Origin: Phycisphaera sp.
Lineage (GTDB): Bacteria > Planctomycetota > Phycisphaerae > Phycisphaerales > Zrk34
Reading direction: 5' to 3'
Assembly: GCA_016125285.1 (NCBI GenBank)
Contig: WGMA01000022.1
Location: 1 to 64,000 of the forward strand
DNA: 64,000 bases
Shown: positions 1 to 64,000 of the stretch, piece by piece
How the letters are laid out: every line of letters starts with the position of its first letter
How positions within the stretch are numbered: position 1 is the stretch's first letter
Translations under genes and position numbers: made by a program
The notes under the pieces: model-generated
The model's database searches: none
Told to the model about the DNA's origin: nothing
The model's input: only the letters and a program-made list of their open reading frames with translations

Positions 1-130
1 GCATCCAGCATCCAGCATCCAGCATCCAGCATCCAGCATCCAGCATCCAGCATCCAGCATCCAGCATCCAGCATCCAGCATCCAGCATCCAGCATCCAGC
101 ATCCAGCATCCAGCATCCAGCATCCAGCAT
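1..130. repeat. Perfect heptamer tandem array (GCATCCA)n
   Basis: The first 130 bases are about 18.5 uninterrupted copies of the 7-bp unit GCATCCA, and the array continues off the left edge, so its true length is unknown. The same unit forms the array at 40369-40470 and two copies at 1187-1200. The unit has no stop codon in any of six frames, so apparent reading frames through it are not genes. It lies downstream of tpx, just beyond that gene's terminator. Confidence 0.97.
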
Positions 131-140
131 ACGCAAAACG

Positions 141-179
141 AAAACCGCCGCGCATCTTCGTGAGACGCGCGGCGGTTTT
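141..179 (-). terminator. Rho-independent terminator of tpx
   Basis: A perfect 13-bp inverted repeat (141-153 and 167-179, core AAAACCGCCGCGC) encloses a 13-nt loop. Read on the minus strand it ends in a T run, and it begins 24 nt after the tpx stop codon. Because A and T runs flank both sides, it could also stop transcription coming from the repeat array on the plus strand. Confidence 0.9.
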
Positions 180-203
180 GTGATGCGATCAATCGCGTGT
201 CGA

Positions 204-719
204 TCAGACGGCGGCTTTCGCGGCGGCGAGGACGGCGGCGTAGTCGGGCTCCTGCGCGACTTCGGGCACGAGCTGCGCGTGGGTGACGGTGCCGGTCTTG
301 TCGATCACGAACACGGCGCGGGCGAGGAAGCCGACTTCCTTGATGCGGACGCCGTACGCCTTGCCGAAGGAGTGGTCCATGTAGTCCGAGCCGGTCTTGA
401 CGTTGGACACGCCGTTGGCGCCGCACCAGCGCTTCTGGGCGAAGGGCATGTCGAGGGAGACGACGAGGATCTGCACGTCGTCGCCGAGGTCCGCGGCGGA
501 CTCGTTGAACTTCTTGGTCTCGATCTCGCAGACGGGCGTGTCGAGCGACGGGACGGTCGACAGCACGAGCACCTTGCCGGCGAAGCTGTCGAGGGTGATG
601 TCGCTGAGGTCCTGGCCCTTGACGGTGAACGCGGGGGCCTTCTGGCCTTCTTTCACTTCGTCGCCGACGAGGGTCTTGGGGTTGCCTTTGAGGAGGACGG
701 CTCCTGCGCGTTCGGTCAT
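204..719 (-). CDS. tpx: Thiol peroxidase (atypical 2-Cys peroxiredoxin)
   Basis: The 171-residue product matches Tpx in length and motifs. The peroxidatic cysteine is C64 in the PSLDTPVC motif and the resolving cysteine is C99 in KRWCG, the spacing of the intramolecular disulfide of the Tpx family. These enzymes reduce hydrogen and alkyl peroxides in the cytoplasm using thioredoxin. The start at 719 is chosen because AGGAA lies 8-9 nt upstream; the open frame continues further upstream but has no family similarity there. A sigma70-like promoter lies at 782-809 and a terminator at 141-179, so the gene is monocistronic. It is divergent from a BFD-like iron-sulfur protein gene. Confidence 0.95.
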   Translation of the reverse strand: MTERAGAVLLKGNPKTLVGDEVKEGQKAPAFTVKGQDLSDITLDSFAGKVLVLSTVPSLDTPVCEIETKKFNESAADLGDDVQILVVSLDMPFAQKRWCGANGVSNVKTGSDYMDHSFGKAYGVRIKEVGFLARAVFVIDKTGTVTHAQLVPEVAQEPDYAAVLAAAKAAV

Positions 720-781
720 CGGAAGGTTCCTTTCGTAGCGGGTGTAACGGTGGGTCTCAATTCGTACCGATTCGGTGCGGC

Positions 782-809
782 ATTGTAAGCCCGGCCGCGA
801 TCGGTGCAA
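782..809 (-). promoter_or_regulatory. Sigma70-like promoter of tpx
   Basis: On the minus strand TTGCAC (804-809) and TACAAT (782-787) are separated by 16 nt, giving a leader of about 55 nt before the tpx start. It overlaps the upstream region of the divergent gene at 826. Confidence 0.7.
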
Positions 810-813
810 CGTG

Positions 814-819
814 TACAAT
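814..819 (+). promoter_or_regulatory. -10 box implying a leaderless mRNA for the BFD-like gene
   Basis: TACAAT ends 6 nt before the ATG at 826, so transcription would begin at or next to the start codon. No Shine-Dalgarno sequence is present and no good -35 is seen at 16-18 nt. Confidence 0.5.
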
Positions 820-825
820 GGATGA

Positions 826-1104
826 ATGGACCCTGACGATAATGTGTGCCTGTGCTTCCGCGTGTCCAAGCGGAAGATCGTCAACTACTGCAAGCGGGAG
901 AAGCCGCCGGTGGCGTCGCTGATCAGCGAGTGTCTCTCGGCGGGGACCGGCTGCCAGTGGTGCGTGCCGTTTCTCAAGAAGCTGCACAAGCAGTGCGTGG
1001 AAGGCGTGGAGGACCCGGACCTGCCGGTGTCGCCGGAGGAGTACGCCAAGCGGCGTGCGTCGTATCGCCAGACGGGGGTGCGCGAGGGTGTGGAGGAGGA
1101 GTGA
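826..1104 (+). CDS. BFD-like [2Fe-2S]-binding protein
   Basis: A 92-residue protein with cysteines C8, C10, C43 and C46, that is CxC, 32 residues, then CxxC. This is the ligand pattern of the bacterioferritin-associated ferredoxin (Fer2_BFD) fold, which holds one [2Fe-2S] cluster. BFD proteins pass electrons to bacterioferritin to release stored iron, and the same domain occurs in nitrite reductases and other redox enzymes. No bacterioferritin gene lies in the window, so the partner is unknown. The tail after residue 60 is charged and is not part of the cluster domain. The ATG is preceded directly by a -10 box and no ribosome binding site. The gene is divergent from tpx, which fits a redox or iron-stress context by inference. 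Confidence 0.85.
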   Translation: MDPDDNVCLCFRVSKRKIVNYCKREKPPVASLISECLSAGTGCQWCVPFLKKLHKQCVEGVEDPDLPVSPEEYAKRRASYRQTGVREGVEEE

Positions 1105-1106
1105 GG

Positions 1107-1207
1107 GCTCGCTGGGCTCGCGATGCTTGATGCTGGATGGGGCGCTGCGCTCTCGATGCTGGATCGACGCGACGTGTACGATGGGCGCATCCAGCATCCA
1201 GCATTCC
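1107..1207. repeat. Dispersed heptamer element, short copy
   Basis: It starts 3 nt after the BFD-like stop codon with a 20-mer (1107-1126) identical at 19 of 20 positions to the arm at 40323-40342. Heptamers GATGCTT, GATGCTG, GATGGGG, GATGCTG and GATCGAC follow, then the junction TACGATGGGC and two inverted GCATCCA units plus GCATTCC. It is a short-array version of the element at 40272-40486. The arms ATGCTGGATG (1130-1139) and CATCCAGCAT (1188-1197) can pair. Confidence 0.85.
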
Positions 1208-1251
1208 GTGCTTCCCGGCGAGACCGTTTGCGAATTCAGGGTCGACCGGGG

Positions 1252-1279
1252 TTGACAGGCCCAAAACCAGCGATATACT
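1252..1279 (+). promoter_or_regulatory. Sigma70 promoter of the S10 operon
   Basis: A consensus TTGACA (1252-1257) and TATACT (1274-1279) with a 16-nt spacer lie about 88 nt upstream of rpsJ. No comparably strong promoter was noticed before the secY-map gap, so this probably drives the whole ribosomal operon. Confidence 0.85.
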
Positions 1280-1367
1280 TGCCAATCTTTGCCCCAGTTA
1301 CGGACTGGGACGGGACCGTTAAACCGGTCCTGAATGGATCTTTGGCACACGCAAGGCAGGAATGTCG

Positions 1368-1676
1368 ATGAACGACAGCAAGATTCGTATTCGGATGGAG
1401 TCTTACGATCACCAGGCACTCGATGTCTCGGCCCGTGAGATTGTGGACCACGCCAAGCGCACCAACGTGAAGGTGTCGGGTCCGATCCCGCTGCCGACGC
1501 GGATCGAGCGGTACACGGTTCTCCGTGGTCCGCACATCGATAAGAAGAGCCGCGAGCAGTTCGAGATTCGGACGCACAAGCGGATCATCGACATCTTCGA
1601 GCCCAACGCCCGCACGGTCGAGGCGCTGAACCGGCTCGTCGTGCCCGCGGGTGTGTTCGTGAAGATCAAGGCGTAA
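1368..1676 (+). CDS. rpsJ: Ribosomal protein uS10
   Basis: Small-subunit head protein S10, also the NusG-binding partner NusE in transcription antitermination. The product (102 aa from this start) has the family signatures [30 protein letters not shown] and the RTHKRIIDI segment. Two ATGs compete: the one at 1362 is only 1 nt from the AAGGCAGG ribosome binding site, whereas the one at 1368 sits 7 nt away and is preferred. It is first in the S10 operon, with rplC beginning 116 nt after its stop. Confidence 0.97.
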
Positions 1677-1792
1677 GCCTTTGTCGATCTAGTAGGATTG
1701 AAGTGACAACGTAATCGAAGTGGGGCAGTGTTCCTCTGCCGTTGATGACGGCAAGAACCGAACCGCAAGGCAAGCCCCCGGAGGTTAGTGAA

Positions 1793-2476
1793 ATGGCAGC
1801 TGCACTGCTTGGACGCAAGGTTGGCATGACCCGCATCTTTGACGAGGCGGGCAAGAACGTCCCGGTGACGATCATTCAGGCCGGTCCTTGCTTCGTCAGC
1901 CAGATCAAGACGCCCGACGCCGATGGCTACGCCGCGATTCAGCTCGCCGCGGAGGACATCAAGCCGCGTCGTTCGACGATGCAGCAGATCGGTCACGACC
2001 ACAAGGCGGGTCTCTCGCCGAAGCGGTTCCACAAGGAATTCCGTGTGGACGAGGCCGACCTGGGCGGCTACGAACTCGGCCAGGAGATCACGGTCGAGAG
2101 CTTCGAGTCGATCAAGTTCGTGGACGTGATCGGCACGAGCAAGGGCAAGGGCTACCAGGGCGTCGTGAAGCGTCACGGCTTCAAGGGCCAGCAGGCGACC
2201 CACGGCGTGGAGCGGAAGCACCGTTCGCCGGGTTCGATCGGCGGCCACGCGACCGACGCCGGTGGATCGGGCGGCCCGAAGAAGGGCAAGAAGATGCCCG
2301 GTCAGATGGGCAACAAGCGCATCACGGCCCGCAGCCTGGACGTGGTGGCGATCGATAAGGACAACAACCTGCTGCTGGTCAAGGGACCGGTGCCGGGTGG
2401 CAAAGACGGTTTTCTTGTGATTCGAAAGGCAAAGCGTCTGTACAAGCGGAAGCACCGCTTGGCTCAGGCCTCGTAA
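1793..2476 (+). CDS. rplC: Ribosomal protein uL3
   Basis: Early-assembling 50S protein whose long loop reaches the peptidyl transferase centre. The 227-aa product begins MAAALLGRKVGMTRIF, a diagnostic L3 start, and contains the conserved central region GVVKRHGFKGQQATHG and MPGQMGN. The start at 1793 is set by GGAGG 8 nt upstream; an in-frame ATG at 1742 would add 17 non-homologous residues. It is followed by a structured gap before rplD. Confidence 0.97.
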   Translation: MAAALLGRKVGMTRIFDEAGKNVPVTIIQAGPCFVSQIKTPDADGYAAIQLAAEDIKPRRSTMQQIGHDHKAGLSPKRFHKEFRVDEADLGGYELGQEITVESFESIKFVDVIGTSKGKGYQGVVKRHGFKGQQATHGVERKHRSPGSIGGHATDAGGSGGPKKGKKMPGQMGNKRITARSLDVVAIDKDNNLLLVKGPVPGGKDGFLVIRKAKRLYKRKHRLAQAS

Positions 2477-2639
2477 GTCCGCGAAGGATACTACGAGCGT
2501 CGCGACATGAACCGATTCGGTAGCCACGTTTTCATCGAGGCGTGGCGTGCTGGCCGAGTCGTAACCAGAGACCCGCGTCTGTGATCGCGGGCCCCCTGGG
2601 AGCGGCGATTATCGCCCGAATGATCGGGCGCGAAGGTGC
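2477..2639 (+). promoter_or_regulatory. Structured 163-nt leader between rplC and rplD
   Basis: In an operon whose gaps are mostly under 60 nt, this gap holds three successive perfect hairpins: GCCACG/CGTGGC (2523-2528, 2541-2546), CCCGCG/CGCGGG (2572-2577, 2586-2591) and CGCCCGA/TCGGGCG (2613-2619, 2624-2630). The last sits directly before the rplD ribosome binding site GAAGG (2632-2636). It may be a translational control site. L4 is a known autoregulator of S10 operons in Enterobacteria, but that use here is inference. Confidence 0.5.
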
Positions 2640-2645
2640 ATGAAT

Positions 2646-3314
2646 ATGATCGAGGTACCCGTATATAGTCTGGACGGTAAGCAGACGGACACGCTGCAGA
2701 TCGACGAGCAGCTGCTCGGCGGCGAGATTCGCCCCGCGCTGCTCAAGCAGGCGTACGTCATGTACCACGCCAACAAGCGTCAGGGCTCGTCGGCGACCAA
2801 GTCCCGCGGGATGGTCGAGGGTTCGACCCGCAAGCTGTACCGCCAGAAGGGCACGGGCAACGCCCGCGCCGGCTCGGCCCGCACCAACATCCGCAAGGGT
2901 GGCGGCGTGGCCTTCGCCAAGAAGCCCAAGAACTGGCGTCAGTCCATGCCGGTCAAGATGCGTCGCCTGGCGACCCGCAACGCGATGCTCGCCAAGCTCG
3001 TCGACGACGAGGTGAAGGTTGTCGAGTCGTTCGGCTTCACGAAGCCGGAGACCAAGCAGTTCGCCTCGGTTATGGACGTGCTGAAGATCAACCGCACGTG
3101 CCTGGTCGCCCTGGCCGAGACCGACACCATGACCGCGCTGTCCGCCCGTAATATTGCCGACGTCGAGACCACGCGCATCCACCAGATCAACGCCTACGAC
3201 CTTCTGTCGAGGCGTTTTTTGTTGGTTGAGAAGGCTGCGCTGGTCGGTTGGCTGGACGGGCTGAAGTCTTCGCTGCCGCAAGTCAGCGACGCCGACATTG
3301 AGGAGGCCGCCTGA
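2646..3314 (+). CDS. rplD: Ribosomal protein uL4
   Basis: 50S protein that lines the exit tunnel with L22. The 222-aa product (from 2646) contains the extended-loop signature RKLYRQKGTGNARAGSART and the downstream GGGVAFAKKPKNW. In gammaproteobacteria L4 also represses its own operon. The start at 2646 is preferred over the ATG at 2640 because GAAGG lies 9 nt upstream of it and only 3 nt from the other. Its stop overlaps the rplW start by one base (TGATG), suggesting translational coupling. Confidence 0.96.
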   Translation: MIEVPVYSLDGKQTDTLQIDEQLLGGEIRPALLKQAYVMYHANKRQGSSATKSRGMVEGSTRKLYRQKGTGNARAGSARTNIRKGGGVAFAKKPKNWRQSMPVKMRRLATRNAMLAKLVDDEVKVVESFGFTKPETKQFASVMDVLKINRTCLVALAETDTMTALSARNIADVETTRIHQINAYDLLSRRFLLVEKAALVGWLDGLKSSLPQVSDADIEEAA

Positions 3315-3592
3315 TGGAACCGACGCAGATCATCATCAAGCCGCTCATCACCGAGAAGAGCACCTGGGAAGCCGAGTCGCGGAACCGCTACACGTTCGAG
3401 GTTCACCCGAAGGCGAACAAGGTGCAGATCCGTGACGCGGTGCAGCACATTTACAAGGTCCGTGTGGACAACGTGGCCACGCAGGCGCGTCCGGGCAAGT
3501 ACCGGCGCACCCGCTGGGGCACCGTCAAGACCCGCAACTGGAAGCGCGCCATCGTGCAGCTGCACGAGGACGACCGCATCGACTTGTTCTAA
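3314..3592 (+). CDS. rplW: Ribosomal protein uL23
   Basis: A 92-aa 50S protein located at the tunnel exit, where it docks trigger factor and SRP. Recognised by the N-terminal IIIKPLITEKS motif and the basic YRRTRWGTVKTRNWKRA segment near the C terminus. It overlaps rplD by one base and is followed by rplB after 43 nt, as in standard S10 operons. Confidence 0.97.
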   Translation: MEPTQIIIKPLITEKSTWEAESRNRYTFEVHPKANKVQIRDAVQHIYKVRVDNVATQARPGKYRRTRWGTVKTRNWKRAIVQLHEDDRIDLF

Positions 3593-3635
3593 ACGATACG
3601 ACCGGCGGACATCCGCCCTTTAGCGAGACCGAGCC

Positions 3636-4496
3636 ATGGCGATTCGAGTCTACAATCCGACCAGCCCCGGGCGACGCAACGCGTCGGTCAACCTCTACTC
3701 CGAGGTGACCAAGAAGACGCCCGAGAAGACGCTGCTCAAGAAGCTGACCAAGACCGGCGGTCGCAACCACAAGGGTGTGATCACGGTCCGTCACCGCGGC
3801 GGCGGCCACAAGCGCCGTTACCGCGTGATCGACTTCAAGCGCAACAAGCTGGACGTGCCGGCGAAGGTGATCGGCATCGAGTACGACCCCAACCGCACGT
3901 GCAACATCGCGCTGCTGGAATACGCCGACGGCGAGCGCCGCTACATCATCGCCCCCATCGGTCTGACCGACGGGATGGAAGTGATCAGCGGCGCCAACGC
4001 GGTAGAGCCGACCGTCGGCAACAGCATGCGTATCAGGAACATCCCCCCGGGTCTGACGCTGCACAACGTGGAGCTGGAGCCGGGCAAGGGTGGGCAGATG
4101 GGCCGCGCCGCCGGCGTGGGCGTCCGCCTGCTCAACAAGGAAGGCAAGTGGGCGACGCTGATCCTGCCGAGCGGTGAGATCCGCCAGGTGTCGCTCGAGT
4201 GCCGGGCGACGATCGGTCAGGTCGGCAACACCGACCACCAGAACGTGAAGCTCGGCAAGGCCGGTCGCAAGCGCTGGATGGGCATCCGCCCGTCGGTCCG
4301 CGGCATGGCGATGAGCCACCACGCCCACCCGCTGGGTGGTGGCGAAGGTCGATCCAAGGGCGGTCGCTCTCCCTGTTCGCCGACGGGCGTTCCCGCAAAG
4401 GGCGGCCCGACCCGAGACAAGGTCAAGGCGTCCAACAAGCGAATCATCCGTCGCCGTCGCTCCAAGCGTTACGGCATCCAGCGGCTGTCCAAGTAA
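3636..4496 (+). CDS. rplB: Ribosomal protein uL2
   Basis: Highly conserved 50S core protein needed for subunit joining and peptidyl transfer. The 286-aa product carries [20 protein letters not shown] near residue 50 and the C-terminal signature [20 protein letters not shown], including the universally conserved histidine. It ends in a basic [11 protein letters not shown] tail. It is about ten residues longer than the E. coli protein, without any obvious extra domain. Confidence 0.98.
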
Positions 4497-4514
4497 CCGT
4501 AAGAGGCAACACCG

Positions 4515-4781
4515 ATGTCACGCAGCTTGAAAAAAGGCCCGTTCGTGGACGAGAAGCTCTACCGCAAGGTGGAGGTTCTCAACCAGCAGAACCGCAAGCA
4601 GCCGATCAAGACCTGGTCGCGCGGTTGCACCATCGTGCCGGAGTTCGTCGGCCACACCTTCCAGGTGCACAACGGCCGCGTCTTCCTCGACGTGTTCGTC
4701 ACCGAGGACATGGTCGGGCACAAGCTCGGCGAGTTCTCGCTGACCCGCACGTTCAAGGGCCACCGCATCAAGGACAAGTAA
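4515..4781 (+). CDS. rpsS: Ribosomal protein uS19
   Basis: An 88-aa 30S head protein that forms a complex with S13 and contacts the A-site region. It begins [15 protein letters not shown] and holds the family motif [16 protein letters not shown]. It is preceded by AGAGG and lies 18 nt after rplB, the normal order. Confidence 0.97.
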
Positions 4782-4825
4782 CGCAACCGTCCGACGCCGT
4801 GTGAGGCGTCGCGGAGATCACAGCC

Positions 4826-5164
4826 ATGGCTTACAAGAGCTCATACCGATTCGCCCGCATCAGCGCCCGCAAGGCGCGCCTGCTGGTGGACCTGATCCGC
4901 AACAAGCCGATCGACAAGGCGCAGACCGCTCTGGAGTTTTCCAAGAAGCGCGCCGCGACGATGGTGCTCAAGGCGCTGAACGCCGCGATCGCCAACGCCG
5001 AGGAGGTGACCGACGGCGCCGTCGATCACCGCCGCCTGGTCGTCAGCGAGGCCCGCGTGGACGAGGGCCCGACCATCAAGCGTTGGCAGCCCAAGGACCG
5101 CGGCCGCGCTCACCCGATCCTCAAGCGTACGAGCCACATCCACGTGGCCGTCGACGTCCGCTGA
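4826..5164 (+). CDS. rplV: Ribosomal protein uL22
   Basis: A 112-aa 50S protein whose beta-hairpin, with L4, forms the exit-tunnel constriction. Seen features are the N-terminal RISARKARLLVDLIRNK helix, the ANAEE segment and the C-terminal PRGRA-like hairpin KDRGRAHPILKRTSHI. It lies between rpsS and rpsC as expected. Confidence 0.97.
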   Translation: MAYKSSYRFARISARKARLLVDLIRNKPIDKAQTALEFSKKRAATMVLKALNAAIANAEEVTDGAVDHRRLVVSEARVDEGPTIKRWQPKDRGRAHPILKRTSHIHVAVDVR

Positions 5165-5181
5165 ACCGAGTAAGGAACCAC

Positions 5182-5886
5182 ATGGGACAGAAAACGCATC
5201 CATTCGGATTCCGAGTCGGCATCACCGAGGCTCACCGCAGCCGGTGGTACGCCCCGAAGCTGCTGTACGGCGAACTGCTCGTTGAAGACGAGAAGATCCG
5301 CCAGTACTGCGACCGCGAGCTGAACCGCAAGCCGCCGTTCGCCGCGGTGTCCGACGTGCACATCGAGCGCACGCGTGAAGAGCTGAAGGTGATCCTCAAG
5401 ACCGCGCGTCCGGGCCTGGTGATCGGGCCGAAGGGCGCCGAGGTCGAGCGGCTGACCAACGAGCTGATGAAGATGACCGGCCGCAAGGTCAGCATCGACA
5501 TCATCGAGGTCACCGAGCCGGACCTCGACGCGAAGCTCGTGGCCGAAGGCGTCGCCGAGCAGCTCAAGCGCCGCACCGGCTTCCGCCGCGTGCTCAAGCA
5601 GCGTGCCGAGGCGACGATGACCGCCGGGGCGCTGGGCGTGAAGATCCAGATCAGCGGCCGCCTGGGCGGCGCGGAGATGGGTCGGCAGGAAACGATCCGC
5701 CTGGGGTCGATCCCGCTGCAGACGCTGCAGGCGAACGTGGATTACGCCCTGTCCGAAGCGTTCACGACCTACGGCGCCATCGGCGTGAAGGTGTGGATCT
5801 ACAAGGGCATGTACGAAGAGATCAAGGAAGAGGAAGAGTACTCACGTGCCGCCGGCGCCCGCCCGCGTGCCCGTGGACGTCACTGA
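5182..5886 (+). CDS. rpsC: Ribosomal protein uS3
   Basis: A 234-aa 30S protein at the mRNA entry channel with an N-terminal KH domain (motif GLVIGPKGAEVERL) and the C-terminal domain ending in GVKVWIYKG. It begins MGQKTHPFGFRVGIT, typical of the family. AAGGA lies 6-7 nt before the ATG at 5182; the open frame extends far upstream through rplV in another frame, so this internal start is the real one. The tail after the KVWIYKG motif is short, acidic then arginine-rich. Confidence 0.97.
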   Translation: MGQKTHPFGFRVGITEAHRSRWYAPKLLYGELLVEDEKIRQYCDRELNRKPPFAAVSDVHIERTREELKVILKTARPGLVIGPKGAEVERLTNELMKMTGRKVSIDIIEVTEPDLDAKLVAEGVAEQLKRRTGFRRVLKQRAEATMTAGALGVKIQISGRLGGAEMGRQETIRLGSIPLQTLQANVDYALSEAFTTYGAIGVKVWIYKGMYEEIKEEEEYSRAAGARPRARGRH

Positions 5887-5936
5887 TCCGAAAGAACTGA
5901 CCGGCGGGCGCAACCCGCCGGATTGGAGCGTGCGAT

Positions 5937-6362
5937 ATGGCCAACATGCCCAAGAGAGTGAAGTTCCGCAAGCAGATGCGGCGTGCGAAGAAGTCGCACG
6001 TGAAAGCCAGCCGCGGCAACTACGTCGCGTTCGGCGAGTACGGCATCCAGTCGCTGGAAGGTGGCTGGCTCGGCGCCCGGCAGATCGAGGCCGGACGTAT
6101 CGCCGCCACGCACTTCCTGCGTCGTGAAGGCAAGATCTTCATCCGGGTGTTCCCGGACAAGCCGATCTCGAAGAAGCCGCTGGAAACCCGAATGGGTAAG
6201 GGCAAGGCCGAGACCGAGTACTGGGCCGCGGTGGTCCGCCCCGGCACGATCCTGTTCGAGATCGCCGGCGTGCCCGAGGGCCTGGCCAAGGAAGCCCTGG
6301 CCCGCATCGCCCACAAGATGCCGTTCAAGTGCCGCATGGTTCAGCGCCGTCACGGCGTGTGA
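5937..6362 (+). CDS. rplP: Ribosomal protein uL16
   Basis: A 141-aa 50S protein close to the A-site tRNA and the binding sites of antibiotics such as evernimicin. The start MPKRVKFRKQMR and the sequences RIFPDKP-like (VFPDKPISKKP) and MGKGKAETEYWAAVV identify it. The annotated ATG at 5937 adds MAN before MPKR; the ATG at 5946 is possible. It sits between rpsC and rpmC. Confidence 0.97.
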   Translation: MANMPKRVKFRKQMRRAKKSHVKASRGNYVAFGEYGIQSLEGGWLGARQIEAGRIAATHFLRREGKIFIRVFPDKPISKKPLETRMGKGKAETEYWAAVVRPGTILFEIAGVPEGLAKEALARIAHKMPFKCRMVQRRHGV

Positions 6363-6385
6363 TCACGCAACGAGGTAAGCAGACG

Positions 6386-6598
6386 ATGAAAGCCCAAGAA
6401 GCTCACAAGATGTCCGACGAAGAGTTGGCGGTCGAGATCGACCGGCTCCGGCGGCACCTGTACGACCTGAAGAGCCAGGCGGTCACCGAGAAGCTCGAGG
6501 ACCCCAGCCAAGTACGCAAGACCCGCCGCGACATCGCGCGCCTGCTGACCGAGACCAACTCGCGGCAGATGAAGACCACGGAGACGACCCAGTCATGA
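6386..6598 (+). CDS. rpmC: Ribosomal protein uL29
   Basis: A 70-aa two-helix 50S protein at the tunnel exit beside L23. The helical stretches [20 protein letters not shown] and [13 protein letters not shown] match the family. The start is the ATG at 6386 with GAGG about 10 nt upstream; an upstream in-frame ATG lies within rplP. Its stop overlaps the rpsQ start by four bases (ATGA). Confidence 0.95.
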
Positions 6599-6921
6599 GC
6601 ACCAACATCCGCAAGCCGCTCGTCGGCACACGCATCGGCAAGGTCGCTTCCGACAAGCGTGACCAGACCATCAAGGTGGTCTTCACGTACAAGCGCAAGG
6701 TGCCGAAGTACGGCAAGTACGTCCGTCAGCGCACGGTGTACCACGTGCACGACCCGAACAACGAGGCCTTCGAGGGCGACACCGTCGAGATCGCTCCCTG
6801 CAGGCCGATCAGCAAGACCAAGAGCTGGCGACTGGTCCGCATCGTCGAGCGCGCCCCCGGGCGAGCCGACGCGGCCCAGGCCACAGCGGCCGACGCTTCG
6901 GCCGGTGAAGGAGCCGACTGA
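6595..6921 (+). CDS. rpsQ: Ribosomal protein uS17 with short C-terminal extension
   Basis: 30S OB-fold protein S17, recognised by [15 protein letters not shown] and the C-terminal [16 protein letters not shown]. The core ends near residue 87; a further 20 residues are Ala-, Asp- and Glu-rich, an addition also seen in larger form in the L17 and S5 genes of this operon. It overlaps rpmC by four bases and rplN by one, so translation is probably coupled. Confidence 0.96.
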
Positions 6922-7307
6922 TGATTCAGACCGAATCCAGAGTCGATGTCGCCGATAACACCGGCGCCAAGATCGCCTACGTCATCCGCGTGATGAAGGG
7001 CTCGACCGGTCGCGGCCAGTTCACCCGCAAGACCGCGGGTGTGGGCGACAAGGTCAAGGTGTCGATCAAGAAGGCCCTGCCGAACGGCGAGGTCAAGGAG
7101 CACGAGGTCTGCATGGCCGTGGTCGTGCGGACGAACTACCCCACGCGTCGCGACGATGGCAGCTACGTCCGCTTCGACCGCAACGCCGTGGTGATCATCG
7201 ACAACGAAGGCAACCCGCGCGGCACCCGCATCTTCGGGGCCGTCGCCCGCGAACTCCGCGAGAAGAACTACATGAAGATCGTCTCGCTGGCGTCGGAGGT
7301 GATTTGA
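6921..7307 (+). CDS. rplN: Ribosomal protein uL14
   Basis: A 128-aa 50S protein at the subunit interface, binding L19 and the silencing factor RsfS. The start [17 protein letters not shown] and the motif [20 protein letters not shown] are diagnostic. It overlaps rpsQ by one base (TGATG). A few residues longer than the usual 122, mainly in the middle ([13 protein letters not shown]). Confidence 0.98.
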
Positions 7308-7308
7308 G

Positions 7309-7656
7309 ATGGCGCAACACGTAATCAAAGGCGATCTGGTGATGGTCACCGCGGGCAACGACCGCGGCAAGACCGGCAAGGTGCTCGTGGTCGACTCGAA
7401 GAACGACAAGGTCGTCGTCGAGGGCGTCAACGTCCGTGCCAAGCACGTGCGTCCGTCGCAGCAGAACCCGCAGGGCGGGCGCGTCGAGCGTGAGATGCCG
7501 ATCCACATCTCCAACGTCTCGCCGCTGAGCCCCTCGGCGAAGAAGCCGACGCGTGTCCGCTTCGTCACCGAGGCCGACGGCACCAAGAACCGCGTGGCCG
7601 CCAAGGGCGGCGACGTGCTGCACACGCTGCGGAAATCGACCGCGAAGAAGAAGTGA
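7309..7656 (+). CDS. rplX: Ribosomal protein uL24
   Basis: A 115-aa assembly-initiating 50S protein with an N-terminal KOW motif (KGDLVMVTAGNDRGKTGKV) and the conserved NPQGGRVEREMPIHISNV segment. It follows rplN by a single base. Confidence 0.97.
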   Translation: MAQHVIKGDLVMVTAGNDRGKTGKVLVVDSKNDKVVVEGVNVRAKHVRPSQQNPQGGRVEREMPIHISNVSPLSPSAKKPTRVRFVTEADGTKNRVAAKGGDVLHTLRKSTAKKK

Positions 7657-7704
7657 TCAACACCTGGCCCGTCGGCCTGGCCGGCGGGAGCGAGGGAACT
7701 GACG

Positions 7705-8268
7705 ATGTCTGTTCGCATGAAGGAAAAGTACGAGAACGAGGTCGCCCCGAAGGTCGCCGAGAAGTTCGGCGTGACCAACAAGCTGGCGATGCCGAAGCTC
7801 CAGAAGATCGTGCTGAACGTCGGCATGGGCAAGGAGATCGAGGGCACCAAGGTCAAGCCTCACGTGCGTGACCAGGTGCTCAGCGACCTGGCGGCGATCA
7901 CCGGTCAGAAGGCCGTGCTGATCCAGGCCAAGAAGGCCGTGTCGAACTTCAAGGTCCGCGACGGCTGGCTGACGCACGCGAAGGTCACCCTCCGCGGCCA
8001 GCGCATGTGGGAGTTCTTCGACCGCCTGATCGCGCTGGCGATCCCGCGTGTCCGCGACTTCCGCGGGCTGTCGGACACGAGCTTCGACAAGCAGGGCAAC
8101 TACTCGATCGGCGTGACCGAGCAGGGCATCTTCCCTGAGATCAATATGGCCGAGGCCCAGTACACCCACGGCATGAACATCAACTTCGTGTTCAGCAACT
8201 CGGATCCGGAGAAGACCCGGTTCCTGCTGGCGGAGCTGGGCGTGCCGTTCAAGCGCGACGAGGACTAA
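7705..8268 (+). CDS. rplE: Ribosomal protein uL5
   Basis: A 187-aa 50S central-protuberance protein that binds 5S rRNA and contacts P-site tRNA. Key segments are [34 protein letters not shown], and the G-V-T-E-Q-IFPEI stretch. The start at 7705 has GAGG-like sequence upstream (GAGGGAAC), and a downstream ATG at 7717 is less likely. Confidence 0.97.
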
Positions 8269-8302
8269 TTCGCGGCAACCCGCGAGGAGCATCGAGAGAA
8301 CC

Positions 8303-8572
8303 ATGGCCAGTAAATCGACTTTCGAGCGAATGAAGCGCGTCCGTGCGACGGTAGAGAAATACCGCGAGCGGCGCCGCAAGCTGAAGGAAGCGGGCGACTA
8401 CGCCGGTCTGGCGCGTCTGCCCCGCGACGCGAGCCCCACGCGCATCCGCAACATGTGCGCCCTGACCGGACGCACGCGAGGCGTGTATCGCAAGCTGAAG
8501 ATCTCCCGCATCAAGCTCCGCGAGCTGGCGCTCGAGGGCAAGATCCCGGGCATGCGAAAGGCCTCCTGGTAA
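8303..8572 (+). CDS. rpsN: Ribosomal protein uS14, zinc-free long form
   Basis: An 89-aa S14 ending in the family motif [20 protein letters not shown] and [11 protein letters not shown]. Only one cysteine is present and there are no CxxC pairs, so this is the long zinc-independent C-minus type. It sits between rplE and rpsH, the normal position. Confidence 0.97.
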
Positions 8573-8616
8573 GACGACACGCGCTGGGCCGAACGGCCTT
8601 GGCTGGAGATACGCAG

Positions 8617-9015
8617 ATGTCCATGCAAGACACTATCGCTGACATGCTCACACGGATCCGCAACGCGAACCGTAACGCCGCGCGTACCGTGACCGTGCTC
8701 AACTCCAAGATCTGCCGCGGCATCGCCGCGGTGCTCAAGGACGAGGGCTACATCAACGACTTCGACATCATCGAGGACGGACGGCAGGGGCTGATCCGCA
8801 TCCAGATGAAGTACGGCCCGCGCGGCGAGAAGGTCATCAACACGCTGGACCGCGTGTCGAAGCCGAGCTGCCGGGTGTACACCGGCGTCGAGGACCTGCC
8901 GCGTCCGCTCGGCGGTCTGGGCATCTGCATCGTGTCCACCTCGTCGGGCATCCTCTCGGACCGTCAGGCCCGCGAGAAGCGCGTCGGCGGTGAACTGCTG
9001 TGCACGGTGGAGTGA
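8617..9015 (+). CDS. rpsH: Ribosomal protein uS8
   Basis: A 132-aa 30S protein that binds helix 21 of 16S rRNA and, in E. coli, represses the spc operon at L5. It begins with DTIADMLTRIRNA and ends with GILSDRQAREKRVGGELLC, both diagnostic. The start at 8617 is set by GGAGA 7 nt upstream; the open frame extends back into rpsN in another frame. Confidence 0.97.
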   Translation: MSMQDTIADMLTRIRNANRNAARTVTVLNSKICRGIAAVLKDEGYINDFDIIEDGRQGLIRIQMKYGPRGEKVINTLDRVSKPSCRVYTGVEDLPRPLGGLGICIVSTSSGILSDRQAREKRVGGELLCTVE

Positions 9016-9057
9016 TTGTGATTCGATCGGGCCCCGGCCCGGATTGGGATTAGAGCT

Positions 9058-9612
9058 ATGAGCCTCATCGGAAAGAAACCTGTAGAGATCCCCGGCGGCG
9101 TGACCGTGACCCTGTCGGGTCGCACGATCACCGCCCAGGGCCCCAAGGGCACGCTCACCTACGAGCACCGCCCCGAGGTCTCCGTGACCATCGACACCGA
9201 CGCCAAGCAGGTTGTCGTGGACAACCCCGGCGATGTGAAGCAGGCCAAGAAGTACCACGGCCTGACGCGGTCGCTGGTGCAGAACATGGTCGAGGGCGTG
9301 TCGAAGGGCTTCGTGAAGAACCTGGAGATCAACGGCGTCGGCTGGAACGCGCAGCTGCAGGGCCGCAAGCTCAACCTGAACCTCGGCTACGCCGACACGC
9401 GCACGCTGGAGGTTCCGATGGGCGTGGAGGTCGTGGTCGAGGGCAACGGCAAGCTGGCGATCAGCGGCGCCGACAAGCAGGCGGTGGGGCAGTTCGCGGC
9501 GAGCATCCGTCGTCAGCGTCCGCCGGAGCCGTACAACGGCAAGGGCATCAAGTACGCCGGCGAGGTGATCATCCGTAAGGAAGGCAAGGCGTTCGCGGGC
9601 GGTGGCGGCTAA
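9058..9612 (+). CDS. rplF: Ribosomal protein uL6
   Basis: A 184-aa 50S protein near the sarcin-ricin loop, made of two repeated domains. It starts SLIGKKPVEIPGGV and ends with the family signature PPEPYNGKGIKYAGE followed by a short Gly-rich tail. Between rpsH and rplR. Confidence 0.97.
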   Translation: MSLIGKKPVEIPGGVTVTLSGRTITAQGPKGTLTYEHRPEVSVTIDTDAKQVVVDNPGDVKQAKKYHGLTRSLVQNMVEGVSKGFVKNLEINGVGWNAQLQGRKLNLNLGYADTRTLEVPMGVEVVVEGNGKLAISGADKQAVGQFAASIRRQRPPEPYNGKGIKYAGEVIIRKEGKAFAGGGG

Positions 9613-9668
9613 GGAACATGATCGAGCGGTGCGCGGCGTGAGGGCCGCGGCCGATGAGGTGTCTGAAT

Positions 9669-10019
9669 ATGGAAAAGAACGTACTGAAGCGAACGCGTCG
9701 TGCCCGTCGCAAGACCGGCATCCGCAAGCGTGTGTTCGGCACGCCGCAGCGGCCGCGCATGACCGTGTATCGCTCGAACAATCAGATTTACGCCCAGATC
9801 ATCGACGACGTGGCGGGCAAGACGCTGGTGTCGGCGACGTCGCTGAAGCTGGACAAAGGATCGACCGTCGACGCCGCGAAGGCCGTGGGGACTTCGATCG
9901 CCGAGCAGGCCAAGGCTGCCGGCGTCGAGACCGTGACGTTCGATCGCAACGGCTACCGCTACCACGGACGCATCAAGGCCCTGGCCGATGCGGCGCGTGA
10001 GGGCGGGCTGAAATTCTAA
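9669..10019 (+). CDS. rplR: Ribosomal protein uL18
   Basis: A 116-aa 5S-rRNA-binding protein with the basic N terminus [15 protein letters not shown], the [20 protein letters not shown] strand and the C-terminal [20 protein letters not shown]. The ATG at 9669 is preferred over 9654 because GAGGTG ends 6 nt before it. Confidence 0.97.
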
Positions 10020-10037
10020 CCCAACGGGTAGGACGAA

Positions 10038-10775
10038 ATGGCTGAGTTTCTCGAAGAAGCATCTGGACTGGAATCGACGACCGTCGGCATCTATCGCACC
10101 GCCGCGACCGTCAAGGGTGGCCGCCGCTTTAGCTTCGCCGCGCTGGTGGTGGTCGGCGACCGCAACGGCAACGTCGGCCTCGGTTACGGCAAGGCGCCCG
10201 GTGTGCCCGCCGCGATCGAGAAGGCGCAGAAGGCCGCGAAGAAGCAGATGAAGCGGGTGAACCTCATCGGCGGCACGATCCCGCACGAGATCACCGGCCG
10301 ATTCGCCGCCTCGAAGGTGAAGCTCATCCCGGCCAGTCCGGGTACGGGCGTCATCGCCGGCGGTACGGTTCGCGCGGTCCTCGAACTCGCCGGCGTCCGC
10401 GACTGCCTGACCAAGTCGATGGGTTCGAACAACCAGAAGAACCTGTCGAAGGCGGCGATGGACGGCCTGACGTCGATCGCGACCAAGGCGACGATCGCCG
10501 AGCTGCGCGGCGTCGACCTCGGCGAGACCATCGTCGAAGAGAAGATCAAGCTCGGCGAGCGCTACGCCCCGACGTCGACCGTCGAGCGCGTGCCGGTCAA
10601 GAAGAAGGAAGACGACCGCGGCAAGGGTCGCGGCGGCAAGGGCCGTGGCGGCCAGCAGCGCGGCGGCAACCGCGGAGGCCAGCAGCGCGGCGGTGGCCGT
10701 GGACCGCAGGCCCAGGCCCCCAAGGCCGAGCAGCCCAAGCCCGAATCCCAGGACAACACCCCCGCCGCGGAGTAA
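10038..10775 (+). CDS. rpsE: Ribosomal protein uS5 with a long Gly/Arg/Gln-rich tail
   Basis: 30S protein S5, involved in decoding fidelity and mRNA helicase activity at the entry channel. The dsRNA-binding-like N domain (TAATVKGGRRFSFAALVVVG) and the C domain (GTGVIAGGTVRAVLELAGV) are intact through about residue 185. The remaining 60 residues are low complexity, with repeated RGG-type units (GRGGKGRGGQQRGGNRGG) and then an Ala/Pro/Gln tail. Total length is 245 aa against roughly 165 in E. coli. The arginine-glycine tail is likely disordered and may bind RNA; that is inference. It is followed directly by rplO, with no rpmD. Confidence 0.97.
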   Translation: MAEFLEEASGLESTTVGIYRTAATVKGGRRFSFAALVVVGDRNGNVGLGYGKAPGVPAAIEKAQKAAKKQMKRVNLIGGTIPHEITGRFAASKVKLIPASPGTGVIAGGTVRAVLELAGVRDCLTKSMGSNNQKNLSKAAMDGLTSIATKATIAELRGVDLGETIVEEKIKLGERYAPTSTVERVPVKKKEDDRGKGRGGKGRGGQQRGGNRGGQQRGGGRGPQAQAPKAEQPKPESQDNTPAAE

Positions 10776-10805
10776 TCCCCGGCTTACGTGCGAGGCGATA
10801 CCGCC

Positions 10806-11261
10806 ATGATGATTCACGAGATCACAGAGAAGGTTGGCAAGCACAAGAAGCGCAAGCGCATCGGTCGCGGTCCGGGCTCCGGCACCGGCAAGACCGCCGC
10901 GCGTGGCCACAAGGGCGCCGGTTCACGCTCCGGCTGGTCGGGGTCGCAGAACCCCGGCTTCGAAGGCGGCCAGATGCCGTACTTCCGCCGCATCCCCAAG
11001 CGTGGCTTCAACAACGCGCGCTTCGCCAAGAACTTTGCCATCATCAACCTCCACAGCATCGAAGAACGCTTCGACAGCGGCGCCGAGGTCAACCCCGAGA
11101 TGCTCGTGAAGGTCGGCCTGCTGCCCGACACGAACACGCCGGTCAAGATCCTCGGCTCCGGCGAGCTGACCAAGAAGGTCTCCGTCGCGGCGCACAAGTT
11201 CAGCGAGTCGGCCCGCACCAAGATCGAGCAGGCCGGCGGCGCGTGCACCCTGATCTCCTGA
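10806..11261 (+). CDS. rplO: Ribosomal protein uL15
   Basis: A 151-aa 50S protein with the Gly-rich N-terminal motif GRGPGSGTGKTAARGHKGAGS, the FEGGQMPYFRRIPKRGF block and the C-terminal VSVAAHKFSESARTKIEQAGG. The start at 10806 has GAGG 10 nt upstream. In most bacteria rpmD (L30) separates rpsE from rplO; here the 30-nt gap leaves no room for it. Confidence 0.97.
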   Translation: MMIHEITEKVGKHKKRKRIGRGPGSGTGKTAARGHKGAGSRSGWSGSQNPGFEGGQMPYFRRIPKRGFNNARFAKNFAIINLHSIEERFDSGAEVNPEMLVKVGLLPDTNTPVKILGSGELTKKVSVAAHKFSESARTKIEQAGGACTLIS

Positions 11262-11345
11262 GACCGCAGCCTACGAACCGCGTAACGATGGCACGATGAC
11301 CGACCCGATCCGCCGTGAACCGACACGGCACTGAGGCAGTGACTG

Positions 11346-12764
11346 ATGCTCAAGGCGTTCATCAACATCTTCAAGATCCCCGAGCTGCGCAACCGCCTGG
11401 CGTTTACGCTGGGCATGCTCATCATCTATCGCATCGGCTACTGGATCCCGCTCGCGGGCGTCGATCAGGCCGAGCTCCGCGCGATGATGGAAAAGCAGTC
11501 CGGCAACGCGCTGGGCGACCTCGCGGCCCTCATCGGCATGTTCACCGGCGGCACGCTCAAGCAGTCGACCCTGTTCGGCCTGGGCATCCTGCCGTACATC
11601 TCCGCGGCGATCATCATCCAGCTGCTCGGCACCGTCGTTGAGAGCCTCAAGAAGCTCCAGAAGGAGCCGAACGGCCGCCAGAAGATCCAGGAGTACACCC
11701 GTTACCTCACGCTGGCCCTGTGCCTCGTGCAGTCGGTGTTCTACCTCAAGTTCTTCGCGTCGACCGATCCGCCGCTGGTCTTCCCCGAGCTCCGCGGCAC
11801 GTTCACCTACTGGGCGTGCGGCATCGCGGCGATGACCACCGGCACCATGTTCCTCATGTGGCTCGGTGAGCAGATCGACAAGTACGGCATCGGCAACGGC
11901 GCCTCGCTGATCATCACCGCCGGCATCGTCTCCCGCATGCCCAGCGCCGTCGGCTGGGTCGCGTCGAACTTCAAGCTCGTGTCCGCCGAGGCCAACCAGG
12001 GCGACATGAACCCGATGAAGCTGATCTTCCTGATCGCCGCGTTCATCTTCGTGGTTGCCGGCACCGTGCTGATCACGCAGGGCCAGCGACGCATCCCCGT
12101 CCAGCAGGCGAAACACACGCGCGGCCGCCGCGTCTACGGCGGTCAGCGCAGCTACCTGCCGCTGCGCGTGAACCACGGCGGCGTGATGCCGATCATCTTC
12201 GCGTCCTCGCTGATGATGTTTCCCGGCATCATCTTCCCCTGGCTCAAGAACGTCGGTCACCAGATGCAGTGGGGCTGGATGGAGCACACCTTCGACTTCC
12301 TCAGCGCCGAGCTGACGATGAGCGGCGGTTTCCGCTTCATGTACCTGCTGGTCTACATCGGGCTGATCTACTTCTTCTCGTACTTCTGGACCAGCGTGCA
12401 GTTCCAGCCGAAGGAGATGGCCGAGAACCTGCGCGACCACGGCAGCTTCATCCCGGGCCTGCGTCCGGGACCCCGCACGGCCGACTACCTCGAGAAGGTG
12501 ATGGAGCGGATCACGTACGTCGGCGCCGGCTTCCTGGCGGTGATCGCGATCGTGCCGAACATCATCGTCAGCGCGTTCGGCATCCCGTTCTTCGTCTCGA
12601 GCTTCCTCGGCGGCACGGGCCTGCTGATCTGCGTGAGCGTGGCATTGGACTTCGTGCAGCGGATCGAAGCGAACCTGCTGATGCGGAACTACTCCGGCTT
12701 CCTCAGCGGCGGCGACGGGCCGGGCGGCGGCAGCGGACCGAAGATCCGCGGGTCGCGCCGATAG
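11346..12764 (+). CDS. secY: Preprotein translocase subunit SecY
   Basis: The 472-aa channel subunit of SecYEG in the inner membrane, with about ten hydrophobic helices. Diagnostic segments are RIGYWIPLAGV near the N terminus, the first cytoplasmic loop LKKLQKEPNGRQKIQEYTRY, and the conserved region GGQRSYLPLRVNHGGVMPII. Location after rplO is canonical for spc operons, but adk, which normally follows, is absent. The protein ends in a Gly-rich basic tail. Confidence 0.98.
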   Translation: MLKAFINIFKIPELRNRLAFTLGMLIIYRIGYWIPLAGVDQAELRAMMEKQSGNALGDLAALIGMFTGGTLKQSTLFGLGILPYISAAIIIQLLGTVVESLKKLQKEPNGRQKIQEYTRYLTLALCLVQSVFYLKFFASTDPPLVFPELRGTFTYWACGIAAMTTGTMFLMWLGEQIDKYGIGNGASLIITAGIVSRMPSAVGWVASNFKLVSAEANQGDMNPMKLIFLIAAFIFVVAGTVLITQGQRRIPVQQAKHTRGRRVYGGQRSYLPLRVNHGGVMPIIFASSLMMFPGIIFPWLKNVGHQMQWGWMEHTFDFLSAELTMSGGFRFMYLLVYIGLIYFFSYFWTSVQFQPKEMAENLRDHGSFIPGLRPGPRTADYLEKVMERITYVGAGFLAVIAIVPNIIVSAFGIPFFVSSFLGGTGLLICVSVALDFVQRIEANLLMRNYSGFLSGGDGPGGGSGPKIRGSRR

Positions 12765-12782
12765 GACGGATAAGGACAGGTT

Positions 12783-12821
12783 CGGCCGATTGTTGGAATA
12801 ATCGGCCGATTGAGATATACT
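12783..12821 (+). promoter_or_regulatory. Promoter with overlapping hairpin between secY and map
   Basis: TTGGAA (12793-12798) and TATACT (12816-12821) with a 17-nt spacer form a probable internal promoter for map-infA and the alpha operon. A perfect 9-bp inverted repeat, CGGCCGATT (12783-12791) and AATCGGCCG (12800-12808), encloses the -35 element in its loop. It could be an operator or a weak attenuator at the end of secY. Confidence 0.6.
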
Positions 12822-12835
12822 AGCAATTCTGCGCC

Positions 12836-13684
12836 TTGGTCGAGCAGACCGGGAGCGTAGAGACAAGCAGCGTGTCGATGCCCCAGGACGTGATCTACAA
12901 GACGCCCGAGCAGATCGAGAAGATGCGTCGGGCTGGCGGACTGGTGCACGAGGCGTTGCGACGCTGCCGCGCGGCGTGTCGGCCGGGCGTGACGACGGCC
13001 GAGATCAACGCCGAGGCGCAGCGGGTGATCGATGAAACGCCCGGAGCGGTGGGGTTGTTTAAGAACTACCCCGCTCCGAGCCCGCGGACCCCGGCCTTCC
13101 CCGCGGTCACGTGCATCTCCATCAACGAGGAGGTGGTGCACGGGATCCCCGGCGATCGGGTGATCCGCGAGGGCGACCTGGTCAGCGTCGACTGCGGCAT
13201 CCGCATCGACGGGTGGTGCGGCGACTCGGCGACGACCATTATGGTCGGCAACGTCAGCGCCGAAGACCGGCGGTTGTGCGAGGTGACCGAGCACGTGCTC
13301 CGGATCGCCATCGAGAACATCCGCCCCGGCAGGCGTTGGAGCCAGGTGGCGCAGCGGATGCAGGACTACGCCGAGCGTGCAGGCATGGGCGTGGTGAGGG
13401 ACTTCGTGGGGCACGGCATCGGTCAGTCGATGCACGAGTCGCCGAAGGTCCCGAACTTCGTGTCCGACGACCTGCTGCGGCACGACATATTGTTGAAGCC
13501 AGGACTGGTTCTGGCGGTCGAGCCCATGTGTTGCCTGGGCACCGACCGCGTGAAGGTCCTGAAGGACGGTTGGACGGTGGTTACGGCGGATAAGAAGGCC
13601 GCCGCCCACTACGAACACACCATCGCGGTGACGGACAGCGGATGCACGGTGCTGACCGACGGAAGCGATGGGAAGAACGGCTGA
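12836..13684 (+). CDS. map: Methionine aminopeptidase type I
   Basis: Metalloenzyme that removes the initiator methionine from nascent proteins. The 282-aa frame begins at a TTG; GTG at 12872 or ATG at 12878 (MPQDVIYKTPEQI) are alternatives, and the family homology starts at the latter. Metal ligands are visible in SVDCGIRIDGWCGDSATT (two Asp), DFVGHGIGQSMHE (His), LAVEPM (Glu) and YEHTI (Glu). It follows secY and has its own promoter, and infA begins 17 nt downstream. No zinc-finger N-terminal extension is present. Confidence 0.95.
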   Translation: MVEQTGSVETSSVSMPQDVIYKTPEQIEKMRRAGGLVHEALRRCRAACRPGVTTAEINAEAQRVIDETPGAVGLFKNYPAPSPRTPAFPAVTCISINEEVVHGIPGDRVIREGDLVSVDCGIRIDGWCGDSATTIMVGNVSAEDRRLCEVTEHVLRIAIENIRPGRRWSQVAQRMQDYAERAGMGVVRDFVGHGIGQSMHESPKVPNFVSDDLLRHDILLKPGLVLAVEPMCCLGTDRVKVLKDGWTVVTADKKAAAHYEHTIAVTDSGCTVLTDGSDGKNG

Positions 13685-13701
13685 GTAAGGCCTGAGGTAG
13701 T

Positions 13702-13920
13702 ATGGCCCGCGAAGACAAGATCCAGGTTGAGGGTGAGGTCGTCGAGGCCCTGCCGAACGCGATGTTCAAGGTCAAGCTGACCGAGCAGGACCACGAGGTG
13801 CTCGCCCACCTGGCCGGCAAGATGCGGATGCACTACATCAAGATCGTCCCCGGCGACCGCGTGACGATCGAGATCAGCCCGTACGACCTGAGCAAAGGCA
13901 GAATCACGTACCGACACTGA
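13702..13920 (+). CDS. infA: Translation initiation factor IF-1
   Basis: A 72-aa single OB-fold protein that occupies the ribosomal A site during initiation. The start [20 protein letters not shown] and the end [11 protein letters not shown] match the family along its whole length. It is cotranscribed between map and rpmJ, as in many bacteria. Confidence 0.98.
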
Positions 13921-13957
13921 GCAGCGACACACGCCGCACGACACGCGAGGAAGAGTC

Positions 13958-14071
13958 ATGAAGGTTAGATCGAGCGTTAAGAGAATCTGCGACAAGTGCA
14001 AGATCGTCCGTCGAAAGGGCGTCGTGCGCGTGATCTGCATCAACCCCAAGCACAAGCAGCGTCAGGGCTGA
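13958..14071 (+). CDS. rpmJ: Ribosomal protein bL36, zinc form
   Basis: A 37-aa protein, [20 protein letters not shown] at the start, with the zinc ligands C11, C14, C27 and H32 of the C-plus type of L36. It binds the 50S near the L7/L12 base. CGAGGAAGAG lies just upstream of the ATG. It completes the spc operon before rpsM. Confidence 0.96.
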
Positions 14072-14079
14072 GAACAGGC

Positions 14080-14159
14080 GTCAGTGGCCAGGGGTCAGGT
14101 GTCAGTCACCGACCGCCACTGAACCCGCTGACTACTGACCACTGACTACTGATCACTGG
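14080..14159. repeat. Inverted heptamer arrays between rpmJ and rpsM
   Basis: The left arm reads GTCAGTG, GCCAGGG, GTCAGGT, GTCAGTC in consecutive 7-nt steps (14080-14107). The right arm reads ACTGACC, ACTGACT, ACTGATC (14134-14154), preceded by GCTGACT and followed by ACTGG. The arms are reverse complements of one another in consensus, so the gap can fold into a long imperfect hairpin. It starts 8 nt after the rpmJ stop and ends at the rpsM ribosome binding site (GGAGAG). Confidence 0.75.
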
Positions 14160-14167
14160 AGAGAACC

Positions 14168-14545
14168 ATGCCCCGTATCTCAGGTGTAGACGTCCCCGAC
14201 AACAAGCCGATCCGTATCGCCCTGCGTTACGTGTACGGCATCGGTCCCAAGTTCGCCGACGACATCGTCAAGGAACTGGGCATCGACGGGCAGATGCGCG
14301 CCAACAAGCTGACCGAAGACCAGGTCGCGCAGCTGAACATCATCATCGAGAACAACTTCGTCGTCGAAGGCGCCCTGCGTCGCCAGCTGTCGCAGAACAT
14401 CGCACGCCTCCGCGACATCCGCAGCTACCGCGGCGACCGCCACCGCCGCGGCCTGCCCGTCCGCGGACAGCGCACGCAGACCAACGCCCGCACCCGCAAG
14501 GGCCGCAAGAAGACGGTCGCCGGCAAGAAGGGCGTCAAGAAGTAG
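14168..14545 (+). CDS. rpsM: Ribosomal protein uS13
   Basis: A 125-aa 30S head protein that contacts P-site tRNA and L5. The N-terminal ISGVDVPDNKPIRIALRYVYGIG and C-terminal RGLPVRGQRTQTNARTRKGR are diagnostic. It opens the alpha-operon part and is separated from rpmJ by a repeat element, an unusual gap in this otherwise compact cluster. Confidence 0.98.
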   Translation: MPRISGVDVPDNKPIRIALRYVYGIGPKFADDIVKELGIDGQMRANKLTEDQVAQLNIIIENNFVVEGALRRQLSQNIARLRDIRSYRGDRHRRGLPVRGQRTQTNARTRKGRKKTVAGKKGVKK

Positions 14546-14690
14546 CACGCCGCGGTGCGACGCACCGCAGCAACCCGTTTAACGACGGCCCGTAGGGCCG
14601 TGCTCTGCATCGACACACGCGGCCTAACCCGCCGCGACAAACCGAAACGAGCTGCCCCAGCCGGCAGCGCCACCAGTTTCGAGGAAACAC

Positions 14691-15068
14691 ATGGCCAAGA
14701 AGACACGCAAGATCCGTCGCGACGTCGCCCGTGGCATCGCCCACGTCAAGGCGACGTTCAACAACACCGTCATCACCATCACCGACATGAACGGTGAGGT
14801 GCTGGCGTGGCAGTCCGCCGGCACCGTCGGCTTCAAGGGCGCCCGCAAGTCCACCCCCTTCGCCGCCAGCCGCGCCGCCGAGCAGTGCGCCGGCAAGGTC
14901 AAGAAGATGGGCATGCGTGAGGTCGAGGCCCGCATCAAGGGCCCCGGACCCGGCCGCGAGTCCGCCGTCACCGCCCTCCAGGCCGCCGGCCTGAAGGTCA
15001 CCGCCGTCGAGGACCGCACGCCGATCCCGCACAACGGATGCCGCCCGCGTAAGAAGCGCCGCGTCTAA
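14691..15068 (+). CDS. rpsK: Ribosomal protein uS11
   Basis: A 125-aa 30S platform protein near the mRNA exit and E site. The [15 protein letters not shown] segment and the C-terminal [16 protein letters not shown] identify it. GAGGAA precedes the ATG. rpsD (S4), which follows rpsK in most alpha operons, is missing here; the 125-nt gap to rpoA contains no gene. Confidence 0.97.
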
Positions 15069-15193
15069 TACCGACTTTTACCGTTACCACGGTCCCGGAC
15101 AGTAGGAACGCCCCGGCGAGCAGCGAGCCGGAGCCGACCGTTAACCGAGACCCGCCAACACCCAAGGCAACGCTGCAACGAAGGAATACGAAC

Positions 15194-16207
15194 ATGCGCG
15201 TACGATGGAGAGGATTGGAACTGCCGAGCCGGGTCGTCCCGGACGTGAACAACACCGACACCTACGGCCGGTTCGTCGTCGAACCGTTCGAGCGTGGCCT
15301 GGGCACGACGGTGGGCAACAGCCTCCGCCGCATCCTGCTGTCGACTATCGAGGGCGCCGCCGTCACCAAGGTGAAGATCTCCGGCGCGGCCCACGAGTTC
15401 ACCAGCCTGACCGGTGTGCAGGAAGACGCCACCGATATCATCCTGAACATCAAGAACCTCATCGTCGCCCTCGAGGGTGACGAGCCCCGGCAGATGACCC
15501 TCGGCGCCACCGGCCCCGGCGAGGTCACCGCCGAGCTCATCGAGTCCGACGCCAACGTCGAGATCCTCAACAAGGACATGCTGCTGGCGACGCTGACCGA
15601 AGAGGTCGACTTCGACATCGACTTCACCGTCGAGAAGGGCCGCGGGTACGTCCCGGCGTCCGAACTCGCCGAGCGGGAGACCGAGAAGCAGGTCGGCGTG
15701 ATCCACGTCGACGCGATCTTCAGCCCCGTGCTCCGCGTCCGCTACAAGGTCGAGGACACCCGCGTCGGTCAAAAGACCAACTACGACAAGCTGACGCTGG
15801 AGATCTGGACCAACGGCGCGGTCACCCCGGAGATGGCGCTGGTCGAGGCCGCCAAGGTGATGCGCAAGCACCTCAACCCCTTCGTGCAGTACTTCGAGCT
15901 GGGCGAGGCGACGATCAGCGAGGCCGCGGCCTCCGTCGCCGAGGCCGAGCAGGAGCACCTCTCGAAGCTCGACATGCCCATCGGCGAGCTGGCCCTGTCC
16001 GTGCGTGCGAGCAACTGCCTGGAGTCCGCCGGCGTCAAGACCGTCGGCGACCTGTGCAAGCTCAGCGAGGACGAACTGCTGAAGATCCGTTCGTTCGGCA
16101 AGACCAGCCTCCGCGAGATCAAGCGTAAGCTCGAAGACCTCGGCCTCGACCTGGCCGGTGGCTTCTCCTCCGCCGCCGACGAAGGCGACGAGATTCTGGC
16201 AGACTAA
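15194..16207 (+). CDS. rpoA: RNA polymerase subunit alpha
   Basis: The 337-aa alpha subunit. The N-terminal assembly domain has the family motifs YGRFVVEPFERGLGTTVGNS and LRRILLSTIEGAAVT. The C-terminal DNA- and activator-binding domain carries two helix-hairpin-helix segments (SVRASNCLESAGVKTVGDLC and LLKIRSFGKTSLREIKRKL). Total length and domain order are standard. It is followed by rplQ as usual. Confidence 0.98.
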   Translation: MRVRWRGLELPSRVVPDVNNTDTYGRFVVEPFERGLGTTVGNSLRRILLSTIEGAAVTKVKISGAAHEFTSLTGVQEDATDIILNIKNLIVALEGDEPRQMTLGATGPGEVTAELIESDANVEILNKDMLLATLTEEVDFDIDFTVEKGRGYVPASELAERETEKQVGVIHVDAIFSPVLRVRYKVEDTRVGQKTNYDKLTLEIWTNGAVTPEMALVEAAKVMRKHLNPFVQYFELGEATISEAAASVAEAEQEHLSKLDMPIGELALSVRASNCLESAGVKTVGDLCKLSEDELLKIRSFGKTSLREIKRKLEDLGLDLAGGFSSAADEGDEILAD

Positions 16208-16247
16208 CCCCGCGCCCCGACGCGGCTTTGATTGAAGGATGTAAGCC

Positions 16248-16898
16248 ATGAGACACGGAATGGCCGGATACAAGCTCGGGCGAGACACGGAGCACCGCAC
16301 CGCGATGTTCCGCAACCTCGCCGCCGCGCTGTTTCAGCACGGTCAGATCACCACCTCCCGCGCCAAGGCCAAGGCCGTTCAGCCCTTCGTTGAGAAGCTG
16401 ATCACCCTGGCCAAGCGGGGCGACCTGCACTCGCGCCGGCTGGTGATCGCCCGGCTCCAGGACCGCGACCTCGTTGACCGCGTCAACGAGTTCGGCGAGC
16501 CGGAGTTCAACGACAAGACCCTCGTGCAGAAGCTGTTCGACGAGATCGCGCCGCGCTACGCGGACCGCGCCGGCGGGTTCACCCGCATCGTCCGACTCGC
16601 GGACTACCGCATCGGCGACGGCACGGACCTGGTGGTGCTGCAGCTGGTCGGTGAGGAAGAGGAAAGCTCGCCGCGTGTGAAGGGCCGCTACTCCCGTCGA
16701 CGTCAGCAGCAGGACGCCCGCACGGCGTTCGCCGCCAAGCTCCGCAAGGGCGCCAAGGCCGACACCAAGGCCGCTCCCGCCGACGCCGTCGAAGCCGCCG
16801 CCGAAGGCATGCCCGATGACCCGGCCCCGGAAGAGGCCGCCGCCGTCGAGCCGACCGAAGCCGAGACCTCGGCCGAGGGCGAGACCAAGTCCGAGTGA
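16248..16898 (+). CDS. rplQ: Ribosomal protein bL17 with long acidic tail
   Basis: The first 125 residues are a normal L17 (start MRHGMAGYKLGRDTEHR, then AALFQHGQITTSRAKAKA), a 50S protein near the tunnel exit. A further 90 residues follow: first a charged RRRQQQ region and then a run rich in Ala, Glu and Pro. It is nearly twice the E. coli length. The tail is probably disordered; its role is unknown. It is the last gene of the superoperon, followed by a strong terminator. Confidence 0.97.
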   Translation: MRHGMAGYKLGRDTEHRTAMFRNLAAALFQHGQITTSRAKAKAVQPFVEKLITLAKRGDLHSRRLVIARLQDRDLVDRVNEFGEPEFNDKTLVQKLFDEIAPRYADRAGGFTRIVRLADYRIGDGTDLVVLQLVGEEEESSPRVKGRYSRRRQQQDARTAFAAKLRKGAKADTKAAPADAVEAAAEGMPDDPAPEEAAAVEPTEAETSAEGETKSE

Positions 16899-16925
16899 TA
16901 ACTCGCGACAACGACACGATTTCAC

Positions 16926-16962
16926 AAGGCCCGTCGGTTCAACCGGCGGGCCTTGTTGTTTT
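16926..16962 (+). terminator. Terminator of the ribosomal superoperon
   Basis: A 13-bp stem (16926-16938 with 16942-16954, one G-T pair, core AAGGCCCG) with a 3-nt loop is followed by GTTGTTTTG. It starts 28 nt after rplQ. Confidence 0.92.
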
Positions 16963-17133
16963 GTCGCCGTGCAGCGTTTGCTCAGCCGCGCTGTATGTAA
17001 CGATCCCGTCAGGAGATTGGCAATAATCGTCACGGCCCCGACGTTGATCTGTCAGTCAGTTTGAGGGCAACGTAAGTCGAGTCGGCCCGGGCGTTAGTCC
17101 GCGACTCAGATCGTCAGTTCCAGGAGCGGCACC

Positions 17134-19023
17134 ATGAAGGACCATTCGCGTTTGACCCCACGTTGGATCGCCACGCTGTTCGCCGCCGCGCTCGTCGCCA
17201 CCGGCGTCGCGCACGCGAAGGACCCCGGCAAGTCCGCCGCCGCCGCCGCCGAGTCGACCCGCTCGGTCGCCGCCGCCGCGGAGAAGATCGACCAGCTGCT
17301 CGCCGCCGACTGGCAGCGCAACAACGTCAAGCCCAACCCGCCGGCCACAGACGAGCAGTTCGTCCGCCGCATCTACCTCGACGTCGCCGGCCGCATCCCC
17401 AGCTACGACGAGATCACACGTTTCCTCGACTCCAAGGAGTCCAACAAACGCGCCAAGCTTATCGACCAGCTGCTCGCCTCCGAGGGCTACGTCAGCAACT
17501 TCTACAACTACTGGGCGGACGTGCTGCGTGTGAAGACACGCATGCCCGGCGGCCGAACCGGCATGCCGTACGAGGACTGGATCAAGGAGTCGCTGCGGAC
17601 CGACAAGCACTACGACGACTTCGTCCGCGAGATGATCACCGCCGAAGGCAGCATGTACGACAACGGCGCCACCGGCTACTACATCCGCGACTCGGGCATG
17701 CCGCTGGACAACCTGTCCAACACCGTGCGGATCTTCCTGGGCACGCAGATCGGCTGCGCCCAGTGCCACGACCACCCGTTCGACAAGTGGACGCAGTACG
17801 AGTTCTACCAGATGGCCGCGTTCACCAACGGCGTACGCACACGCCAGAAGCCCAGCGAGAAGTTCGACCCGCGTAAGTTCCGCGACGAGCTGGCCAAGTC
17901 CGACCTCGACAACCGCGGCAAGCAGTTCCTGCTCAACCTCACGCGCACCAACAGCTACGGCGTCGCCGAGAACGCCTACCTCTCCACCAAGCTGCCCGAC
18001 AACTACAAGTACGACGACGCCAAACCCAGCTCGGTCGTCAAGCCCGCGACGATCTTCGGCAAGAACGTCACGGTCAAGCGCGGCGACTCCCTCCGCGAAG
18101 CGTTCGCCGACTGGATGACCGCCAAGGACAACCCGCGCTTCGCGATGGTGATCGCCAACCGGCTGTGGGATCGCGCGTTCGGCGTCGGCGTGCTGCCCTC
18201 CGTCGACGACATCCGCGACGAGACCGTCGCGGTCAACCCCGAGCTGATGACCTACCTCACCGGTCTGATCAAGGACTACGACTTCGACATGAAGGCGTAC
18301 CTCCGCGTCGTGTTCAACACGCAGGCCTATCAGCGCGAGGCGAGCCCGACCGAGATCCGCGAGGGCGAGGTGTACCGATTCCCCGGCCCGCTGCTCCGCC
18401 GCATGTCCGCCGCGCAGGTGTGGGACTCCGTGCTCACGCTCGTCATGCCCGATCCCGACGACCGGCACCAGGTCCTCAAGGCCGGCGCGTACGGCCTGGC
18501 GCAGATCGACATCTCCGACAAGACCACCGAAGAGCTGTTCGCGATGGCGCGCGACATCAGCAAACGCGACCCGCGTGAGATGCGCCGCAAGATGATGATG
18601 GAGGCGATGCGCGACAACGCACCCGATCCGAAGTACCGCGGCTACTCTTTCGACATGATGCGGGCCTCCGAGCTCGAGTCGCCCGCGCGGCCCGGCCACT
18701 TCCTCCGTGAGTTCGGCCAGTCCGACCGCGAGCTCATCGACGGCAGCAACGACGACCCCGCCGTCACGCAGGTGCTGACGCTGATGAACGGCCCGGTCGA
18801 CGAACTGCTGCTCGGCAGCCGGTCGATGCTGCGGCAGAACATGGAGTCCGCCGCGTCGCCCGAGCAGCGTGTCCGCATCGCGTTCCTCAGCATCCTCGGC
18901 CGCAACCCCAGCGGCACCGACATCCGCATGGCCGACAAGCAGATCGAGCAGAACGGCAAGACCGCGTACACGGACCTCGTGTGGGCGCTGGTCAACACGC
19001 GTGAGTTCCTGTTCGTGCAGTAA
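17134..19023 (+). CDS. DUF1549/DUF1553 cytochrome-like planctomycete protein
   Basis: A 629-aa exported protein with an N-terminal signal peptide (hydrophobic residues about 12-28, cleavage near AHA-K). It contains the DUF1549 region (FVRRIYLDVAGRIPSYDEI, then IGCAQCHDHPFDKWTQ near residue 205) and the C-terminal DUF1553 region (NRLWDRAFGVGVL, MNGPVDELL, FLSILGRNPSGTDI). The CxxCH is heme-c-like, but heme attachment is not proven for this family. These proteins are abundant in Planctomycetota and Verrucomicrobiota, nearly always next to a DUF1501 gene, as here. Function is unknown; degradation of complex carbon has been proposed. GGAG precedes the ATG, and the gene starts a two-gene operon. 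Confidence 0.93.
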   Translation: MKDHSRLTPRWIATLFAAALVATGVAHAKDPGKSAAAAAESTRSVAAAAEKIDQLLAADWQRNNVKPNPPATDEQFVRRIYLDVAGRIPSYDEITRFLDSKESNKRAKLIDQLLASEGYVSNFYNYWADVLRVKTRMPGGRTGMPYEDWIKESLRTDKHYDDFVREMITAEGSMYDNGATGYYIRDSGMPLDNLSNTVRIFLGTQIGCAQCHDHPFDKWTQYEFYQMAAFTNGVRTRQKPSEKFDPRKFRDELAKSDLDNRGKQFLLNLTRTNSYGVAENAYLSTKLPDNYKYDDAKPSSVVKPATIFGKNVTVKRGDSLREAFADWMTAKDNPRFAMVIANRLWDRAFGVGVLPSVDDIRDETVAVNPELMTYLTGLIKDYDFDMKAYLRVVFNTQAYQREASPTEIREGEVYRFPGPLLRRMSAAQVWDSVLTLVMPDPDDRHQVLKAGAYGLAQIDISDKTTEELFAMARDISKRDPREMRRKMMMEAMRDNAPDPKYRGYSFDMMRASELESPARPGHFLREFGQSDRELIDGSNDDPAVTQVLTLMNGPVDELLLGSRSMLRQNMESAASPEQRVRIAFLSILGRNPSGTDIRMADKQIEQNGKTAYTDLVWALVNTREFLFVQ

Positions 19024-19097
19024 CCGACGCCGGACGCGGCGTGACGATCGATCCACCCCGGGCGGCATCGCCCGACACCGACACGGAAGGCAACACG

Positions 19098-20390
19098 ATG
19101 AAGAAGATCAAGAAGCAACTGAACCGGATGGACGAGCCGACGCGTCGCCAGGTCATGGCCGGCGCCGCCGGGGCCGCCTTCGGCCTGAGCCTCGCGCCGC
19201 TGCCGTTCCTGCGCGACGCCATGGCCGCCGCGCCCGCCGCCAAGGCCACCTGCAAGAACGTCATCTACCTGTTCATGTCCGGCGGCATGAGCCACATCGA
19301 CACGCTCGATCCCAAGCCCGGCTCCGGCGTCGAAGGCCCCGTCAAGCCGATCTCCGCGAAGGGCGGCATGCAGCTCAGCGAGTACCTGCCCAACTTCGCC
19401 AAGGTCACCGACAAGGTCACGCTCGTCCGCTCGATGACGTCCACCCAGGGCGCCCACGAGCGCGGCCAGTACCTCATGCACACCAACTACGCGCCGCTCG
19501 CCACCATCCAGCACCCGTCGTTCGGCTCGTGGGTCACCAAGCTCGGCGGACGCTTCAACAAGAACCTGCCCGGCTACGTGCTGATCTCCGGCGGGTCGCG
19601 CCACCCGCGCGGCGGATTCCTCGACTCCGCCTACAGCCCACTCGACATCGGCAACCCCGAGGCCGGCCTCCAGAACTCCTCGCTGCCCAAGGGCATCACG
19701 CAGGAGCAGTTCGACCGCCGCCTCTACCTCGCCAACCAGTTCGACCGCGGCTTCCGCGCCAAGTACCCGCACAAGCAGGTCAAGGGCTACAACGACTTCT
19801 ACGACGAGGCCGTCCGCCTCATGGGCAGCGAAGACCTCAAGGCGTTCGACCTGCATCAGGAACCCCAGGACCTGCGCGACCGCTACGGCGACGAGCGCTT
19901 CCAGCAGGGCTGCATCCTCGCGCGGCGACTCGTCGAGCACGGCGTCCGCTACGTCGAGGTCGAGTTCGGCGGGTGGGACACGCACCAGGACAACTTCGAC
20001 AACGTCCACGACCAGGCCGAGGTGCTCGACAAGGGCCTCGCCACGCTGCTCGAAGACCTCGACAGCCGCGGCATGCTCAAGGACACGATGGTCGTGCTCG
20101 CCAGCGAGTTCGGCCGGTCGCCCAAGATCAACGACCGCAACGGCCGCGACCATCACCCCGCGGCGTTCACCACCATGATCGCCGGCGGCGGCGCGAAGCG
20201 CGGCTTCGTCTACGGCGAGTCCGACAAGACCGGCATGCACGTCAAGGACAACGAGGTCCGCATCCCCGACTTCAACGCCACCATCGCCACCGCACTCGGC
20301 CTGCCGCTCGATCAGAAGATCATCAGCCCGTCCGGCCGACCGTTCACCATCGCCGACAAGGGCCAGCCCGTCGCCGGCCTGCTCGCCTGA
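19098..20390 (+). CDS. DUF1501 protein with Tat signal
   Basis: A 430-aa protein starting with a twin-arginine signal (TRRQVMAG at residues 15-22, then a hydrophobic stretch). DUF1501 belongs to the alkaline-phosphatase/sulfatase-like superfamily; visible conserved blocks are NVIYLFMSGGMSHIDTLDPK, STQGAHERGQYLMHT, EVEFGGWDTHQDNFDN and VLASEFGRSPKIN...GRDHHP, which hold probable metal ligands. The start at 19098 is set by GGAAGG 7 nt upstream. It is paired with the DUF1549/1553 gene 74 nt upstream, and both are probably exported as a functional unit. A terminator follows at 20429. Confidence 0.93.
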   Translation: MKKIKKQLNRMDEPTRRQVMAGAAGAAFGLSLAPLPFLRDAMAAAPAAKATCKNVIYLFMSGGMSHIDTLDPKPGSGVEGPVKPISAKGGMQLSEYLPNFAKVTDKVTLVRSMTSTQGAHERGQYLMHTNYAPLATIQHPSFGSWVTKLGGRFNKNLPGYVLISGGSRHPRGGFLDSAYSPLDIGNPEAGLQNSSLPKGITQEQFDRRLYLANQFDRGFRAKYPHKQVKGYNDFYDEAVRLMGSEDLKAFDLHQEPQDLRDRYGDERFQQGCILARRLVEHGVRYVEVEFGGWDTHQDNFDNVHDQAEVLDKGLATLLEDLDSRGMLKDTMVVLASEFGRSPKINDRNGRDHHPAAFTTMIAGGGAKRGFVYGESDKTGMHVKDNEVRIPDFNATIATALGLPLDQKIISPSGRPFTIADKGQPVAGLLA

Positions 20391-20428
20391 GCGACCGCAC
20401 GCGATCACGGCCGCCTCGAAAACCATCC

Positions 20429-20457
20429 AAATCCCCGTCACGCGACGGGGATTTTTC
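20429..20457 (+). terminator. Terminator after the DUF1501 gene
   Basis: An 11-bp perfect stem AAATCCCCGTC (20429-20439) / 20444-20454 with a 4-nt loop ACGC ends in a T run. It closes the DUF1549/DUF1501 operon. Confidence 0.92.
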
Positions 20458-20567
20458 TTGCGCGGATTCAGACCTCGTCCGATGCCGCGCCGCGCGACTC
20501 GCCCCGTAGAGTGCCGCAGAGGTCAACGCCGCGCGACACCGACACACTCAACACGAGGGAGATTCAC

Positions 20568-20882
20568 ATGGCCCGCTACATCGCACTGATCGACTTCACC
20601 GACAAGGGCGTCGCCGAGTTCGCCGAGACCACCGCCCGCGCCGACGCCTTCCGTGAGATGGCCGGTCAGCTCAACATCACCGTCGGCGACGTGTACTGGA
20701 CGACCGGCAATCACGACGGCGTGCTGTTCTTCGACGCGCCCGACCGCGAGACCGCTACCGCCGCGATGTTCGCCCTGTCCAGCCAGGGCTACGTCCGCAC
20801 GCACACGATGGACGCCTTCAACCAGGCCGAGATGCAGCAGGTCCTCGAAAAAGCCTGGCGCGGCGCCGGCGTGTCCGTGTAG
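20568..20882 (+). CDS. GYD domain protein
   Basis: A 104-aa protein matching the GYD family: YIALIDFTDKGVAEFAETTA, RADAFREMAGQLN, the turn VGDVYWTTGNHDGV and the end GYVRTHTMDAF. These are small dimeric ferredoxin-like alpha/beta proteins, widespread in soil and marine bacteria, of unknown function. The start at 20568 is chosen because GAGGGAGA lies just upstream; the earlier ATG at 20511 would add a region without homology. It is monocistronic, between a terminator and the next promoter. Confidence 0.88.
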   Translation: MARYIALIDFTDKGVAEFAETTARADAFREMAGQLNITVGDVYWTTGNHDGVLFFDAPDRETATAAMFALSSQGYVRTHTMDAFNQAEMQQVLEKAWRGAGVSV

Positions 20883-20896
20883 ACCGCGCGAATTCG

Positions 20897-20924
20897 TTGA
20901 CATGTGTAGCCCGTGATCTATACT
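20897..20924 (+). promoter_or_regulatory. Strong sigma70 promoter for the LEPR-XLL protein
   Basis: A perfect TTGACA (20897-20902) and TATACT (20919-20924) with a 16-nt spacer, the same spacing as the S10 promoter. It places transcription start near 20931 and excludes the upstream ATG at 20913 as a start codon. Confidence 0.85.
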
Positions 20925-20963
20925 GCGGAAACGTATCTGTTTTGTAGTCCGCAGGGGGTCACG

Positions 20964-22808
20964 ATGCTCAAACGATTCAGCCGATGGAGACGCCGCAGCG
21001 CTGCCGCACGCAGGCTCCACGCCGAGCGTTCGCGCGTGCCCGAGCGCGGGCGCATCCCGACGCTGCCGCTGTTCGAGCCGCTCGAGTCCCGCGTGCTGCT
21101 GTCCGCGACGCTCAGCGGTGACGTGCTGACCTTCACCGACATCACCGAGGTCGACATCGACAGCAACGCCGGTGCGCAGCAGGTCACGGTGACTTGGCCC
21201 GATGCGCAGGTCGAGACGTTCGTCGGCGTGGCGGAACTTCAAATCGAATCTGGCGGTTCGTACGATTTCACCGGCGACCTGTATTACCGACGCGTCGGCA
21301 TCGATACCGATGGTGACGTGACCTTGGACACGCCAGATTCTGAGCCCTTGGCTGTCGAATTCCTGCACGGTATACGAGCCGGCGATCTTGTATTGAGTTT
21401 CGACTTGTTGGCCAACGATGTGGACGTCGCGGCGACCACCATTTTTGCCGACGGAACTTGGCAGGTTACTGGGACGATCGTGATCAGTGCAGATCACATT
21501 CAGCAATTGGGCACCCTGATCGCCGGCATCGACATAATCGTCAATTCGACCGGGGCACCGTTGGATCCGAGCGATTCGACGTCCAGCGGCAGCGGCTCAG
21601 CCGTCGTGAACGCTGTGGACGTCTACCAGTCGGGCGGATCGATTTCAGGTGGAGGCGTGACCATCTCTAGCGGTTCAGGCGGTTCTCAGAACAACTCGTA
21701 CCCGGTTGGCGGCGTGGTGCTGGCAGGCCCATCGGCAGCTTATGGCGTCAGCCGTTTCAACGGCACTCTGAACATCATCGGCGACGACGCCAACGACGTC
21801 GTCGTGATCGTCGCCGGCCGCGCCGACGGCGAGGTGATCGTCGTACGCGGACCCGACGGGACGCGCAACGAGACGTTCACCGGCATCGGCAATATCGTCA
21901 TCGACACGCAGGGCGGCAACGACAAGGTTGTTGTCGGCCCGGGTATCACGGACTTCAACGGCGACCTAATCGGCGTCGAGATCTACACCGGCGACGGCAA
22001 CGACCTCGTGAAGTCCGGCGACGGCGACGACACGATCGACACCGGCGCGGGCAACGACAAGGTGCTCGACCTCGGCGGCGACAACACCATCGACCTCGGC
22101 GACGGCGACAACTTCGCGAAGACCGGCGTCGGCAACGACGCGATCACCTCCGGCGACGGGCGCGACGTCGTCGTGGCGCTGGGTGGGAACAACACGATCA
22201 ACGTCGGCGACGGCGACAACCGCGTGGTCAGCGGTGTCGGCAACGACGCGATCACCGCCGGCGACGGCAACGACCTGATCCTCGACCGCGGCGGCGACAA
22301 CACCGTCGACGCCGGCGGCGGGGCGATGAACCGCATCCGCACCGGCCTCGGCGACGACGACATCCGCAGCCTCGCCACCACGCTGCTCCAGGACCTCGGC
22401 GGCAACAACGTCGTCGACATCCTCGGCGACGCCCGCGTCACGACCGGCTTCGGGAACGACACGATCCGCGTCCTCGACGGCCTCGCCCGCATCCTCGACC
22501 GCGGCGGCGACAACCACATCACGACGGGCATCGGCGACGACTTCATCAGGCTGCTCGGCTTCGGTGAGAACTACGTCGACGGCGGCGCGGGCAACGACCG
22601 CATCTTCGGCTCCGCCGGCATCGATCACATCCTCGGCGGACTCGGCAACGACTTCCTCCGCGGCGGACTCGGCGACGACGACATCGACGGCGGCGACGGC
22701 GACGACACGATCGACGGCGGCCCGGGCATCGACCGCATCGTCCGCGACCTGCTCGACTCCCGCGTCCGCATCGACCTGCTCGACATCATCAACGCGCTGA
22801 CCGGCTGA
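20964..22808 (+). CDS. LEPR-XLL surface protein with GD-rich calcium-binding-type repeats
   Basis: A 614-aa protein that opens with a basic region and then the planctomycete sorting motif FEPLESRVLLSA (residues 37-48), known as LEPR-XLL and found at the N terminus of very large exported planctomycete proteins. Residues 50-260 form a less ordered middle part rich in Ser, Gly and Thr. From about residue 270 to the end there are many GDGDDT, GNDxI and GGDNTI units resembling hemolysin-type (RTX) nonapeptide calcium-binding repeats. The protein is probably secreted and held on the cell surface; its ligand is unknown. The middle part (about 21240-21760) has visibly lower GC and different codon use from the repeat half, suggesting a mosaic origin. 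Confidence 0.85.
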   Translation: MLKRFSRWRRRSAAARRLHAERSRVPERGRIPTLPLFEPLESRVLLSATLSGDVLTFTDITEVDIDSNAGAQQVTVTWPDAQVETFVGVAELQIESGGSYDFTGDLYYRRVGIDTDGDVTLDTPDSEPLAVEFLHGIRAGDLVLSFDLLANDVDVAATTIFADGTWQVTGTIVISADHIQQLGTLIAGIDIIVNSTGAPLDPSDSTSSGSGSAVVNAVDVYQSGGSISGGGVTISSGSGGSQNNSYPVGGVVLAGPSAAYGVSRFNGTLNIIGDDANDVVVIVAGRADGEVIVVRGPDGTRNETFTGIGNIVIDTQGGNDKVVVGPGITDFNGDLIGVEIYTGDGNDLVKSGDGDDTIDTGAGNDKVLDLGGDNTIDLGDGDNFAKTGVGNDAITSGDGRDVVVALGGNNTINVGDGDNRVVSGVGNDAITAGDGNDLILDRGGDNTVDAGGGAMNRIRTGLGDDDIRSLATTLLQDLGGNNVVDILGDARVTTGFGNDTIRVLDGLARILDRGGDNHITTGIGDDFIRLLGFGENYVDGGAGNDRIFGSAGIDHILGGLGNDFLRGGLGDDDIDGGDGDDTIDGGPGIDRIVRDLLDSRVRIDLLDIINALTG

Positions 22809-22845
22809 TCGCACACGCCGGCCAACGCGCGACGATGCCGTCCCC

Positions 22846-24408
22846 TCACTCCACCGCGCTTGCCTGGATCAGCAGCACGATCTCCGTGCCCTCGGGCGCC
22901 TCGAAGTAGCGGTACAGCGTCGACGACCCGGCGAGGATCACGCCGCCGCCGTTGGGGATCCGCGCCGACGTGCGGAACTGAACCGAGTCCTGCTCGGGCA
23001 GCTCGATCACCGTGTTGTCGATCGGCACGTTGCCCTCGTTACGCGACGTCATCTCTTCGTCGTCCAGGCGATCCACACGGAACACCTCGTGGAGCTTCTG
23101 CGCCGGCAGCGACGCGGGCTCAGTCTGCTCGGCGTCTGTGTTGTCGGCGGGCAGCGCGTCGCCGTCACGGCTGTCATCGCCGCCGTCGTTACCGTTGTCG
23201 GGCGTCGCGTCCGGCGTGTCGTCGCCGCGGTTGTCGACCTCGCCCTTCAAGGCCAGTCGGCCGCGCACGCGGATGCCGTTGCCGATCGCCAGCCCGCCGC
23301 GGATCGTCGTCGAGATCGTCTTGTTGTCGACGCCCGCGGTCGTCTCGACGCTCAGCACGCTCATGTTCGCCAGCGTGCTGACCTGCGGGTCGAACGCCGC
23401 GGAGCGCGTGCCGACGACCGGGTCGAGGTCGCTGACGAACTCCTGCTCGTTGCCGGCCGCGACGTAGACGCGCTGCGAGTTGAAGCAGACGGTGCGCGCC
23501 GTGCCGAGCAGGCGTGCGCCCTGCGCCGCGGCGCCGACGGTGGCGCGAAACTGGTTGACCTGCTGCGGGTTGAGCACGAGCGTGTCTTTCGTTTGCTGCG
23601 CGATAAAGGCGTCGAGCGCGTCGGTCCTGACCAGCAGGAACCGCGCGTTGACGCTGATCATCTTGCCCGACGCCGCCTGGTACTTCGTGAGCAGGTCGTT
23701 GATCTCGGCGTGCACCTCGGCGGTGTTGACCACGATGAGCAGGCCGTTGCGCTGCTGCATCGTCACGCCCGGCACCTCCCAGTTGCCGTCGTGCGTGCCG
23801 TTGCGGATCGACAGGCGGATCAGGTCGTCGAGCGCGCCCGTGCCGCTGATATCGGCGTGATCGTCGTCCGACTGGCTGAACAGCGAGCCGCCGCTGTCGT
23901 CGTTGCGGCCGCCACCGTTGATCGCGTCGATCAGGCCGACCTGCGGCTCTTCGGTGAAGTTCACCGCGTGCATCGTCAGCGCCCGCACGTCGTACACGTG
24001 CGTCTGGAGGTGCGGCTTGATTACGTTCGCGGGCGTCGAGACGAACAGCCGCCCGTTGCGCACGTCGTAGTCGATGTAGTCCCAGCCGATCTGCGCGAAC
24101 GCCAGCTCCAGCGCGTCGCGGATCGTGATCTTCTCGACGGTCAGCTCGACGGTCGTGTTGAGCTTGCTGCGCAGCGACGCGCGGTCGATCACGTAGGGCA
24201 GGCCCGTCTCTTTCAGCAGGAACTCCAGCGCCCGGTCGAGCGGCACCTGCAGCAGCTGCAGGCGGATCTCCTTGTCGAGCTGCTGCCTGACCGGCGCGAT
24301 CGCCTCGTCGGGCGGCACGGCGCGGACGGTGTGCGTGGTGAATGCGGCGGCGAACGCGAGCGCGCCGACGAGCAGGGCGACGCGGGTGTGGCGATAGCGC
24401 AGAGACAT
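22846..24408 (-). CDS. Secreted STN-domain (secretin-related) protein
   Basis: A 520-aa exported protein. A signal peptide (residues 1-30, ending VRA) is followed by an STN-like short N-terminal domain (IRLQLLQVPLDRALEFLLKE, then LNTTVELTVEKITIRDALEL), the fold found in secretins and TonB receptors. A second region with ISVNARFLLV and a late VILAGSSTLYRY resembles secretin core strands, but the full beta-barrel signature is not seen. A low-complexity Asp/Asn/Pro linker lies around residues 395-430. AAGGAG is 8 nt before the ATG at 24408. It converges on the LEPR-XLL gene, 37 nt apart. The exact role is unknown; an outer-membrane-associated export or sensing function is possible. Confidence 0.7.
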   Translation of the reverse strand: MSLRYRHTRVALLVGALAFAAAFTTHTVRAVPPDEAIAPVRQQLDKEIRLQLLQVPLDRALEFLLKETGLPYVIDRASLRSKLNTTVELTVEKITIRDALELAFAQIGWDYIDYDVRNGRLFVSTPANVIKPHLQTHVYDVRALTMHAVNFTEEPQVGLIDAINGGGRNDDSGGSLFSQSDDDHADISGTGALDDLIRLSIRNGTHDGNWEVPGVTMQQRNGLLIVVNTAEVHAEINDLLTKYQAASGKMISVNARFLLVRTDALDAFIAQQTKDTLVLNPQQVNQFRATVGAAAQGARLLGTARTVCFNSQRVYVAAGNEQEFVSDLDPVVGTRSAAFDPQVSTLANMSVLSVETTAGVDNKTISTTIRGGLAIGNGIRVRGRLALKGEVDNRGDDTPDATPDNGNDGGDDSRDGDALPADNTDAEQTEPASLPAQKLHEVFRVDRLDDEEMTSRNEGNVPIDNTVIELPEQDSVQFRTSARIPNGGGVILAGSSTLYRYFEAPEGTEIVLLIQASAVE

Positions 24409-24500
24409 CGTGTGACTCCTTGAGTCGGTGGTCAGCGGTCGGATTTCATGGTCAGCGACACGGACGTCGAGATGACCCCATTGACGCCCGTGACCCTTTG

Positions 24501-24546
24501 CCGGCGTTCGGTATCATGGTCGTCGCAGTGATTGGACGAACGCCGG
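24501..24546. other. Perfect 10-bp inverted repeat upstream of the HIT gene
   Basis: CCGGCGTTCG (24501-24510) and CGAACGCCGG (24537-24546) flank a 26-nt loop, between the divergent starts of the STN-domain gene and the HIT gene. It could be a regulatory hairpin or operator. No known riboswitch or small RNA was recognised in this 198-nt gap. Confidence 0.55.
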
Positions 24547-24606
24547 GCCGAGCGGTTCCCGGGTTCGTGGAAAAAAGTACGCACACGTGACGAATGGGAG
24601 GCCGGC

Positions 24607-25023
24607 GTGTCGGACAGCAAAGGCATTTTCGAGAAGATCATCGACGGCGAGATCCCGTGCTGGAAGGTCTACGAAGACGAGCACGTGTTCTCGTTCCTGG
24701 ACATCGGGCCGCTGAGCACCGGGCACACGCTGGTGATCCCGAAGAAGCCTTACGTGACGCTCGACGAGGTCGACGACGCGACGGCGGCGGCGCTGGGCGT
24801 GGCGATCAAAAAGATCGGCGCGGCGGTCGCGGCCGCGACGGGCTGCGCCGGCTGGAACGTGCTGCAGAACAACGGCGCGATCGCCGGGCAGGTCGTCATG
24901 CACGTCCACTTCCACATCATCCCGCGCGCCGACGGCGACGGCCTGGGCTACCGCTGGCCCGCCGGCCAACTCGACGCCGACGCGGCGAAGGATCTGCAGG
25001 CGAAGATCACCGACGCACTTTGA
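24607..25023 (+). CDS. HIT family nucleotide hydrolase
   Basis: A 138-aa protein with the histidine-triad motif HVHFHIIPR (about residues 98-106) and the Hint-branch pattern IFEKIIDGEIPCWKVYED near the start. Such enzymes hydrolyse adenosine phosphoramidates or dinucleoside polyphosphates. The GTG at 24607 is the chosen start, with GGGAGG 5 nt upstream; the frame is open further upstream without homology. The N-terminal region around CWKVYEDEHVFSFLDI is typical for the PKCI/Hint subgroup. Confidence 0.92.
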   Translation: MSDSKGIFEKIIDGEIPCWKVYEDEHVFSFLDIGPLSTGHTLVIPKKPYVTLDEVDDATAAALGVAIKKIGAAVAAATGCAGWNVLQNNGAIAGQVVMHVHFHIIPRADGDGLGYRWPAGQLDADAAKDLQAKITDAL

Positions 25024-25048
25024 TCGCGACTAGATCGAGGGTTAGCTG

Positions 25049-25609
25049 TTGAGCCAGTCCGAGCCTCATGATGTGGTGCGCCAACACTTGCACGGATTCT
25101 TCGCGGGGCATGAGTTCAGCGAACATCAGTGGCCGCTCGGGCCAGCTACGGAGGCATTCCCGCGCCTTCGTATCGCTGAAATCACACCCGGTCCGGTGAT
25201 TGGCTTCTGGGTGTACGCGACGATCGGCGCATTTGAAGTTCACGATGCTCCACGCCTTGAGTTCGTCATCATTGCGCCCGAAGCCGATCAACGCCATGTC
25301 GAAGTGCTAACGATGGTCGCCTGGTACCACGCCAGGCAGTGCCTCGGCACGGGACACACGTTGCCGATCGGCGAGCCCTGGCTCCCTAAGTCCACCTGCG
25401 ATCACTTGCTCGTATCGTCGCCATACCCATTTGGCCCTGGGCTTGAAATCTGTAACGTTGAGGATTGGCACCTTCACTATCTGTGGGTACTGCCAATTGC
25501 CTCCAGTGAACGTGACTTCAAGGCGCGGGAAGGTCTTGAGGCGCTGGAGCAGCTATTCGAAGAGTACGCGATAGAATTCTGGAATCCCAACCGCCCGTCG
25601 GTCGTTTAA
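25049..25609 (+). CDS. Suppressor of fused (SUFU)-like protein
   Basis: A 186-aa protein matching the bacterial SUFU-like domain along most of its length, especially TLPIGEPWLPKSTCDHLLVS, SPYPFGPGLE and the end EALEQLFEEYAIEFWNPNRP. In bacteria SUFU-like proteins are found as immunity proteins of polymorphic toxin systems (established for the superfamily). No toxin gene is visible nearby. GC content is clearly lower than in flanking genes, suggesting recent acquisition. The start is a TTG with GAGGG 7 nt upstream. Confidence 0.8.
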   Translation: MSQSEPHDVVRQHLHGFFAGHEFSEHQWPLGPATEAFPRLRIAEITPGPVIGFWVYATIGAFEVHDAPRLEFVIIAPEADQRHVEVLTMVAWYHARQCLGTGHTLPIGEPWLPKSTCDHLLVSSPYPFGPGLEICNVEDWHLHYLWVLPIASSERDFKAREGLEALEQLFEEYAIEFWNPNRPSVV

Positions 25610-25703
25610 TAGACGCGGCGGAACGCGATCAGAACGCCGCAACCGTTTTGGCGGTAGTGCGGTAGTTGGTCTAGATGATCAAGAACTATTCAGGAGCACG
25701 TCG

Positions 25704-26918
25704 ATGAGTAACTCGGTTGTCTTGGGCACGGACATCGCGGTGCGAAACGTAATGAATTTGAGGCGCGGGCGTGCGGTGATCGCGCTCGTGGTGTTGGTGG
25801 TGATGCAGGCGTGCGCGGCGCGTGTGTGGGCGCAGGCGTTGGTCGCCGCGAGCGTGCAGCCGTATGTTGATCGGCAGGAACTCGCCGGCGCGGTGATGCT
25901 CGTCGCGAACAAGGACAAGATGCTGACCGTCGAAACAGTGGGTTTTGCGAACATCGAGGCGAAGGCGCCGATGCGGCCGGACACGATGTTCTGGATCGCG
26001 TCGCAGTCGAAAGGCATGACGGCCGTCGGGCTGATGTGCCTGGTCGACGAAGGCAAGGTGAAGCTCGACGATCCGGTCGAGAAGTATCTGCCGGAATTCC
26101 GTGGGCAGATGCTTCAGGTCGAGAAGGACGATCAGCACGTGCTGCTGCGCAAGCCGGGCCATCCGATCACGGTGCGCGAGGTGCTGTCGCACACGAGCGG
26201 CCTGCCGTTCAAGTCGGACCTCGAGGCGCCGACGCTCGACCTCTACCCGCTGTCCGCCCGCGTGCGCAGCTACGCGATGACGCCGCTGGTGTTCGAGCCC
26301 GGCACGAAGTACCAGTACTCCAACGCGGGCATCAATACGGCCGGCCGCATCATCGAGGTCGTGTCGGGCATGCCTTACGAGAAGTTTCTCGACGAGCGAC
26401 TGTTCGCGCCGCTTGGCATGACCGACACGACGTTCTGGCCCAGCGAGGCGCAGGTCGCGCGGATCGCCACGTCGTATAAGCCCGGCCCCGACAAACGCGG
26501 CCTCGCGCCCACGATCATCGATCAGCTGTACTACCCGCTGAGCGATCGCACGCAGCGTTACCCGATGCCGGCCGGCGGACTGTTCTCCACGGCGCACGAC
26601 GTGATGCGTTACTACCAGATGCTGCTCAACGGCGGCGAGCTCGACGGCAAGCGCGTGCTGTCGGAGTCTGCCGTTAAGGAGATGACGAGCCGCCAGACCG
26701 CCGCGGGCATCCCGCAGAGCTACGGCTTTGGGCTGTCGGTCAGCGACCACGGCTTCGGCCACGGCGGCGCGTATTCGACGGGCAGCAGCGCCGACCGCAA
26801 CACCGGCCTGATCCTGATCTGGCTGGTGCAGCACGCGGGCTTTCCCGGCGACGGCGGCAAGGCGCAGGACGCTTTTCGTAAGGCGGCTGTGGAGGCGTTC
26901 GGCAAGCGCGCGGAGTAA
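25704..26918 (+). CDS. Serine beta-lactamase-like hydrolase (class C/esterase family)
   Basis: A 404-aa exported protein of the beta-lactamase/transpeptidase-like superfamily. The catalytic SxxK is SQSK in WIASQSKGMTAV, the second motif is YSN in YQYSNAG, and the third is HGG in FGHGGAYSTG, as in EstB-type esterases and class C enzymes. A hydrophobic signal segment lies at about residues 26-43, after a long basic n-region that starts at 25704 (CAGGAG 8 nt upstream); an internal ATG at 25752 would give a shorter signal. Family members hydrolyse esters, D-amino-acid peptides or beta-lactams, and the substrate cannot be told. It appears to be monocistronic. Confidence 0.88.
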   Translation: MSNSVVLGTDIAVRNVMNLRRGRAVIALVVLVVMQACAARVWAQALVAASVQPYVDRQELAGAVMLVANKDKMLTVETVGFANIEAKAPMRPDTMFWIASQSKGMTAVGLMCLVDEGKVKLDDPVEKYLPEFRGQMLQVEKDDQHVLLRKPGHPITVREVLSHTSGLPFKSDLEAPTLDLYPLSARVRSYAMTPLVFEPGTKYQYSNAGINTAGRIIEVVSGMPYEKFLDERLFAPLGMTDTTFWPSEAQVARIATSYKPGPDKRGLAPTIIDQLYYPLSDRTQRYPMPAGGLFSTAHDVMRYYQMLLNGGELDGKRVLSESAVKEMTSRQTAAGIPQSYGFGLSVSDHGFGHGGAYSTGSSADRNTGLILIWLVQHAGFPGDGGKAQDAFRKAAVEAFGKRAE

Positions 26919-27242
26919 TGCGCGAAGCGTGCGTTACTCCGTCGTGGTGATGGGTTTCGTTTGAGCGTTGTGGCCCGGACGTCGCCGACTCGGACCTGAG
27001 TCCGAGCCGGCGCGGCCGAGTCTCGCGATGGGGGTCTGTTCGGAACGACGGCGGACCGTCCTGGTTACGCGGTATTATCGCCGCGAATCGGGGTCGCGTC
27101 TTTCAGGGAAATGCTGAAACGTGCGGCGGGGCTTGTCGGGTTGCGCGCACGAAAATGGAACCCACGGCGGTGCGGGCCGTGGGTTCCGGCGGTGTGGAAC
27201 AGGAATGGCTTGTCGCGGCGTGCGGGACGCCGGTGTCGTCGG
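26919..27242. other. 324-nt convergent intergenic region
   Basis: It contains no gene that could be supported. A 7-bp hairpin CTCGGAC/GTCCGAG (26989-27006) without a T run may serve the serine hydrolase gene, and the terminator of the minus-strand gene lies at 27151-27187. Short frames here overlap the minus-strand coiled-coil gene and look like shadows. Confidence 0.6.
27151..27187 (-). terminator. Terminator of the coiled-coil membrane protein gene
   Basis: A perfect 12-bp stem GGAACCCACGGC (27157-27168) / 27176-27187 with a 7-nt loop is followed on the minus strand by ATTTTCG. It lies 56 nt after the stop at 27243. Confidence 0.9.
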
Positions 27243-28025
27243 TCAGAACCCGAAGAACTCGCCGATGGACGCGCCGGAGACGGCGATGCCGGTGTAGATC
27301 GCCAGTCCGAGGGCGATCGCGGCCAGGCCCCAGCTGACGCTGGTGAGCACCATCATCTGGCGGGCGTTGCGGCGGAGCAGGGCTTCCATCTTCTCGTCGG
27401 TCTCGCGGGTGTGCTGCGAGACGGTCTGCAGGGCGCTGACGTTGGCCTTGGCCGAGTCGTGCAGGCCGGTCAGCGTGTCGGACATACGGGCGTAGGACTC
27501 GAGCATCTTCATGTCGGTCTCGCGCGTGGCGTCCATCTGCTGCTGCATGACGCCCATGACCTGGTTGTTCTGCTCGGTGGAGTTGGCCAGCGTGCCGATG
27601 ACCTCGTTGAGGCGCTGGGCCTGGTGGGTCTGCTGGTCGAGGTGCGAGTTGATCAGCTCGAGCATGCGGGCCTGATTGCGGTTGGTTTCCGGCAGGGCCT
27701 CGAGGGCCTCGGGCAGCCGCTGCATAAGGGTCAGCAGGCGGTCGGCCCGGTCGGATTGCGACTCCATGTGGCCGCGGACGGTCTTCATCAGCTCGACCAC
27801 TTCCTCGTAGCCGCGCTGCAGGTTCTGGATGGTCTGCTCGCGGCGTGAGCCGGTGATGCGTGCGAGGAATCCGCCGCTGCTCGGGCCGTCGTCGTCGTGA
27901 TCGGGCCCGCCGGTGGCGAGCTTTTCGAGCGACTCGGCGGTGTAATCGGGGTCCGCGGTGGCGGTGTCAGCGCCGTTGCGCATGCGCTTGAAGAAGCCGG
28001 TGATACGGGTGCTCAAGGTAGCCAT
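27243..28025 (-). CDS. Coiled-coil protein with a C-terminal membrane anchor, unknown function
   Basis: A 260-aa protein not assigned to a family. Residues about 70-215 are rich in Glu, Gln, Leu and Met with heptad-like spacing, predicted as one long coiled coil (MKTVRGHMESQSDRADRLLT, then LDQQTHQAQRLNEVIGTLAN). A single hydrophobic segment near the C terminus (VSWGLAAIALGLAIYTGIAV) would anchor it. The N-terminal 60 residues are acidic and low complexity. The layout recalls chemoreceptor-like or RmuC-like proteins without their signatures. GGAGGA lies 5-6 nt before the ATG at 28025. It is divergent from a transporter operon, with overlapping upstream regions. Confidence 0.8.
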   Translation of the reverse strand: MATLSTRITGFFKRMRNGADTATADPDYTAESLEKLATGGPDHDDDGPSSGGFLARITGSRREQTIQNLQRGYEEVVELMKTVRGHMESQSDRADRLLTLMQRLPEALEALPETNRNQARMLELINSHLDQQTHQAQRLNEVIGTLANSTEQNNQVMGVMQQQMDATRETDMKMLESYARMSDTLTGLHDSAKANVSALQTVSQHTRETDEKMEALLRRNARQMMVLTSVSWGLAAIALGLAIYTGIAVSGASIGEFFGF

Positions 28026-28066
28026 GGGTGTCCTCCGTGACACAAGTACGATGTTTGACGGTCTCT

Positions 28067-29206
28067 ATGGCCGACTTTACGATGCGCCGCATGTGTGCCC
28101 GCCGCGCCTTGACGAGCCCCAGCGGCATCGGCCTTACCTTCGCGTTGCTGGTATGTGGTATCGGCTGTGCCGAGTCTTCTTCTCCAGTGATAACCCCGTC
28201 TAAACCGCGGATTGTGTCGATGAGCCCGGCCGTGACGCAAATGCTCATCGAGCTTGGATTCCGTGACCAGATCGTCGGCGTCGGACGCTACGACCCGATC
28301 GATCTGCCCGGCGTCCGCGTCGTCGGCGACAGCGTTCACCTCGACTACGAAAAACTCGCCGCGGCGCGACCCACGCACGTGTTCCTCCAGCCCGAACGCG
28401 GCGTCGGCGTGCCCGAGCGGCTGACCGAGCTGGCCGAGCATCACCACTGGGCCGTCGGCACGGTGCAGATCGACACCGTCGACGACGCGCTGCGAGCCCT
28501 GTATGACCCGGCGCGCCCCGACGCGTGTATCGGCGGTTACCTCGACGTATCGGACGCCGCGGCGGCGCTGCGCACGCGGATCGAGGCGCGGCTGGCGGGT
28601 CTGCGGGCGTGGTCCGCCGGGCTGGCCGACGCCGACCGCCCGCGCGTGCTGATCGTGTTCCGCACCGATCCGCTGGGCGTGGTGGGTCGCCACACGTTCC
28701 TCGACGACATGCTGACGACGGCGGGCGGCGTCAACGCGATCGACGCGGGCTACTACATCAGTGTCGACCGCGAGCGCGTGCTCGCCGCGTCGCCGGACGT
28801 GGTGCTGCTGCTGACGTCGCCCGGCGAGTACACCGACGCGCAGCTGGACGCGTGGCGTGCGACGATGAAGGCGCTGGACATTCCCGCGGCGAAGTCGGAC
28901 CGCATCGAGGTCCTGCGCGATCCGCTTGCTAAGATCCCCAGCACGTCCGTCGCGACGATCGCGGCGGAGATCGCGCGGCGGCTGCACCCGTCGCGGGTGA
29001 AGGCGATCGATCATGCCGTGTCCTCCGATGACGCGGTCGAGTCGGGTGCCACTGGCGGCTCGTCCGCCAGTGATACGCGATCGGACGACGACGCACTGGC
29101 GGGCAAGCCGCCAGTGGCACCCGAGCCTTCGGCACCCAAAGCTTCGGCACCCAAGCCTGCCTCGGCATCAACGTCATCGACTCCGCAACCCGCAGGTACG
29201 CCATGA
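28067..29206 (+). CDS. BtuF/FepB-type substrate-binding protein with repeat-derived tail
   Basis: The solute receptor of the following ABC importer. After a signal peptide (hydrophobic residues about 17-29, with a possible but non-canonical lipobox GIGC) the mature part matches the helical-backbone metal/cobalamin receptor family: PRIVSMSPAVTQMLIELGFR, RVVGDSVHLDYEKLAAARPT and the FLDDMLTTAGGVNAI block. The last 60 residues are not part of the family; residues about 325-352 are encoded by a palindromic repeat (29043-29123) read in frame, and the rest is a Ser/Ala/Pro-rich tail. The start is uncertain: ATG at 28067 or 28082, with no clear ribosome binding site. The substrate could be a corrinoid, heme or a siderophore. 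Confidence 0.85.
   Translation: MADFTMRRMCARRALTSPSGIGLTFALLVCGIGCAESSSPVITPSKPRIVSMSPAVTQMLIELGFRDQIVGVGRYDPIDLPGVRVVGDSVHLDYEKLAAARPTHVFLQPERGVGVPERLTELAEHHHWAVGTVQIDTVDDALRALYDPARPDACIGGYLDVSDAAAALRTRIEARLAGLRAWSAGLADADRPRVLIVFRTDPLGVVGRHTFLDDMLTTAGGVNAIDAGYYISVDRERVLAASPDVVLLLTSPGEYTDAQLDAWRATMKALDIPAAKSDRIEVLRDPLAKIPSTSVATIAAEIARRLHPSRVKAIDHAVSSDDAVESGATGGSSASDTRSDDDALAGKPPVAPEPSAPKASAPKPASASTSSTPQPAGTP
29043..29123. repeat. Palindromic element inside a coding region
   Basis: Outer arms CGGGTGCCACTGGCGGCT (29043-29060) and its exact complement (29106-29123) enclose inner arms CGCCAGTG (29065-29072) and CACTGGCG (29094-29101). The whole element is translated in frame as the C-terminal extension of the receptor. 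It shares its layout and the GGGTGxCACTG arm with the element at 50271-50412. Partial copies of the arm end (TTCGGCACCCAA) repeat just downstream. Confidence 0.92.
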
Positions 29207-30249
29207 CCGAACAGGTTCCCACACGCTCGCGATTCGGCCGGGACATCGTCGCGCTGACGGTGCTGGCGCTGGTGCTGGCGGCGGCGGCGGCGGCGCGGCT
29301 GATCATCGGCGAGCGCGTGCCGATCAACGCCGGCGGCGCGATCGACTGGGACCTGCTGCACACGTACCTCGCGCTGCGGCGCGACCGGCTGATCATGGGC
29401 GCGACGGTCGGCGTGGCGCTGGGCGTCAGCGGCACGCTGCTGCAGGCGCTGCTGCGCAACCCGCTCGCGTCGCCCTACATCCTCGGCGTGTCGAGCGGCG
29501 CGGCGCTGGGCGTGATGACCGCGTGGACCGGCGTGCTGGCCGCGCTCGGCCCGATGGCGACGCACTCGGCGGCGCTGGCCGGGGCGCTGATCACGATGAT
29601 CGTCGTCTACACGCTCGGGCAGCGGCGCGGCTGGATCGATCCGGTCGGGCTGCTGCTGGTGGGCGTGATCGTCAACGCGATCAACGGCGCGGCGATCATG
29701 TTCCTGCACACCGTCGTGCCCGCGGCGCGGCGCAGCGGCATCTTCGACTGGATGATGGGCTACCTCGCCGACGGCACGTCGTCGTCCGAGGTGGTGACGC
29801 TCGGCGTGCTGACGCTGACGGGCGTGGCGATCGCGATCACGTTCGGCCGATCGCTCGACGTCGCGACGCTGTCCGACGCCGAGGCGCAGAGCCTGGGGCT
29901 GAACCTGCGTCGGTTGCGGCTGGTGGTGTTTATTCTCGCGGGGCTGCTGACGGCGATGTCGGTGGCGCTGGCCGGGCCGATCGGGTTCGTCGGTCTGATC
30001 GCGCCGCACCTGGTGCGTCTGATGGTCGGGCCGCGTCACCGTCCGGTGATCATCGGCTCGGCGCTGGCGGGGGCGGCGCTCGTGGTCGGCGCGGACACGG
30101 CGGTCAAGGCGCTGGAGATGGCGTTGCGCGAGTGGGGCGGCGTTGAGATCGGGCTGCTGCCGATCGGCGCAGTGACGGCGTTGATCGGCGGGCCGCTGTT
30201 CATCGCGATGCTGCGTCCGCAGCTCGGTCGCGGGAGGGTTGAGGCGTGA
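29203..30249 (+). CDS. FecCD/BtuC-family ABC transporter permease
   Basis: A 348-aa membrane protein with about ten hydrophobic helices of the FecCD family, which imports vitamin B12, heme and iron-siderophores. Seen signatures are RRDRLIMGATVGVALGVSGT, LLQALLRNPLASPYILGVSS and the late GPIGFVGLIAPHLVRLMVGP with the coupling helix. It begins inside the stop of the receptor gene (ATGA overlap), so the three genes are translationally coupled. Confidence 0.93.
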   Translation: MTEQVPTRSRFGRDIVALTVLALVLAAAAAARLIIGERVPINAGGAIDWDLLHTYLALRRDRLIMGATVGVALGVSGTLLQALLRNPLASPYILGVSSGAALGVMTAWTGVLAALGPMATHSAALAGALITMIVVYTLGQRRGWIDPVGLLLVGVIVNAINGAAIMFLHTVVPAARRSGIFDWMMGYLADGTSSSEVVTLGVLTLTGVAIAITFGRSLDVATLSDAEAQSLGLNLRRLRLVVFILAGLLTAMSVALAGPIGFVGLIAPHLVRLMVGPRHRPVIIGSALAGAALVVGADTAVKALEMALREWGGVEIGLLPIGAVTALIGGPLFIAMLRPQLGRGRVEA

Positions 30250-31082
30250 GCGGTTCATCGCAGGTTCCATCTCCTGTCGTGCAGTTCGGCGCGAAGCCGG
30301 CCGTGCCGCCGTTGATGCAGATGCGCGACGTGCGCTTCGCGTATCACCCCGACCGGCCGGTGATCGACGGCGTGAGCCTCGACCTGAAGGCGCGCACGCT
30401 GGTGGCGCTGATCGGCCCCAACGGCTCGGGCAAGACGACGCTGCTGAAGCTGCTGCTCGGCACGCTGACGCCGTCGGCTGGGCGTGTGGAGCTGCGCAAC
30501 CGGTCGGTGCGTTCGCTGGCGCCGTCGAAGCGCGCCGCGTGGGTGAGCTACGTGCCGCAGAAGTCGGCCGCGGCGTTCAGCTTCACCGTGCGCGAGGTCG
30601 TGGCGATGGGGCGTTACGCGTTGCCGGCCGACCCGCACGCCGTCGAGGGCGCGCTGGGGTTGTGCGAGCTGCTCCCGCTGGCGAGCCGGCCCTACACGGA
30701 GCTCAGCGCCGGCCAGCAGCAGCGCGTGCTGCTGGCGCGCGCGATGGTGCAGTCGGCCGGCCAGGGGCGCGTGATGCTGCTCGACGAGCCGACGGGCGCG
30801 ATGGACCTTTCTTACGTGCACAAGACCATGCGTCGGCTGCGTGAGCTGGCCGAGCAGGGCATGGCGGTGGTGACGGTCGTGCAGGACGTGAACCTCGCGG
30901 CGCGTTACGCGGATCACGTGTGGGTCATGCACCAGGGGCGGCTTGTGGCGGACGGTCCGTGGCCGCGCGTGCTGTGTCCGGAGGTGCTGGAGCCGGTGTA
31001 TGGCGTGGCGGTGCGGCCGATCGCGAAGCGGGGTGAGGACGCGAACGCCCGGCCGGTGTTCGATGTCGATCTGCGGGGGTGA
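30246..31082 (+). CDS. ABC transporter ATP-binding protein (BtuD/FecE type)
   Basis: A 278-aa nucleotide-binding subunit. The Walker A is GPNGSGKTT (about residues 59-67), the signature motif LSAGQQQR, and Walker B VMLLDEPTGAMDL, followed by the H-loop region VTVVQDVNLAARYADH, where the usual switch histidine position is occupied by Gln-Asp. It starts at a GTG overlapping the permease stop. With the two genes upstream it forms a complete type II importer without an obvious substrate marker; no cobalamin riboswitch is present. Confidence 0.93.
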   Translation: MSGSSQVPSPVVQFGAKPAVPPLMQMRDVRFAYHPDRPVIDGVSLDLKARTLVALIGPNGSGKTTLLKLLLGTLTPSAGRVELRNRSVRSLAPSKRAAWVSYVPQKSAAAFSFTVREVVAMGRYALPADPHAVEGALGLCELLPLASRPYTELSAGQQQRVLLARAMVQSAGQGRVMLLDEPTGAMDLSYVHKTMRRLRELAEQGMAVVTVVQDVNLAARYADHVWVMHQGRLVADGPWPRVLCPEVLEPVYGVAVRPIAKRGEDANARPVFDVDLRG

Positions 31083-31455
31083 GGTCGTCGTCGGCTGCGT
31101 GTGGGCGCGTATGGGGGGAGGGGGGTGTGGATTTTCCGTTTTCCACTTTCCATCTTTCATTTTCCATTTCGGAGACGGGAGCGGGTTCGTCCCGGTCAGG
31201 TTCTGTGGCGTGAGCGTCATGTGCGGGCGCGGCGTCGGGCGTGGGGGCGTCGTCCGTCGGCTCGGGTTTGGCGGGGGGCGTGTAGGTGTAGTGTTTGAGG
31301 CGGTCGTCGGCGGCGATGAGGGTGACGAGCATGTCGACGATGTGGTCGATCTGCTGGTTGATGCGCTCGCGGAGCGGGCCTTCTGGGGTTTCGGCCCGAC
31401 AGCGGCGGGTGACCTCGACAACCTGGGCGACGTCCTTGATGGGGTGCAGAGCCAT
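30925..31455 (-). CDS. Hypothetical protein, C-terminal half of doubtful origin
   Basis: The first 70 residues look like a real small protein (RRCRAETPEGPLRERINQQI, DHIVDMLVTLIAADD) with GGGAGA upstream and a good promoter. After about residue 95 the frame crosses a heptamer array (giving SEMENERWKVENGKS), then a Pro/Arg/Ala-rich stretch with no stop until it has run 158 nt into the 3' end of the ABC ATPase gene on the other strand. The most likely reading is that an ancestral stop was lost when the array arose, or that the true stop is not in this strain. No family recognised. Confidence 0.5.
   Translation of the reverse strand: MALHPIKDVAQVVEVTRRCRAETPEGPLRERINQQIDHIVDMLVTLIAADDRLKHYTYTPPAKPEPTDDAPTPDAAPAHDAHATEPDRDEPAPVSEMENERWKVENGKSTPPSPHTRPHAADDDLTPADRHRTPAGRSRPHPASRSAAPPRHTPAPAPPDTARAATDRPPQAAPGA
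31132..31173. repeat. Heptamer array downstream of the ABC ATPase gene
   Basis: Six consecutive 7-nt units read TTTTCCG, TTTTCCA, CTTTCCA, TCTTTCA, TTTTCCA, TTTCGGA. Periodicity is kept although the units diverge. The AT-rich array stands out against the surrounding GC-rich DNA and is read in frame by the minus-strand hypothetical gene. Confidence 0.75.
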
Positions 31456-31505
31456 AGCGTTTCTCCCTTCGGAATGAGATTGAACGGGTAGCCGGAATAC
31501 CTAAT

Positions 31506-31534
31506 ATATTACGAACAAACCATGAAAAAGTCAA
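31506..31534 (-). promoter_or_regulatory. Promoter of the hypothetical gene at 31455
   Basis: On the minus strand TTGACT (31529-31534) and TAATAT (31506-31511) are spaced by 17 nt. The -10 lies within the perfect palindrome TAATATATTA (31502-31511), a possible operator. Confidence 0.7.
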
Positions 31535-31595
31535 GCGAAAACTGAATCGTTGACGGCTCGAAGGGCTGGTAGCCACCACGCTTCGTGAAAATCCG

Positions 31596-31601
31596 TATAA
31601 T
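31596..31601 (+). promoter_or_regulatory. -10 box implying a leaderless mRNA for the M24 peptidase
   Basis: A perfect TATAAT ends 8 nt before the ATG at 31610. No ribosome binding site is present and no clear -35 is seen. Confidence 0.6.
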
Positions 31602-31609
31602 CTGCCGCC

Positions 31610-32734
31610 ATGGTTAAGGCCCGACGTAAGAAGAGCGGCAAGCCGAAGTGGCCCAGCGACCTGCTGGCGCGGGTGCGATCGCTGCGGGACCGGTTCGGTG
31701 AGAAGAAGCTCGACGCGTTTCTCATATCGAGTCAGGAAGACATCCGATACCTGACGGGTTTCCCGGCGGAGGACGCGTGCGCGCTGGTGACGGGGCGCGG
31801 CGTGGTGATCATTTCGGACCGGCGCTTCGAGGAAGATCTATCGGGGACTTACGCTTATGCGGCGTCGGTGATGCGTAAGAAGAACCTGACCGACGAGCTG
31901 AAGAAGCTGGGCGAGCGTTACAAGATCAAGCGACTGGGCGTGCAGGCCGAGCACGTGACGCTGGCGGCTCGCAAGGCGATCGCCAAGGGTTTCGGCGCGA
32001 AGTCGATCGTGGAGACGAGCGGCTGGCTGCTGGATCAGCGTTCGGTGAAGGACGACGGCGAGGTGAAGCTGTTGCGTAAGGCGGTGGCGATCCAGGAGAA
32101 GGCGCTGACGCAGCTGCTCACGGAGCTGAAGCCGGGCATGACGGAGAAGCAGATCAGCGCCCGTCTGGAGTACCTGTTCCTGGAGTTCGGCGGGGACGGC
32201 ACGGCGTTCAAGACGATCGTGGGCGCTGGGGCGAACAGCTCGGTGCCGCACTATTTCCCGGCCGACGTGAAGCTGAAGAAGAACAGCCCGCTGCTGATCG
32301 ATTCGGGCGTGTGGTACCGCGGCTACCGAAGCGACATGACGCGTGTGTACTGCGTCGGTAAGTTCCCGAAGAAGATCGCGGAGATCTACAACATCGTGGA
32401 GGCGGCGTTCAAGGCGGGCGTGGCGGCGGTGACGCCGGGCGCGGCGCTGGCGGACGTGGACAAGGCGGCGCGTCAGGTGATCGTGGACGCGGGTTACGGC
32501 AAGGCGTTCGGTCACAGCCTGGGTCACGGGATCGGGCTGGTGATCCACGAGGAGCCGCGTCTGAGTCACGTGGCGAAGGGTGAACTGAAGGTGGGGCAGG
32601 TGGTGACGATCGAGCCGGGCATTTACCTGCCCGGTGTGGGCGGTGTTCGGCTGGAGGACGACGTGCTGGTGACGAAGAGCGGCCGTCGGAACCTGTGCAG
32701 CTTGCCCACGGACATCGAATCGGCGATGATTTAG
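31610..32734 (+). CDS. Xaa-Pro aminopeptidase-like M24 metallopeptidase
   Basis: A 374-aa cytoplasmic peptidase of the M24B family. The N-terminal creatinase-like domain (LDAFLISSQEDIRYLTGFPA) precedes the pita-bread catalytic domain. The five metal ligands are visible: Asp in LLIDSG, Asp in YRSDMTRV, His in LGHGIG, Glu in VTIEPG and Glu in VRLEDDV. Such enzymes remove N-terminal residues before proline. The first 14 residues are very basic. In many bacteria this gene lies just upstream of efp or of accBC, and here it immediately precedes accB, which supports one operon. The mRNA is probably leaderless. Confidence 0.93.
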   Translation: MVKARRKKSGKPKWPSDLLARVRSLRDRFGEKKLDAFLISSQEDIRYLTGFPAEDACALVTGRGVVIISDRRFEEDLSGTYAYAASVMRKKNLTDELKKLGERYKIKRLGVQAEHVTLAARKAIAKGFGAKSIVETSGWLLDQRSVKDDGEVKLLRKAVAIQEKALTQLLTELKPGMTEKQISARLEYLFLEFGGDGTAFKTIVGAGANSSVPHYFPADVKLKKNSPLLIDSGVWYRGYRSDMTRVYCVGKFPKKIAEIYNIVEAAFKAGVAAVTPGAALADVDKAARQVIVDAGYGKAFGHSLGHGIGLVIHEEPRLSHVAKGELKVGQVVTIEPGIYLPGVGGVRLEDDVLVTKSGRRNLCSLPTDIESAMI

Positions 32735-32767
32735 CCCCGTTAATCACGCAGTTAAGGCATTTGTTGC

Positions 32768-33235
32768 ATGATAGACATCAAAACGCTCAAACAGCTCGTC
32801 CGGTTGATGAAGGACAACGACCTTTACGAACTGGACGCTCGCAACGGTGACGAAGAGTTCAAGCTCAAGCGCGGCGGCGGTGGCGCGGTGCAGTACGTGC
32901 CGCAACCGGCGCCGCCCGTGGCGGCTGCGGCTCCTGTGGCGGCTTCGGCCGCGGCGTCGAGCGGCGGGGCGGTCGAGGAGGCCGACGCCGACGCGGGGCT
33001 GCTGAAGATCCTCAGCCCGATGGTCGGCACGTTCTACTCGGCGCCGAACCCGGACACCGACGCGTTCGTGAAGGTCGGCTCGAAGGTCGGCGTCGACACG
33101 GTGGTGTGCCTGGTCGAGGCGATGAAGGTGTTCAACGAGATCAAAGCAGAGGTCAGCGGCACGATCGAGAAGGTGCTGGTCGAGAGCGGCCAGGCGATCG
33201 ATTACAACACGCCGCTGTTCCTCGTTCGGCCGTGA
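32768..33235 (+). CDS. accB: Biotin carboxyl carrier protein of acetyl-CoA carboxylase
   Basis: A 155-aa protein with an N-terminal helical region (IDIKTLKQLVRLMKDNDLYE), an Ala/Pro linker (residues about 45-70) and the biotinyl domain with the EAMKVFNEI motif, the lysine being the biotin attachment site. It carries carboxybiotin between AccC and the carboxyltransferase in the first step of fatty acid synthesis. AAGG lies about 10 nt before the ATG. It sits between the M24 peptidase and accC, the standard arrangement. Confidence 0.97.
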   Translation: MIDIKTLKQLVRLMKDNDLYELDARNGDEEFKLKRGGGGAVQYVPQPAPPVAAAAPVAASAAASSGGAVEEADADAGLLKILSPMVGTFYSAPNPDTDAFVKVGSKVGVDTVVCLVEAMKVFNEIKAEVSGTIEKVLVESGQAIDYNTPLFLVRP

Positions 33236-33283
33236 GTCGGCGTGGACCGCTGACCGCGAGCCCTAATTCCTGGCGTTAGATTT

Positions 33284-34648
33284 ATGTTCAGTCGCATCCT
33301 GATAGCGAACCGTGGTGAGATCGCGCTGCGGATCATCCGCGCGGCGCGTGAGCTCAATATCGAGGCGGTGGTGGTGTTTTCCGAGGCGGACCGCCACGCG
33401 CCGTACGTCCGTCTGGCGGACCGCGCGATCTGCATCGGTCCCGCCCCGGCGAAGCAGAGCTACCTGAAGACCGACGCGATCATCTCGGCGGCGGAGGTGG
33501 CGAACGTCGACGCGATTCACCCCGGTTACGGGTTCCTGGCCGAGAACGCGAACTTCGCGGAGATGTGTCGCGACTGCCAGATCGAGTTCATCGGTCCGAG
33601 CGTCGAGTCGATGCGTCTGCTGGGCGACAAGGTCGCGTGCAAGGAGCTGGCGATCAAGCACAAGGTGCCGACGTTCCCGGGCTCGAAGGGCAAGGTCGAG
33701 AGCGAGGACGAGGCGCTGAAGGTGGCGCACAAGATCGGGTATCCGGTGATCGTCAAGGCGTCGGCGGGCGGCGGCGGGCGCGGGATGCGTGTGGCGCACA
33801 ACGACATCGCGCTGCGGAGCGGGCTGCTGAACGCGGTCAGCGAGGCGGAGGCGGCGTTCGGGGACGGCACGGTGTACATCGAGAAGTTCCTCGAACGCGC
33901 GCGGCACGTCGAGGTGCAGGTGATCGGCGACAAGCACGGCAGCGTGATGCACCTGTTCGAGCGTGACTGCACGATGCAGCGGCGTCACCAGAAGCTGATC
34001 GAGGAGGCGCCGTGCCCGGTGCTCGACGAGAAGACACGCGACGCGCTGTGCAAGTCGGCGGTGCGGCTGTGCAAGGCGGCGGGGTATTACTCGGCGGGCA
34101 CCGTCGAGTTCCTGCTGGACGACGCGACCAAGCAGTTCTACCTGTTGGAGGTCAACACGCGTGTGCAGGTCGAGCACCCGGTGACGGAGGCGATCACGGG
34201 CGTCGACATCGTCAAGACGCAGATCAAGGTCGCGGCGGGCGAGAAGCTGCCGTTCCGCCAGGCGCAGCTGAAGATCAACGGGCACGCGATCGAGTGCCGG
34301 GTGAACGCCGAGGACACGGACCGCAACTTCGCGCCGCAGGCGGGCAGGCTGGAGCGGTTCACGGTGCCCGGCGGGCCGGGCGTACGCGTCGAGACGCACT
34401 GCGCCGCGGGGTACACGATCCCGCCGAACTACGACTCGATGATCGCGAAGCTGATCGTGCACAGCAACACGCGTGACGAGGCGATCGCCCGCATGCAGCG
34501 CGCGCTGCGTGAGTTCGACGTGGCGCCGAACAAGACCACGATCCCGCTGCACCGCCGGCTGCTGAACAACTCGAAGTTCGTGCAGGGCGACGTCGACATC
34601 CATTTCGTCGAGCGCCTGCTCGGCGGGGACCTGCCGGCGCGCGACTGA
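33284..34648 (+). CDS. accC: Biotin carboxylase subunit of acetyl-CoA carboxylase
   Basis: A 454-aa ATP-grasp enzyme that carboxylates biotin on AccB. The N-terminal domain shows [20 protein letters not shown] and [10 protein letters not shown], the Gly-rich ATP loop is [12 protein letters not shown] and the catalytic region is [20 protein letters not shown]. Length and motif order agree with the family. The carboxyltransferase genes accA and accD are not in the window. A bidirectional terminator follows. Confidence 0.97.
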
Positions 34649-34701
34649 CGCCGGCGGGGCGACGGTCACTCACCCGCCACGCTCTCCGCATCGAGACACA
34701 A

Positions 34702-34740
34702 AAAGAGCCCCCGTCGCGTCCGACGGGGGCTCTTTGCTTT
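34702..34740. terminator. Bidirectional terminator between accC and the CvpA-like gene
   Basis: A perfect 15-bp stem AAAGAGCCCCCGTCG (34702-34716) / 34721-34735 with loop CGTC. T runs follow on both strands, so it can serve the convergent genes on both sides. Confidence 0.93.
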
Positions 34741-34763
34741 CGTGTCGATCGATCCGCGGCCGG

Positions 34764-36467
34764 CTACTCGAGCGGCACGGGCGGGCTGACGGGCGTGGAG
34801 ACCTTGCCGTACTTGAACGACGTGATCGAACGCCCGACCGGCACCTGGAAGTACAGGATCATGTGATCGTTGGCCGAGACCTTGCCGGGATCGGTGTCGA
34901 CGAGCTTCTCGATGGGCTTGTTGGGGTCGAAGCCGACGACCATCTCGGCGTCGGCGCCGCGGGCGTAGCCGATCGCCTTGAAGGGGTTGCCCTGGTTGTC
35001 GATGAGGAAGGGCGTCTTGTCGACGCTCTCGACGGCGAGCATGCCGCCGAGCAGGCCGGTCTTGGCGTCCTTGTTGCCGAGGTCCGCCTGGACGATGCGG
35101 GCGTTGTTGGGCGAGAAGAAGTTGTCGACAGCGATGTTGGTGCCGGGTCGCGGTTCGCCGCGTGATCGCCGGCGGATGCTGAAGATGCCCTTCAGGACGT
35201 AGTTGGTGACGTTGTTGGGGTTGCGGGGGTCCTTCTCGGTGAACAGGTCGACGCCCTGGACGCCGAGCTTGTTGAGGCTGCTCTGGAACGGCAGCTTGGC
35301 CGAGACGGTGACGAATCCGGGAATGGGCGACGGCACCACGACGACCTCGGGGCCGTCGCCGGGCTTCACCTCCGGGGCGTCGCCGCCTTCGCGGTTCAGG
35401 CCGGGCGGCAGGTCCTTGTTCCACTTGTCGCCGAGCGTGATGCGCAGGTTCTTGACGCGCAGGTACTCGGGCGTGCTGCCTTCGGGGACCAGGAAGAGCC
35501 AGTGGTGCACGACGTCGGCCATGGCCGGCAGGGAGTAGGCGTAGTCGTCGGTGCCCGAGAGCTTGCCGTACTCGCCGTTCTGCAGGTAGCCGATGGGGTA
35601 GGCCACGTGTGTCACGGGGAAGCCGGGCGCGTTGTCGGAGTAGGCCAGGCTGATCTGGCCGCGCGAGATGCGGAACGTGCCGTCCTGGTCCGCGGCCTCG
35701 CCCTGCACCTTGACGCTCGTGCCGATGATGATGGGGACGTTCTTGCCGGGCACGGTCGAGGTGATGTTCTCGAGCCACTTGGGCACGGGCGACGGCTTGA
35801 ACTGGTGCGTGATCTCTTCGCCGTTGGGATCGGGCGCCTTGACGATCGAGGCGTTGCCGGGGCGGATGACGCGTCGGCTGAACTCCGAGGCGCCGCGGTG
35901 AAACAGGCCGGCCTCGGCGGACAGGTCGGGGTGGGTGTTGTTGAGGTTCACGTCGGAGAACGACGGGGCGAAGGAGAACCGCGAGAGCGTGGTGAAGAAG
36001 TCCGCGGTGACGCGATCGACGCCGAGGAACACGCCCTTGGACTTCTGCGCGGTGCCGTCTTCGGTCAGCTCCCAGCCGCCCTTGAAGCCGAAGATTCCGG
36101 GCATGGCGGTCATCTGCAGGCCGATGAGGAGCATGCCGGTGGTCAGCACGCCGGCCAGACCACCGAACGCGGCGCCGACGGCCTGGTCGGGCACGTTGTG
36201 GAAGTTGAGGTTGCCGCCGATGAGCTTGTCGGAGATCAATCGCAGGGCCAGCAGCCACCCGCCGAAGGGCACGAGGAGTCCGACGCCCCACGCGTACTCG
36301 GGCATCTTGTTGATGAGCATGCCGAGGGTCAGCGGCTCCCAGAACGCGAAGGCGAGGATGCCGGCGAGGATGGTGCAGATCAGGTGCATGAACGCGCTGA
36401 ACAGGCCCTGGGAAGCCCACCAGTACATCATGAACGCGATGATTCCGAATACCACGATGCTGAGCAT
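34764..36467 (-). CDS. CvpA-like membrane protein with a large C-terminal domain
   Basis: A 567-aa protein. The N-terminal 180 residues resemble CvpA (colicin V production) proteins: hydrophobic segments LSIVVFGIIAFMMYWWASQG, FMHLICTILAGILAFAFW, and the region PDQAVGAAFGGLAGVLTTGM. The rest (residues about 190-567) is a soluble, Pro/Asn/Asp-rich domain with no recognised family, probably periplasmic. The start at 36467 overlaps the stop of the upstream GspE-like gene by one base (TAATG), indicating coupling. The open frame upstream of this start lies within the previous gene in another frame. Context suggests a partner of the adjacent membrane-bound ATPase-like protein. Confidence 0.75.
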   Translation of the reverse strand: MLSIVVFGIIAFMMYWWASQGLFSAFMHLICTILAGILAFAFWEPLTLGMLINKMPEYAWGVGLLVPFGGWLLALRLISDKLIGGNLNFHNVPDQAVGAAFGGLAGVLTTGMLLIGLQMTAMPGIFGFKGGWELTEDGTAQKSKGVFLGVDRVTADFFTTLSRFSFAPSFSDVNLNNTHPDLSAEAGLFHRGASEFSRRVIRPGNASIVKAPDPNGEEITHQFKPSPVPKWLENITSTVPGKNVPIIIGTSVKVQGEAADQDGTFRISRGQISLAYSDNAPGFPVTHVAYPIGYLQNGEYGKLSGTDDYAYSLPAMADVVHHWLFLVPEGSTPEYLRVKNLRITLGDKWNKDLPPGLNREGGDAPEVKPGDGPEVVVVPSPIPGFVTVSAKLPFQSSLNKLGVQGVDLFTEKDPRNPNNVTNYVLKGIFSIRRRSRGEPRPGTNIAVDNFFSPNNARIVQADLGNKDAKTGLLGGMLAVESVDKTPFLIDNQGNPFKAIGYARGADAEMVVGFDPNKPIEKLVDTDPGKVSANDHMILYFQVPVGRSITSFKYGKVSTPVSPPVPLE

Positions 36468-38080
36468 TACGCGTTCTCCTTGCCCATGACGCGCAGGACC
36501 TCGTTGATGCTGGTCACACCGTTGACGACCTTGCCGAGGATCGCCTCCTGGAGCCAGAGCGTCTTCTGCCGGCGGAGGTGTCCGCGGAGCTGCTCGATGT
36601 CGGCGGCGGCGATCAGCTCGCGTCCGCGGTCGTCGATGATCATGACCTCGTACGCTGCGGTGCGGCCGTCGTACCCCGTGCCGGCGCAGGACGGACACGG
36701 CTCGGGCTTGTTGCCCTTCATGATGACCTGGCCGCCGGCCTTGTAGAGGCGGATCGGCCGGTCGGACGGCAGGTTCAGCTTGCGGATGACGTTCGCGTCG
36801 GGGGCGTACTCCTGGCGGCAGAACTTGCAGAGCTTGCGCACGAGCTTCTGGGCGGTGATCGCCGCGAGTCCCGCCGAGACCTGCTGGGCGTCGCCCACGG
36901 CCTGCATCCAGCCCTGCAACGCCGCGAAGGTGTCTTCGGCCGTGACGCCGGCGTAGATGCGGTAGCCCTCCACGCCCGCCTTGGCGATCGTGTGGGCGGT
37001 CAGCTCGTCGGCGACCTGGTTGACCATCACGACCTGCGGCTCACGCAGCATCAGCGAGTGCAGCGAGCGGGCGACCTCGGCCTTGTCCACGTCGTGCTGG
37101 CGGATGCCTTCGACGGGGCGCTCGACGCCGGTCTCGATGCTGTGGATGTCCATCGTGTACGGGTCGTGCTGCTCGAGGATGGCGTACATCGTGGCGGTGC
37201 GGCCCTCGCCGGGCATGCCGGCGATCAGCACCACGCCCTTGGCTTCCTGGATGACGGCCTTGACCTTCTGCGACTGCGCGTCGAGGAAGCCGAGCTCGTC
37301 GAACTTGATGGTCATCTGCTTGACCGGGTCGATCATGATCGAGCACTTGAGCCCGCGTGTGGAGCCCGACGTCGTGACACGCAGCACGTGCGAGCCGAGC
37401 TCGACGGTGTCGACCGGCACGTCGGCGGTCTGCAGCTTGCGGCGGTCGGTGACGTCGAGGCCGGCCTGCGCCTTGATGTAGTCGATGACGGCCACGGCCT
37501 GCTGGGGCGCCAGCGGCTCCTGGCGGTAGTCGATGCCGTCGACGCGCACGATGCGGGCGAACTCCTGGTCGTTGCCGACCAGGTCCACGCGCTGGGCGCG
37601 CTGACGCAGCGCCTCCTGCAGGACCTTCTCGAACGCCAGGTGCTGCTCGAAGGTCGGGTCCTCGGGCAGCGGCACGGACTTGAGGCTCGACGGCGCCTTG
37701 GGGAACTTGAGCGTGGCGCGTTCGACGGCCTTCTGCTCGCGGATGTCCTGCAGCATCTCCTGGAACATTTCTTTGTCGAACCGCCACTTCTTGTTCTCGG
37801 GCACGTCCTTGTTGCGGATGATCACGTACGCCGAGGCGGCGCCGACCATCACCAGCAGGCCGAGGATGAATCCGAGGATGAACAGCGGCACGAAGAAGAC
37901 CGCGATGAAGCCCAGTCCGCCGGAGGCGACCTGGATGGCGTTCCACATCCGTCGCTTCTGGTGATAGAACATCGCGTCTTTATCGACGATGGTCGCCCAC
38001 CGCGCCCACAGCAGGAGCAACCCGAAGCACAGGATCGGCTTGAGGATGCTCGTCGGCACGGCGGCAAGCAGGATGGTCAT
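36467..38080 (-). CDS. Membrane-anchored GspE/PilB homologue with degenerate ATPase motifs
   Basis: A 537-aa protein with hydrophobic segments at residues 8-25 and about 52-88, then the secretion-ATPase N2 and C domains. The Walker A is GMPGEGRT (288-295), where Arg294 replaces the essential Lys. The Walker B region is VVMVNQVAD (349-357), where GE, the catalytic pair in VGEIRD, has become NQ. The His box has also lost its histidines (GYRIYAGVTAED). In contrast the C-terminal tetracysteine site is preserved (C418, C421, C462, C465), as in GspE and PilB. The fold is therefore probably intact but ATP hydrolysis unlikely. It lies between a PilT-like ATPase and a CvpA-like protein in an apparent operon. 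Confidence 0.85.
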   Translation of the reverse strand: MTILLAAVPTSILKPILCFGLLLLWARWATIVDKDAMFYHQKRRMWNAIQVASGGLGFIAVFFVPLFILGFILGLLVMVGAASAYVIIRNKDVPENKKWRFDKEMFQEMLQDIREQKAVERATLKFPKAPSSLKSVPLPEDPTFEQHLAFEKVLQEALRQRAQRVDLVGNDQEFARIVRVDGIDYRQEPLAPQQAVAVIDYIKAQAGLDVTDRRKLQTADVPVDTVELGSHVLRVTTSGSTRGLKCSIMIDPVKQMTIKFDELGFLDAQSQKVKAVIQEAKGVVLIAGMPGEGRTATMYAILEQHDPYTMDIHSIETGVERPVEGIRQHDVDKAEVARSLHSLMLREPQVVMVNQVADELTAHTIAKAGVEGYRIYAGVTAEDTFAALQGWMQAVGDAQQVSAGLAAITAQKLVRKLCKFCRQEYAPDANVIRKLNLPSDRPIRLYKAGGQVIMKGNKPEPCPSCAGTGYDGRTAAYEVMIIDDRGRELIAAADIEQLRGHLRRQKTLWLQEAILGKVVNGVTSINEVLRVMGKENA

Positions 38081-38154
38081 GTCTGCACAACCCTTCTAAC
38101 TGATCCCCGAGGACACCTGGGTCGTAATCCCGATCGGCCCGGCGCCGCTCCGGA

Positions 38155-39291
38155 TCAATAGTTGCTCGTCTTGATGCCCTTCAGACGCATGTTCATCTCG
38201 TCGACGTTCCGCGCCACCTCGAGGGCGGTTCGCGGCTGAATGTACTCGTTGTTGACCAGCGTCACAAGCCATTCGTGGTAGTCGATCATGCCTTCCTTCT
38301 GCGACTGCTTGATGATGTCGGGCAGCTCCGTCTCACGCCCCTCGTGGATGTACTTCGTGACGATCGGCGTGTTGAGCAGCACCTCGACCGCCGGCACGCG
38401 CGGCACCTCCGGCAGCAGCGTCTTGAGCAGACGCTGATAGATCAGCGCCTTGAGCGAATACGCGAACATGTCGCGGATCAGCTCGCGCTCCTCCGGCGGG
38501 AAGAGGTTGTAGATACGGCTGAAGCACTGGGCGCAGCTCGACGCGTGAACCGTGCCGAAACAGAGGTGGCCGGTCTCGGCCGCCTGCACCGCCGCCTCGA
38601 ACGTTTCGCGGTCACGCAACTCGCCGATGAGCACGACGTCGGGGTTTTCACGGACGAGGGCGCGGAGGCCGATCGCGAAGTTCGGCACGTCGATGCCGAT
38701 CTCACGCTGGTTCACGATCGCCGTGTGGTCCTTGAACATGTATTCGATCGGGTCCTCGAGGGTGACGATGTGGCAGGGGCGCGTCTCGTTGATCTGCTGC
38801 AGCATCGCGGCGATCGTCGTCGACTTGCCCGAACCGGTCACGCCGCACAGCAGCACCAGGCCCTGGTGAGCCTTGGGGATGTCTTCCATGCTCGGCGGCA
38901 GGTACAGGTCCTTGTACGACTTGATGTTCGAGGTGATCAGACGGGCGGCGATCGCCGAGCGGCCCATCGTGCGGAACACGTTCACACGGAAGCGGTTGTC
39001 CGCGTCGTAGGCGTACGCCAAGTCGAACGAGCCCGCCTTGTCGTACTGCTCCCACTGGATGTCGTTGAGCATGACGCGGACTTCGGCGTCCATCTCTTCG
39101 GGCGTGTACACCGGGGCGTCGACGTTCTTCAGCGAGCCGCGCAGACGCAGCTTCACCGGCACGCCCGGGCGGATGATGATGTCCGACGCTTCCTGGTGGA
39201 TGGCGAGCTTGAAGAACTTGCGCAGCCGCGTCTTGTTCATGTCGGGCTGGTCGCTGGCGCTCTCGGGCACTGCTGGGGGGGCCTGACTCAT
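38155..39291 (-). CDS. PilT-like secretion/retraction ATPase
   Basis: A 378-aa hexameric-type ATPase of the PilT family. It has the Walker A GVTGSGKST (150-158), the Asp box (HIVTLEDPIEYMF), Walker B VVLIGELRDRET (219-230) and His box GHLCFGTVHA (241-250), all intact. An N-terminal PAS-like domain precedes it. PilT drives type IV pilus retraction. The C-terminal PilT motif AIRNLIRE is not seen, so this may be a variant. No pilin or pilus assembly genes are near; the neighbours are a degenerate GspE homologue and a CvpA-like protein, suggesting a dedicated motor. Confidence 0.9.
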   Translation of the reverse strand: MSQAPPAVPESASDQPDMNKTRLRKFFKLAIHQEASDIIIRPGVPVKLRLRGSLKNVDAPVYTPEEMDAEVRVMLNDIQWEQYDKAGSFDLAYAYDADNRFRVNVFRTMGRSAIAARLITSNIKSYKDLYLPPSMEDIPKAHQGLVLLCGVTGSGKSTTIAAMLQQINETRPCHIVTLEDPIEYMFKDHTAIVNQREIGIDVPNFAIGLRALVRENPDVVLIGELRDRETFEAAVQAAETGHLCFGTVHASSCAQCFSRIYNLFPPEERELIRDMFAYSLKALIYQRLLKTLLPEVPRVPAVEVLLNTPIVTKYIHEGRETELPDIIKQSQKEGMIDYHEWLVTLVNNEYIQPRTALEVARNVDEMNMRLKGIKTSNY

Positions 39292-39364
39292 CGCTTACCT
39301 CGCTGGTCGGAGTGTATTGAAATGTGCGTTTCCGGCGGCGAATTGTCGCAACAACAATATACCA

Positions 39365-40252
39365 TTATAGGCCCGATGCACCAGTCGACAGGACCCGCAC
39401 CGGCACCCCGTGTTCCGCAAGATATTCCTTCGTCTGACCGACGGTGTACTGGCCGTAGTGGAAGATGCTCGCGGCCAGCGCCGCGTCGGCGCCCGCGCCG
39501 CCCTCGGCGATCGGCTTGAGCACCTCGTACATGTGCTCCGGACCGCCGCATCCGCCCGACGCCACCACCGGCACGTCCACCGCCGCGACCACCGCACGCG
39601 TCAGCTCGATGTCGAAACCGTCCTTCGTGCCGTCGGCGTCCATCGACGTCAGCACGATCTCCCCGGCCCCGAGCTCGACCACGCGCTTCGCCCACGCCAC
39701 CGCCTCGATGCCCACCGGCGTGCGACCGCCGTGCGTGTGGATCTCCCAGACGACCTCCTGATCGCCCGGCAGCTCCGGCGCGGCCAGGCCCCACACGTCT
39801 TCGTACTGCTGCTTCGCCGCCGCGGCGCGCTTCTCGAAATCCTCACGCGGCACACGCTTCGGGTCGATGTTCACCACCGTCGTGCACTTGCCGAACCGCC
39901 GGCTGGTCTGCGCGACGATGTCCGGCGTGACCACCGCGGCGGTGTTGATGCTCACCTTCTCCGTGCCCGCCTGAACCAGCCGCGTTACGTCGTCGATCGT
40001 GCGGATCCCGCCACCCACCGTGAACGGCATGAAGCACTGCTCGGCGACCTGCCGCACCACGTCGACCATGATGTCGCGGTCCTCGTGGCTGGCGGTGATG
40101 TCGAGGAACACCAGCTCGTCGGCGCCCTGCTCGTCGTACTTGCGCGCGATCTCGACCGGGTCGCCCGCGTCGCGGATGTTCACGAAATTGACGCCCTTGA
40201 CGACGCGGCCGGCTTTCACATCGAGGCACGGAATGATGCGTTTGGTCAGCAT
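39365..40252 (-). CDS. hisF: Imidazole glycerol phosphate synthase cyclase subunit
   Basis: A 295-aa TIM-barrel enzyme of histidine biosynthesis that, with HisH, converts PRFAR to IGP and AICAR. The catalytic aspartates are in [12 protein letters not shown] near residue 10 and [13 protein letters not shown]. Phosphate-binding and barrel motifs [12 protein letters not shown] and [12 protein letters not shown] are clear. It is about 40 residues longer than E. coli HisF, with an extra charged segment between [20 protein letters not shown] and WEIHTHGGR. No other his gene is near. Upstream of the ATG a -10 box but no ribosome binding site is present. The frame runs on upstream through the heptamer array, which is not coding. 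Confidence 0.94.
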
Positions 40253-40259
40253 GGGCGGC

Positions 40260-40265
40260 ATTTTA
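40260..40265 (-). promoter_or_regulatory. -10 box implying a leaderless hisF mRNA
   Basis: Read on the minus strand TAAAAT ends 7 nt before the hisF ATG and no Shine-Dalgarno sequence is present. The position of the -35 falls at the edge of the heptamer element (40272 onward), so the element may have replaced it. Confidence 0.5.
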
Positions 40266-40271
40266 GCAGAT

Positions 40272-40486
40272 GATGCCGGATGCGGGATCGGGCGTTGCGA
40301 GCCCGATGCTGGATGCGGGATGGCTCGCTGCGCTCGCGATGCCGGATTGTCGCGGGTATACGCTGGGCGCATCCAGCATCCAGCATCCAGCATCCAGCAT
40401 CCAGCATCCAGCATCCAGCATCCAGCATCCAGCATCCAGCATCCAGCATCCAGCATCCAGCATCCAGCATCGCGAGCGCAGCGAGC
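40272..40486. repeat. Heptamer element with 20-bp perfect arms and long array
   Basis: The left part has heptamers GATGCCG, GATGCGG, GATCGGG, GATGCTG, GATGCGG and GATGGCT (40272-40325). An exact 20-bp inverted repeat, 40323-40342 with 40467-40486 (core GCTCGCTGCGCTCGCGATGC), encloses a junction and 14.6 perfect GCATCCA units (40369-40470). Since the left heptamers are complementary to the array, the whole can form a long stem. It lies between hisF and the sigma factor gene. Confidence 0.95.
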
Positions 40487-40527
40487 ATTGAACCCTCCGC
40501 GACGGTCGCGCCCTTCATCCTTGTCCC

Positions 40528-41136
40528 GTGAGCCACACCACGATAGAACCGCAAGCCGTGCCGCAAGACGTCGCAGAATCCGGGGCCACACCCGCCGACG
40601 ACCCGCGCTCCGATCTGGAGCTGGTCGACGCGATCAACTCCGGCGACCCCGCCGCGTTCGACGCGCTGTACCTGCGCTACCGCGATTGGGTGCTGCGGCT
40701 GGCGTGGCGGTTCACGCGGGATCACGACGCGGCGGGGGACGTGCTGCAGGACACGTTCACCTACGTGCTGCGCAAGTTCCCCGGCTTCGCGCTGACCGCG
40801 CGGTTCACCACGTTCCTCTACCCCGTCGTGCGACACGTGGCGATCGCCAACCAGAAGAAGGCCCGACGCATGATCCTCGATGACGGACAGATCGATCAGC
40901 CCGCCGAGCCGGACCCACCGTCAGCCGACACGCAGCGGCGGCAGCTGGCGTCGGTCATGGCGTGCCTCAGCGAGGACCATCGCGAGGCGGTGCTGCTGCG
41001 GTTCGTGGACGGGTTTTCGCTGGCGGAGATCGCCGAGGCGGTGGGCGTGCCGGTCGGCACGGTGAAGAGTCGGCTGCATCACGCCATCAAGGCCCTGCGC
41101 GACGACCCGGCCACGCAACGCTACTTCGAACAATGA
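40528..41136 (+). CDS. ECF-type RNA polymerase sigma factor
   Basis: A 202-aa sigma70-family protein with region 2 ([20 protein letters not shown], then [15 protein letters not shown], the -10 recognition helix) and region 4 ([20 protein letters not shown] and the helix-turn-helix [20 protein letters not shown]). There are no regions 1 and 3, so it is of the extracytoplasmic-function class. The chosen start is the GTG at 40528, with no clear ribosome binding site. The next gene, 40 nt downstream, encodes a membrane protein in the position of an anti-sigma factor. The upstream TTGAACC (from 40488) could be an ECF-type -35, but this is weak. Confidence 0.92.
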
Positions 41137-41176
41137 ACCCGAGGCGGCCGCCGTCGCCTAAACACGTGGAGACACA

Positions 41177-41806
41177 ATGAACGAGAGGCACGAACAACAC
41201 GACGCGGACAGCCCGGATGATGCGGGCGAGCCGACGCTCCCGGCGGCGCTCGTCGCGGACCTGACGGCGCTGTACCGGCCGCCTTCGACACTGCGTGCGC
41301 CGTCACGCGTGGATGACACGGTGTTCCGCGCGGCGCGTGAGCACCTCGCGGGCGTCAGTGCGCTGGGCGCAAAAACCCCTCTCTCCCAAGTGGGGGAGAG
41401 GTTGGGTGAGGGGGATGGATCTTCGGACGCGTCGAGCCATCGCTTACACAGTGAAGCCTCCGACGACTCGACCCTCACCCCGGCCCTCTCCCTGTCAGGG
41501 AGGGGGAGGTGGCGGTGGGCCCTCCCGTGGGGTCTGGCGGCCGCGGCGGCGCTCGCGGTCGCGGCGACGGTGTCGATCACGCTGATTCGCACCGACGCAC
41601 CCCGGGCCGCCGCCGACCCGCGCGACATCGACGCCAACGGGCGTGTGGACATCCTCGACGCGTTCGCGCTGGCGCGACGGTTGGAGCAGCCGCTCGGCGG
41701 GGTGGACCCCGCGCGGGTCGACGTGAACGGCGACGGCGCGGTCGACGCCGCGGACGTCGACGCGATCGCGGCGGCGGCCGTGAAACTCAACGGCGGGAGG
41801 GGATGA
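41177..41806 (+). CDS. Dockerin-bearing single-pass membrane protein, putative anti-sigma factor
   Basis: A 209-aa protein. The N-terminal 65 residues are cytosolic, acidic, and in the position of an anti-sigma domain (no ZAS zinc motif). Residues about 67-111 are encoded by a palindromic repeat (41376-41509). One membrane helix follows (about 113-136), then two EF-hand-like dockerin type I repeats: DIDANGRVDILDAF near 147 and DVNGDGAVDAADVD near 180. Dockerins bind cohesins on the outside of the cell. The stop overlaps the next start by four bases (ATGA). That this protein controls the sigma factor is inference from gene order. Confidence 0.8.
   Translation: MNERHEQHDADSPDDAGEPTLPAALVADLTALYRPPSTLRAPSRVDDTVFRAAREHLAGVSALGAKTPLSQVGERLGEGDGSSDASSHRLHSEASDDSTLTPALSLSGRGRWRWALPWGLAAAAALAVAATVSITLIRTDAPRAAADPRDIDANGRVDILDAFALARRLEQPLGGVDPARVDVNGDGAVDAADVDAIAAAAVKLNGGRG
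41376..41509. repeat. Inverted pair of G-rich hairpin repeats inside a coding region
   Basis: The left unit is a hairpin CCTCTCTCCC/GGGGAGAGG followed by GGGTGAGGG (41404-41412). The right unit is its inverted copy, CCCTCACCC (41472-41480) followed by the hairpin CCCTCTCCC/GGGAGGGGG. The whole is translated in frame (KTPLSQVGERLGEGDG, then LTPALSLSGRGRW). This type of CCCTCTCCC palindromic repeat is common between genes in Gram-negative bacteria; here it lies within one. Confidence 0.9.
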
Positions 41807-42351
41807 AGATGACGCGGCTGACGGCCATGACGGCGGCGGTGGCGCTCGTGGCTTGCACGGCGATGACGCTGTGCGGACCGCGGCCGCGTGCGCTGGCTCA
41901 GGCCGACACGCCGAACGCGGCGAAGGAGCCGGTCGATCCGCTGAACGTCGAGCCGGGGGTGGCGCGTGAGGTCGCCGGGCCGGTGCGTTTCGCGGCGTAC
42001 GACGTGCTGATCGACGGCGACGCGCCGCTCGCGGCGTACCAGGTCGAGGTGTGGTCGCGGACGGGCAACGTCGCGATCGTCGGCATCGAGGGTGGGGCCG
42101 ACGCGGCGTTCGCCGACCCGCCGTACTACGACCCTCAGGCGATGCGGCACGACCGCGTGATCCTCGCGGCGTTCAGCACGAAGCCGGCCGCGCAGCTCCC
42201 GCCCGCCGGGTCGACCCGCGTGGCGACGATCCACGTGCAGATCACCGGCGACGCCGACCCGCGGTTCGACACGAAACTCACCGCCGCGGCGACCACGGAC
42301 GGCGCGCCGCTGCGTGCGACGGTAAACTTGAAAGGGGCCACTCCGCGATGA
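41803..42351 (+). CDS. Secreted cohesin-like protein
   Basis: A 182-aa exported protein with a signal peptide (residues 1-30, ending ALAQ-A). The mature part is rich in beta-strand-like stretches: RFAAYDVLIDGDAPLAAYQV, VAIVGIEGGADAAFADPPYY, DRVILAAFSTKPAAQLPPAG and VATIHVQITGDADP. This order, with PPYYDP and the GIEGG turn, resembles a cohesin-type jelly-roll domain, but the match is by eye only. The adjacent upstream gene encodes a dockerin, the natural cohesin partner. It overlaps its neighbours by four bases on both sides, so all four genes are one coupled operon. Confidence 0.65.
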   Translation: MKMTRLTAMTAAVALVACTAMTLCGPRPRALAQADTPNAAKEPVDPLNVEPGVAREVAGPVRFAAYDVLIDGDAPLAAYQVEVWSRTGNVAIVGIEGGADAAFADPPYYDPQAMRHDRVILAAFSTKPAAQLPPAGSTRVATIHVQITGDADPRFDTKLTAAATTDGAPLRATVNLKGATPR

Positions 42352-45300
42352 ACCAGCCACCGAGCCACAGATCGACATTCACACGAGCCTGCACGCGGGT
42401 CGTGCTGTTCCTGCTGAGCCTGACGCTCGGCGTCGTCACCGGCACGTCGATGCAGGGATGCCAGTCGGCCGTGGCGTACGAGCGCGCCGAGCCGCAGGCG
42501 GCGATGCCCGGCACGCACCCTCGGGTGGGGGCGCCGCTCTTGATCGAGGGCGGCGTCGGCGCTGCGGATGGCGACGAGTTGGCCGGTGAGCTTTTGTTCG
42601 CTCGTGCGCGGTCGCTGCGGAGCGAACAGCTCGTGGCGGAGGCCGACGACGCGGCGAAGAACCGCGAGCTCAACCGCGCGTCGAAGCTTTACCAGCAGGC
42701 GGCGCTCCTCGACCCCGACAACACCGAAGCCCTCGCCGGCGCCGAGCGTGTCGGCGCGATTCTCGGGCGTGACACCGGCGCGAACATCATCGAGGACTAC
42801 GCGCAGATCATCGAGCTGCGCGCCCAGCAGGCCAAGCCGCACTACGAGAAGGCGATGCAGCACGCCCGTGAGGCGTTCCGGGGTGGCAACGCCACCGAGG
42901 CGCAGGACGCGCTGTCGCTGGCGAAGGCGATCGTCGATACGAACCGTCAATACCTCACCGACGACGAATACAGGCGGATGAACAAGGCGGTGCTCGACTA
43001 CCAGGCCGAGGTGCTGCAACACGCCGAGCGTCAGCGGCTCAAGGAGCAGTCGACGCAGGAGGCCGCGGTCGATAAGGAGCAGCGATCGCGGCATGAGAAG
43101 GCGGAGGGCGATCGCGACGCGAAGGTGCAGGAGATGCTCGCACGCGCCAGCGAATTACGACGTGAGCGGAAGTACAAACAGGCGCTCGACCTGCTGGACC
43201 GGGTGAAGTTCCTCGATCCGGGCAATGTCGCCGCCGAGGCGATGGAGGAGATCATCGCGGACGCGATCATCTACCTCAACACCAACAGGCTGAACGGCAA
43301 GATCGACCTGATGGCGGCGCGGCATTCCGTGCAAGCACTTGAAGGAGCGCGTCCCCAGGAGTCGGCGCAGCCCTACAACGATCTGATCGTGTATCCGGGG
43401 GCCTGGCCGCAGATCGACACGGACGGGGATGGCAAGCCGGACCGCCTGGCGCCGTTCGAGCCGCGCCAGGTCGAGGACCTGCGGGTGCGTGCGGCGCGGG
43501 AGCGCGAGGAACTGCTGGTGCCCGACGAGTTCTTCAAGCCGTCGAAAGCGGGATTGGAGTACGTCAAGGCGGCGCCGGCCGGTTCGCTGCCGGGCGAGGA
43601 CGAAGAGGTGTGGGTGATCATCCGTCACGACCCGCGCGCGGCGGACAAGCGGCGCGACGGTCCGGTCGGCGGTGAACTGCGGACGACGCTGCCCGGCGAG
43701 CAGCGTGAGGTGCCGCTGCCGCTGAAGCACACCGACGTGCACGGCGACATCGCCGGGCCGATCGCGACCGTGGACGTCACGCAGCAGTTCGCCAACCCCT
43801 TCAGCGAGAAGATCGAGGCGGTGTACGTGTTCCCGCTGCCGGACGACGCGGCGGTCAGCGAGTTCGTGATGCAGATCGGCGAGCGCCGCATCCGCGGGAT
43901 CATCCGCGAGCGCGACGAGGCCGAGCGCATCTACTCGCAGGCGAAGCACGCGGGCCGGGTCGCGTCGCTGCTGACGCAGGAGCGTGCGAACATCTTCACG
44001 CAGAAGGTGGCGAACATCGAGCCGGGCAAGCGGGTCGACGTGCACATCCGCTACTTCCACACGCTGGCGTACGTGGACGGCTGGTACGAGTGGGTGTTCC
44101 CGATGGTGGTCGGCCCGCGGTACAACCCGGCGGGGACGGCCGACCCGGTAATCGCGGCGCCGCGCGGCGGATCGAACGGGCGTGACACCACCGTCGAGTA
44201 CCTCCGCGCCGAAGAGCGCAGCGGGCACGACATCGGCCTGACGGTGAACATCGACGCCGGGGCGAAGATCGAAGAGGTGCGCTGCGACTCGCACGTCGTG
44301 CAGACGACCGAGAAGGACCGACGGACCATCGTGACGCTCAGCGCCAACGACCGCGTGCCGAACCGCGACTTCGTGCTGCGTTACCGCGTCGCGGCCGATC
44401 AGATCAAGCCGCAGCTGATCACGCACCGCGACGTGGACCGCGGGCAGGGGTACTTCACGCTGACGCTGTACCCGCCGCAGTACCTGAAATCTCTGCCGCG
44501 TGCGCCGATGGAGATGATCTTCGTGGTCGACTGCTCGGGCAGCATGAAGGGCGAGCCGATGGCGCAGGCGAAGGCGGCGATGGACCGCGCGCTGCGTCAC
44601 CTCGGGCCCGACGACACGTTCCAGATCATCCGGTTCTCGAACGACGCCTCGGCGTTCGGCGGCGCGCCGGTGGCCGCGACGCCGGCCAACCTGGACAGCG
44701 CCCGGTCGTACGTCGAGGGTCTCGACGCCGAGGGCGGCACGGAGATGCTCAAGGGCCTGCGCGCCGCGCTCGACTTCCCGCACGACCCGCGCCGCCTGCG
44801 GTTCGTCACGTTCCTGACCGACGGGTTCATCGGCAACGAGGCGGAGGTGCTCGGCGAGGTGTACAAGCGGGTCGACGCGTCACGCGTGTTCAGCTTCGGC
44901 GTCGGCTCGTCGCCGAACAGGTTCCTGCTGAGCCGCATGGCGAAGCTCGGGCGCGGCGCGGTGGCGTACCTGCCGCAGGGCGCCGACGGCGGGGCGGTGA
45001 TGGACGATTTCTTCGAGCGCATCAGCCATCCGGCGATGACCGACATCGAGATCGACTGGGGCGGCATGATGGTCGCCGACGTCTACCCGCGGCGGCTGCC
45101 GGACCTGTTCGTCGGCCGGCCGGTGGTGATCACCGGGATGTTCGTCGGCGACGGGCCGACCGATGTGGTGCTGCACGGCCGGGCGGGCGACCGCGCCGTC
45201 GAGGTCGGCATGCGCGTGAACCTCTCGGCGAAGGGACGCGACGCGAACAACCCGGGCATCCCCGCGGTGTGGGCGCGGCGTCAGATCGCCGACCTCGCCG

Positions 45301-45500
45301 ATCGCGCCACGTGGGACAGCCGCATCGACCTGCCGCGTCGCATCCGCAACGTCGCGCTCGACCACGCGCTGATGTCGGCGTACACGGCCTTCGTCGCCGT
45401 CGACGCGCTGTCCGACACCGCCGGCGCGTACGGCGTCACGACGCCCGTCCCCGTGCCGGTCCCGCAGGGCACGCGGTACGAGACGACGGTGCCGGAGTGA
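42348..45500 (+). CDS. VIT and von Willebrand A domain protein, probably lipid- or membrane-anchored
   Basis: A 1050-aa protein. An N-terminal hydrophobic segment ends in SMQGC, a lipobox-like sequence. TPR-like and coiled-coil repeats follow (RELNRASKLYQQAALLDPDN). Residues about 455-585 are a VIT domain (EKIEAVYVFPLPDDAAVSEF, RDEAERIYSQAKHAGRVASL) and residues about 718-890 a vWA domain with the MIDAS motif DCSGSM. The arrangement is that of the inter-alpha-trypsin-inhibitor heavy-chain type, widespread in Planctomycetota. vWA binds protein ligands through a divalent metal. The start at 42348 overlaps the upstream stop (ATGA). As the last gene of a sigma factor operon it is likely an envelope protein. 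Confidence 0.9.
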   Translation: MNQPPSHRSTFTRACTRVVLFLLSLTLGVVTGTSMQGCQSAVAYERAEPQAAMPGTHPRVGAPLLIEGGVGAADGDELAGELLFARARSLRSEQLVAEADDAAKNRELNRASKLYQQAALLDPDNTEALAGAERVGAILGRDTGANIIEDYAQIIELRAQQAKPHYEKAMQHAREAFRGGNATEAQDALSLAKAIVDTNRQYLTDDEYRRMNKAVLDYQAEVLQHAERQRLKEQSTQEAAVDKEQRSRHEKAEGDRDAKVQEMLARASELRRERKYKQALDLLDRVKFLDPGNVAAEAMEEIIADAIIYLNTNRLNGKIDLMAARHSVQALEGARPQESAQPYNDLIVYPGAWPQIDTDGDGKPDRLAPFEPRQVEDLRVRAAREREELLVPDEFFKPSKAGLEYVKAAPAGSLPGEDEEVWVIIRHDPRAADKRRDGPVGGELRTTLPGEQREVPLPLKHTDVHGDIAGPIATVDVTQQFANPFSEKIEAVYVFPLPDDAAVSEFVMQIGERRIRGIIRERDEAERIYSQAKHAGRVASLLTQERANIFTQKVANIEPGKRVDVHIRYFHTLAYVDGWYEWVFPMVVGPRYNPAGTADPVIAAPRGGSNGRDTTVEYLRAEERSGHDIGLTVNIDAGAKIEEVRCDSHVVQTTEKDRRTIVTLSANDRVPNRDFVLRYRVAADQIKPQLITHRDVDRGQGYFTLTLYPPQYLKSLPRAPMEMIFVVDCSGSMKGEPMAQAKAAMDRALRHLGPDDTFQIIRFSNDASAFGGAPVAATPANLDSARSYVEGLDAEGGTEMLKGLRAALDFPHDPRRLRFVTFLTDGFIGNEAEVLGEVYKRVDASRVFSFGVGSSPNRFLLSRMAKLGRGAVAYLPQGADGGAVMDDFFERISHPAMTDIEIDWGGMMVADVYPRRLPDLFVGRPVVITGMFVGDGPTDVVLHGRAGDRAVEVGMRVNLSAKGRDANNPGIPAVWARRQIADLADRATWDSRIDLPRRIRNVALDHALMSAYTAFVAVDALSDTAGAYGVTTPVPVPVPQGTRYETTVPE

Positions 45501-45533
45501 TTTCGGATTTGCGATTTCGGATTTCGGATTTAG
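45499..45533. repeat. Heptamer array starting in the stop codon of the VIT-vWA gene
   Basis: Five 7-nt units, GATTTCG, GATTTGC, GATTTCG, GATTTCG and GATTTAG, start with the last two bases of the TGA at 45498-45500. The array is directly followed by a hairpin AGTAGCCA/TGGCTACT (45537-45544, 45552-45559), which contains the stop codon of the next gene on the minus strand. The unit is inverted relative to the array at 46167-46221. Confidence 0.9.
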
Positions 45534-45554
45534 GCGAGTAGCCATCTGCGCTGG

Positions 45555-46097
45555 CTACTGATCCTGCGTACGCCCCGCGTACACAAGTTCGCCCGTGCGT
45601 CGATCGCGATAGACATCGACTCCGTTCTCGTGTCGAACAAACTCCAAGTAGTCTGAGGCTTCGCTCAAGGGGATGAACCGAAACGAATTGGAGAGCGAGC
45701 GTTCGAACGCCCATCCGTCCGGCAGCATCAGTGAGGTTGACGCGCCGCCCTTCAGACGACAGGCAGCAACCATCTTCTCGCGTGTCGAATCGAGTGGGAC
45801 GTGGCCGTACTCGATCCAGTCACATTGACCGATTACGCCGCGCTGTTGATCGACGACAACCATATCCACGGCCGGACCGTCTTCGTATTCGCGGTACACA
45901 ACCCCTTGTTCTTCCAGATTCTTGATGAAATGTTCCACGTCGTCCGGCGTCATGAATCCTACGCGTGTCAGTTCGCTGTCTGAGCAGAGCGTTCTGTTTG
46001 GCACCAAGCCGCGGAACGCTTCCCAGCCGCCCCGGAAGAAGTCCAGGATCGAGTCCATCCTTACGACCACAGAGATGCCTTCGATGAGGACGGACAT
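45555..46097 (-). CDS. Hypothetical protein lying between inverted heptamer arrays
   Basis: A 180-aa soluble protein of unrecognised family. It is rich in acidic residues, with WEAFRGLVPNRTLCSDSELT near residue 25 and MTPDDVEHFIKNLEEQGVVY near 49, followed by CDWIEYGHVPLDS; the last 40 residues include ENGVDVYRDRRTGELVYAGR. There is no signal peptide or membrane helix. GC content is lower than in neighbours. Both sides carry arrays of related 7-mers in inverted orientation, so the gene may sit in the loop of a split repeat element. A role like that of small immunity proteins is possible but not supported. Confidence 0.75.
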   Translation of the reverse strand: MSVLIEGISVVVRMDSILDFFRGGWEAFRGLVPNRTLCSDSELTRVGFMTPDDVEHFIKNLEEQGVVYREYEDGPAVDMVVVDQQRGVIGQCDWIEYGHVPLDSTREKMVAACRLKGGASTSLMLPDGWAFERSLSNSFRFIPLSEASDYLEFVRHENGVDVYRDRRTGELVYAGRTQDQ

Positions 46098-46166
46098 TGG
46101 CTACCCCACGCTGAACGCCTTCGCTTTCTCAGACCAAAGTGGCGGGCTACCCGTGAGTCGCGCCGT

Positions 46167-46221
46167 CAATCCGCAATCCGCAATCCGCAATCCCAAATCC
46201 CAAATCCCAAATCCCAAATCA
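46167..46221. repeat. Heptamer array ending in the stop codon of the esterase gene
   Basis: Units CAATCCG (three times), CAATCCC, AAATCCC (three times) and AAATCAC run in 7-nt steps; the last contains TCA (46219-46221), the stop codon of the minus-strand esterase gene. Read on that strand, the array starts GTGATTTGGG, closely matching GTGATTTCGG at the end of the VIT-vWA gene. Confidence 0.92.
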
Positions 46222-47739
46222 CTCCGTCCCGGTCATCTTCAGCAACGCGGTGATGGCTTCGGGGACCCAGCCGCTGTCCCAGCGGTGGCGGCGTTGGGGG
46301 CCGTCGTTCCAGAGGTGCGGGATCTTCAGGGAGTTGAGCAGCTGGTGGGCCTCGGTCATCTGCGGGCGGAAGAAGTCGTAGCCGAGCAGGGCGAAGCGGG
46401 CTTCGCGGGAGAGGATGCGCTGCTTGGTGCGGAACTGGTTCGGCAGGGCGTAGCGGTCGAAGTTGTGCTGCGTGCCGAAGATCTTGTCCATCTCGAAACG
46501 GTCGGGCGAGCTGAGCGTCAGCGGGGCATCCCACGCGGCGGCGGCGGCGAACAGGTCGGGGTACTGACACAGCAGGCTGAACGCGCCCCAGCCGGACTTG
46601 CTGAACCCGAGCAGCAGACGCTTGGGCTCCTTGCCGGGCAGCAGCTCGTCGACGGCGGGCACGACGCCCTTCACGAAGAAGCTCTCCTGGCGCACGCGCG
46701 GGTTGGTCGGGTTGTCGGCGTACCACGGCACGTTCTGGAACGACGGCGCGACGACGACGAGGTCGAGCTTGTTGTGCAGGTTCAGGCTGCGGATCACCTC
46801 GAGGCCGTCACCGAACTGATCGCCGAGCCCGGCCTCGACCGGCAGCACGTACAGCACGGTCAGCCGCCGCTCGGGTTGCGGCACGAGCAGGTTGAAGTTG
46901 TCGGGCAGCAGGATGCGCAGCGTGTTCTCGCCGACCTGGTAACGGGACGTGATCGGGTAGCGGATCACGCCGTCGGCGCCGATGGTCTTCTTGCCGAGCT
47001 TGTACGGCGGGGCGTTGAGCACGGCGAGCGCGTCTTCGCTGCGGCCCGGATCGTCTTCGGTGACGGTGGCCGCGGGGGCGGTCGTGCCGGTGGTGGCGCG
47101 GAAAAGATCGCTGAGGGCCTGCTTGCACGCCGCGGCGCTGGGGCCGTCGGGGTGCTCGGTCAGGTAGGTCGTCAGCAGCTTCTGGACGCGCTTCTGCTTT
47201 TCCTTGAGGGCGTGGTCGGATCGGTTGACCTCGATGAGGTCGGCGGTCATGAGCCAGAAGTCGCCCAGGGCATCGGCGTCGGGCAGCTTGATCTGACGGG
47301 CCTGCCCGGCGACGTCGCGCAGCCGGCGGTGGTACGCGTCGAACGCCGCGTCGCGCGGCCAGCGCACCATCCGCAGGTACAACGCCTGCAGCTCGATGTT
47401 CCACGCCTGCAGCCGCAGCGTGCCCGGGCCGGTCAGCTTCGCCAGGCCCGCCGCGTCGCGGATCAGGCCCTCGAGCTTGCCGCGGACCTCGGCCTCGTCG
47501 GTCTCCGGCGCGGGCTTGGCCATCGCCTCCGTGAGACGCCGTTCGATCGATTCGATCTGGTCCAGCGTCAGCGTCTGCTCGAGACCCTCGACGTCGACCT
47601 TCGGCGTGTCGGCCTTCGGCTTGGTCGGATCGGCGGGGGCCTTGAGCGGGTCCTGCAGCTGCGCGCGCGCCGGCGCGGCGAGCGTCAGCGCCGTCGCGGC
47701 GACGATGGCGAGCGATAGGCATGCGCGATGGATTGTCAT
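46219..47739 (-). CDS. Secreted alpha/beta-hydrolase (esterase-like) protein
   Basis: A 506-aa exported protein. A signal peptide (residues 1-27, ending ARA-Q) is followed by an Ala/Pro/Lys-rich region and a helical domain up to about residue 260. The C-terminal 250 residues form an esterase-like alpha/beta-hydrolase: LRILLPDNFNLLVPQPERRL, LDLVVVAPSFQNVPW and the nucleophile elbow GFSKSGWGAFSLL (Ser in GFSKSG). This resembles the PHB depolymerase/esterase D group. The start at 47739 is preferred over 47751 because GAGGAAG lies between them. The stop codon is within a heptamer array. Confidence 0.78.
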   Translation of the reverse strand: MTIHRACLSLAIVAATALTLAAPARAQLQDPLKAPADPTKPKADTPKVDVEGLEQTLTLDQIESIERRLTEAMAKPAPETDEAEVRGKLEGLIRDAAGLAKLTGPGTLRLQAWNIELQALYLRMVRWPRDAAFDAYHRRLRDVAGQARQIKLPDADALGDFWLMTADLIEVNRSDHALKEKQKRVQKLLTTYLTEHPDGPSAAACKQALSDLFRATTGTTAPAATVTEDDPGRSEDALAVLNAPPYKLGKKTIGADGVIRYPITSRYQVGENTLRILLPDNFNLLVPQPERRLTVLYVLPVEAGLGDQFGDGLEVIRSLNLHNKLDLVVVAPSFQNVPWYADNPTNPRVRQESFFVKGVVPAVDELLPGKEPKRLLLGFSKSGWGAFSLLCQYPDLFAAAAAWDAPLTLSSPDRFEMDKIFGTQHNFDRYALPNQFRTKQRILSREARFALLGYDFFRPQMTEAHQLLNSLKIPHLWNDGPQRRHRWDSGWVPEAITALLKMTGTE

Positions 47740-47916
47740 CTTCTTCCTCATTGCAATCGGCGGTCATCTACCCCGAGATTTCTCTTTAAGTATACCCGCA
47801 CGCTGCGTATCATGGAGAATCGACGTTACCGACAGGAATTGCACAAATCCACACCAACCGCCAGGCGTGTCGTCACGCCGTTGAAACCCCGCCGCACGGA
47901 GGCGATAAGGGGCCCC

Positions 47917-49350
47917 ATGACCACTGCACGGACGCGACCGAACTTTGACGTCGACCGCGGCGAAATGGGCCGCCTGTTCGACAAACTCCCGCCGCACTCC
48001 ATCGAGGCCGAGATGAGCCTGCTGGGATCGATGATCCTCGCGGGCACGGACAACATCCACCTGCTGGGCGAGGTGATGCAGGTCGTCCGCTCGGAGTCGG
48101 ACTTCTACCTGCCCAAGCACGCGCAGATCTACCAGGCGTTGATCGCCCAGTACGACGTGCACCAGTCGATCGACCTCGTGCAGCTGCAGACGAAGCTGCG
48201 CGACCGCGGGCAGTTCGACGCGATCGGCGGCATCGACTACCTCATCGAGCTGGCCGAGTCCGTGCCGACCGCCGTCAACGCTCCGCACTACGCCCGCATC
48301 GTGCGCGACAAGGCGAAGCTCCGTCGGCTGATCGACGCCGCGGGCCATATCCTCAAGGACGCCCACGAGGCCGACGAGGACCCGAACCACGTCATCGACC
48401 AGGCCGAGAAGCTGATCTTCGACATCGCCCAGTCCGCCGAGGCCGACGAGCCGGAGACGCTGCACGAGCTGGTGCAGCTGGCGTTCGAGCAGCTCGAGGC
48501 GCGGCACGAGTCCGGGCGATCGATCACCGGCATCTCGACGGGGTTCTACCAGCTCGACGAGATGCTCAGCGGCCTGCAGCCGGGCGAGATGATCATCCTC
48601 GCGGCGCGTCCCTCGATGGGCAAGACCGCCTTCGCTTTGAACATCGCCGAGTACATCGCCGTCGACAACAAGCAGCCGGTGGCGATGTTCAGCCTCGAAA
48701 TGTCCAAGCAGCAGCTGGCCGAGCGTCTGATGTCGTCGCGGTCGGGCGTGGACAGCCAGCGGATGCGTCGCAACATGCTCAACGGCGACGAGTTTCGCCG
48801 GCTCCAGGAGGTCGCCGACGAGATGACCGAGGCGCCGATGCACATCGACGACACGCCGGGCCTCAGCGTGCTGCAGCTGCGCGCCAAGTCGCGCCGCCTG
48901 GCCAGCCGGTTCAACATCAAGGCGATCGTGATCGACTACCTGCAGCTGATGAGCTACCCCGGCGCCGAGAGCCGTCAGAACGAGGTCGGCGCGATCAGCC
49001 GCGGCGTCAAGGCGCTGGCGCGTGAGCTGAACGTGCCGGTGGTCTGCCTCGCGCAGCTCAACCGTAACCCCGAGGGTCGCGAGTCGAAGCGGCCGATGCT
49101 CAGCGACCTCCGCGAGTCGGGCTCGATCGAGCAGGACGCCGACGTGGTCATGATGCTCCACCGCGAGGAGTACTACCACAAGGACACCGACTGGGCCCAC
49201 GACAACCCCGACAAGGTCGGCACGGCGGAGGTCGTCATCGCCAAGCAGCGCAACGGCCCGACCGGCATCGTCAACCTCCAGTTCGACGGCGCCACGACCC
49301 GCTTCCACAACCTAGCCCGCGGCAGCGCGGCGGACGGGGCGCACTACTAA
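47917..49350 (+). CDS. dnaB: Replicative DNA helicase DnaB
   Basis: A 477-aa RecA-like hexameric helicase that unwinds DNA at the replication fork and binds primase. The N-terminal domain begins LPPHSIEAEMSLLGSMI; the ATPase domain shows the Walker A AARPSMGKTAFALN, SLEMSKQQLAERL and Walker B IKAIVIDYLQLM, with SGSIEQDADVVMMLHR near the end. The start is uncertain: the ATG at 47917 gives normal length, although its ribosome binding site (AAGGGG) is close, and an ATG at 47812 would add 35 residues. No intein is present. Confidence 0.95.
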   Translation: MTTARTRPNFDVDRGEMGRLFDKLPPHSIEAEMSLLGSMILAGTDNIHLLGEVMQVVRSESDFYLPKHAQIYQALIAQYDVHQSIDLVQLQTKLRDRGQFDAIGGIDYLIELAESVPTAVNAPHYARIVRDKAKLRRLIDAAGHILKDAHEADEDPNHVIDQAEKLIFDIAQSAEADEPETLHELVQLAFEQLEARHESGRSITGISTGFYQLDEMLSGLQPGEMIILAARPSMGKTAFALNIAEYIAVDNKQPVAMFSLEMSKQQLAERLMSSRSGVDSQRMRRNMLNGDEFRRLQEVADEMTEAPMHIDDTPGLSVLQLRAKSRRLASRFNIKAIVIDYLQLMSYPGAESRQNEVGAISRGVKALARELNVPVVCLAQLNRNPEGRESKRPMLSDLRESGSIEQDADVVMMLHREEYYHKDTDWAHDNPDKVGTAEVVIAKQRNGPTGIVNLQFDGATTRFHNLARGSAADGAHY

Positions 49351-49378
49351 GCCGGCCCCCACATTCGACGTCATCCGG

Positions 49379-49384
49379 TACAAT
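49379..49384 (+). promoter_or_regulatory. -10 box implying a leaderless nadK mRNA
   Basis: TACAAT ends 7 nt before the nadK ATG at 49392. There is no ribosome binding site, and only 41 nt separate dnaB from nadK. Confidence 0.5.
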
Positions 49385-49391
49385 CTCCGGC

Positions 49392-50261
49392 ATGACTCGG
49401 GTGCTGCTCATCGCCAATCACGAGAAGCCGGACATCAACGACGCGCTGCACGCGTTTCGGCCGTGGCTCGCCGAGCGCGCCGAGATCGTCGCGGAGGTCG
49501 ACGTCTACGACGACAAGCCGCTCGACGGGCTCGATGCGGACTTCGCGCTCGTGCTCGGCGGCGACGGCACGATGCTCGGTGTCGCCCGTCGACTCGTCGA
49601 TCACGACGTGACCCTCGTCGGCATCAACTTCGGCAAGCTCGGGTTCCTCGCGCCGTTCTCGCTTGAAGAAGTGCAGGGCCACTGGGACGACCTCGTCGCC
49701 CGGCGGTTCCCCACCTCCAAGCGCGTCATGCTCGAGGCGACGATCACCGAGCCCCCCGCGGACACGCCGTGCTTCCGCTCCGTGGCGATGAACGACTGCG
49801 TGATCACCGCGGGGCCGCCTTACCGCATGATCGACCTGGAGATGATCATCAATCCCGATCGCGAGCCCAACGGCGGTCGCGACGTCGGCACGCACTTCTC
49901 CGGCGACGGCGTCATCGTCGCCACGCCCACCGGCTCCACCGCGTACAACCTCTCCGCCGACGGGCCCATCATCGCGCCCGACGTCGACGGCCTGGTCATC
50001 ACCGCCATCTGCCCGCAGTCGCTCGCGTTCCGACCCATCGTGCTCAACGCCGTCGACGAGATCCGATTCATCGTCCACACCGCCAACGACGGCACGACCG
50101 TCGTGATCGACGGCCAGGTCTCCACGCTGATCGCCTCCGGCTCCACGCTCACCGTCCGCGCGTACCCCCGCCGCATGGAAGTCGTCGCGAACCCCGCGAT
50201 GGGCTACTGGAAAACGCTGGCGAAAAAGATGCACTGGGCGGCAAGGCCGCGGTTCTCGTAA
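49392..50261 (+). CDS. nadK: NAD kinase
   Basis: A 289-aa enzyme that phosphorylates NAD to NADP. The diagnostic phosphate loop GGDGTML (about residues 56-62), the second motif GINFGKLGFL and the C-terminal region GVIVATPTGSTAYNLSADGP are all present. The usual NE dyad appears as MNDCVI (Asn-Asp). Length is typical. It is followed by a palindromic element and then by convergent pyrC. Confidence 0.95.
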   Translation: MTRVLLIANHEKPDINDALHAFRPWLAERAEIVAEVDVYDDKPLDGLDADFALVLGGDGTMLGVARRLVDHDVTLVGINFGKLGFLAPFSLEEVQGHWDDLVARRFPTSKRVMLEATITEPPADTPCFRSVAMNDCVITAGPPYRMIDLEMIINPDREPNGGRDVGTHFSGDGVIVATPTGSTAYNLSADGPIIAPDVDGLVITAICPQSLAFRPIVLNAVDEIRFIVHTANDGTTVVIDGQVSTLIASGSTLTVRAYPRRMEVVANPAMGYWKTLAKKMHWAARPRFS

Positions 50262-50270
50262 CGCTTTGCC

Positions 50271-50412
50271 CGGGGTGGCACTGACAAGGGAACCTTGTCA
50301 GTGGCGGAGGGCGGCACGATCTTTAGACAACGCGGCAAGCGCATCGTCGATGCGCGTTGAAGGCACATCTCCACTGACAAGCTCGCTGTGCTTCCTTGTC
50401 AGTGCCACCCCG
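50271..50412. repeat. Palindromic element between nadK and pyrC
   Basis: Outer arms CGGGGTGGCACTGACAAGG (50271-50289) and its exact complement (50394-50412) enclose a second inverted pair, CTTGTCAGTGG (50294-50304) and CCACTGACAAG (50371-50381). The arrangement equals that of the element at 29043-29123 and its arm starts with almost the same GGGTGxCACTG. The right end lies 3 nt before the pyrC stop codon. It may also act as terminator for both genes. Confidence 0.93.
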
Positions 50413-50415
50413 AAA

Positions 50416-51711
50416 TCACTTCGACCGCGCCGCTTCGCGTTGCATCTTCACGCTGCCGCCGACGATCGTGGCGATCGCGCGGCCGGTGACGTTCCACCCA
50501 TTGAACGGGCAGTTGCGAGACTTGCTGGCGAAGTCGTTCACGTCGATCGTGTACGACTCGTTGGGATCGATGATCGTCACGTCCGCGTCGGCGCCGGGCG
50601 CGAGCGTGCCCTTGCCTTCGAGGTTGCACAGCTCGGCGCCGTTGATCGTCATCATCGCCAGCAGCTGCGGCCAGTCGATCGTGCCGGTGTCGATCAGCGC
50701 CTTGATGTACAGCGACAGGGCGCAGTCGAGACCGATGATGCCGAACGGGGCGTTGGCGAATTCGAGTTCCTTTTCCTCACGCGTGTGCGGGGCGTGGTCG
50801 GTGGCGAGCACGGTGATCACGCCGTCCTTGACGCCCTTGAGCAGCGCCTTGATGTCGTCCTTCGTGCGGAGCGGCGGGTTCATCTTCGCGTGCGTGTCGT
50901 AGCCGCTGCACGCCTCGTCGGTCAGCAGCAGGTGATGCGGCGAGACCTCGGCGGTGACGGGCTGCCCGGCCTTGCGGGCGCGGCGGACGATGTCGACGCC
51001 GCCGGCGGTGGTCATGTGCTGGATGTGGTAGCGGCAGCCGATCGAGGCGTTGAGCATCACGTCGCGCTGGATGATCAGCTCCTCGGCGACCGCGGGCCAG
51101 CCGCCGAGCCCGAGCCGCGTAGCGATCGGTCCGGCGTTCATCGCCGCGCCGCCGGTCAGCGACGGCTCCTCGCAGTGCTGCATGATCGGCAGGCCGGTCT
51201 GCTTGACGTACTTCAGCGCCTTCGACATCACCGACGCCGAGGCGACCGCGATGCCGTCGTCGCTGAACGCGACCGCGCCGGCCTTGGCCATCAGGCCGAT
51301 CTCCGCGAGCTCCTCGCCCTTGCGTTCCTTCGTGATCGCGCCGACGGGGTAGACGTTGCACAGGTTCGCCTTCGCGGCCTGCGTGTAGACGAACTCGATG
51401 CGGCCGTCGTCGTCGAGCGCGGGGCGCGTGTTGGGCATGCAGCAGACGGTGGTGAACCCGCCGTTGACCGCGGACGCCGCGCCGGTTTCGATCGTTTCTT
51501 TCTCTTCCTGGCCGGGCTCGCGGAAGTGCACGTGCACGTCGATGAGCCCCGGCGCGACGATGCAGCCCGACGCGTCGATCACCTTGCCGCTTGGCTTGGA
51601 GACTTTGCCGATCTTCTCAACCTTCCCGCGTGACAGCACGACGTCGGTCTTTTCGTCGAGACCCGACGCCGGATCGATCACGCGGCCGTTCTTGATGGTC
51701 AGCGATGCCAT
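50416..51711 (-). CDS. pyrC: Dihydroorotase
   Basis: A 431-aa metal-dependent amidohydrolase of class I that cyclises carbamoyl aspartate in pyrimidine synthesis. The metal-binding DVHVHFREPGQEEKETI, MPNTRPALD, MQHCEEPSL, RYHIQHMTTA and VLATDHAPHT motifs are all present. The start is the ATG at 51711; no ribosome binding site is evident. No other pyr gene is near (pyrB would be expected with class I in some bacteria). Confidence 0.94.
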   Translation of the reverse strand: MASLTIKNGRVIDPASGLDEKTDVVLSRGKVEKIGKVSKPSGKVIDASGCIVAPGLIDVHVHFREPGQEEKETIETGAASAVNGGFTTVCCMPNTRPALDDDGRIEFVYTQAAKANLCNVYPVGAITKERKGEELAEIGLMAKAGAVAFSDDGIAVASASVMSKALKYVKQTGLPIMQHCEEPSLTGGAAMNAGPIATRLGLGGWPAVAEELIIQRDVMLNASIGCRYHIQHMTTAGGVDIVRRARKAGQPVTAEVSPHHLLLTDEACSGYDTHAKMNPPLRTKDDIKALLKGVKDGVITVLATDHAPHTREEKELEFANAPFGIIGLDCALSLYIKALIDTGTIDWPQLLAMMTINGAELCNLEGKGTLAPGADADVTIIDPNESYTIDVNDFASKSRNCPFNGWNVTGRAIATIVGGSVKMQREAARSK

Positions 51712-51813
51712 AGCCGGACAGCGTAACGCGGCGCGATGCGTGGGGAAACCTGCTCTGTCGCGTTCCCCGCGGCGCTGTTCATTTGCCGTACGGCCCTCTA
51801 CGATATTCAGTCG

Positions 51814-52905
51814 ATGCACAAGCCGCTCGAACATCCCGCCGACCGACGTCCGACGATCGGGATCACGATGGGCGATCCCTCGGGGATCGGTCCGGAGATC
51901 GTCGTCAAGGCGCTGGCCGACCCGGCGGTCCGCTCGCTGGCGAAGTTCGTCGTGTTCGGCATGAACGAGCTGCTGGCGTACGCTGCGGACCTGGCGGAGA
52001 TCGAGCCGTACTGGTGGCGGGTGCAGCACGACAGCGCGTGCTCCAACGGCGACCTGCGACACAACGTCGTCGTGCTGGACTACGACGAGTTCACGCTGCA
52101 CGGTCAGGCCGTGGCGCAGGCGACGAGGCAGGGCGGCGAGGCGTCGCTGGCGTTCATCCGCGACGCGATCACCGCGGCGCAGCTCGAGCCCGGCACGCCC
52201 GGTCGCCTCGACGCGATCGTCACCGGCCCGATCTGCAAGGAGTCGTGGGTCCTCGCCGGCGAGAAGCGCTACCCCGGTCACACCGAGCTGTTCCAGGCCC
52301 GCACGCATGCGAAGCGCAGCGTCATGATGTTCTCGTCGCCGCAGCTGAAGGTCGCGCTGGCCACCGTGCACCTGCCGCTGATGCACATCCGCAACGTGCT
52401 GTCGATCGGCAAGGTGTTCGACCCGATCGACCTCGGTCACCAGGCGTGCGTCGCGCTGGGCATCGACAAGCCGCGCATCGCGGTGTGCGGCCTGAACCCG
52501 CACGCGTCGGAGCACGGGATGTTCGGCGAGGAGGAGGAACGCGTGATCGAGCCGGCCATCCGCATGGCGGTCGAGAACGGCATCGACGCGCACGGGCCGT
52601 TCCCCGCCGACACGATCTTCCGCGACGCGATCCGTGGCAAGTGGGACCTCGTCGTGGCGATGTATCACGACCAGGGGCTGATCCCGGTCAAGCTGCTGGC
52701 GTTCGACGAGTCGGTGAACGTGACGCTGGGGCTGCCGATCATCCGCACGAGCGTGGATCACGGCACGGCGTTCGACATCGTCGGCCGCAACCGCGCGAAC
52801 GCCGAACCGATGAAGTCGGCGATCCAACTCGCGGTGCAGATGAGCCGGGTGCGCCGCGCCGAGGCCGAGGCGCGACAGGGCGTCCGCAGCCCCAAGTCCG
52901 CGTAA
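51814..52905 (+). CDS. pdxA: 4-hydroxythreonine-4-phosphate dehydrogenase
   Basis: A 363-aa enzyme of the DXP-dependent vitamin B6 pathway. Seen motifs are PTIGITMGDPSGIGPEIVVK at the start, TGPICKESW, YPGHTELFQ (metal His), CGLNPHASEHGMFGEEE, MYHDQGLIPVKLLAF and the end VDHGTAFDIVGRNRAN. The ATG at 51814 is 9 nt after a TACGAT box (51799-51804) with no ribosome binding site, so it too may be leaderless; an upstream in-frame ATG at 51736 would add 26 non-conserved residues. It is divergent from pyrC. Confidence 0.95.
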   Translation: MHKPLEHPADRRPTIGITMGDPSGIGPEIVVKALADPAVRSLAKFVVFGMNELLAYAADLAEIEPYWWRVQHDSACSNGDLRHNVVVLDYDEFTLHGQAVAQATRQGGEASLAFIRDAITAAQLEPGTPGRLDAIVTGPICKESWVLAGEKRYPGHTELFQARTHAKRSVMMFSSPQLKVALATVHLPLMHIRNVLSIGKVFDPIDLGHQACVALGIDKPRIAVCGLNPHASEHGMFGEEEERVIEPAIRMAVENGIDAHGPFPADTIFRDAIRGKWDLVVAMYHDQGLIPVKLLAFDESVNVTLGLPIIRTSVDHGTAFDIVGRNRANAEPMKSAIQLAVQMSRVRRAEAEARQGVRSPKSA

Positions 52906-52933
52906 TGACCGGTCCCGCAATTCCCGTTACACT
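52905..52933 (+). promoter_or_regulatory. Putative promoter of the EIIA-P-II-antiporter cluster
   Basis: ATGACC (52905-52910) and TACACT (52928-52933) with a 17-nt spacer; the -35 begins at the last base of the pdxA stop codon. Confidence 0.45.
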
Positions 52934-52966
52934 CTCGGTCGCGAACACACCTTCGAAGGGCGAAAC

Positions 52967-53428
52967 ATGAGGCTATCGCAATACATCAAGCCGGAATACT
53001 GCTTCGTGCTTGAGAAGCCGGAGTCGCGCGACGCGCTGCTGCGTGAGCTGGCGGACCGGATCGGTGCGGCGTCGGGCCTCGACGCCGACAAGCTGTACGA
53101 ATCGCTGCTGGAGCGCGAGTCGAAGGGGTCGACGGCGACGCCCGAGGGCGTGGCGCTGCCGCACGCGATGCTCGACGAGATGGAGGGTTCGATCGTGGCG
53201 CTGGCGCGGGTGAAGGGCGGCGTGGATTTTCAGAGCGAGCACGTCGACGCGGTGGACCTGGTGTTCGTGCTGGTCGGTCAGAAGAGCGCGGCGTGGCAGC
53301 ACATCAGCCTGCTGGCGCGCGTGGCGCGGGTGTGTCGCGGCGGCGGATGCCTCGACGGGTTCCGCGAGTCGAAGACGGGTGAGGAACTGTACGAGCGGTT
53401 GATCAAGGAAGACGACCTGCTGGCGTAA
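52967..53428 (+). CDS. PTS EIIA-type (EIIA-Ntr/fructose family) domain protein
   Basis: A 153-aa single-domain protein of the PTS EIIA-2 family. The phosphorylated histidine is in GVALPHAMLDE (about residue 66), with the preceding ERESKGSTATPEG block and the VDLVFVLVGQ strand. Free-standing EIIA-Ntr proteins regulate potassium transport and nitrogen responses rather than sugar uptake (known for E. coli PtsN). The neighbours are a P-II-like protein and three cation antiporter-like genes on the same strand, supporting a regulatory role here by inference. GAAGGG precedes the ATG. Confidence 0.92.
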   Translation: MRLSQYIKPEYCFVLEKPESRDALLRELADRIGAASGLDADKLYESLLERESKGSTATPEGVALPHAMLDEMEGSIVALARVKGGVDFQSEHVDAVDLVFVLVGQKSAAWQHISLLARVARVCRGGGCLDGFRESKTGEELYERLIKEDDLLA

Positions 53429-53487
53429 ACGCAACGCACCCGCGGGGAGAAACGAACGCGAGACCCACGGGCCGGAGATTCAGGAAG

Positions 53488-53835
53488 ATGACCGCTCCAA
53501 CCGAACCAACCAAGCTTGTCGTGATCATTCTCGATCAGCCGCAGCTGATCGACGAGTTGCTGACGGGGTTCCTCGACATCGGCGTGCGCGGTGCGACCGT
53601 GATCGAGTCGCGCGGCATGGGCGCGATCGTGCGGCAGGACATGCCCGTGTTCGCCGGGCTGGCCGACCTGTTCGGCGAGAACACCGGCTCGCGCATGATC
53701 TTCTCCGTGATGCCCGAGTCGCTGATCGATCCGACCACGAAGCTGCTCGAGGAGATCACCGGCCACCTCAATCAGCCCAACTCCGCGATCATCTTCTCGC
53801 TGCCCGTCGAACAGTTCCGAGGGATCAAGCACTGA
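53488..53835 (+). CDS. P-II/CutA-like small signalling protein
   Basis: A 115-aa protein with the ferredoxin-like beta-alpha-beta pattern of the P-II superfamily: TKLVVIILDQPQLIDELLTG, the turn GVRGATVIESRGMGAI (as in the GVxGxTVxxxxGxG of P-II) and VEQFRG at the end. The T-loop lacks the uridylylated tyrosine of GlnB. Such divergent P-II-like proteins bind nucleotides or small ligands and often adjoin transporters. It ends at the edge of a heptamer element. Confidence 0.75.
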   Translation: MTAPTEPTKLVVIILDQPQLIDELLTGFLDIGVRGATVIESRGMGAIVRQDMPVFAGLADLFGENTGSRMIFSVMPESLIDPTTKLLEEITGHLNQPNSAIIFSLPVEQFRGIKH

Positions 53836-53838
53836 CCG

Positions 53839-53918
53839 AACGCGGAACCCGGAGGTCGGAACGCGGAAGTGAGGCGACTCGCCCGGCAACTTCCCCGTTC
53901 CGAGTTCCGAGTTCGGAG
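53839..53918. repeat. Inverted heptamer arrays between the P-II-like and antiporter genes
   Basis: The left arm is AACGCGG, AACCCGG, AGGTCGG, AACGCGG, AAGTGAG (53839-53873). The right arm is TTCCCCG, TTCCGAG, TTCCGAG, TTCGGAG (53891-53918). The consensus arms are complementary. The left arm begins 3 nt after the upstream stop; the last unit of the right arm supplies the GGAG ribosome binding site 8 nt before the ATG at 53927. Confidence 0.82.
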
Positions 53919-53926
53919 AATGATGG

Positions 53927-55294
53927 ATGCGAATCCTGCTGGGTCTGGCCATCCTGATCACGCTGGCGCTGGCGGCGTCGAGTCGCAAGCTGTGGTCGTT
54001 GCGGCGCACGCGGCTCGGCACGGCGCTGACGACCGGCGGGTGGCTGATGATCGCGATCGGCATGATGATCGGACCGCACGGCGCCGAGCTCATCACCCAC
54101 GATCAGCTCGAGGTCGTCAAGCCGCTGATCCTGTTCTGCCTCGGCTGGGTCGGTCTGATGATCGGCCTGCAGGCGCACCGCTCGGTGTTCACGAAGCTGC
54201 CTCCGCTGGTGACGCGCGTGGCGCTGGTCGACGTGGCGCTGAGCGTGCTGTTCGTCGGCGGGGCGACGCTCGCGGTGGTGATGGCGTTCGATCAGCCGCT
54301 GTGGGCGGCGATGCCGGTGGCGCTGGTGATGGGCGTGTGCGGCGTGAGCTGGTCGGCGGAGGTGCGCAGCCTCGCCAAGAGCCCGATGCAGGGCCAGGCG
54401 GTGACCGGCGTGATGCGCGGGGCGTCCGGCCTCGGGTCGATCTTCGCGGTCCTCGCCTACGCGCTGCTGGTCAACTCGTTCGTGATTTCCGCGTACGACT
54501 CGGGCGCGGGCGGGGCGCTGGTGGACACCGCCACCGAGCAGGCGATCACGTGGTCGGTGCTGCGGATGGGCATCGGCATCGGTGCGTCGCTGCTGATCGG
54601 CACGGCGATGGGCGTGCTGGGGCTGTGGCTGTCGAAGCTCGCGGGGCGCGGCGAGGGCGAGTTCCTCGTGGTGCTGCTCGGGCTGGTGTCGTTCACGGCG
54701 GGCGCGGCGGCGACGATGGGCTACAGCGCGCTGTTCGTGTCGATGCTGACCGGCGCGGTGCTGGTCAACCTGCCGGGCAAGGCGTTGGACCGCATCAAGC
54801 GTGTGATCATCGAGGCCGAGCAGCCGCTGGCGATGGTGCTGATGCTCGTCGCGGGCGTGCTGACGGACCCGGCGGTGTTCGTGAATAGGCCGAAGGAGTC
54901 GTGCGCCCTGATCGCGGCGGTGCTCGCGGCGCGAGCGGTCACGAAGCTGGGCGGCTCGCGCTGGCAGGTGCGTCGCGGATTGAAGATCGAGGCGGGGGCG
55001 CCGACGCCGTCGCTCGTGGGACTGATCCGCCAGGCGCCGCTGGCGATCGCGCTGGCGGCGGGCTACGCGCTGTCGCAGGTGGGGCGCGCCGATCAGTCGG
55101 CGTTGCGCGGCGACGAGGTGCTGATGCTCGTGATTGTCTGCGGGCTGATCGCCGAGGCCGGGCCGTTCTTCCACAAGCCCAACAGCCCGGCGAAGCGCGA
55201 TACGCCGCCGGCCAAGCCAACATCGACACCGGCTACCGGCGCGCCGCCGTCTACACCCGACGCGCCGACCGAACCCGAAGGGGGCGCCGCGTGA
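53927..55294 (+). CDS. CPA2-like cation/proton antiporter, first of three
   Basis: A 455-aa membrane protein with about 11-12 hydrophobic helices, resembling monovalent cation:proton antiporters of the CPA2 group (LTTGGWLMIAIGMMIGPHGA, PLILFCLGWVGLMIGLQ, EFLVVLLGLVSFTAGAAATM). It is the most divergent of the three. The last 40 residues are a Pro/Thr/Ala-rich soluble tail without a TrkA domain. It overlaps the next gene by four bases (GTGA). Confidence 0.82.
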   Translation: MRILLGLAILITLALAASSRKLWSLRRTRLGTALTTGGWLMIAIGMMIGPHGAELITHDQLEVVKPLILFCLGWVGLMIGLQAHRSVFTKLPPLVTRVALVDVALSVLFVGGATLAVVMAFDQPLWAAMPVALVMGVCGVSWSAEVRSLAKSPMQGQAVTGVMRGASGLGSIFAVLAYALLVNSFVISAYDSGAGGALVDTATEQAITWSVLRMGIGIGASLLIGTAMGVLGLWLSKLAGRGEGEFLVVLLGLVSFTAGAAATMGYSALFVSMLTGAVLVNLPGKALDRIKRVIIEAEQPLAMVLMLVAGVLTDPAVFVNRPKESCALIAAVLAARAVTKLGGSRWQVRRGLKIEAGAPTPSLVGLIRQAPLAIALAAGYALSQVGRADQSALRGDEVLMLVIVCGLIAEAGPFFHKPNSPAKRDTPPAKPTSTPATGAPPSTPDAPTEPEGGAA

Positions 55295-56670
55295 GGCCAC
55301 TTTGGAGTCTGGTCATCGTGATCGCCCTAGCGGCGGGGGTCGAGGTGCTGGCGCTGACCGGCGAGTCGGCCACCGAGCCCGAATCCGTACGCACCGTCAT
55401 GCTCGTCGGCCTGCTGATGATCGGCGCCTGGCTCAGCGGCATGCTCTGCGAACGCATCCAGGTCCCGGCGATCACCGGCTACCTGCTGTTCGGCGTGTTC
55501 GTCGGACCCAACCTGCTCAACCTCGTCGGCGTCGGGCAGATCACGCCCGGCCCGCACGGCGAAGACCCGCCCATGCAGTTCGCCAGCGACCTGGCCATCA
55601 CGCTCATCGCGCTGACCGCCGGCGGTGAGATCCACCTCAACTCCCTGCGCGGACGCCTCGGCCAGATCGCCGCCGTACTCGCGATGCACATGCTCGTGCT
55701 GATGCTCGGCGTCGTGCTCGCAGTGGTCTTTCTAGCGCCGTACGTGCCGTTCCTCCGGGACATCGGCGGCGCGGCCACGTGGGTCGTCGCGGTGCTCTGC
55801 GCCGTCGTGATGGTCGCCAAGAGCCCCGCGGTGACGATCGCGATGATCAGCGACTACAACGCGCACGGCCCGCTCAGCCAGACCACGCTCGTGATCACCG
55901 TCTTCAAGGACCTCGTGCTGATCGTGCTGTTCGCCACCGTGATGGCGATCGGCAAGGGCGTGCTCGATCCGGACACGCCGATCACCGGCACGTTCCTCTT
56001 CGCCGTTGCGTTTCAGCTGGTCGGGTCGCTCCTGCTCGGCGCGGTGATGGGGCTGGCGATGGCGTATTACGTCGAGGTCGTCCGCAGCCATCTGTCGATC
56101 TTCGTGATCGGCTCGTGCCTGCTGATCGCACTGATCGGCGAGCAGCACGTGCTGATCGCGGGGCACGAGTGTCACTTCAAGCCGCTGCTGATGGCGCTGG
56201 CGGCGGGACTGGTGATGCAGAACGTCTGGCCGAAGAGCTCGGCGCCGCTGTTCACGACGATCGAGCACACGAGCCTGCCGGTGTTCTGCCTGTTCTTCGC
56301 GCTGGCGGCGGCGAAGATCGACCTGCGTGCGCTGGCGACGCTGTGGCCCTGGTCGCTGGGGCTGGTCGGCGTGCGGATGCTGATGACGTGGGGCGGCACG
56401 CGGTTGGGCGTGATGGCGGCGGGGATGCGCGACGACTGGGCCAAACTGCTGTGGCTGGGCATGATCTCGCAGGCCGGCGTGTCGCTGCTGCTGGTCACGC
56501 TCATCACCGAAAAGTTTGAGGACACCACGTGGGCCGAGCCGCTGAAGCAGGTGCTCATCGGCACGATCTTCATCAACCAGATCATCGGCCCGTTCGGGTT
56601 CCGACACGCGCTGCTCGCCAGCGGAGAGGGACGACGCCCGAGCGCGGCGCCGCGGCCGGCGTTCGGATGA
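55291..56670 (+). CDS. CPA2-like cation/proton antiporter, second of three
   Basis: A 459-aa membrane protein starting at the GTG that overlaps the preceding stop. It shows GAWLSGMLCERIQVPAITGY, LLFGVFVGPNLLNLVGVGQ, ITLIALTAGGEI and VMVAKSPAVTIAMISDYNAH, a set seen also in the next gene, so the two are paralogues from a tandem duplication. About 12 helices; no nucleotide-binding C-terminal domain. The substrate (Na+, K+ or H+) cannot be told. Confidence 0.85.
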   Translation: MRPLWSLVIVIALAAGVEVLALTGESATEPESVRTVMLVGLLMIGAWLSGMLCERIQVPAITGYLLFGVFVGPNLLNLVGVGQITPGPHGEDPPMQFASDLAITLIALTAGGEIHLNSLRGRLGQIAAVLAMHMLVLMLGVVLAVVFLAPYVPFLRDIGGAATWVVAVLCAVVMVAKSPAVTIAMISDYNAHGPLSQTTLVITVFKDLVLIVLFATVMAIGKGVLDPDTPITGTFLFAVAFQLVGSLLLGAVMGLAMAYYVEVVRSHLSIFVIGSCLLIALIGEQHVLIAGHECHFKPLLMALAAGLVMQNVWPKSSAPLFTTIEHTSLPVFCLFFALAAAKIDLRALATLWPWSLGLVGVRMLMTWGGTRLGVMAAGMRDDWAKLLWLGMISQAGVSLLLVTLITEKFEDTTWAEPLKQVLIGTIFINQIIGPFGFRHALLASGEGRRPSAAPRPAFG

Positions 56671-56734
56671 CATGGAAAGAGGGGCGTAAGGCGAGGCACA
56701 ACGGACAGGCCGTCGCCGCCGGAGAAATAGCCGT

Positions 56735-58177
56735 ATGCAGATCCTGTTGAGCCTCATCACGCTGATCATCGTCACGCTGCTGACGCTGACGCTGCGCCAG
56801 GCGGACCTGGGCGACGGCGCCGCGGTCAGGCTCGCGATCACGTGCATGACGGTCGGTTTTGTGATGATCGGCGCGTGGCTGACCGGGCGGCTGTTCGACC
56901 GGTGGAAGCTGCCGAAGATCAGCGGCTATCTGCTCTTCGGCCTCGTGGTCGGCCCGAGCTTCTGGTCGGTGCTGATCGAACCGATGCTCGCCGGCTACGT
57001 CGACTCGGTCGCGAGCGGCGTGCTGCCGCTGGTGCCCCGTGAGCAGGTCGAGGGCATGCGGTTTATCAAGGACCTGGCGATCTCGCTGATCGCGATCACG
57101 GCCGGCGGCGAGATCCAGATCAAGTGGCTCGCCGGTCAATTCAGGCGTGTGGCCACGCTGACGTTCGCCGCGGTATTCGTCGTCGGCGCGATCGTCGCCG
57201 GCGTGGTCGCGCTGGCGAGCCTTGCGTTTCCCGTCGTGCCTCTCGCCGACGGCGCAACGCTGGGGGCGACCGAGATGGCGGTGCTGGTGGTCGTGATCGG
57301 CCTGATCGCGTCGGGCAACAGCCCGGCCGTCGCGATCGCGCTGATGTCCGAGCTGCGCGCCGACGGCCCGCTCAGCCGCACCACGCTCGCCGTGACCGTG
57401 TGCAAGGACCTGGTCATCGTCGTGCTGTTCGCGACGCTCCTGGCGGTCGGCAAGGGCCTGCTCGACGAGAACACCGCGGTGTCCGGCCACTTCCTGCTCG
57501 CGGTCGGCGCCGAACTGGGTGGCTCGATCCTGATCGGCGTCGTCACCGGATTCGTGATGGGGTGGTTCGTCACACACGTCGAGCAGCACCTGGTGTTCTT
57601 TATCGTCGGTGCGTGCTTCCTGTTCGCGCTGCTCGGCGAGCAGCACCCGCACCTGACGATCGGCGGAGAGGACCACGCGATCCACCTCCACCCGCTGCTG
57701 ATCGCGCTGGCGGCGGGACTGGTCATGCGGAACTTCCAGCCCGACGAGACCGAGCCGCTGTTTCACACGATCGAGCACATGTCGCTGCCGGTGTACGCGG
57801 TTTTCTTTGCGGTCGCCGGCGCGGAGCTGAACCTCGACGTGTTCACGTCCGTCGCGGCGGTGCTCGGCGTGGTGACCGTGCTGCTGGCCCGCGCGCTGGC
57901 CGTGTGGGGCGCGATCACGCTGACCGGCCGATGGGTGGGCCTCGAGGCGGCGTGGCGCGGCAAGCTTTGGCTCTGCCTGATCCCGCAGGCCGGCGTCACG
58001 CTCGCGCTCGCCACGCTCGCTTACGAAACCTTCGAGTCGACGGCCTGGGCGAAGGGGCTGCTCAGCCTGTTGCTCGGCCTCGTCGCCGTGCACGCGCTCG
58101 TCGGGCCCATCGCGTACCGCTGGGCGTTGATCTCTTCCGGCGAAGCGGGGCAGGGCGATGGCGGGTCCGCGCACTGA
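56735..58177 (+). CDS. CPA2-like cation/proton antiporter, third of three
   Basis: A 480-aa paralogue of the preceding gene (GAWLTGRLFDRWKLPKISGY, LLFGLVVGPSFW, SLIAITAGGEI, ASGNSPAVAIALMSELRADG). About 12 membrane helices. An 'HLHPLLIALAAGLVMRNFQP' helix close to the middle matches its neighbour's 'KPLLMALAAGLVMQNVWP'. GGAG-containing sequence precedes the ATG at 56735, 64 nt after the second gene. Confidence 0.85.
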   Translation: MQILLSLITLIIVTLLTLTLRQADLGDGAAVRLAITCMTVGFVMIGAWLTGRLFDRWKLPKISGYLLFGLVVGPSFWSVLIEPMLAGYVDSVASGVLPLVPREQVEGMRFIKDLAISLIAITAGGEIQIKWLAGQFRRVATLTFAAVFVVGAIVAGVVALASLAFPVVPLADGATLGATEMAVLVVVIGLIASGNSPAVAIALMSELRADGPLSRTTLAVTVCKDLVIVVLFATLLAVGKGLLDENTAVSGHFLLAVGAELGGSILIGVVTGFVMGWFVTHVEQHLVFFIVGACFLFALLGEQHPHLTIGGEDHAIHLHPLLIALAAGLVMRNFQPDETEPLFHTIEHMSLPVYAVFFAVAGAELNLDVFTSVAAVLGVVTVLLARALAVWGAITLTGRWVGLEAAWRGKLWLCLIPQAGVTLALATLAYETFESTAWAKGLLSLLLGLVAVHALVGPIAYRWALISSGEAGQGDGGSAH

Positions 58178-58298
58178 CCGCCCGCGCCGCGGCCTTCACG
58201 TTATCCGAACACGCGCCTTGACCGCCTCGCGTCGCTTTCGCATCATCATCGTGCCGGGCGCAGGTGACCCGGGGGGTAAATCGAAAGCGGAGATTGTC

Positions 58299-58538
58299 AT
58301 GGCAGAGAGCGAGTACGCTGCGTGTCCGAGCTGCAGTGAGCGCAAGGCGACGAAGGTCAGCTTCACGTGGTGGGGCGGCGTCATCGGCCCCAGCCTCTTT
58401 ACGCACGTGAAGTGTGGCGGCTGCGGAACCTGCTATAACGGCAAGACCGGCAAGTCGAACGCCACCGCGATCGTCGTGTACACGATCGTCGTGCTCGCCG
58501 TGTTCGGCACGCTGGGATGGTACGTTTCGACGATCTGA
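58299..58538 (+). CDS. Small zinc-ribbon membrane protein
   Basis: A 79-aa protein with two cysteine pairs, CPSC near residue 9 and CGGCGTC near residue 37, typical of a zinc ribbon, followed by one hydrophobic helix (about 54-75, IVVYTIVVLAVFGTLGWYV). The chosen start at 58299 has GGAG 6-9 nt upstream. Unknown function; it precedes a methyltransferase-like gene. Confidence 0.75.
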   Translation: MAESEYAACPSCSERKATKVSFTWWGGVIGPSLFTHVKCGGCGTCYNGKTGKSNATAIVVYTIVVLAVFGTLGWYVSTI

Positions 58539-58588
58539 GACGGCGTGACGGCAGCGCGCCTCGGCATCGGTCGACACTGGAGTACGAC

Positions 58589-59440
58589 ATGAACCGTCTG
58601 ACCGATCGGACGCGCGCGAACAACGCCGCGACAAGCGACAACTGGGAACGTTCCGCGGACCACCGTCGACACGTGACCGCGATGATCACACGCGGATTCA
58701 CCGGCGGCGCGGCGCGCGTCTGCCTCCTCGGCGCGGGCAACTGCAACGACGTCGATCTGGCGGCGCTCGTCGCGACCTTCGCGGAGGTGCACCTCGTCGA
58801 CATCGACGCCGGGGCAATGTCGGCGGGCGTTGAGCGGCAGGGGCTCGGCGGCGAATCGAAGATCGTTCCGCACGGCGGCGTCGACCTCACGGGCGTGTGG
58901 GACGAGCTGGCCGCGTGGTCGTCCGACACCCCGGCGACGCACGAGCAGGTCGACGCGATGATCGGCCGCATGCGGGACTGGCCCGGGCCGGACATTGGCG
59001 GACCGTTCGACATGGTCGTTTCGCTCAGCCTCCTCAGCCAGCTCATCGCCGCGGCGGTGGAGGCGCTCGGCGAGCGTCACCCGCGCCTGGCGGACCTCGT
59101 CGTTGCGGTCCGCGCCCGGCACCTGCGTCTCCTTTTCGACCTGACACGCCCGGGCGGTTACGGCCTGCTCGTCACCGACGTGTTCGCCTCCGACACCGCG
59201 CCGATGCTGCCCCAGATCGACGACAAGCTCGTGCCGGCGCTCGTCAAGCACATGTCCGATCACGGCAATCACTTCCACGGCCTCCAGCCCGCGGCGATCG
59301 TCCGGGCGATCCTCACCGAACTCGACGCCGAGCACACGATGCCGCATCGTCAGCTCGTTGAGCCCTGGCGCTGGACGCTGGGCGAGCGGTGCTACGCGAT
59401 GCTGGGTTTCAAGTACCAGCGTGCCGGCGAGTCGGCGTGA
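58589..59440 (+). CDS. SAM-dependent methyltransferase-like protein
   Basis: A 283-aa soluble protein with a Rossmann-like start (RVCLLGAGNCNDVDLAALVA, then EVHLVDIDAGAMSAGV), the nucleotide- or SAM-binding pattern of class I methyltransferases. A later FDMVVSLSLLSQLIAAAVEA matches motif IV-like positions. The substrate is unknown. The start is taken as the ATG at 58589, 50 nt after the preceding gene; the frame is open upstream but overlaps that gene. Confidence 0.72.
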   Translation: MNRLTDRTRANNAATSDNWERSADHRRHVTAMITRGFTGGAARVCLLGAGNCNDVDLAALVATFAEVHLVDIDAGAMSAGVERQGLGGESKIVPHGGVDLTGVWDELAAWSSDTPATHEQVDAMIGRMRDWPGPDIGGPFDMVVSLSLLSQLIAAAVEALGERHPRLADLVVAVRARHLRLLFDLTRPGGYGLLVTDVFASDTAPMLPQIDDKLVPALVKHMSDHGNHFHGLQPAAIVRAILTELDAEHTMPHRQLVEPWRWTLGERCYAMLGFKYQRAGESA

Positions 59441-59505
59441 CGCCGGCGACTTGGCGGACGCGCTCCACAAGAAAATGTTGACACGGACCGGGCCGCGGGG
59501 CTCCA

Positions 59506-60780
59506 ATGGTGTGCATGCGCAGTTGCGTGACACGAATGTTGGCGGCGGTGATCCTGCTCGGTGCGAGCGCGGCGGTACCGGCGTCGGCCCGCGCCACGGA
59601 GGGCGACGGCGAGCCGCTGGTCGGCGTCGTCATGCCGCGTCACCTGCAGGACCTCAAACGCAGCCACAAGGTTCGGCTGATCTACTTCGTGCCGACCGAT
59701 CGTGAGCCGACCGCCAACTACGAGCAGAAGATCATCGCGTTCACGACGTTCGTCGCCGACGTGTTTCGGCGTGACCTCACGGCGAAGGGCTACGCGACAG
59801 GGGGGCTGGACTTCGAGTTCGCGAAGGGGCGACCCGTCGTGCACATGGTCAAGGGGGATCACGACGCGGCGTACTACAGCGGTGCGCCGCGGCACGATCG
59901 GCTGCGGCAGTGGCAGACGGTCACGTCCGAGGTGCAGGGCAAGCTCGGTCACCCCGAGCGGATGGTGTACCTGGTGTTCGCCGAGACGTACGACGAAGGC
60001 CCGGCGGAGGTGGAGTGGCCCGGCGCGCACGCGCAGGGCATGTACCTCTCGGCGGACTCGGGCATCGCGGTGGTCTCGTCGTGGATGCTGCGCGACGAGC
60101 TGTGTGCGACGACGGTGAAGGGCCAGCTCGCGAACCTGTTCGACTCGACGCCCGTCCCGGGACGCACGGCGATGGGCTACCGACACCCCAACAGCCCGCG
60201 GTTCGAGTTTGTCGAGGACGCGATCGGCGCCGTCGTGCACGAGCTGGGCCACACGCTGGGCCTGCCGCACGACAACCGGCATGCGCTGAACCTGATGGGC
60301 AGCGGCTTCCGCTTCCTGAACCGCGCGTTCATGGCGTCGACGCCCGCCGAGCACCTGCCGCGATTCAGCGAAGACAACGCCCGCTTCCTGAGCCGCTCGC
60401 GCTTTATCGCCGAGCAGTTCGACGCCACCGACGTCGCCGCGCCGAAGTTCAGCCTCAGCCTCGTGACGCGGCCGAAGCCCGGCGATCAGACCGTGACCTA
60501 TGAGATCGACGCTACGGACGACCGCGGCCTCGGCGCGATCCTCTACTACGATCAGGCGGCGGACACGGTCGTCGGCGGCCAGGAGCTGAGCGGCACGTCG
60601 GTGAAGCTGAGCGTGACGCTGGCGCAGAAGCCGCTGCTCGCCGGGCAGCAGCTGGCCATTCAGGTCAAGACCATCGATCGCAACGGCGCGACCTCATGGG
60701 CGACGATTCAGCACACGGTCGAGGGGCCCGTGCTGTCGACGTCGGGACAGTCGCCGCAGGCGCCGAGCGCGCGGCCGTGA
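59506..60780 (+). CDS. Secreted metzincin-type zinc metalloprotease
   Basis: A 424-aa exported protein with a signal peptide (about residues 1-30, ending ARA-T). The zinc motif is HELGHTLGLPH (H245, E246, H249, H255), the HExxHxxGxxH of metzincins, and LMGSG about 20 residues later is a plausible Met-turn. The C-terminal 110 residues (after DVAAPKFSLSLVTRPKPGDQ) form a beta-rich domain like a fibronectin or PKD fold. It may act on extracellular proteins. Members with this layout are found in planctomycetes. Confidence 0.85.
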   Translation: MVCMRSCVTRMLAAVILLGASAAVPASARATEGDGEPLVGVVMPRHLQDLKRSHKVRLIYFVPTDREPTANYEQKIIAFTTFVADVFRRDLTAKGYATGGLDFEFAKGRPVVHMVKGDHDAAYYSGAPRHDRLRQWQTVTSEVQGKLGHPERMVYLVFAETYDEGPAEVEWPGAHAQGMYLSADSGIAVVSSWMLRDELCATTVKGQLANLFDSTPVPGRTAMGYRHPNSPRFEFVEDAIGAVVHELGHTLGLPHDNRHALNLMGSGFRFLNRAFMASTPAEHLPRFSEDNARFLSRSRFIAEQFDATDVAAPKFSLSLVTRPKPGDQTVTYEIDATDDRGLGAILYYDQAADTVVGGQELSGTSVKLSVTLAQKPLLAGQQLAIQVKTIDRNGATSWATIQHTVEGPVLSTSGQSPQAPSARP

Positions 60781-60810
60781 TCGACGTGTGACGACGCGGC
60801 CGACGCGCGA

Positions 60811-61248
60811 TCAGCAGGCGATCGAGTGGACCTGGTGGTAGAGCGTGATGAATCCGATGACGACGGGGATCGCGCTGATCGCCACGCACCAGTCGACCAG
60901 CCGCTCTGACAGCGGCTCGTTGCGGCGGGCGATGTATTCGCACACGCACACCGCCAGAAACGACGCGGCAAACTTCAGCACGATCGCGCCCTCCATTCCC
61001 CAGTGACGCATGACCCAGTGCGCGATCGCGTTGGCCTCGTAGCCGCCGTTGTTGAGGATCTGCCAGGTCAGCACGACGTCCGTGATCGACAGCAGCATCA
61101 GCCACACATACAGGCGCGGGTACCGCACCGGCCCGATGAACCAGTTGCCGCGCTCCCCGTCCCACGCGTGCACCTGCTCGAGCACATCGACGCCGACGAT
61201 CGACCGTGGATACAACGTCGCCGCCTTAGCTTGTTGTGGATCGGTCAT
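60811..61248 (-). CDS. DUF5658-type membrane protein
   Basis: A 145-aa protein with about three to four hydrophobic helices. The block LLSITDVVLTWQILNNGGYE followed by ANAIAHWVMRHWGMEGAIVL matches the DUF5658 pattern (a conserved Asp-Thr pair and E-A-N). Function is unknown. GGGAGGAG lies 7 nt before the ATG at 61248. Confidence 0.7.
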   Translation of the reverse strand: MTDPQQAKAATLYPRSIVGVDVLEQVHAWDGERGNWFIGPVRYPRLYVWLMLLSITDVVLTWQILNNGGYEANAIAHWVMRHWGMEGAIVLKFAASFLAVCVCEYIARRNEPLSERLVDWCVAISAIPVVIGFITLYHQVHSIAC

Positions 61249-61382
61249 GTCGAACTCCTCCCATCGCCAAAAACTGCTGCGCGATGGTCACTGCTAAAGG
61301 ATATGCCGCTGCTTCGTCAACCGTGCAAATGCTAACGATTCGAGCTTCGGCGCGTCCACTACGATTCTTCGCACGCCACAAC

Positions 61383-61405
61383 CGCCCGGCGTATTCGGCC
61401 GGGCG
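61383..61405 (-). terminator. Possible hairpin terminator after the M42 peptidase
   Basis: A perfect 8-bp stem CGCCCGGC (61383-61390) / 61398-61405 with a 7-nt loop lies 33 nt after the stop codon of the M42 gene. It lacks a clear T run, so the call is tentative. Confidence 0.45.
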
Positions 61406-61437
61406 TGGCGAAGCGGTCGTGGGAAGGGCGACGCCGG

Positions 61438-62481
61438 TCAGAGCTGCGTGAGGTACGCGGCCAGCAACTGGTGGTACGACGCCAGGTCGTCCTTGTGTGA
61501 CATCTCGGTGACGGTGTGGATGTTCTTGACCGGGCAGGCGAACACGAGCGTGCGCACGCCGGTGCGGGAGCGCTGGATCATCGCGCCGTCCTGCCCGCCC
61601 CGCGGCAGCACGCCGCGCTGGCACTTGATCTTCTTCTTCGCGGCGACCTTCTCGACGTCTTCGATGAGGCCGAGGTCGGCGATGGTCGAGCCGTCCATAA
61701 TCTTCAGGCACACGCCGGCGCCGGGCAGCGTGACGCGCTGCTCGTCGGGCACGCCGGGCGTCTTGCAGCACAGCGTCGTGTCGCACGAGATGCCGATGTC
61801 GGGCTCGACGCCGAACGCCGCGGGACCCGCGCCGCGCAGGCCGACCTCTTCCTGCACGGTCCACACCGCGTGGATCTCGCAGTCGTGATGCTTGAGCGAC
61901 TCGATCGCGCGGATCACAGCCCAGCAGCCCACGCGGTTGTCCAGGCACTGCGACACCGCGTAGTCTCCGACCATGTTGAACGGCCCGTCGAGCACGACCA
62001 TGTCGCCGATCTTCACCTTCTTCTTCACCGTGTCGCCGTCGAGGCCGAGGTCGATGTAGAAGTCGCTGACCTGTGGGATCTGCTTCTTCTCCTCCTCGGA
62101 GGCGATGTGGATGGGCTTGCCGCCGGGATTCATCACCGCGGGCAGGTCGCCGCCGGACGTGCACACGCGGACCTTGCGGGCGAACAGGTTCCGCGTGTCG
62201 AACCCGCCGACCGGGTTGACGCGGACGTAGCCGTCGTCGCTGACGTGGCTGACGAGGAAGCCGATCTGGTCCATGTGGGCCGCGAGCATGACCTTGATCG
62301 GCTTCTTCTTGCCGCCGGTCTTCTTGGCCGGACGCGGCTTGCGGACGGCGATCAGGTTGCCCATCGCGTCGACGGTCACCTTGTCGAACAGCTTGCGGAC
62401 GTGCTTCTCGATGACGGCGCGGACGCGGTCTTCGCGGCCGGGGACGGACGGGGTCTGGGTAAGCGTTTCGAGCAGCTTCAT
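61438..62481 (-). CDS. M42 family aminopeptidase
   Basis: A 347-aa tetrahedral-type metalloaminopeptidase (glutamyl aminopeptidase/FrvX family). The metal site motifs are visible: AAHMDQIGFLVSHV, SQCLDNRVGCWAV, VQEEVGLRGAGPAA (catalytic Glu), the Asp in GISCDTTLC and the final His in NIHTVTEMSHKDD. It degrades short peptides in the cytoplasm. A lysine-rich insert (RKPRPAKKTGGKKKPIKVML) precedes the first metal motif. GAAAGGA lies upstream of the ATG at 62481. Confidence 0.93.
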   Translation of the reverse strand: MKLLETLTQTPSVPGREDRVRAVIEKHVRKLFDKVTVDAMGNLIAVRKPRPAKKTGGKKKPIKVMLAAHMDQIGFLVSHVSDDGYVRVNPVGGFDTRNLFARKVRVCTSGGDLPAVMNPGGKPIHIASEEEKKQIPQVSDFYIDLGLDGDTVKKKVKIGDMVVLDGPFNMVGDYAVSQCLDNRVGCWAVIRAIESLKHHDCEIHAVWTVQEEVGLRGAGPAAFGVEPDIGISCDTTLCCKTPGVPDEQRVTLPGAGVCLKIMDGSTIADLGLIEDVEKVAAKKKIKCQRGVLPRGGQDGAMIQRSRTGVRTLVFACPVKNIHTVTEMSHKDDLASYHQLLAAYLTQL

Positions 62482-62638
62482 GCGGGTAATCCTTTCAATC
62501 TTGGGCGACCCACACTTTAGCAGGCCGCCGCGTGTCGGTCATTTTTGGGTGGGGTGCTTGAGGAATGGAGCGAAAAGTCGGATGATCACGGATTAGCGCG
62601 CTCGCATCGGCGGGAGCGGCATAAGCAAGGCAGTTGAT

Positions 62639-64000
62639 ATGAAACAGAAGTTGCGACAGTTGTTGAAGACGTGGAAGCCGACGAGCGTTCTGCTGCGGTC
62701 GGTGGGTCGGGCGATCCTTTTGGCCGCCGCCGTGGGCGTGGTGGCGGGCTGCGGCGCCGTGGTGTTCCAGTTGCTCTGCGATCTGGTGCTGCACTACACG
62801 CTCGTCGGCCTCGCCGGTTACGAGCAGGGCTCACCGGTGTATGACAGGGGGCCGTCGTGGGGGGACACGCACGTCACGATCGTGCCGTGGCTGCTGCTGG
62901 TGGTGCCGACGATCGGCGGCCTGATCAGCGGCTGGCTCGTGTTCACCTACGCGCCGGAAGCCGAGGGGCACGGCACCGATTCGGCGATCGACGCCTTCCA
63001 CAACAAGCGCGGCGTGATCCGCAGCCGCGTCCCCATCATCAAGCTGCTGGCCTCGGCGATCACGCTCGGCACCGGCGGGTCGGGCGGTCGCGAAGGACCC
63101 ATCGCGCAGATCGGCGCGGGCTTCGGCTCGTTCCTCGGCACGCGCATGGGCCTGACCGACTCCGAGCGCCGCATCCTCATGGTCGCCGGCCTCGGCGCCG
63201 GCATCGGCGCGATCTTCCACGCGCCGCTCGCCGGAGCGATCTTCGCCGTCGAGGTCCTCTACGCCGACCCCGAATTCGAGTCCGACGCGATGATCCCCGC
63301 GTTCATCGCCACCACGCTCGCCTACTGCGTATTCAACATCTCGATGGACCTGATGTTCGACGCGCCGGCGTATCGTCCGCTGTTCGAGGTCAGCAGCATC
63401 CAGTTCCGCAACCCGCTGCTGCTGATCCCGCTGACCCTCATGTGCGGGCTGATGTCCGTCGTGTCGCTCATCTACGTCCGTACTTTCTACGGCCTGCACT
63501 GGCTGTTCAAACGCATGAGCATCCGCTCGTGGCTCAAGCCGGGTGTCGGCGCGTTCCTCACCGGGCTTGTCGCGCTGACGCTCTACTACTCCGTGGCGCT
63601 CGTGTCCCCCGATTCGCAGCACGACGTGCTCAGCGTCCTGTCGTTCGGTTACGGCTTCCTCCAGGACATCTTCGTTGACAAGCTCCCCGCGGACGTCGTC
63701 CCCGCCGTGGTCGTCCTGCTGATGGTCGCCGTCGGCAAGATATTGACCACGTCGCTGACGATCGGCTCGGGTGGTTCCGGCGGCGTGTTCGGCCCGAGCA
63801 TGGTCATCGGCGGCTGTCTCGGCGCGATCGTCGGCCTCGTGTTCAAGTCTATGTTCCCCTCCGACGTACACCTCGACGTCTTCGTGATCCTCGGCATGGC
63901 GTCGTTCTTCGCCGCCGCCGCGAACACGCCCGTCAGCACGCTCATCATGGTCACCGAGATGACCGCCAGCTACGAGCTGCTGCTGCCGGCGATGTGGGTC
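62639..64000 (+). CDS. CLC-type chloride channel or transporter, 3' end missing
   Basis: The first 454 residues of a CLC protein. Signatures are EGHGTDSAIDAF (the GSGIP position, with GHGTD variant), GTGGSGGREGPIAQIG (about residues 143-158, with the gating Glu in GREGP) and GSGGSGGVFGPSMVIGG (about 375-391). About ten helices are seen before the window ends. CLC proteins exchange chloride (or fluoride or nitrate) for protons or form channels. AAGG lies 8 nt before the ATG at 62639. The gene continues beyond 64000. Confidence 0.9.
   Translation, partial: MKQKLRQLLKTWKPTSVLLRSVGRAILLAAAVGVVAGCGAVVFQLLCDLVLHYTLVGLAGYEQGSPVYDRGPSWGDTHVTIVPWLLLVVPTIGGLISGWLVFTYAPEAEGHGTDSAIDAFHNKRGVIRSRVPIIKLLASAITLGTGGSGGREGPIAQIGAGFGSFLGTRMGLTDSERRILMVAGLGAGIGAIFHAPLAGAIFAVEVLYADPEFESDAMIPAFIATTLAYCVFNISMDLMFDAPAYRPLFEVSSIQFRNPLLLIPLTLMCGLMSVVSLIYVRTFYGLHWLFKRMSIRSWLKPGVGAFLTGLVALTLYYSVALVSPDSQHDVLSVLSFGYGFLQDIFVDKLPADVVPAVVVLLMVAVGKILTTSLTIGSGGSGGVFGPSMVIGGCLGAIVGLVFKSMFPSDVHLDVFVILGMASFFAAAANTPVSTLIMVTEMTASYELLLPAMWV

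Follow-up and report, generated by a model that had tools for sequence, protein, structure and literature searches.

The pairing of dockerin with cohesin is known from cellulose-degrading complexes and is among the strongest protein clasps known. In logic, the nearest described counterparts of the locus reported here appear to be the RsgI proteins of the SigI/RsgI systems of Acetivibrio/Clostridium thermocellum, which, in the available part of PMC3413522, are membrane anti-sigma factors encoded beside the sigma gene and bearing an exported C-terminal binding module, with modules swapped among family members (CBM3, CBM42, CBM35 and PA14). The modules in the available parts of PMC3413522 and PMC11557425 are carbohydrate-binding or PA14, none of them being named a dockerin. 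Our locus differs in that it has a sigma factor of the ECF type, an anti-sigma factor that appears to descend from a zinc-finger form and, as exported module, a dockerin accompanied by a separate cohesin. A second likeness is to ECF sigma factors with a class I (zf-HC2) or a short class II (CnrY-like) anti-sigma factor, where the gene of a one-TM anti-sigma factor also follows the sigma gene, and CnrY indicates that a short domain of two helices can be enough (PMC7406223); the family studied here, however, has no zinc finger, and its sensor domain would be a separate docked protein. Cellulosomal and non-cellulosomal pairs, including the "planctosome" proposed in freshwater Phycisphaerae, share the type I dockerin and the cohesin fold, the planctosome even occurring in the same bacterial class. 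The planctosome model combines cohesins and dockerins for peptide degradation rather than transcription and has no link to sigma factors (PMC6461901), whereas our block has one dockerin, one cohesin and a sigma factor, with no scaffoldin, enzymes or peptidases. Finally, the VIT plus vWA layout of the last gene of the block (gene 4) recalls the marine sortase targets of TIGR03788, which it matches with 507 bits over residues 462-1044; this is below the curated cut-off of 551.65, and the protein is a putative lipoprotein with no C-terminal sortase motif.

The window, a stretch of 64,000 nucleotides, is part of contig C7 of a draft Phycisphaera genome of 6.09 Mb. Four plus-strand genes fill positions 40528-45500, in the order and at the coordinates given by the initial annotation. 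Their features are as follows.

40528..41136, plus strand: gene 1, ECF sigma factor, 202 aa, GTG start (Pfam and TIGR02937 matches)
41177..41806, plus strand: gene 2, putative membrane anti-sigma factor with a C-terminal type I dockerin, 209 aa (Pfam, model, zf-HC2 homologues)
41177..41371, plus strand: putative shortened cytoplasmic anti-sigma domain, residues 1-65 of gene 2 (alignments, model, profile comparison with zinc anti-sigma homologues)
41377..41512, no strand assigned: copy of an inverted-repeat element within gene 2 (arms 41392-41412 and 41472-41492; outer limits approximate)
41528..41587, plus strand: single predicted transmembrane helix, residues 118-137 of gene 2 (model, hydropathy)
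41621..41767, plus strand: type I dockerin, putatively periplasmic, residues 149-197 of gene 2 (Pfam, profile against solved dockerins)
41803..42351, plus strand: gene 3, secreted protein of predicted cohesin fold, 182 aa, with an N-terminal signal sequence (sequence, AlphaFold2 model)
41977..42336, plus strand: predicted cohesin fold, residues 59-178 of gene 3 (AlphaFold2 and structure search)
42348..45500, plus strand: gene 4, VIT-vWA putative lipoprotein, 1050 aa (Pfam, TIGR03788, pattern)
43722..44054, plus strand: VIT domain (Pfam)
44511..44960, plus strand: vWA domain (Pfam)

The ATGA overlaps reported earlier among the last three genes are real, lying at 41803-41806 (gene 2/gene 3) and 42348-42351 (gene 3/gene 4), and a gap of 40 nt separates the sigma gene from gene 2. 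Upstream, the heptamer GCATCCA is repeated in 14.7 perfect tandem copies at 40369-40471, an array that ends 56 nt before the sigma start codon and falls in the expected promoter region of the sigma gene. A search for a promoter motif common to the regions upstream of the sigma genes found nothing above shuffles.

The initial annotation had called for a check of co-occurrence in other genomes, and the block proved to be conserved. Of 61 close genomes, 12 hold a relative of gene 3; so do 69 of 400 from the order Phycisphaerales and 31 of 392 drawn from the phylum Planctomycetota (a sample that partly overlaps the others). Four Verrucomicrobiota records have one too, and the sigma genes of these four group in a single, well-supported clade. 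Among 70 annotated loci of the order, the sigma factor, the dockerin protein, the cohesin-fold protein and the VIT-vWA protein follow one another as four separate genes in 46; a further 6 differ only in that no sigma gene was detected. The junctions are conserved too, the 4-nt overlap being present at 46 of 53 between dockerin and cohesin genes and at 42 of 52 between cohesin and VIT-vWA genes. The same order is found in three of the Verrucomicrobiota records (L126, L129 and L132) and, with one inserted gene, in the fourth (L125), where a putative lipoprotein gene (~3874-4821) separates the dockerin and cohesin genes. No fifth conserved neighbour was seen near the block among the loci compared. 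This conservation among relatives rules out that the genes are neighbours by chance, and a viral origin of the block was rejected after a viral contig scan returned no matches. One locus is rearranged (L100), with the dockerin and cohesin genes preceding the sigma gene, in a genome (G109) that has no VIT match at all.

Gene 1 consists of sigma-70 regions 2 and 4 alone (Pfam Sigma70_r2 1.3e-10, Sigma70_r4_2 2.1e-16; TIGR02937 6e-26), which by the usual criterion makes its product an ECF sigma factor. Gene 2 is predicted to be a one-TM protein with its N-terminus in the cytoplasm, the cytoplasmic side of the helix being rich in Arg. Its C-terminal domain is a type I dockerin by definition, with two calcium-binding F-hand repeats whose EF-hand loops are intact (DIDANGRVDILD and DVNGDGAVDAAD) and a Dockerin_1 score above the cut-off (1.8e-9, 38.1 bits, Pfam cut-off 22.9). 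The dockerin profile also matches solved dockerins (best 3.1e-8), and the domain is the sole Dockerin_1 match in its own 6.09 Mb genome. Between residues 1-65 and the membrane lies the G+C-rich inverted-repeat element, which is dispersed in the genome (89 matches to its core versus 7 for the reversed pattern) and is read in frame to give ~45 residues of cytoplasmic linker. Alignments show that gene 2 orthologues are without it, and the linker that it encodes has low pLDDT in the gene 2 model.

The N-terminal domain of the window's gene 2 gave no Pfam match. It has two predicted helices (residues 23-33 and 43-64) and, in alignments, the motif P-x2-VD-x2-[IV]-x3-A. Homologues elsewhere in the phylum, which share with the window's gene 2 both the dockerin and the cohesin gene downstream, carry an N-terminal HxxxCxxC-like zinc finger (L144, L145, L155, L158, L159 and L160). 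In two of them, zf-HC2 and Dockerin_1 occur on one protein with zf-HC2 over the Pfam cut-off (38.0 and 36.2 bits, respectively, in L158; 23.3 and 37.4 bits in L160), and a profile of 66 window-type N-termini aligns directly behind the zinc finger (35 columns, P 2e-6, probability 89%). The zf-HC2 homologues and this profile alignment together argue for an anti-sigma ancestry of gene 2, in line with the putative anti-sigma factor of the initial annotation, and the Phycisphaerales form looks like an anti-sigma domain minus its former zinc finger. The zinc anti-sigma factors at L158:400-1437 (plus strand) and L160:1972-3117 (minus strand) have a long coiled coil between the membrane helix and the dockerin, and their genes adjoin one for a cohesin-like protein; this is the same idea in another architecture.

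For the 182-aa product of gene 3, no Pfam match (PF00963 included) and no NCBIfam match was found, and the cohesin-like profile had no usable match among the sequences of solved structures. For this reason, its fold was tested. The AlphaFold2 model, made from gene 3 together with 18 relatives, had a mean pLDDT of 84.8, rising to ~95 over residues 61-180. A Foldseek search with the model placed cohesins at the top with modest E-values (best 4.7e-3), and a second structural aligner gave a VIA Z of 9.7 to the type I cohesin 6kgc_A (116 residues, 3.0 A) and a Z of 9.6 to the C. thermocellum cohesin 1ohz_A. The best 45 rows of this ranking were all cohesins, the first unrelated protein having a Z of 7.1. 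The structure prediction that had been proposed as a check thus bears out the earlier suggestion of a cohesin, and gene 3 has, by its model, a cohesin fold. Since PF00963 does not match it, we call it a cohesin-fold protein and not a member of PF00963. Elsewhere in the same genome, PF00963 matches lie on contig C63 only, where two adjacent Pfam Cohesin genes (L027 ~5129-8001, minus strand) occur in a genome with one dockerin; one of the two products has ~207 aa and a C-terminal membrane helix.

The fusion of neighbouring genes is a classic sign that their products act together. Genes 2 and 3 form one reading frame in 10 loci of the order (L024, L084, L102, L105-L108 and L110-L112) as well as in L140, and the fused sequences have no signal peptide ahead of the cohesin part. 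In five more loci (L109, L113, L114, L115 and L026), an anti-sigma domain and membrane helix are joined to a cohesin-like domain without any dockerin. Nearly all genomes compared are metagenome assemblies, in which single fusions could be assembly errors; the gene 2-gene 3 fusion agrees in seven congeneric genomes. On the sigma tree the linked state takes five changes, and an AU test does not reject one origin (p 0.20), so that repeated independent fusion is not proven. A natural fusion places the dockerin and cohesin parts on the same side of the membrane, and we infer that both face the periplasm. Taken with adjacency, the fusions also suggest that the window dockerin binds the window cohesin, and together with the dockerin-less proteins they indicate that the two parts are permanently together, so that docking would be constitutive.

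These chains bear directly on the mechanism that the initial annotation had put forward, in which the sigma factor is set free when a mobile ligand, either the cohesin protein or a complex bound to the vWA protein, reaches the dockerin. A secreted cohesin and a membrane dockerin are indeed encoded together, and in most genomes they are separate proteins, which would allow reversible binding. In a natural one-chain fusion, however, release on binding would leave the switch permanently on, and we now consider this mechanism unlikely; a standing assembly is the simpler reading, and it is more likely that the signal acts on a cohesin already docked. We therefore regard as reasonably probable that the block encodes an ECF sigma factor with a two-piece transmembrane anti-sigma factor, the cohesin being a standing sensory subunit on the dockerin. 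Gene 2, which we infer to hold the sigma factor of the block, would do so through its shortened cytoplasmic anti-sigma domain, would span the membrane once and would end in a periplasmic dockerin; the dockerin would clasp the secreted product of gene 3, which would serve the anti-sigma factor as its outer, sensory domain; and a signal on the docked cohesin, possibly coming by way of the VIT-vWA lipoprotein of gene 4, would free the sigma factor.

The calcium loops of the dockerin lend themselves to another reading, in which the dockerin is a calcium-controlled clasp and periplasmic calcium sets the docking, so that the state of calcium or of the envelope is reported to the sigma factor. Consistent with this, 57 of 81 split forms retain both loops and 79 of 81 at least one, and loop loss is concentrated in forms whose fusion makes docking needless: among the 10 fused forms in the set, 3 have both loops and 7 have none, although these 7 belong to one genus and hence do not count as seven events. 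Most fusions retain the dockerin helix motif with the calcium loops gone, and within the fused clade formed by L102 and genus g45 a recognisable dockerin is present in L102, the loops being lost in the rest. On the other hand, 22 split forms lack one loop (2 lack both) and the loop-less fusions persist, which indicates that a response to calcium is not a universal need; a calcium-controlled clasp seems to us improbable, at about the level of the mobile ligand.

The standing sensory subunit may have a partner in gene 4, whose product contains a VIT and a vWA domain (Pfam VIT 1.6e-35, VWA_3 1.2e-17), a lipobox-like MQGC at residues 35-38 and the retained vWA metal-site motif DCSGSM. Among the VIT-vWA proteins of the loci, 45 of 52 have a lipobox-like cysteine by a simple pattern and 49 of 52 have DxSGSM. 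In mirror-tree comparisons, cohesin and VIT-vWA distances remained correlated after correction for the other two proteins (partial r 0.32, a value reached in 0 of 200 permutations), and the correlation of dockerin with cohesin beyond the sigma factor and VIT-vWA was weak (partial r 0.14, with 11 of 200 permutations as high), which tells against the proposed pair. As the VIT-vWA gene is the usual downstream neighbour and correlates with the cohesin, its product is a likely partner. The VIT domain is absent in 4 of 5 fused-clade genomes examined, which suggests that the core of sigma factor, anti-sigma factor and cohesin can do without VIT-vWA, and the partner would thus be non-essential. The same correlation, together with the two further cohesin domains of the genome, would agree with a role of the cohesin as a docking anchor on the cell surface for the VIT-vWA lipoprotein or for other proteins with a dockerin or cohesin, the sigma factor merely regulating the operon and the dockerin being a handle rather than a sensor; given that the dockerin is borne by what is by descent an anti-sigma factor, and that the core persists in VIT-less genomes, we find this more doubtful still than the two preceding alternatives.

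Two readings modelled on known systems were discarded. A cellulosome has several cohesins on a scaffoldin and many enzymes that bear dockerins, against the one dockerin and, on contig C63, the two further cohesin domains of this genome; and a biomass-sensing RsgI does not fit a gene 2 with no RsgI or carbohydrate-binding domain match, next to a sigma factor that matches ECF models and not SigI. Among relatives in the order, Dockerin_1 matches range from 0 to 104 per genome. With tens of other dockerins in many relatives, a dockerin there need not mean a cohesin partner.

The novelty claimed for the arrangement holds within the literature that we searched, where nothing nearer on dockerins or cohesins with anti-sigma factors in planctomycetes was found; an earlier mention in the ECF reclassification (10.1093/nar/gkaa1229) or in PMC3035643 is possible.

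In summary, a known clasp seems to be used for signalling in this block. More tentatively, the cohesin-dockerin pair may be a reversible, calcium-dependent joint by which sensor subunits attach to and detach from an anti-sigma factor and so control transcription, widely in Planctomycetota and Verrucomicrobiota, a possibility to which we give less weight than to the standing sensory subunit. Since split and fused forms both exist in nature, the idea is directly testable. If true, it would extend cohesin-dockerin pairs from the building of enzyme complexes to transcriptional signalling, would show how a sensor made in one piece can be divided into subunits that dock, or be fused, and would give one group among the numerous unexplained planctomycete dockerins a function.
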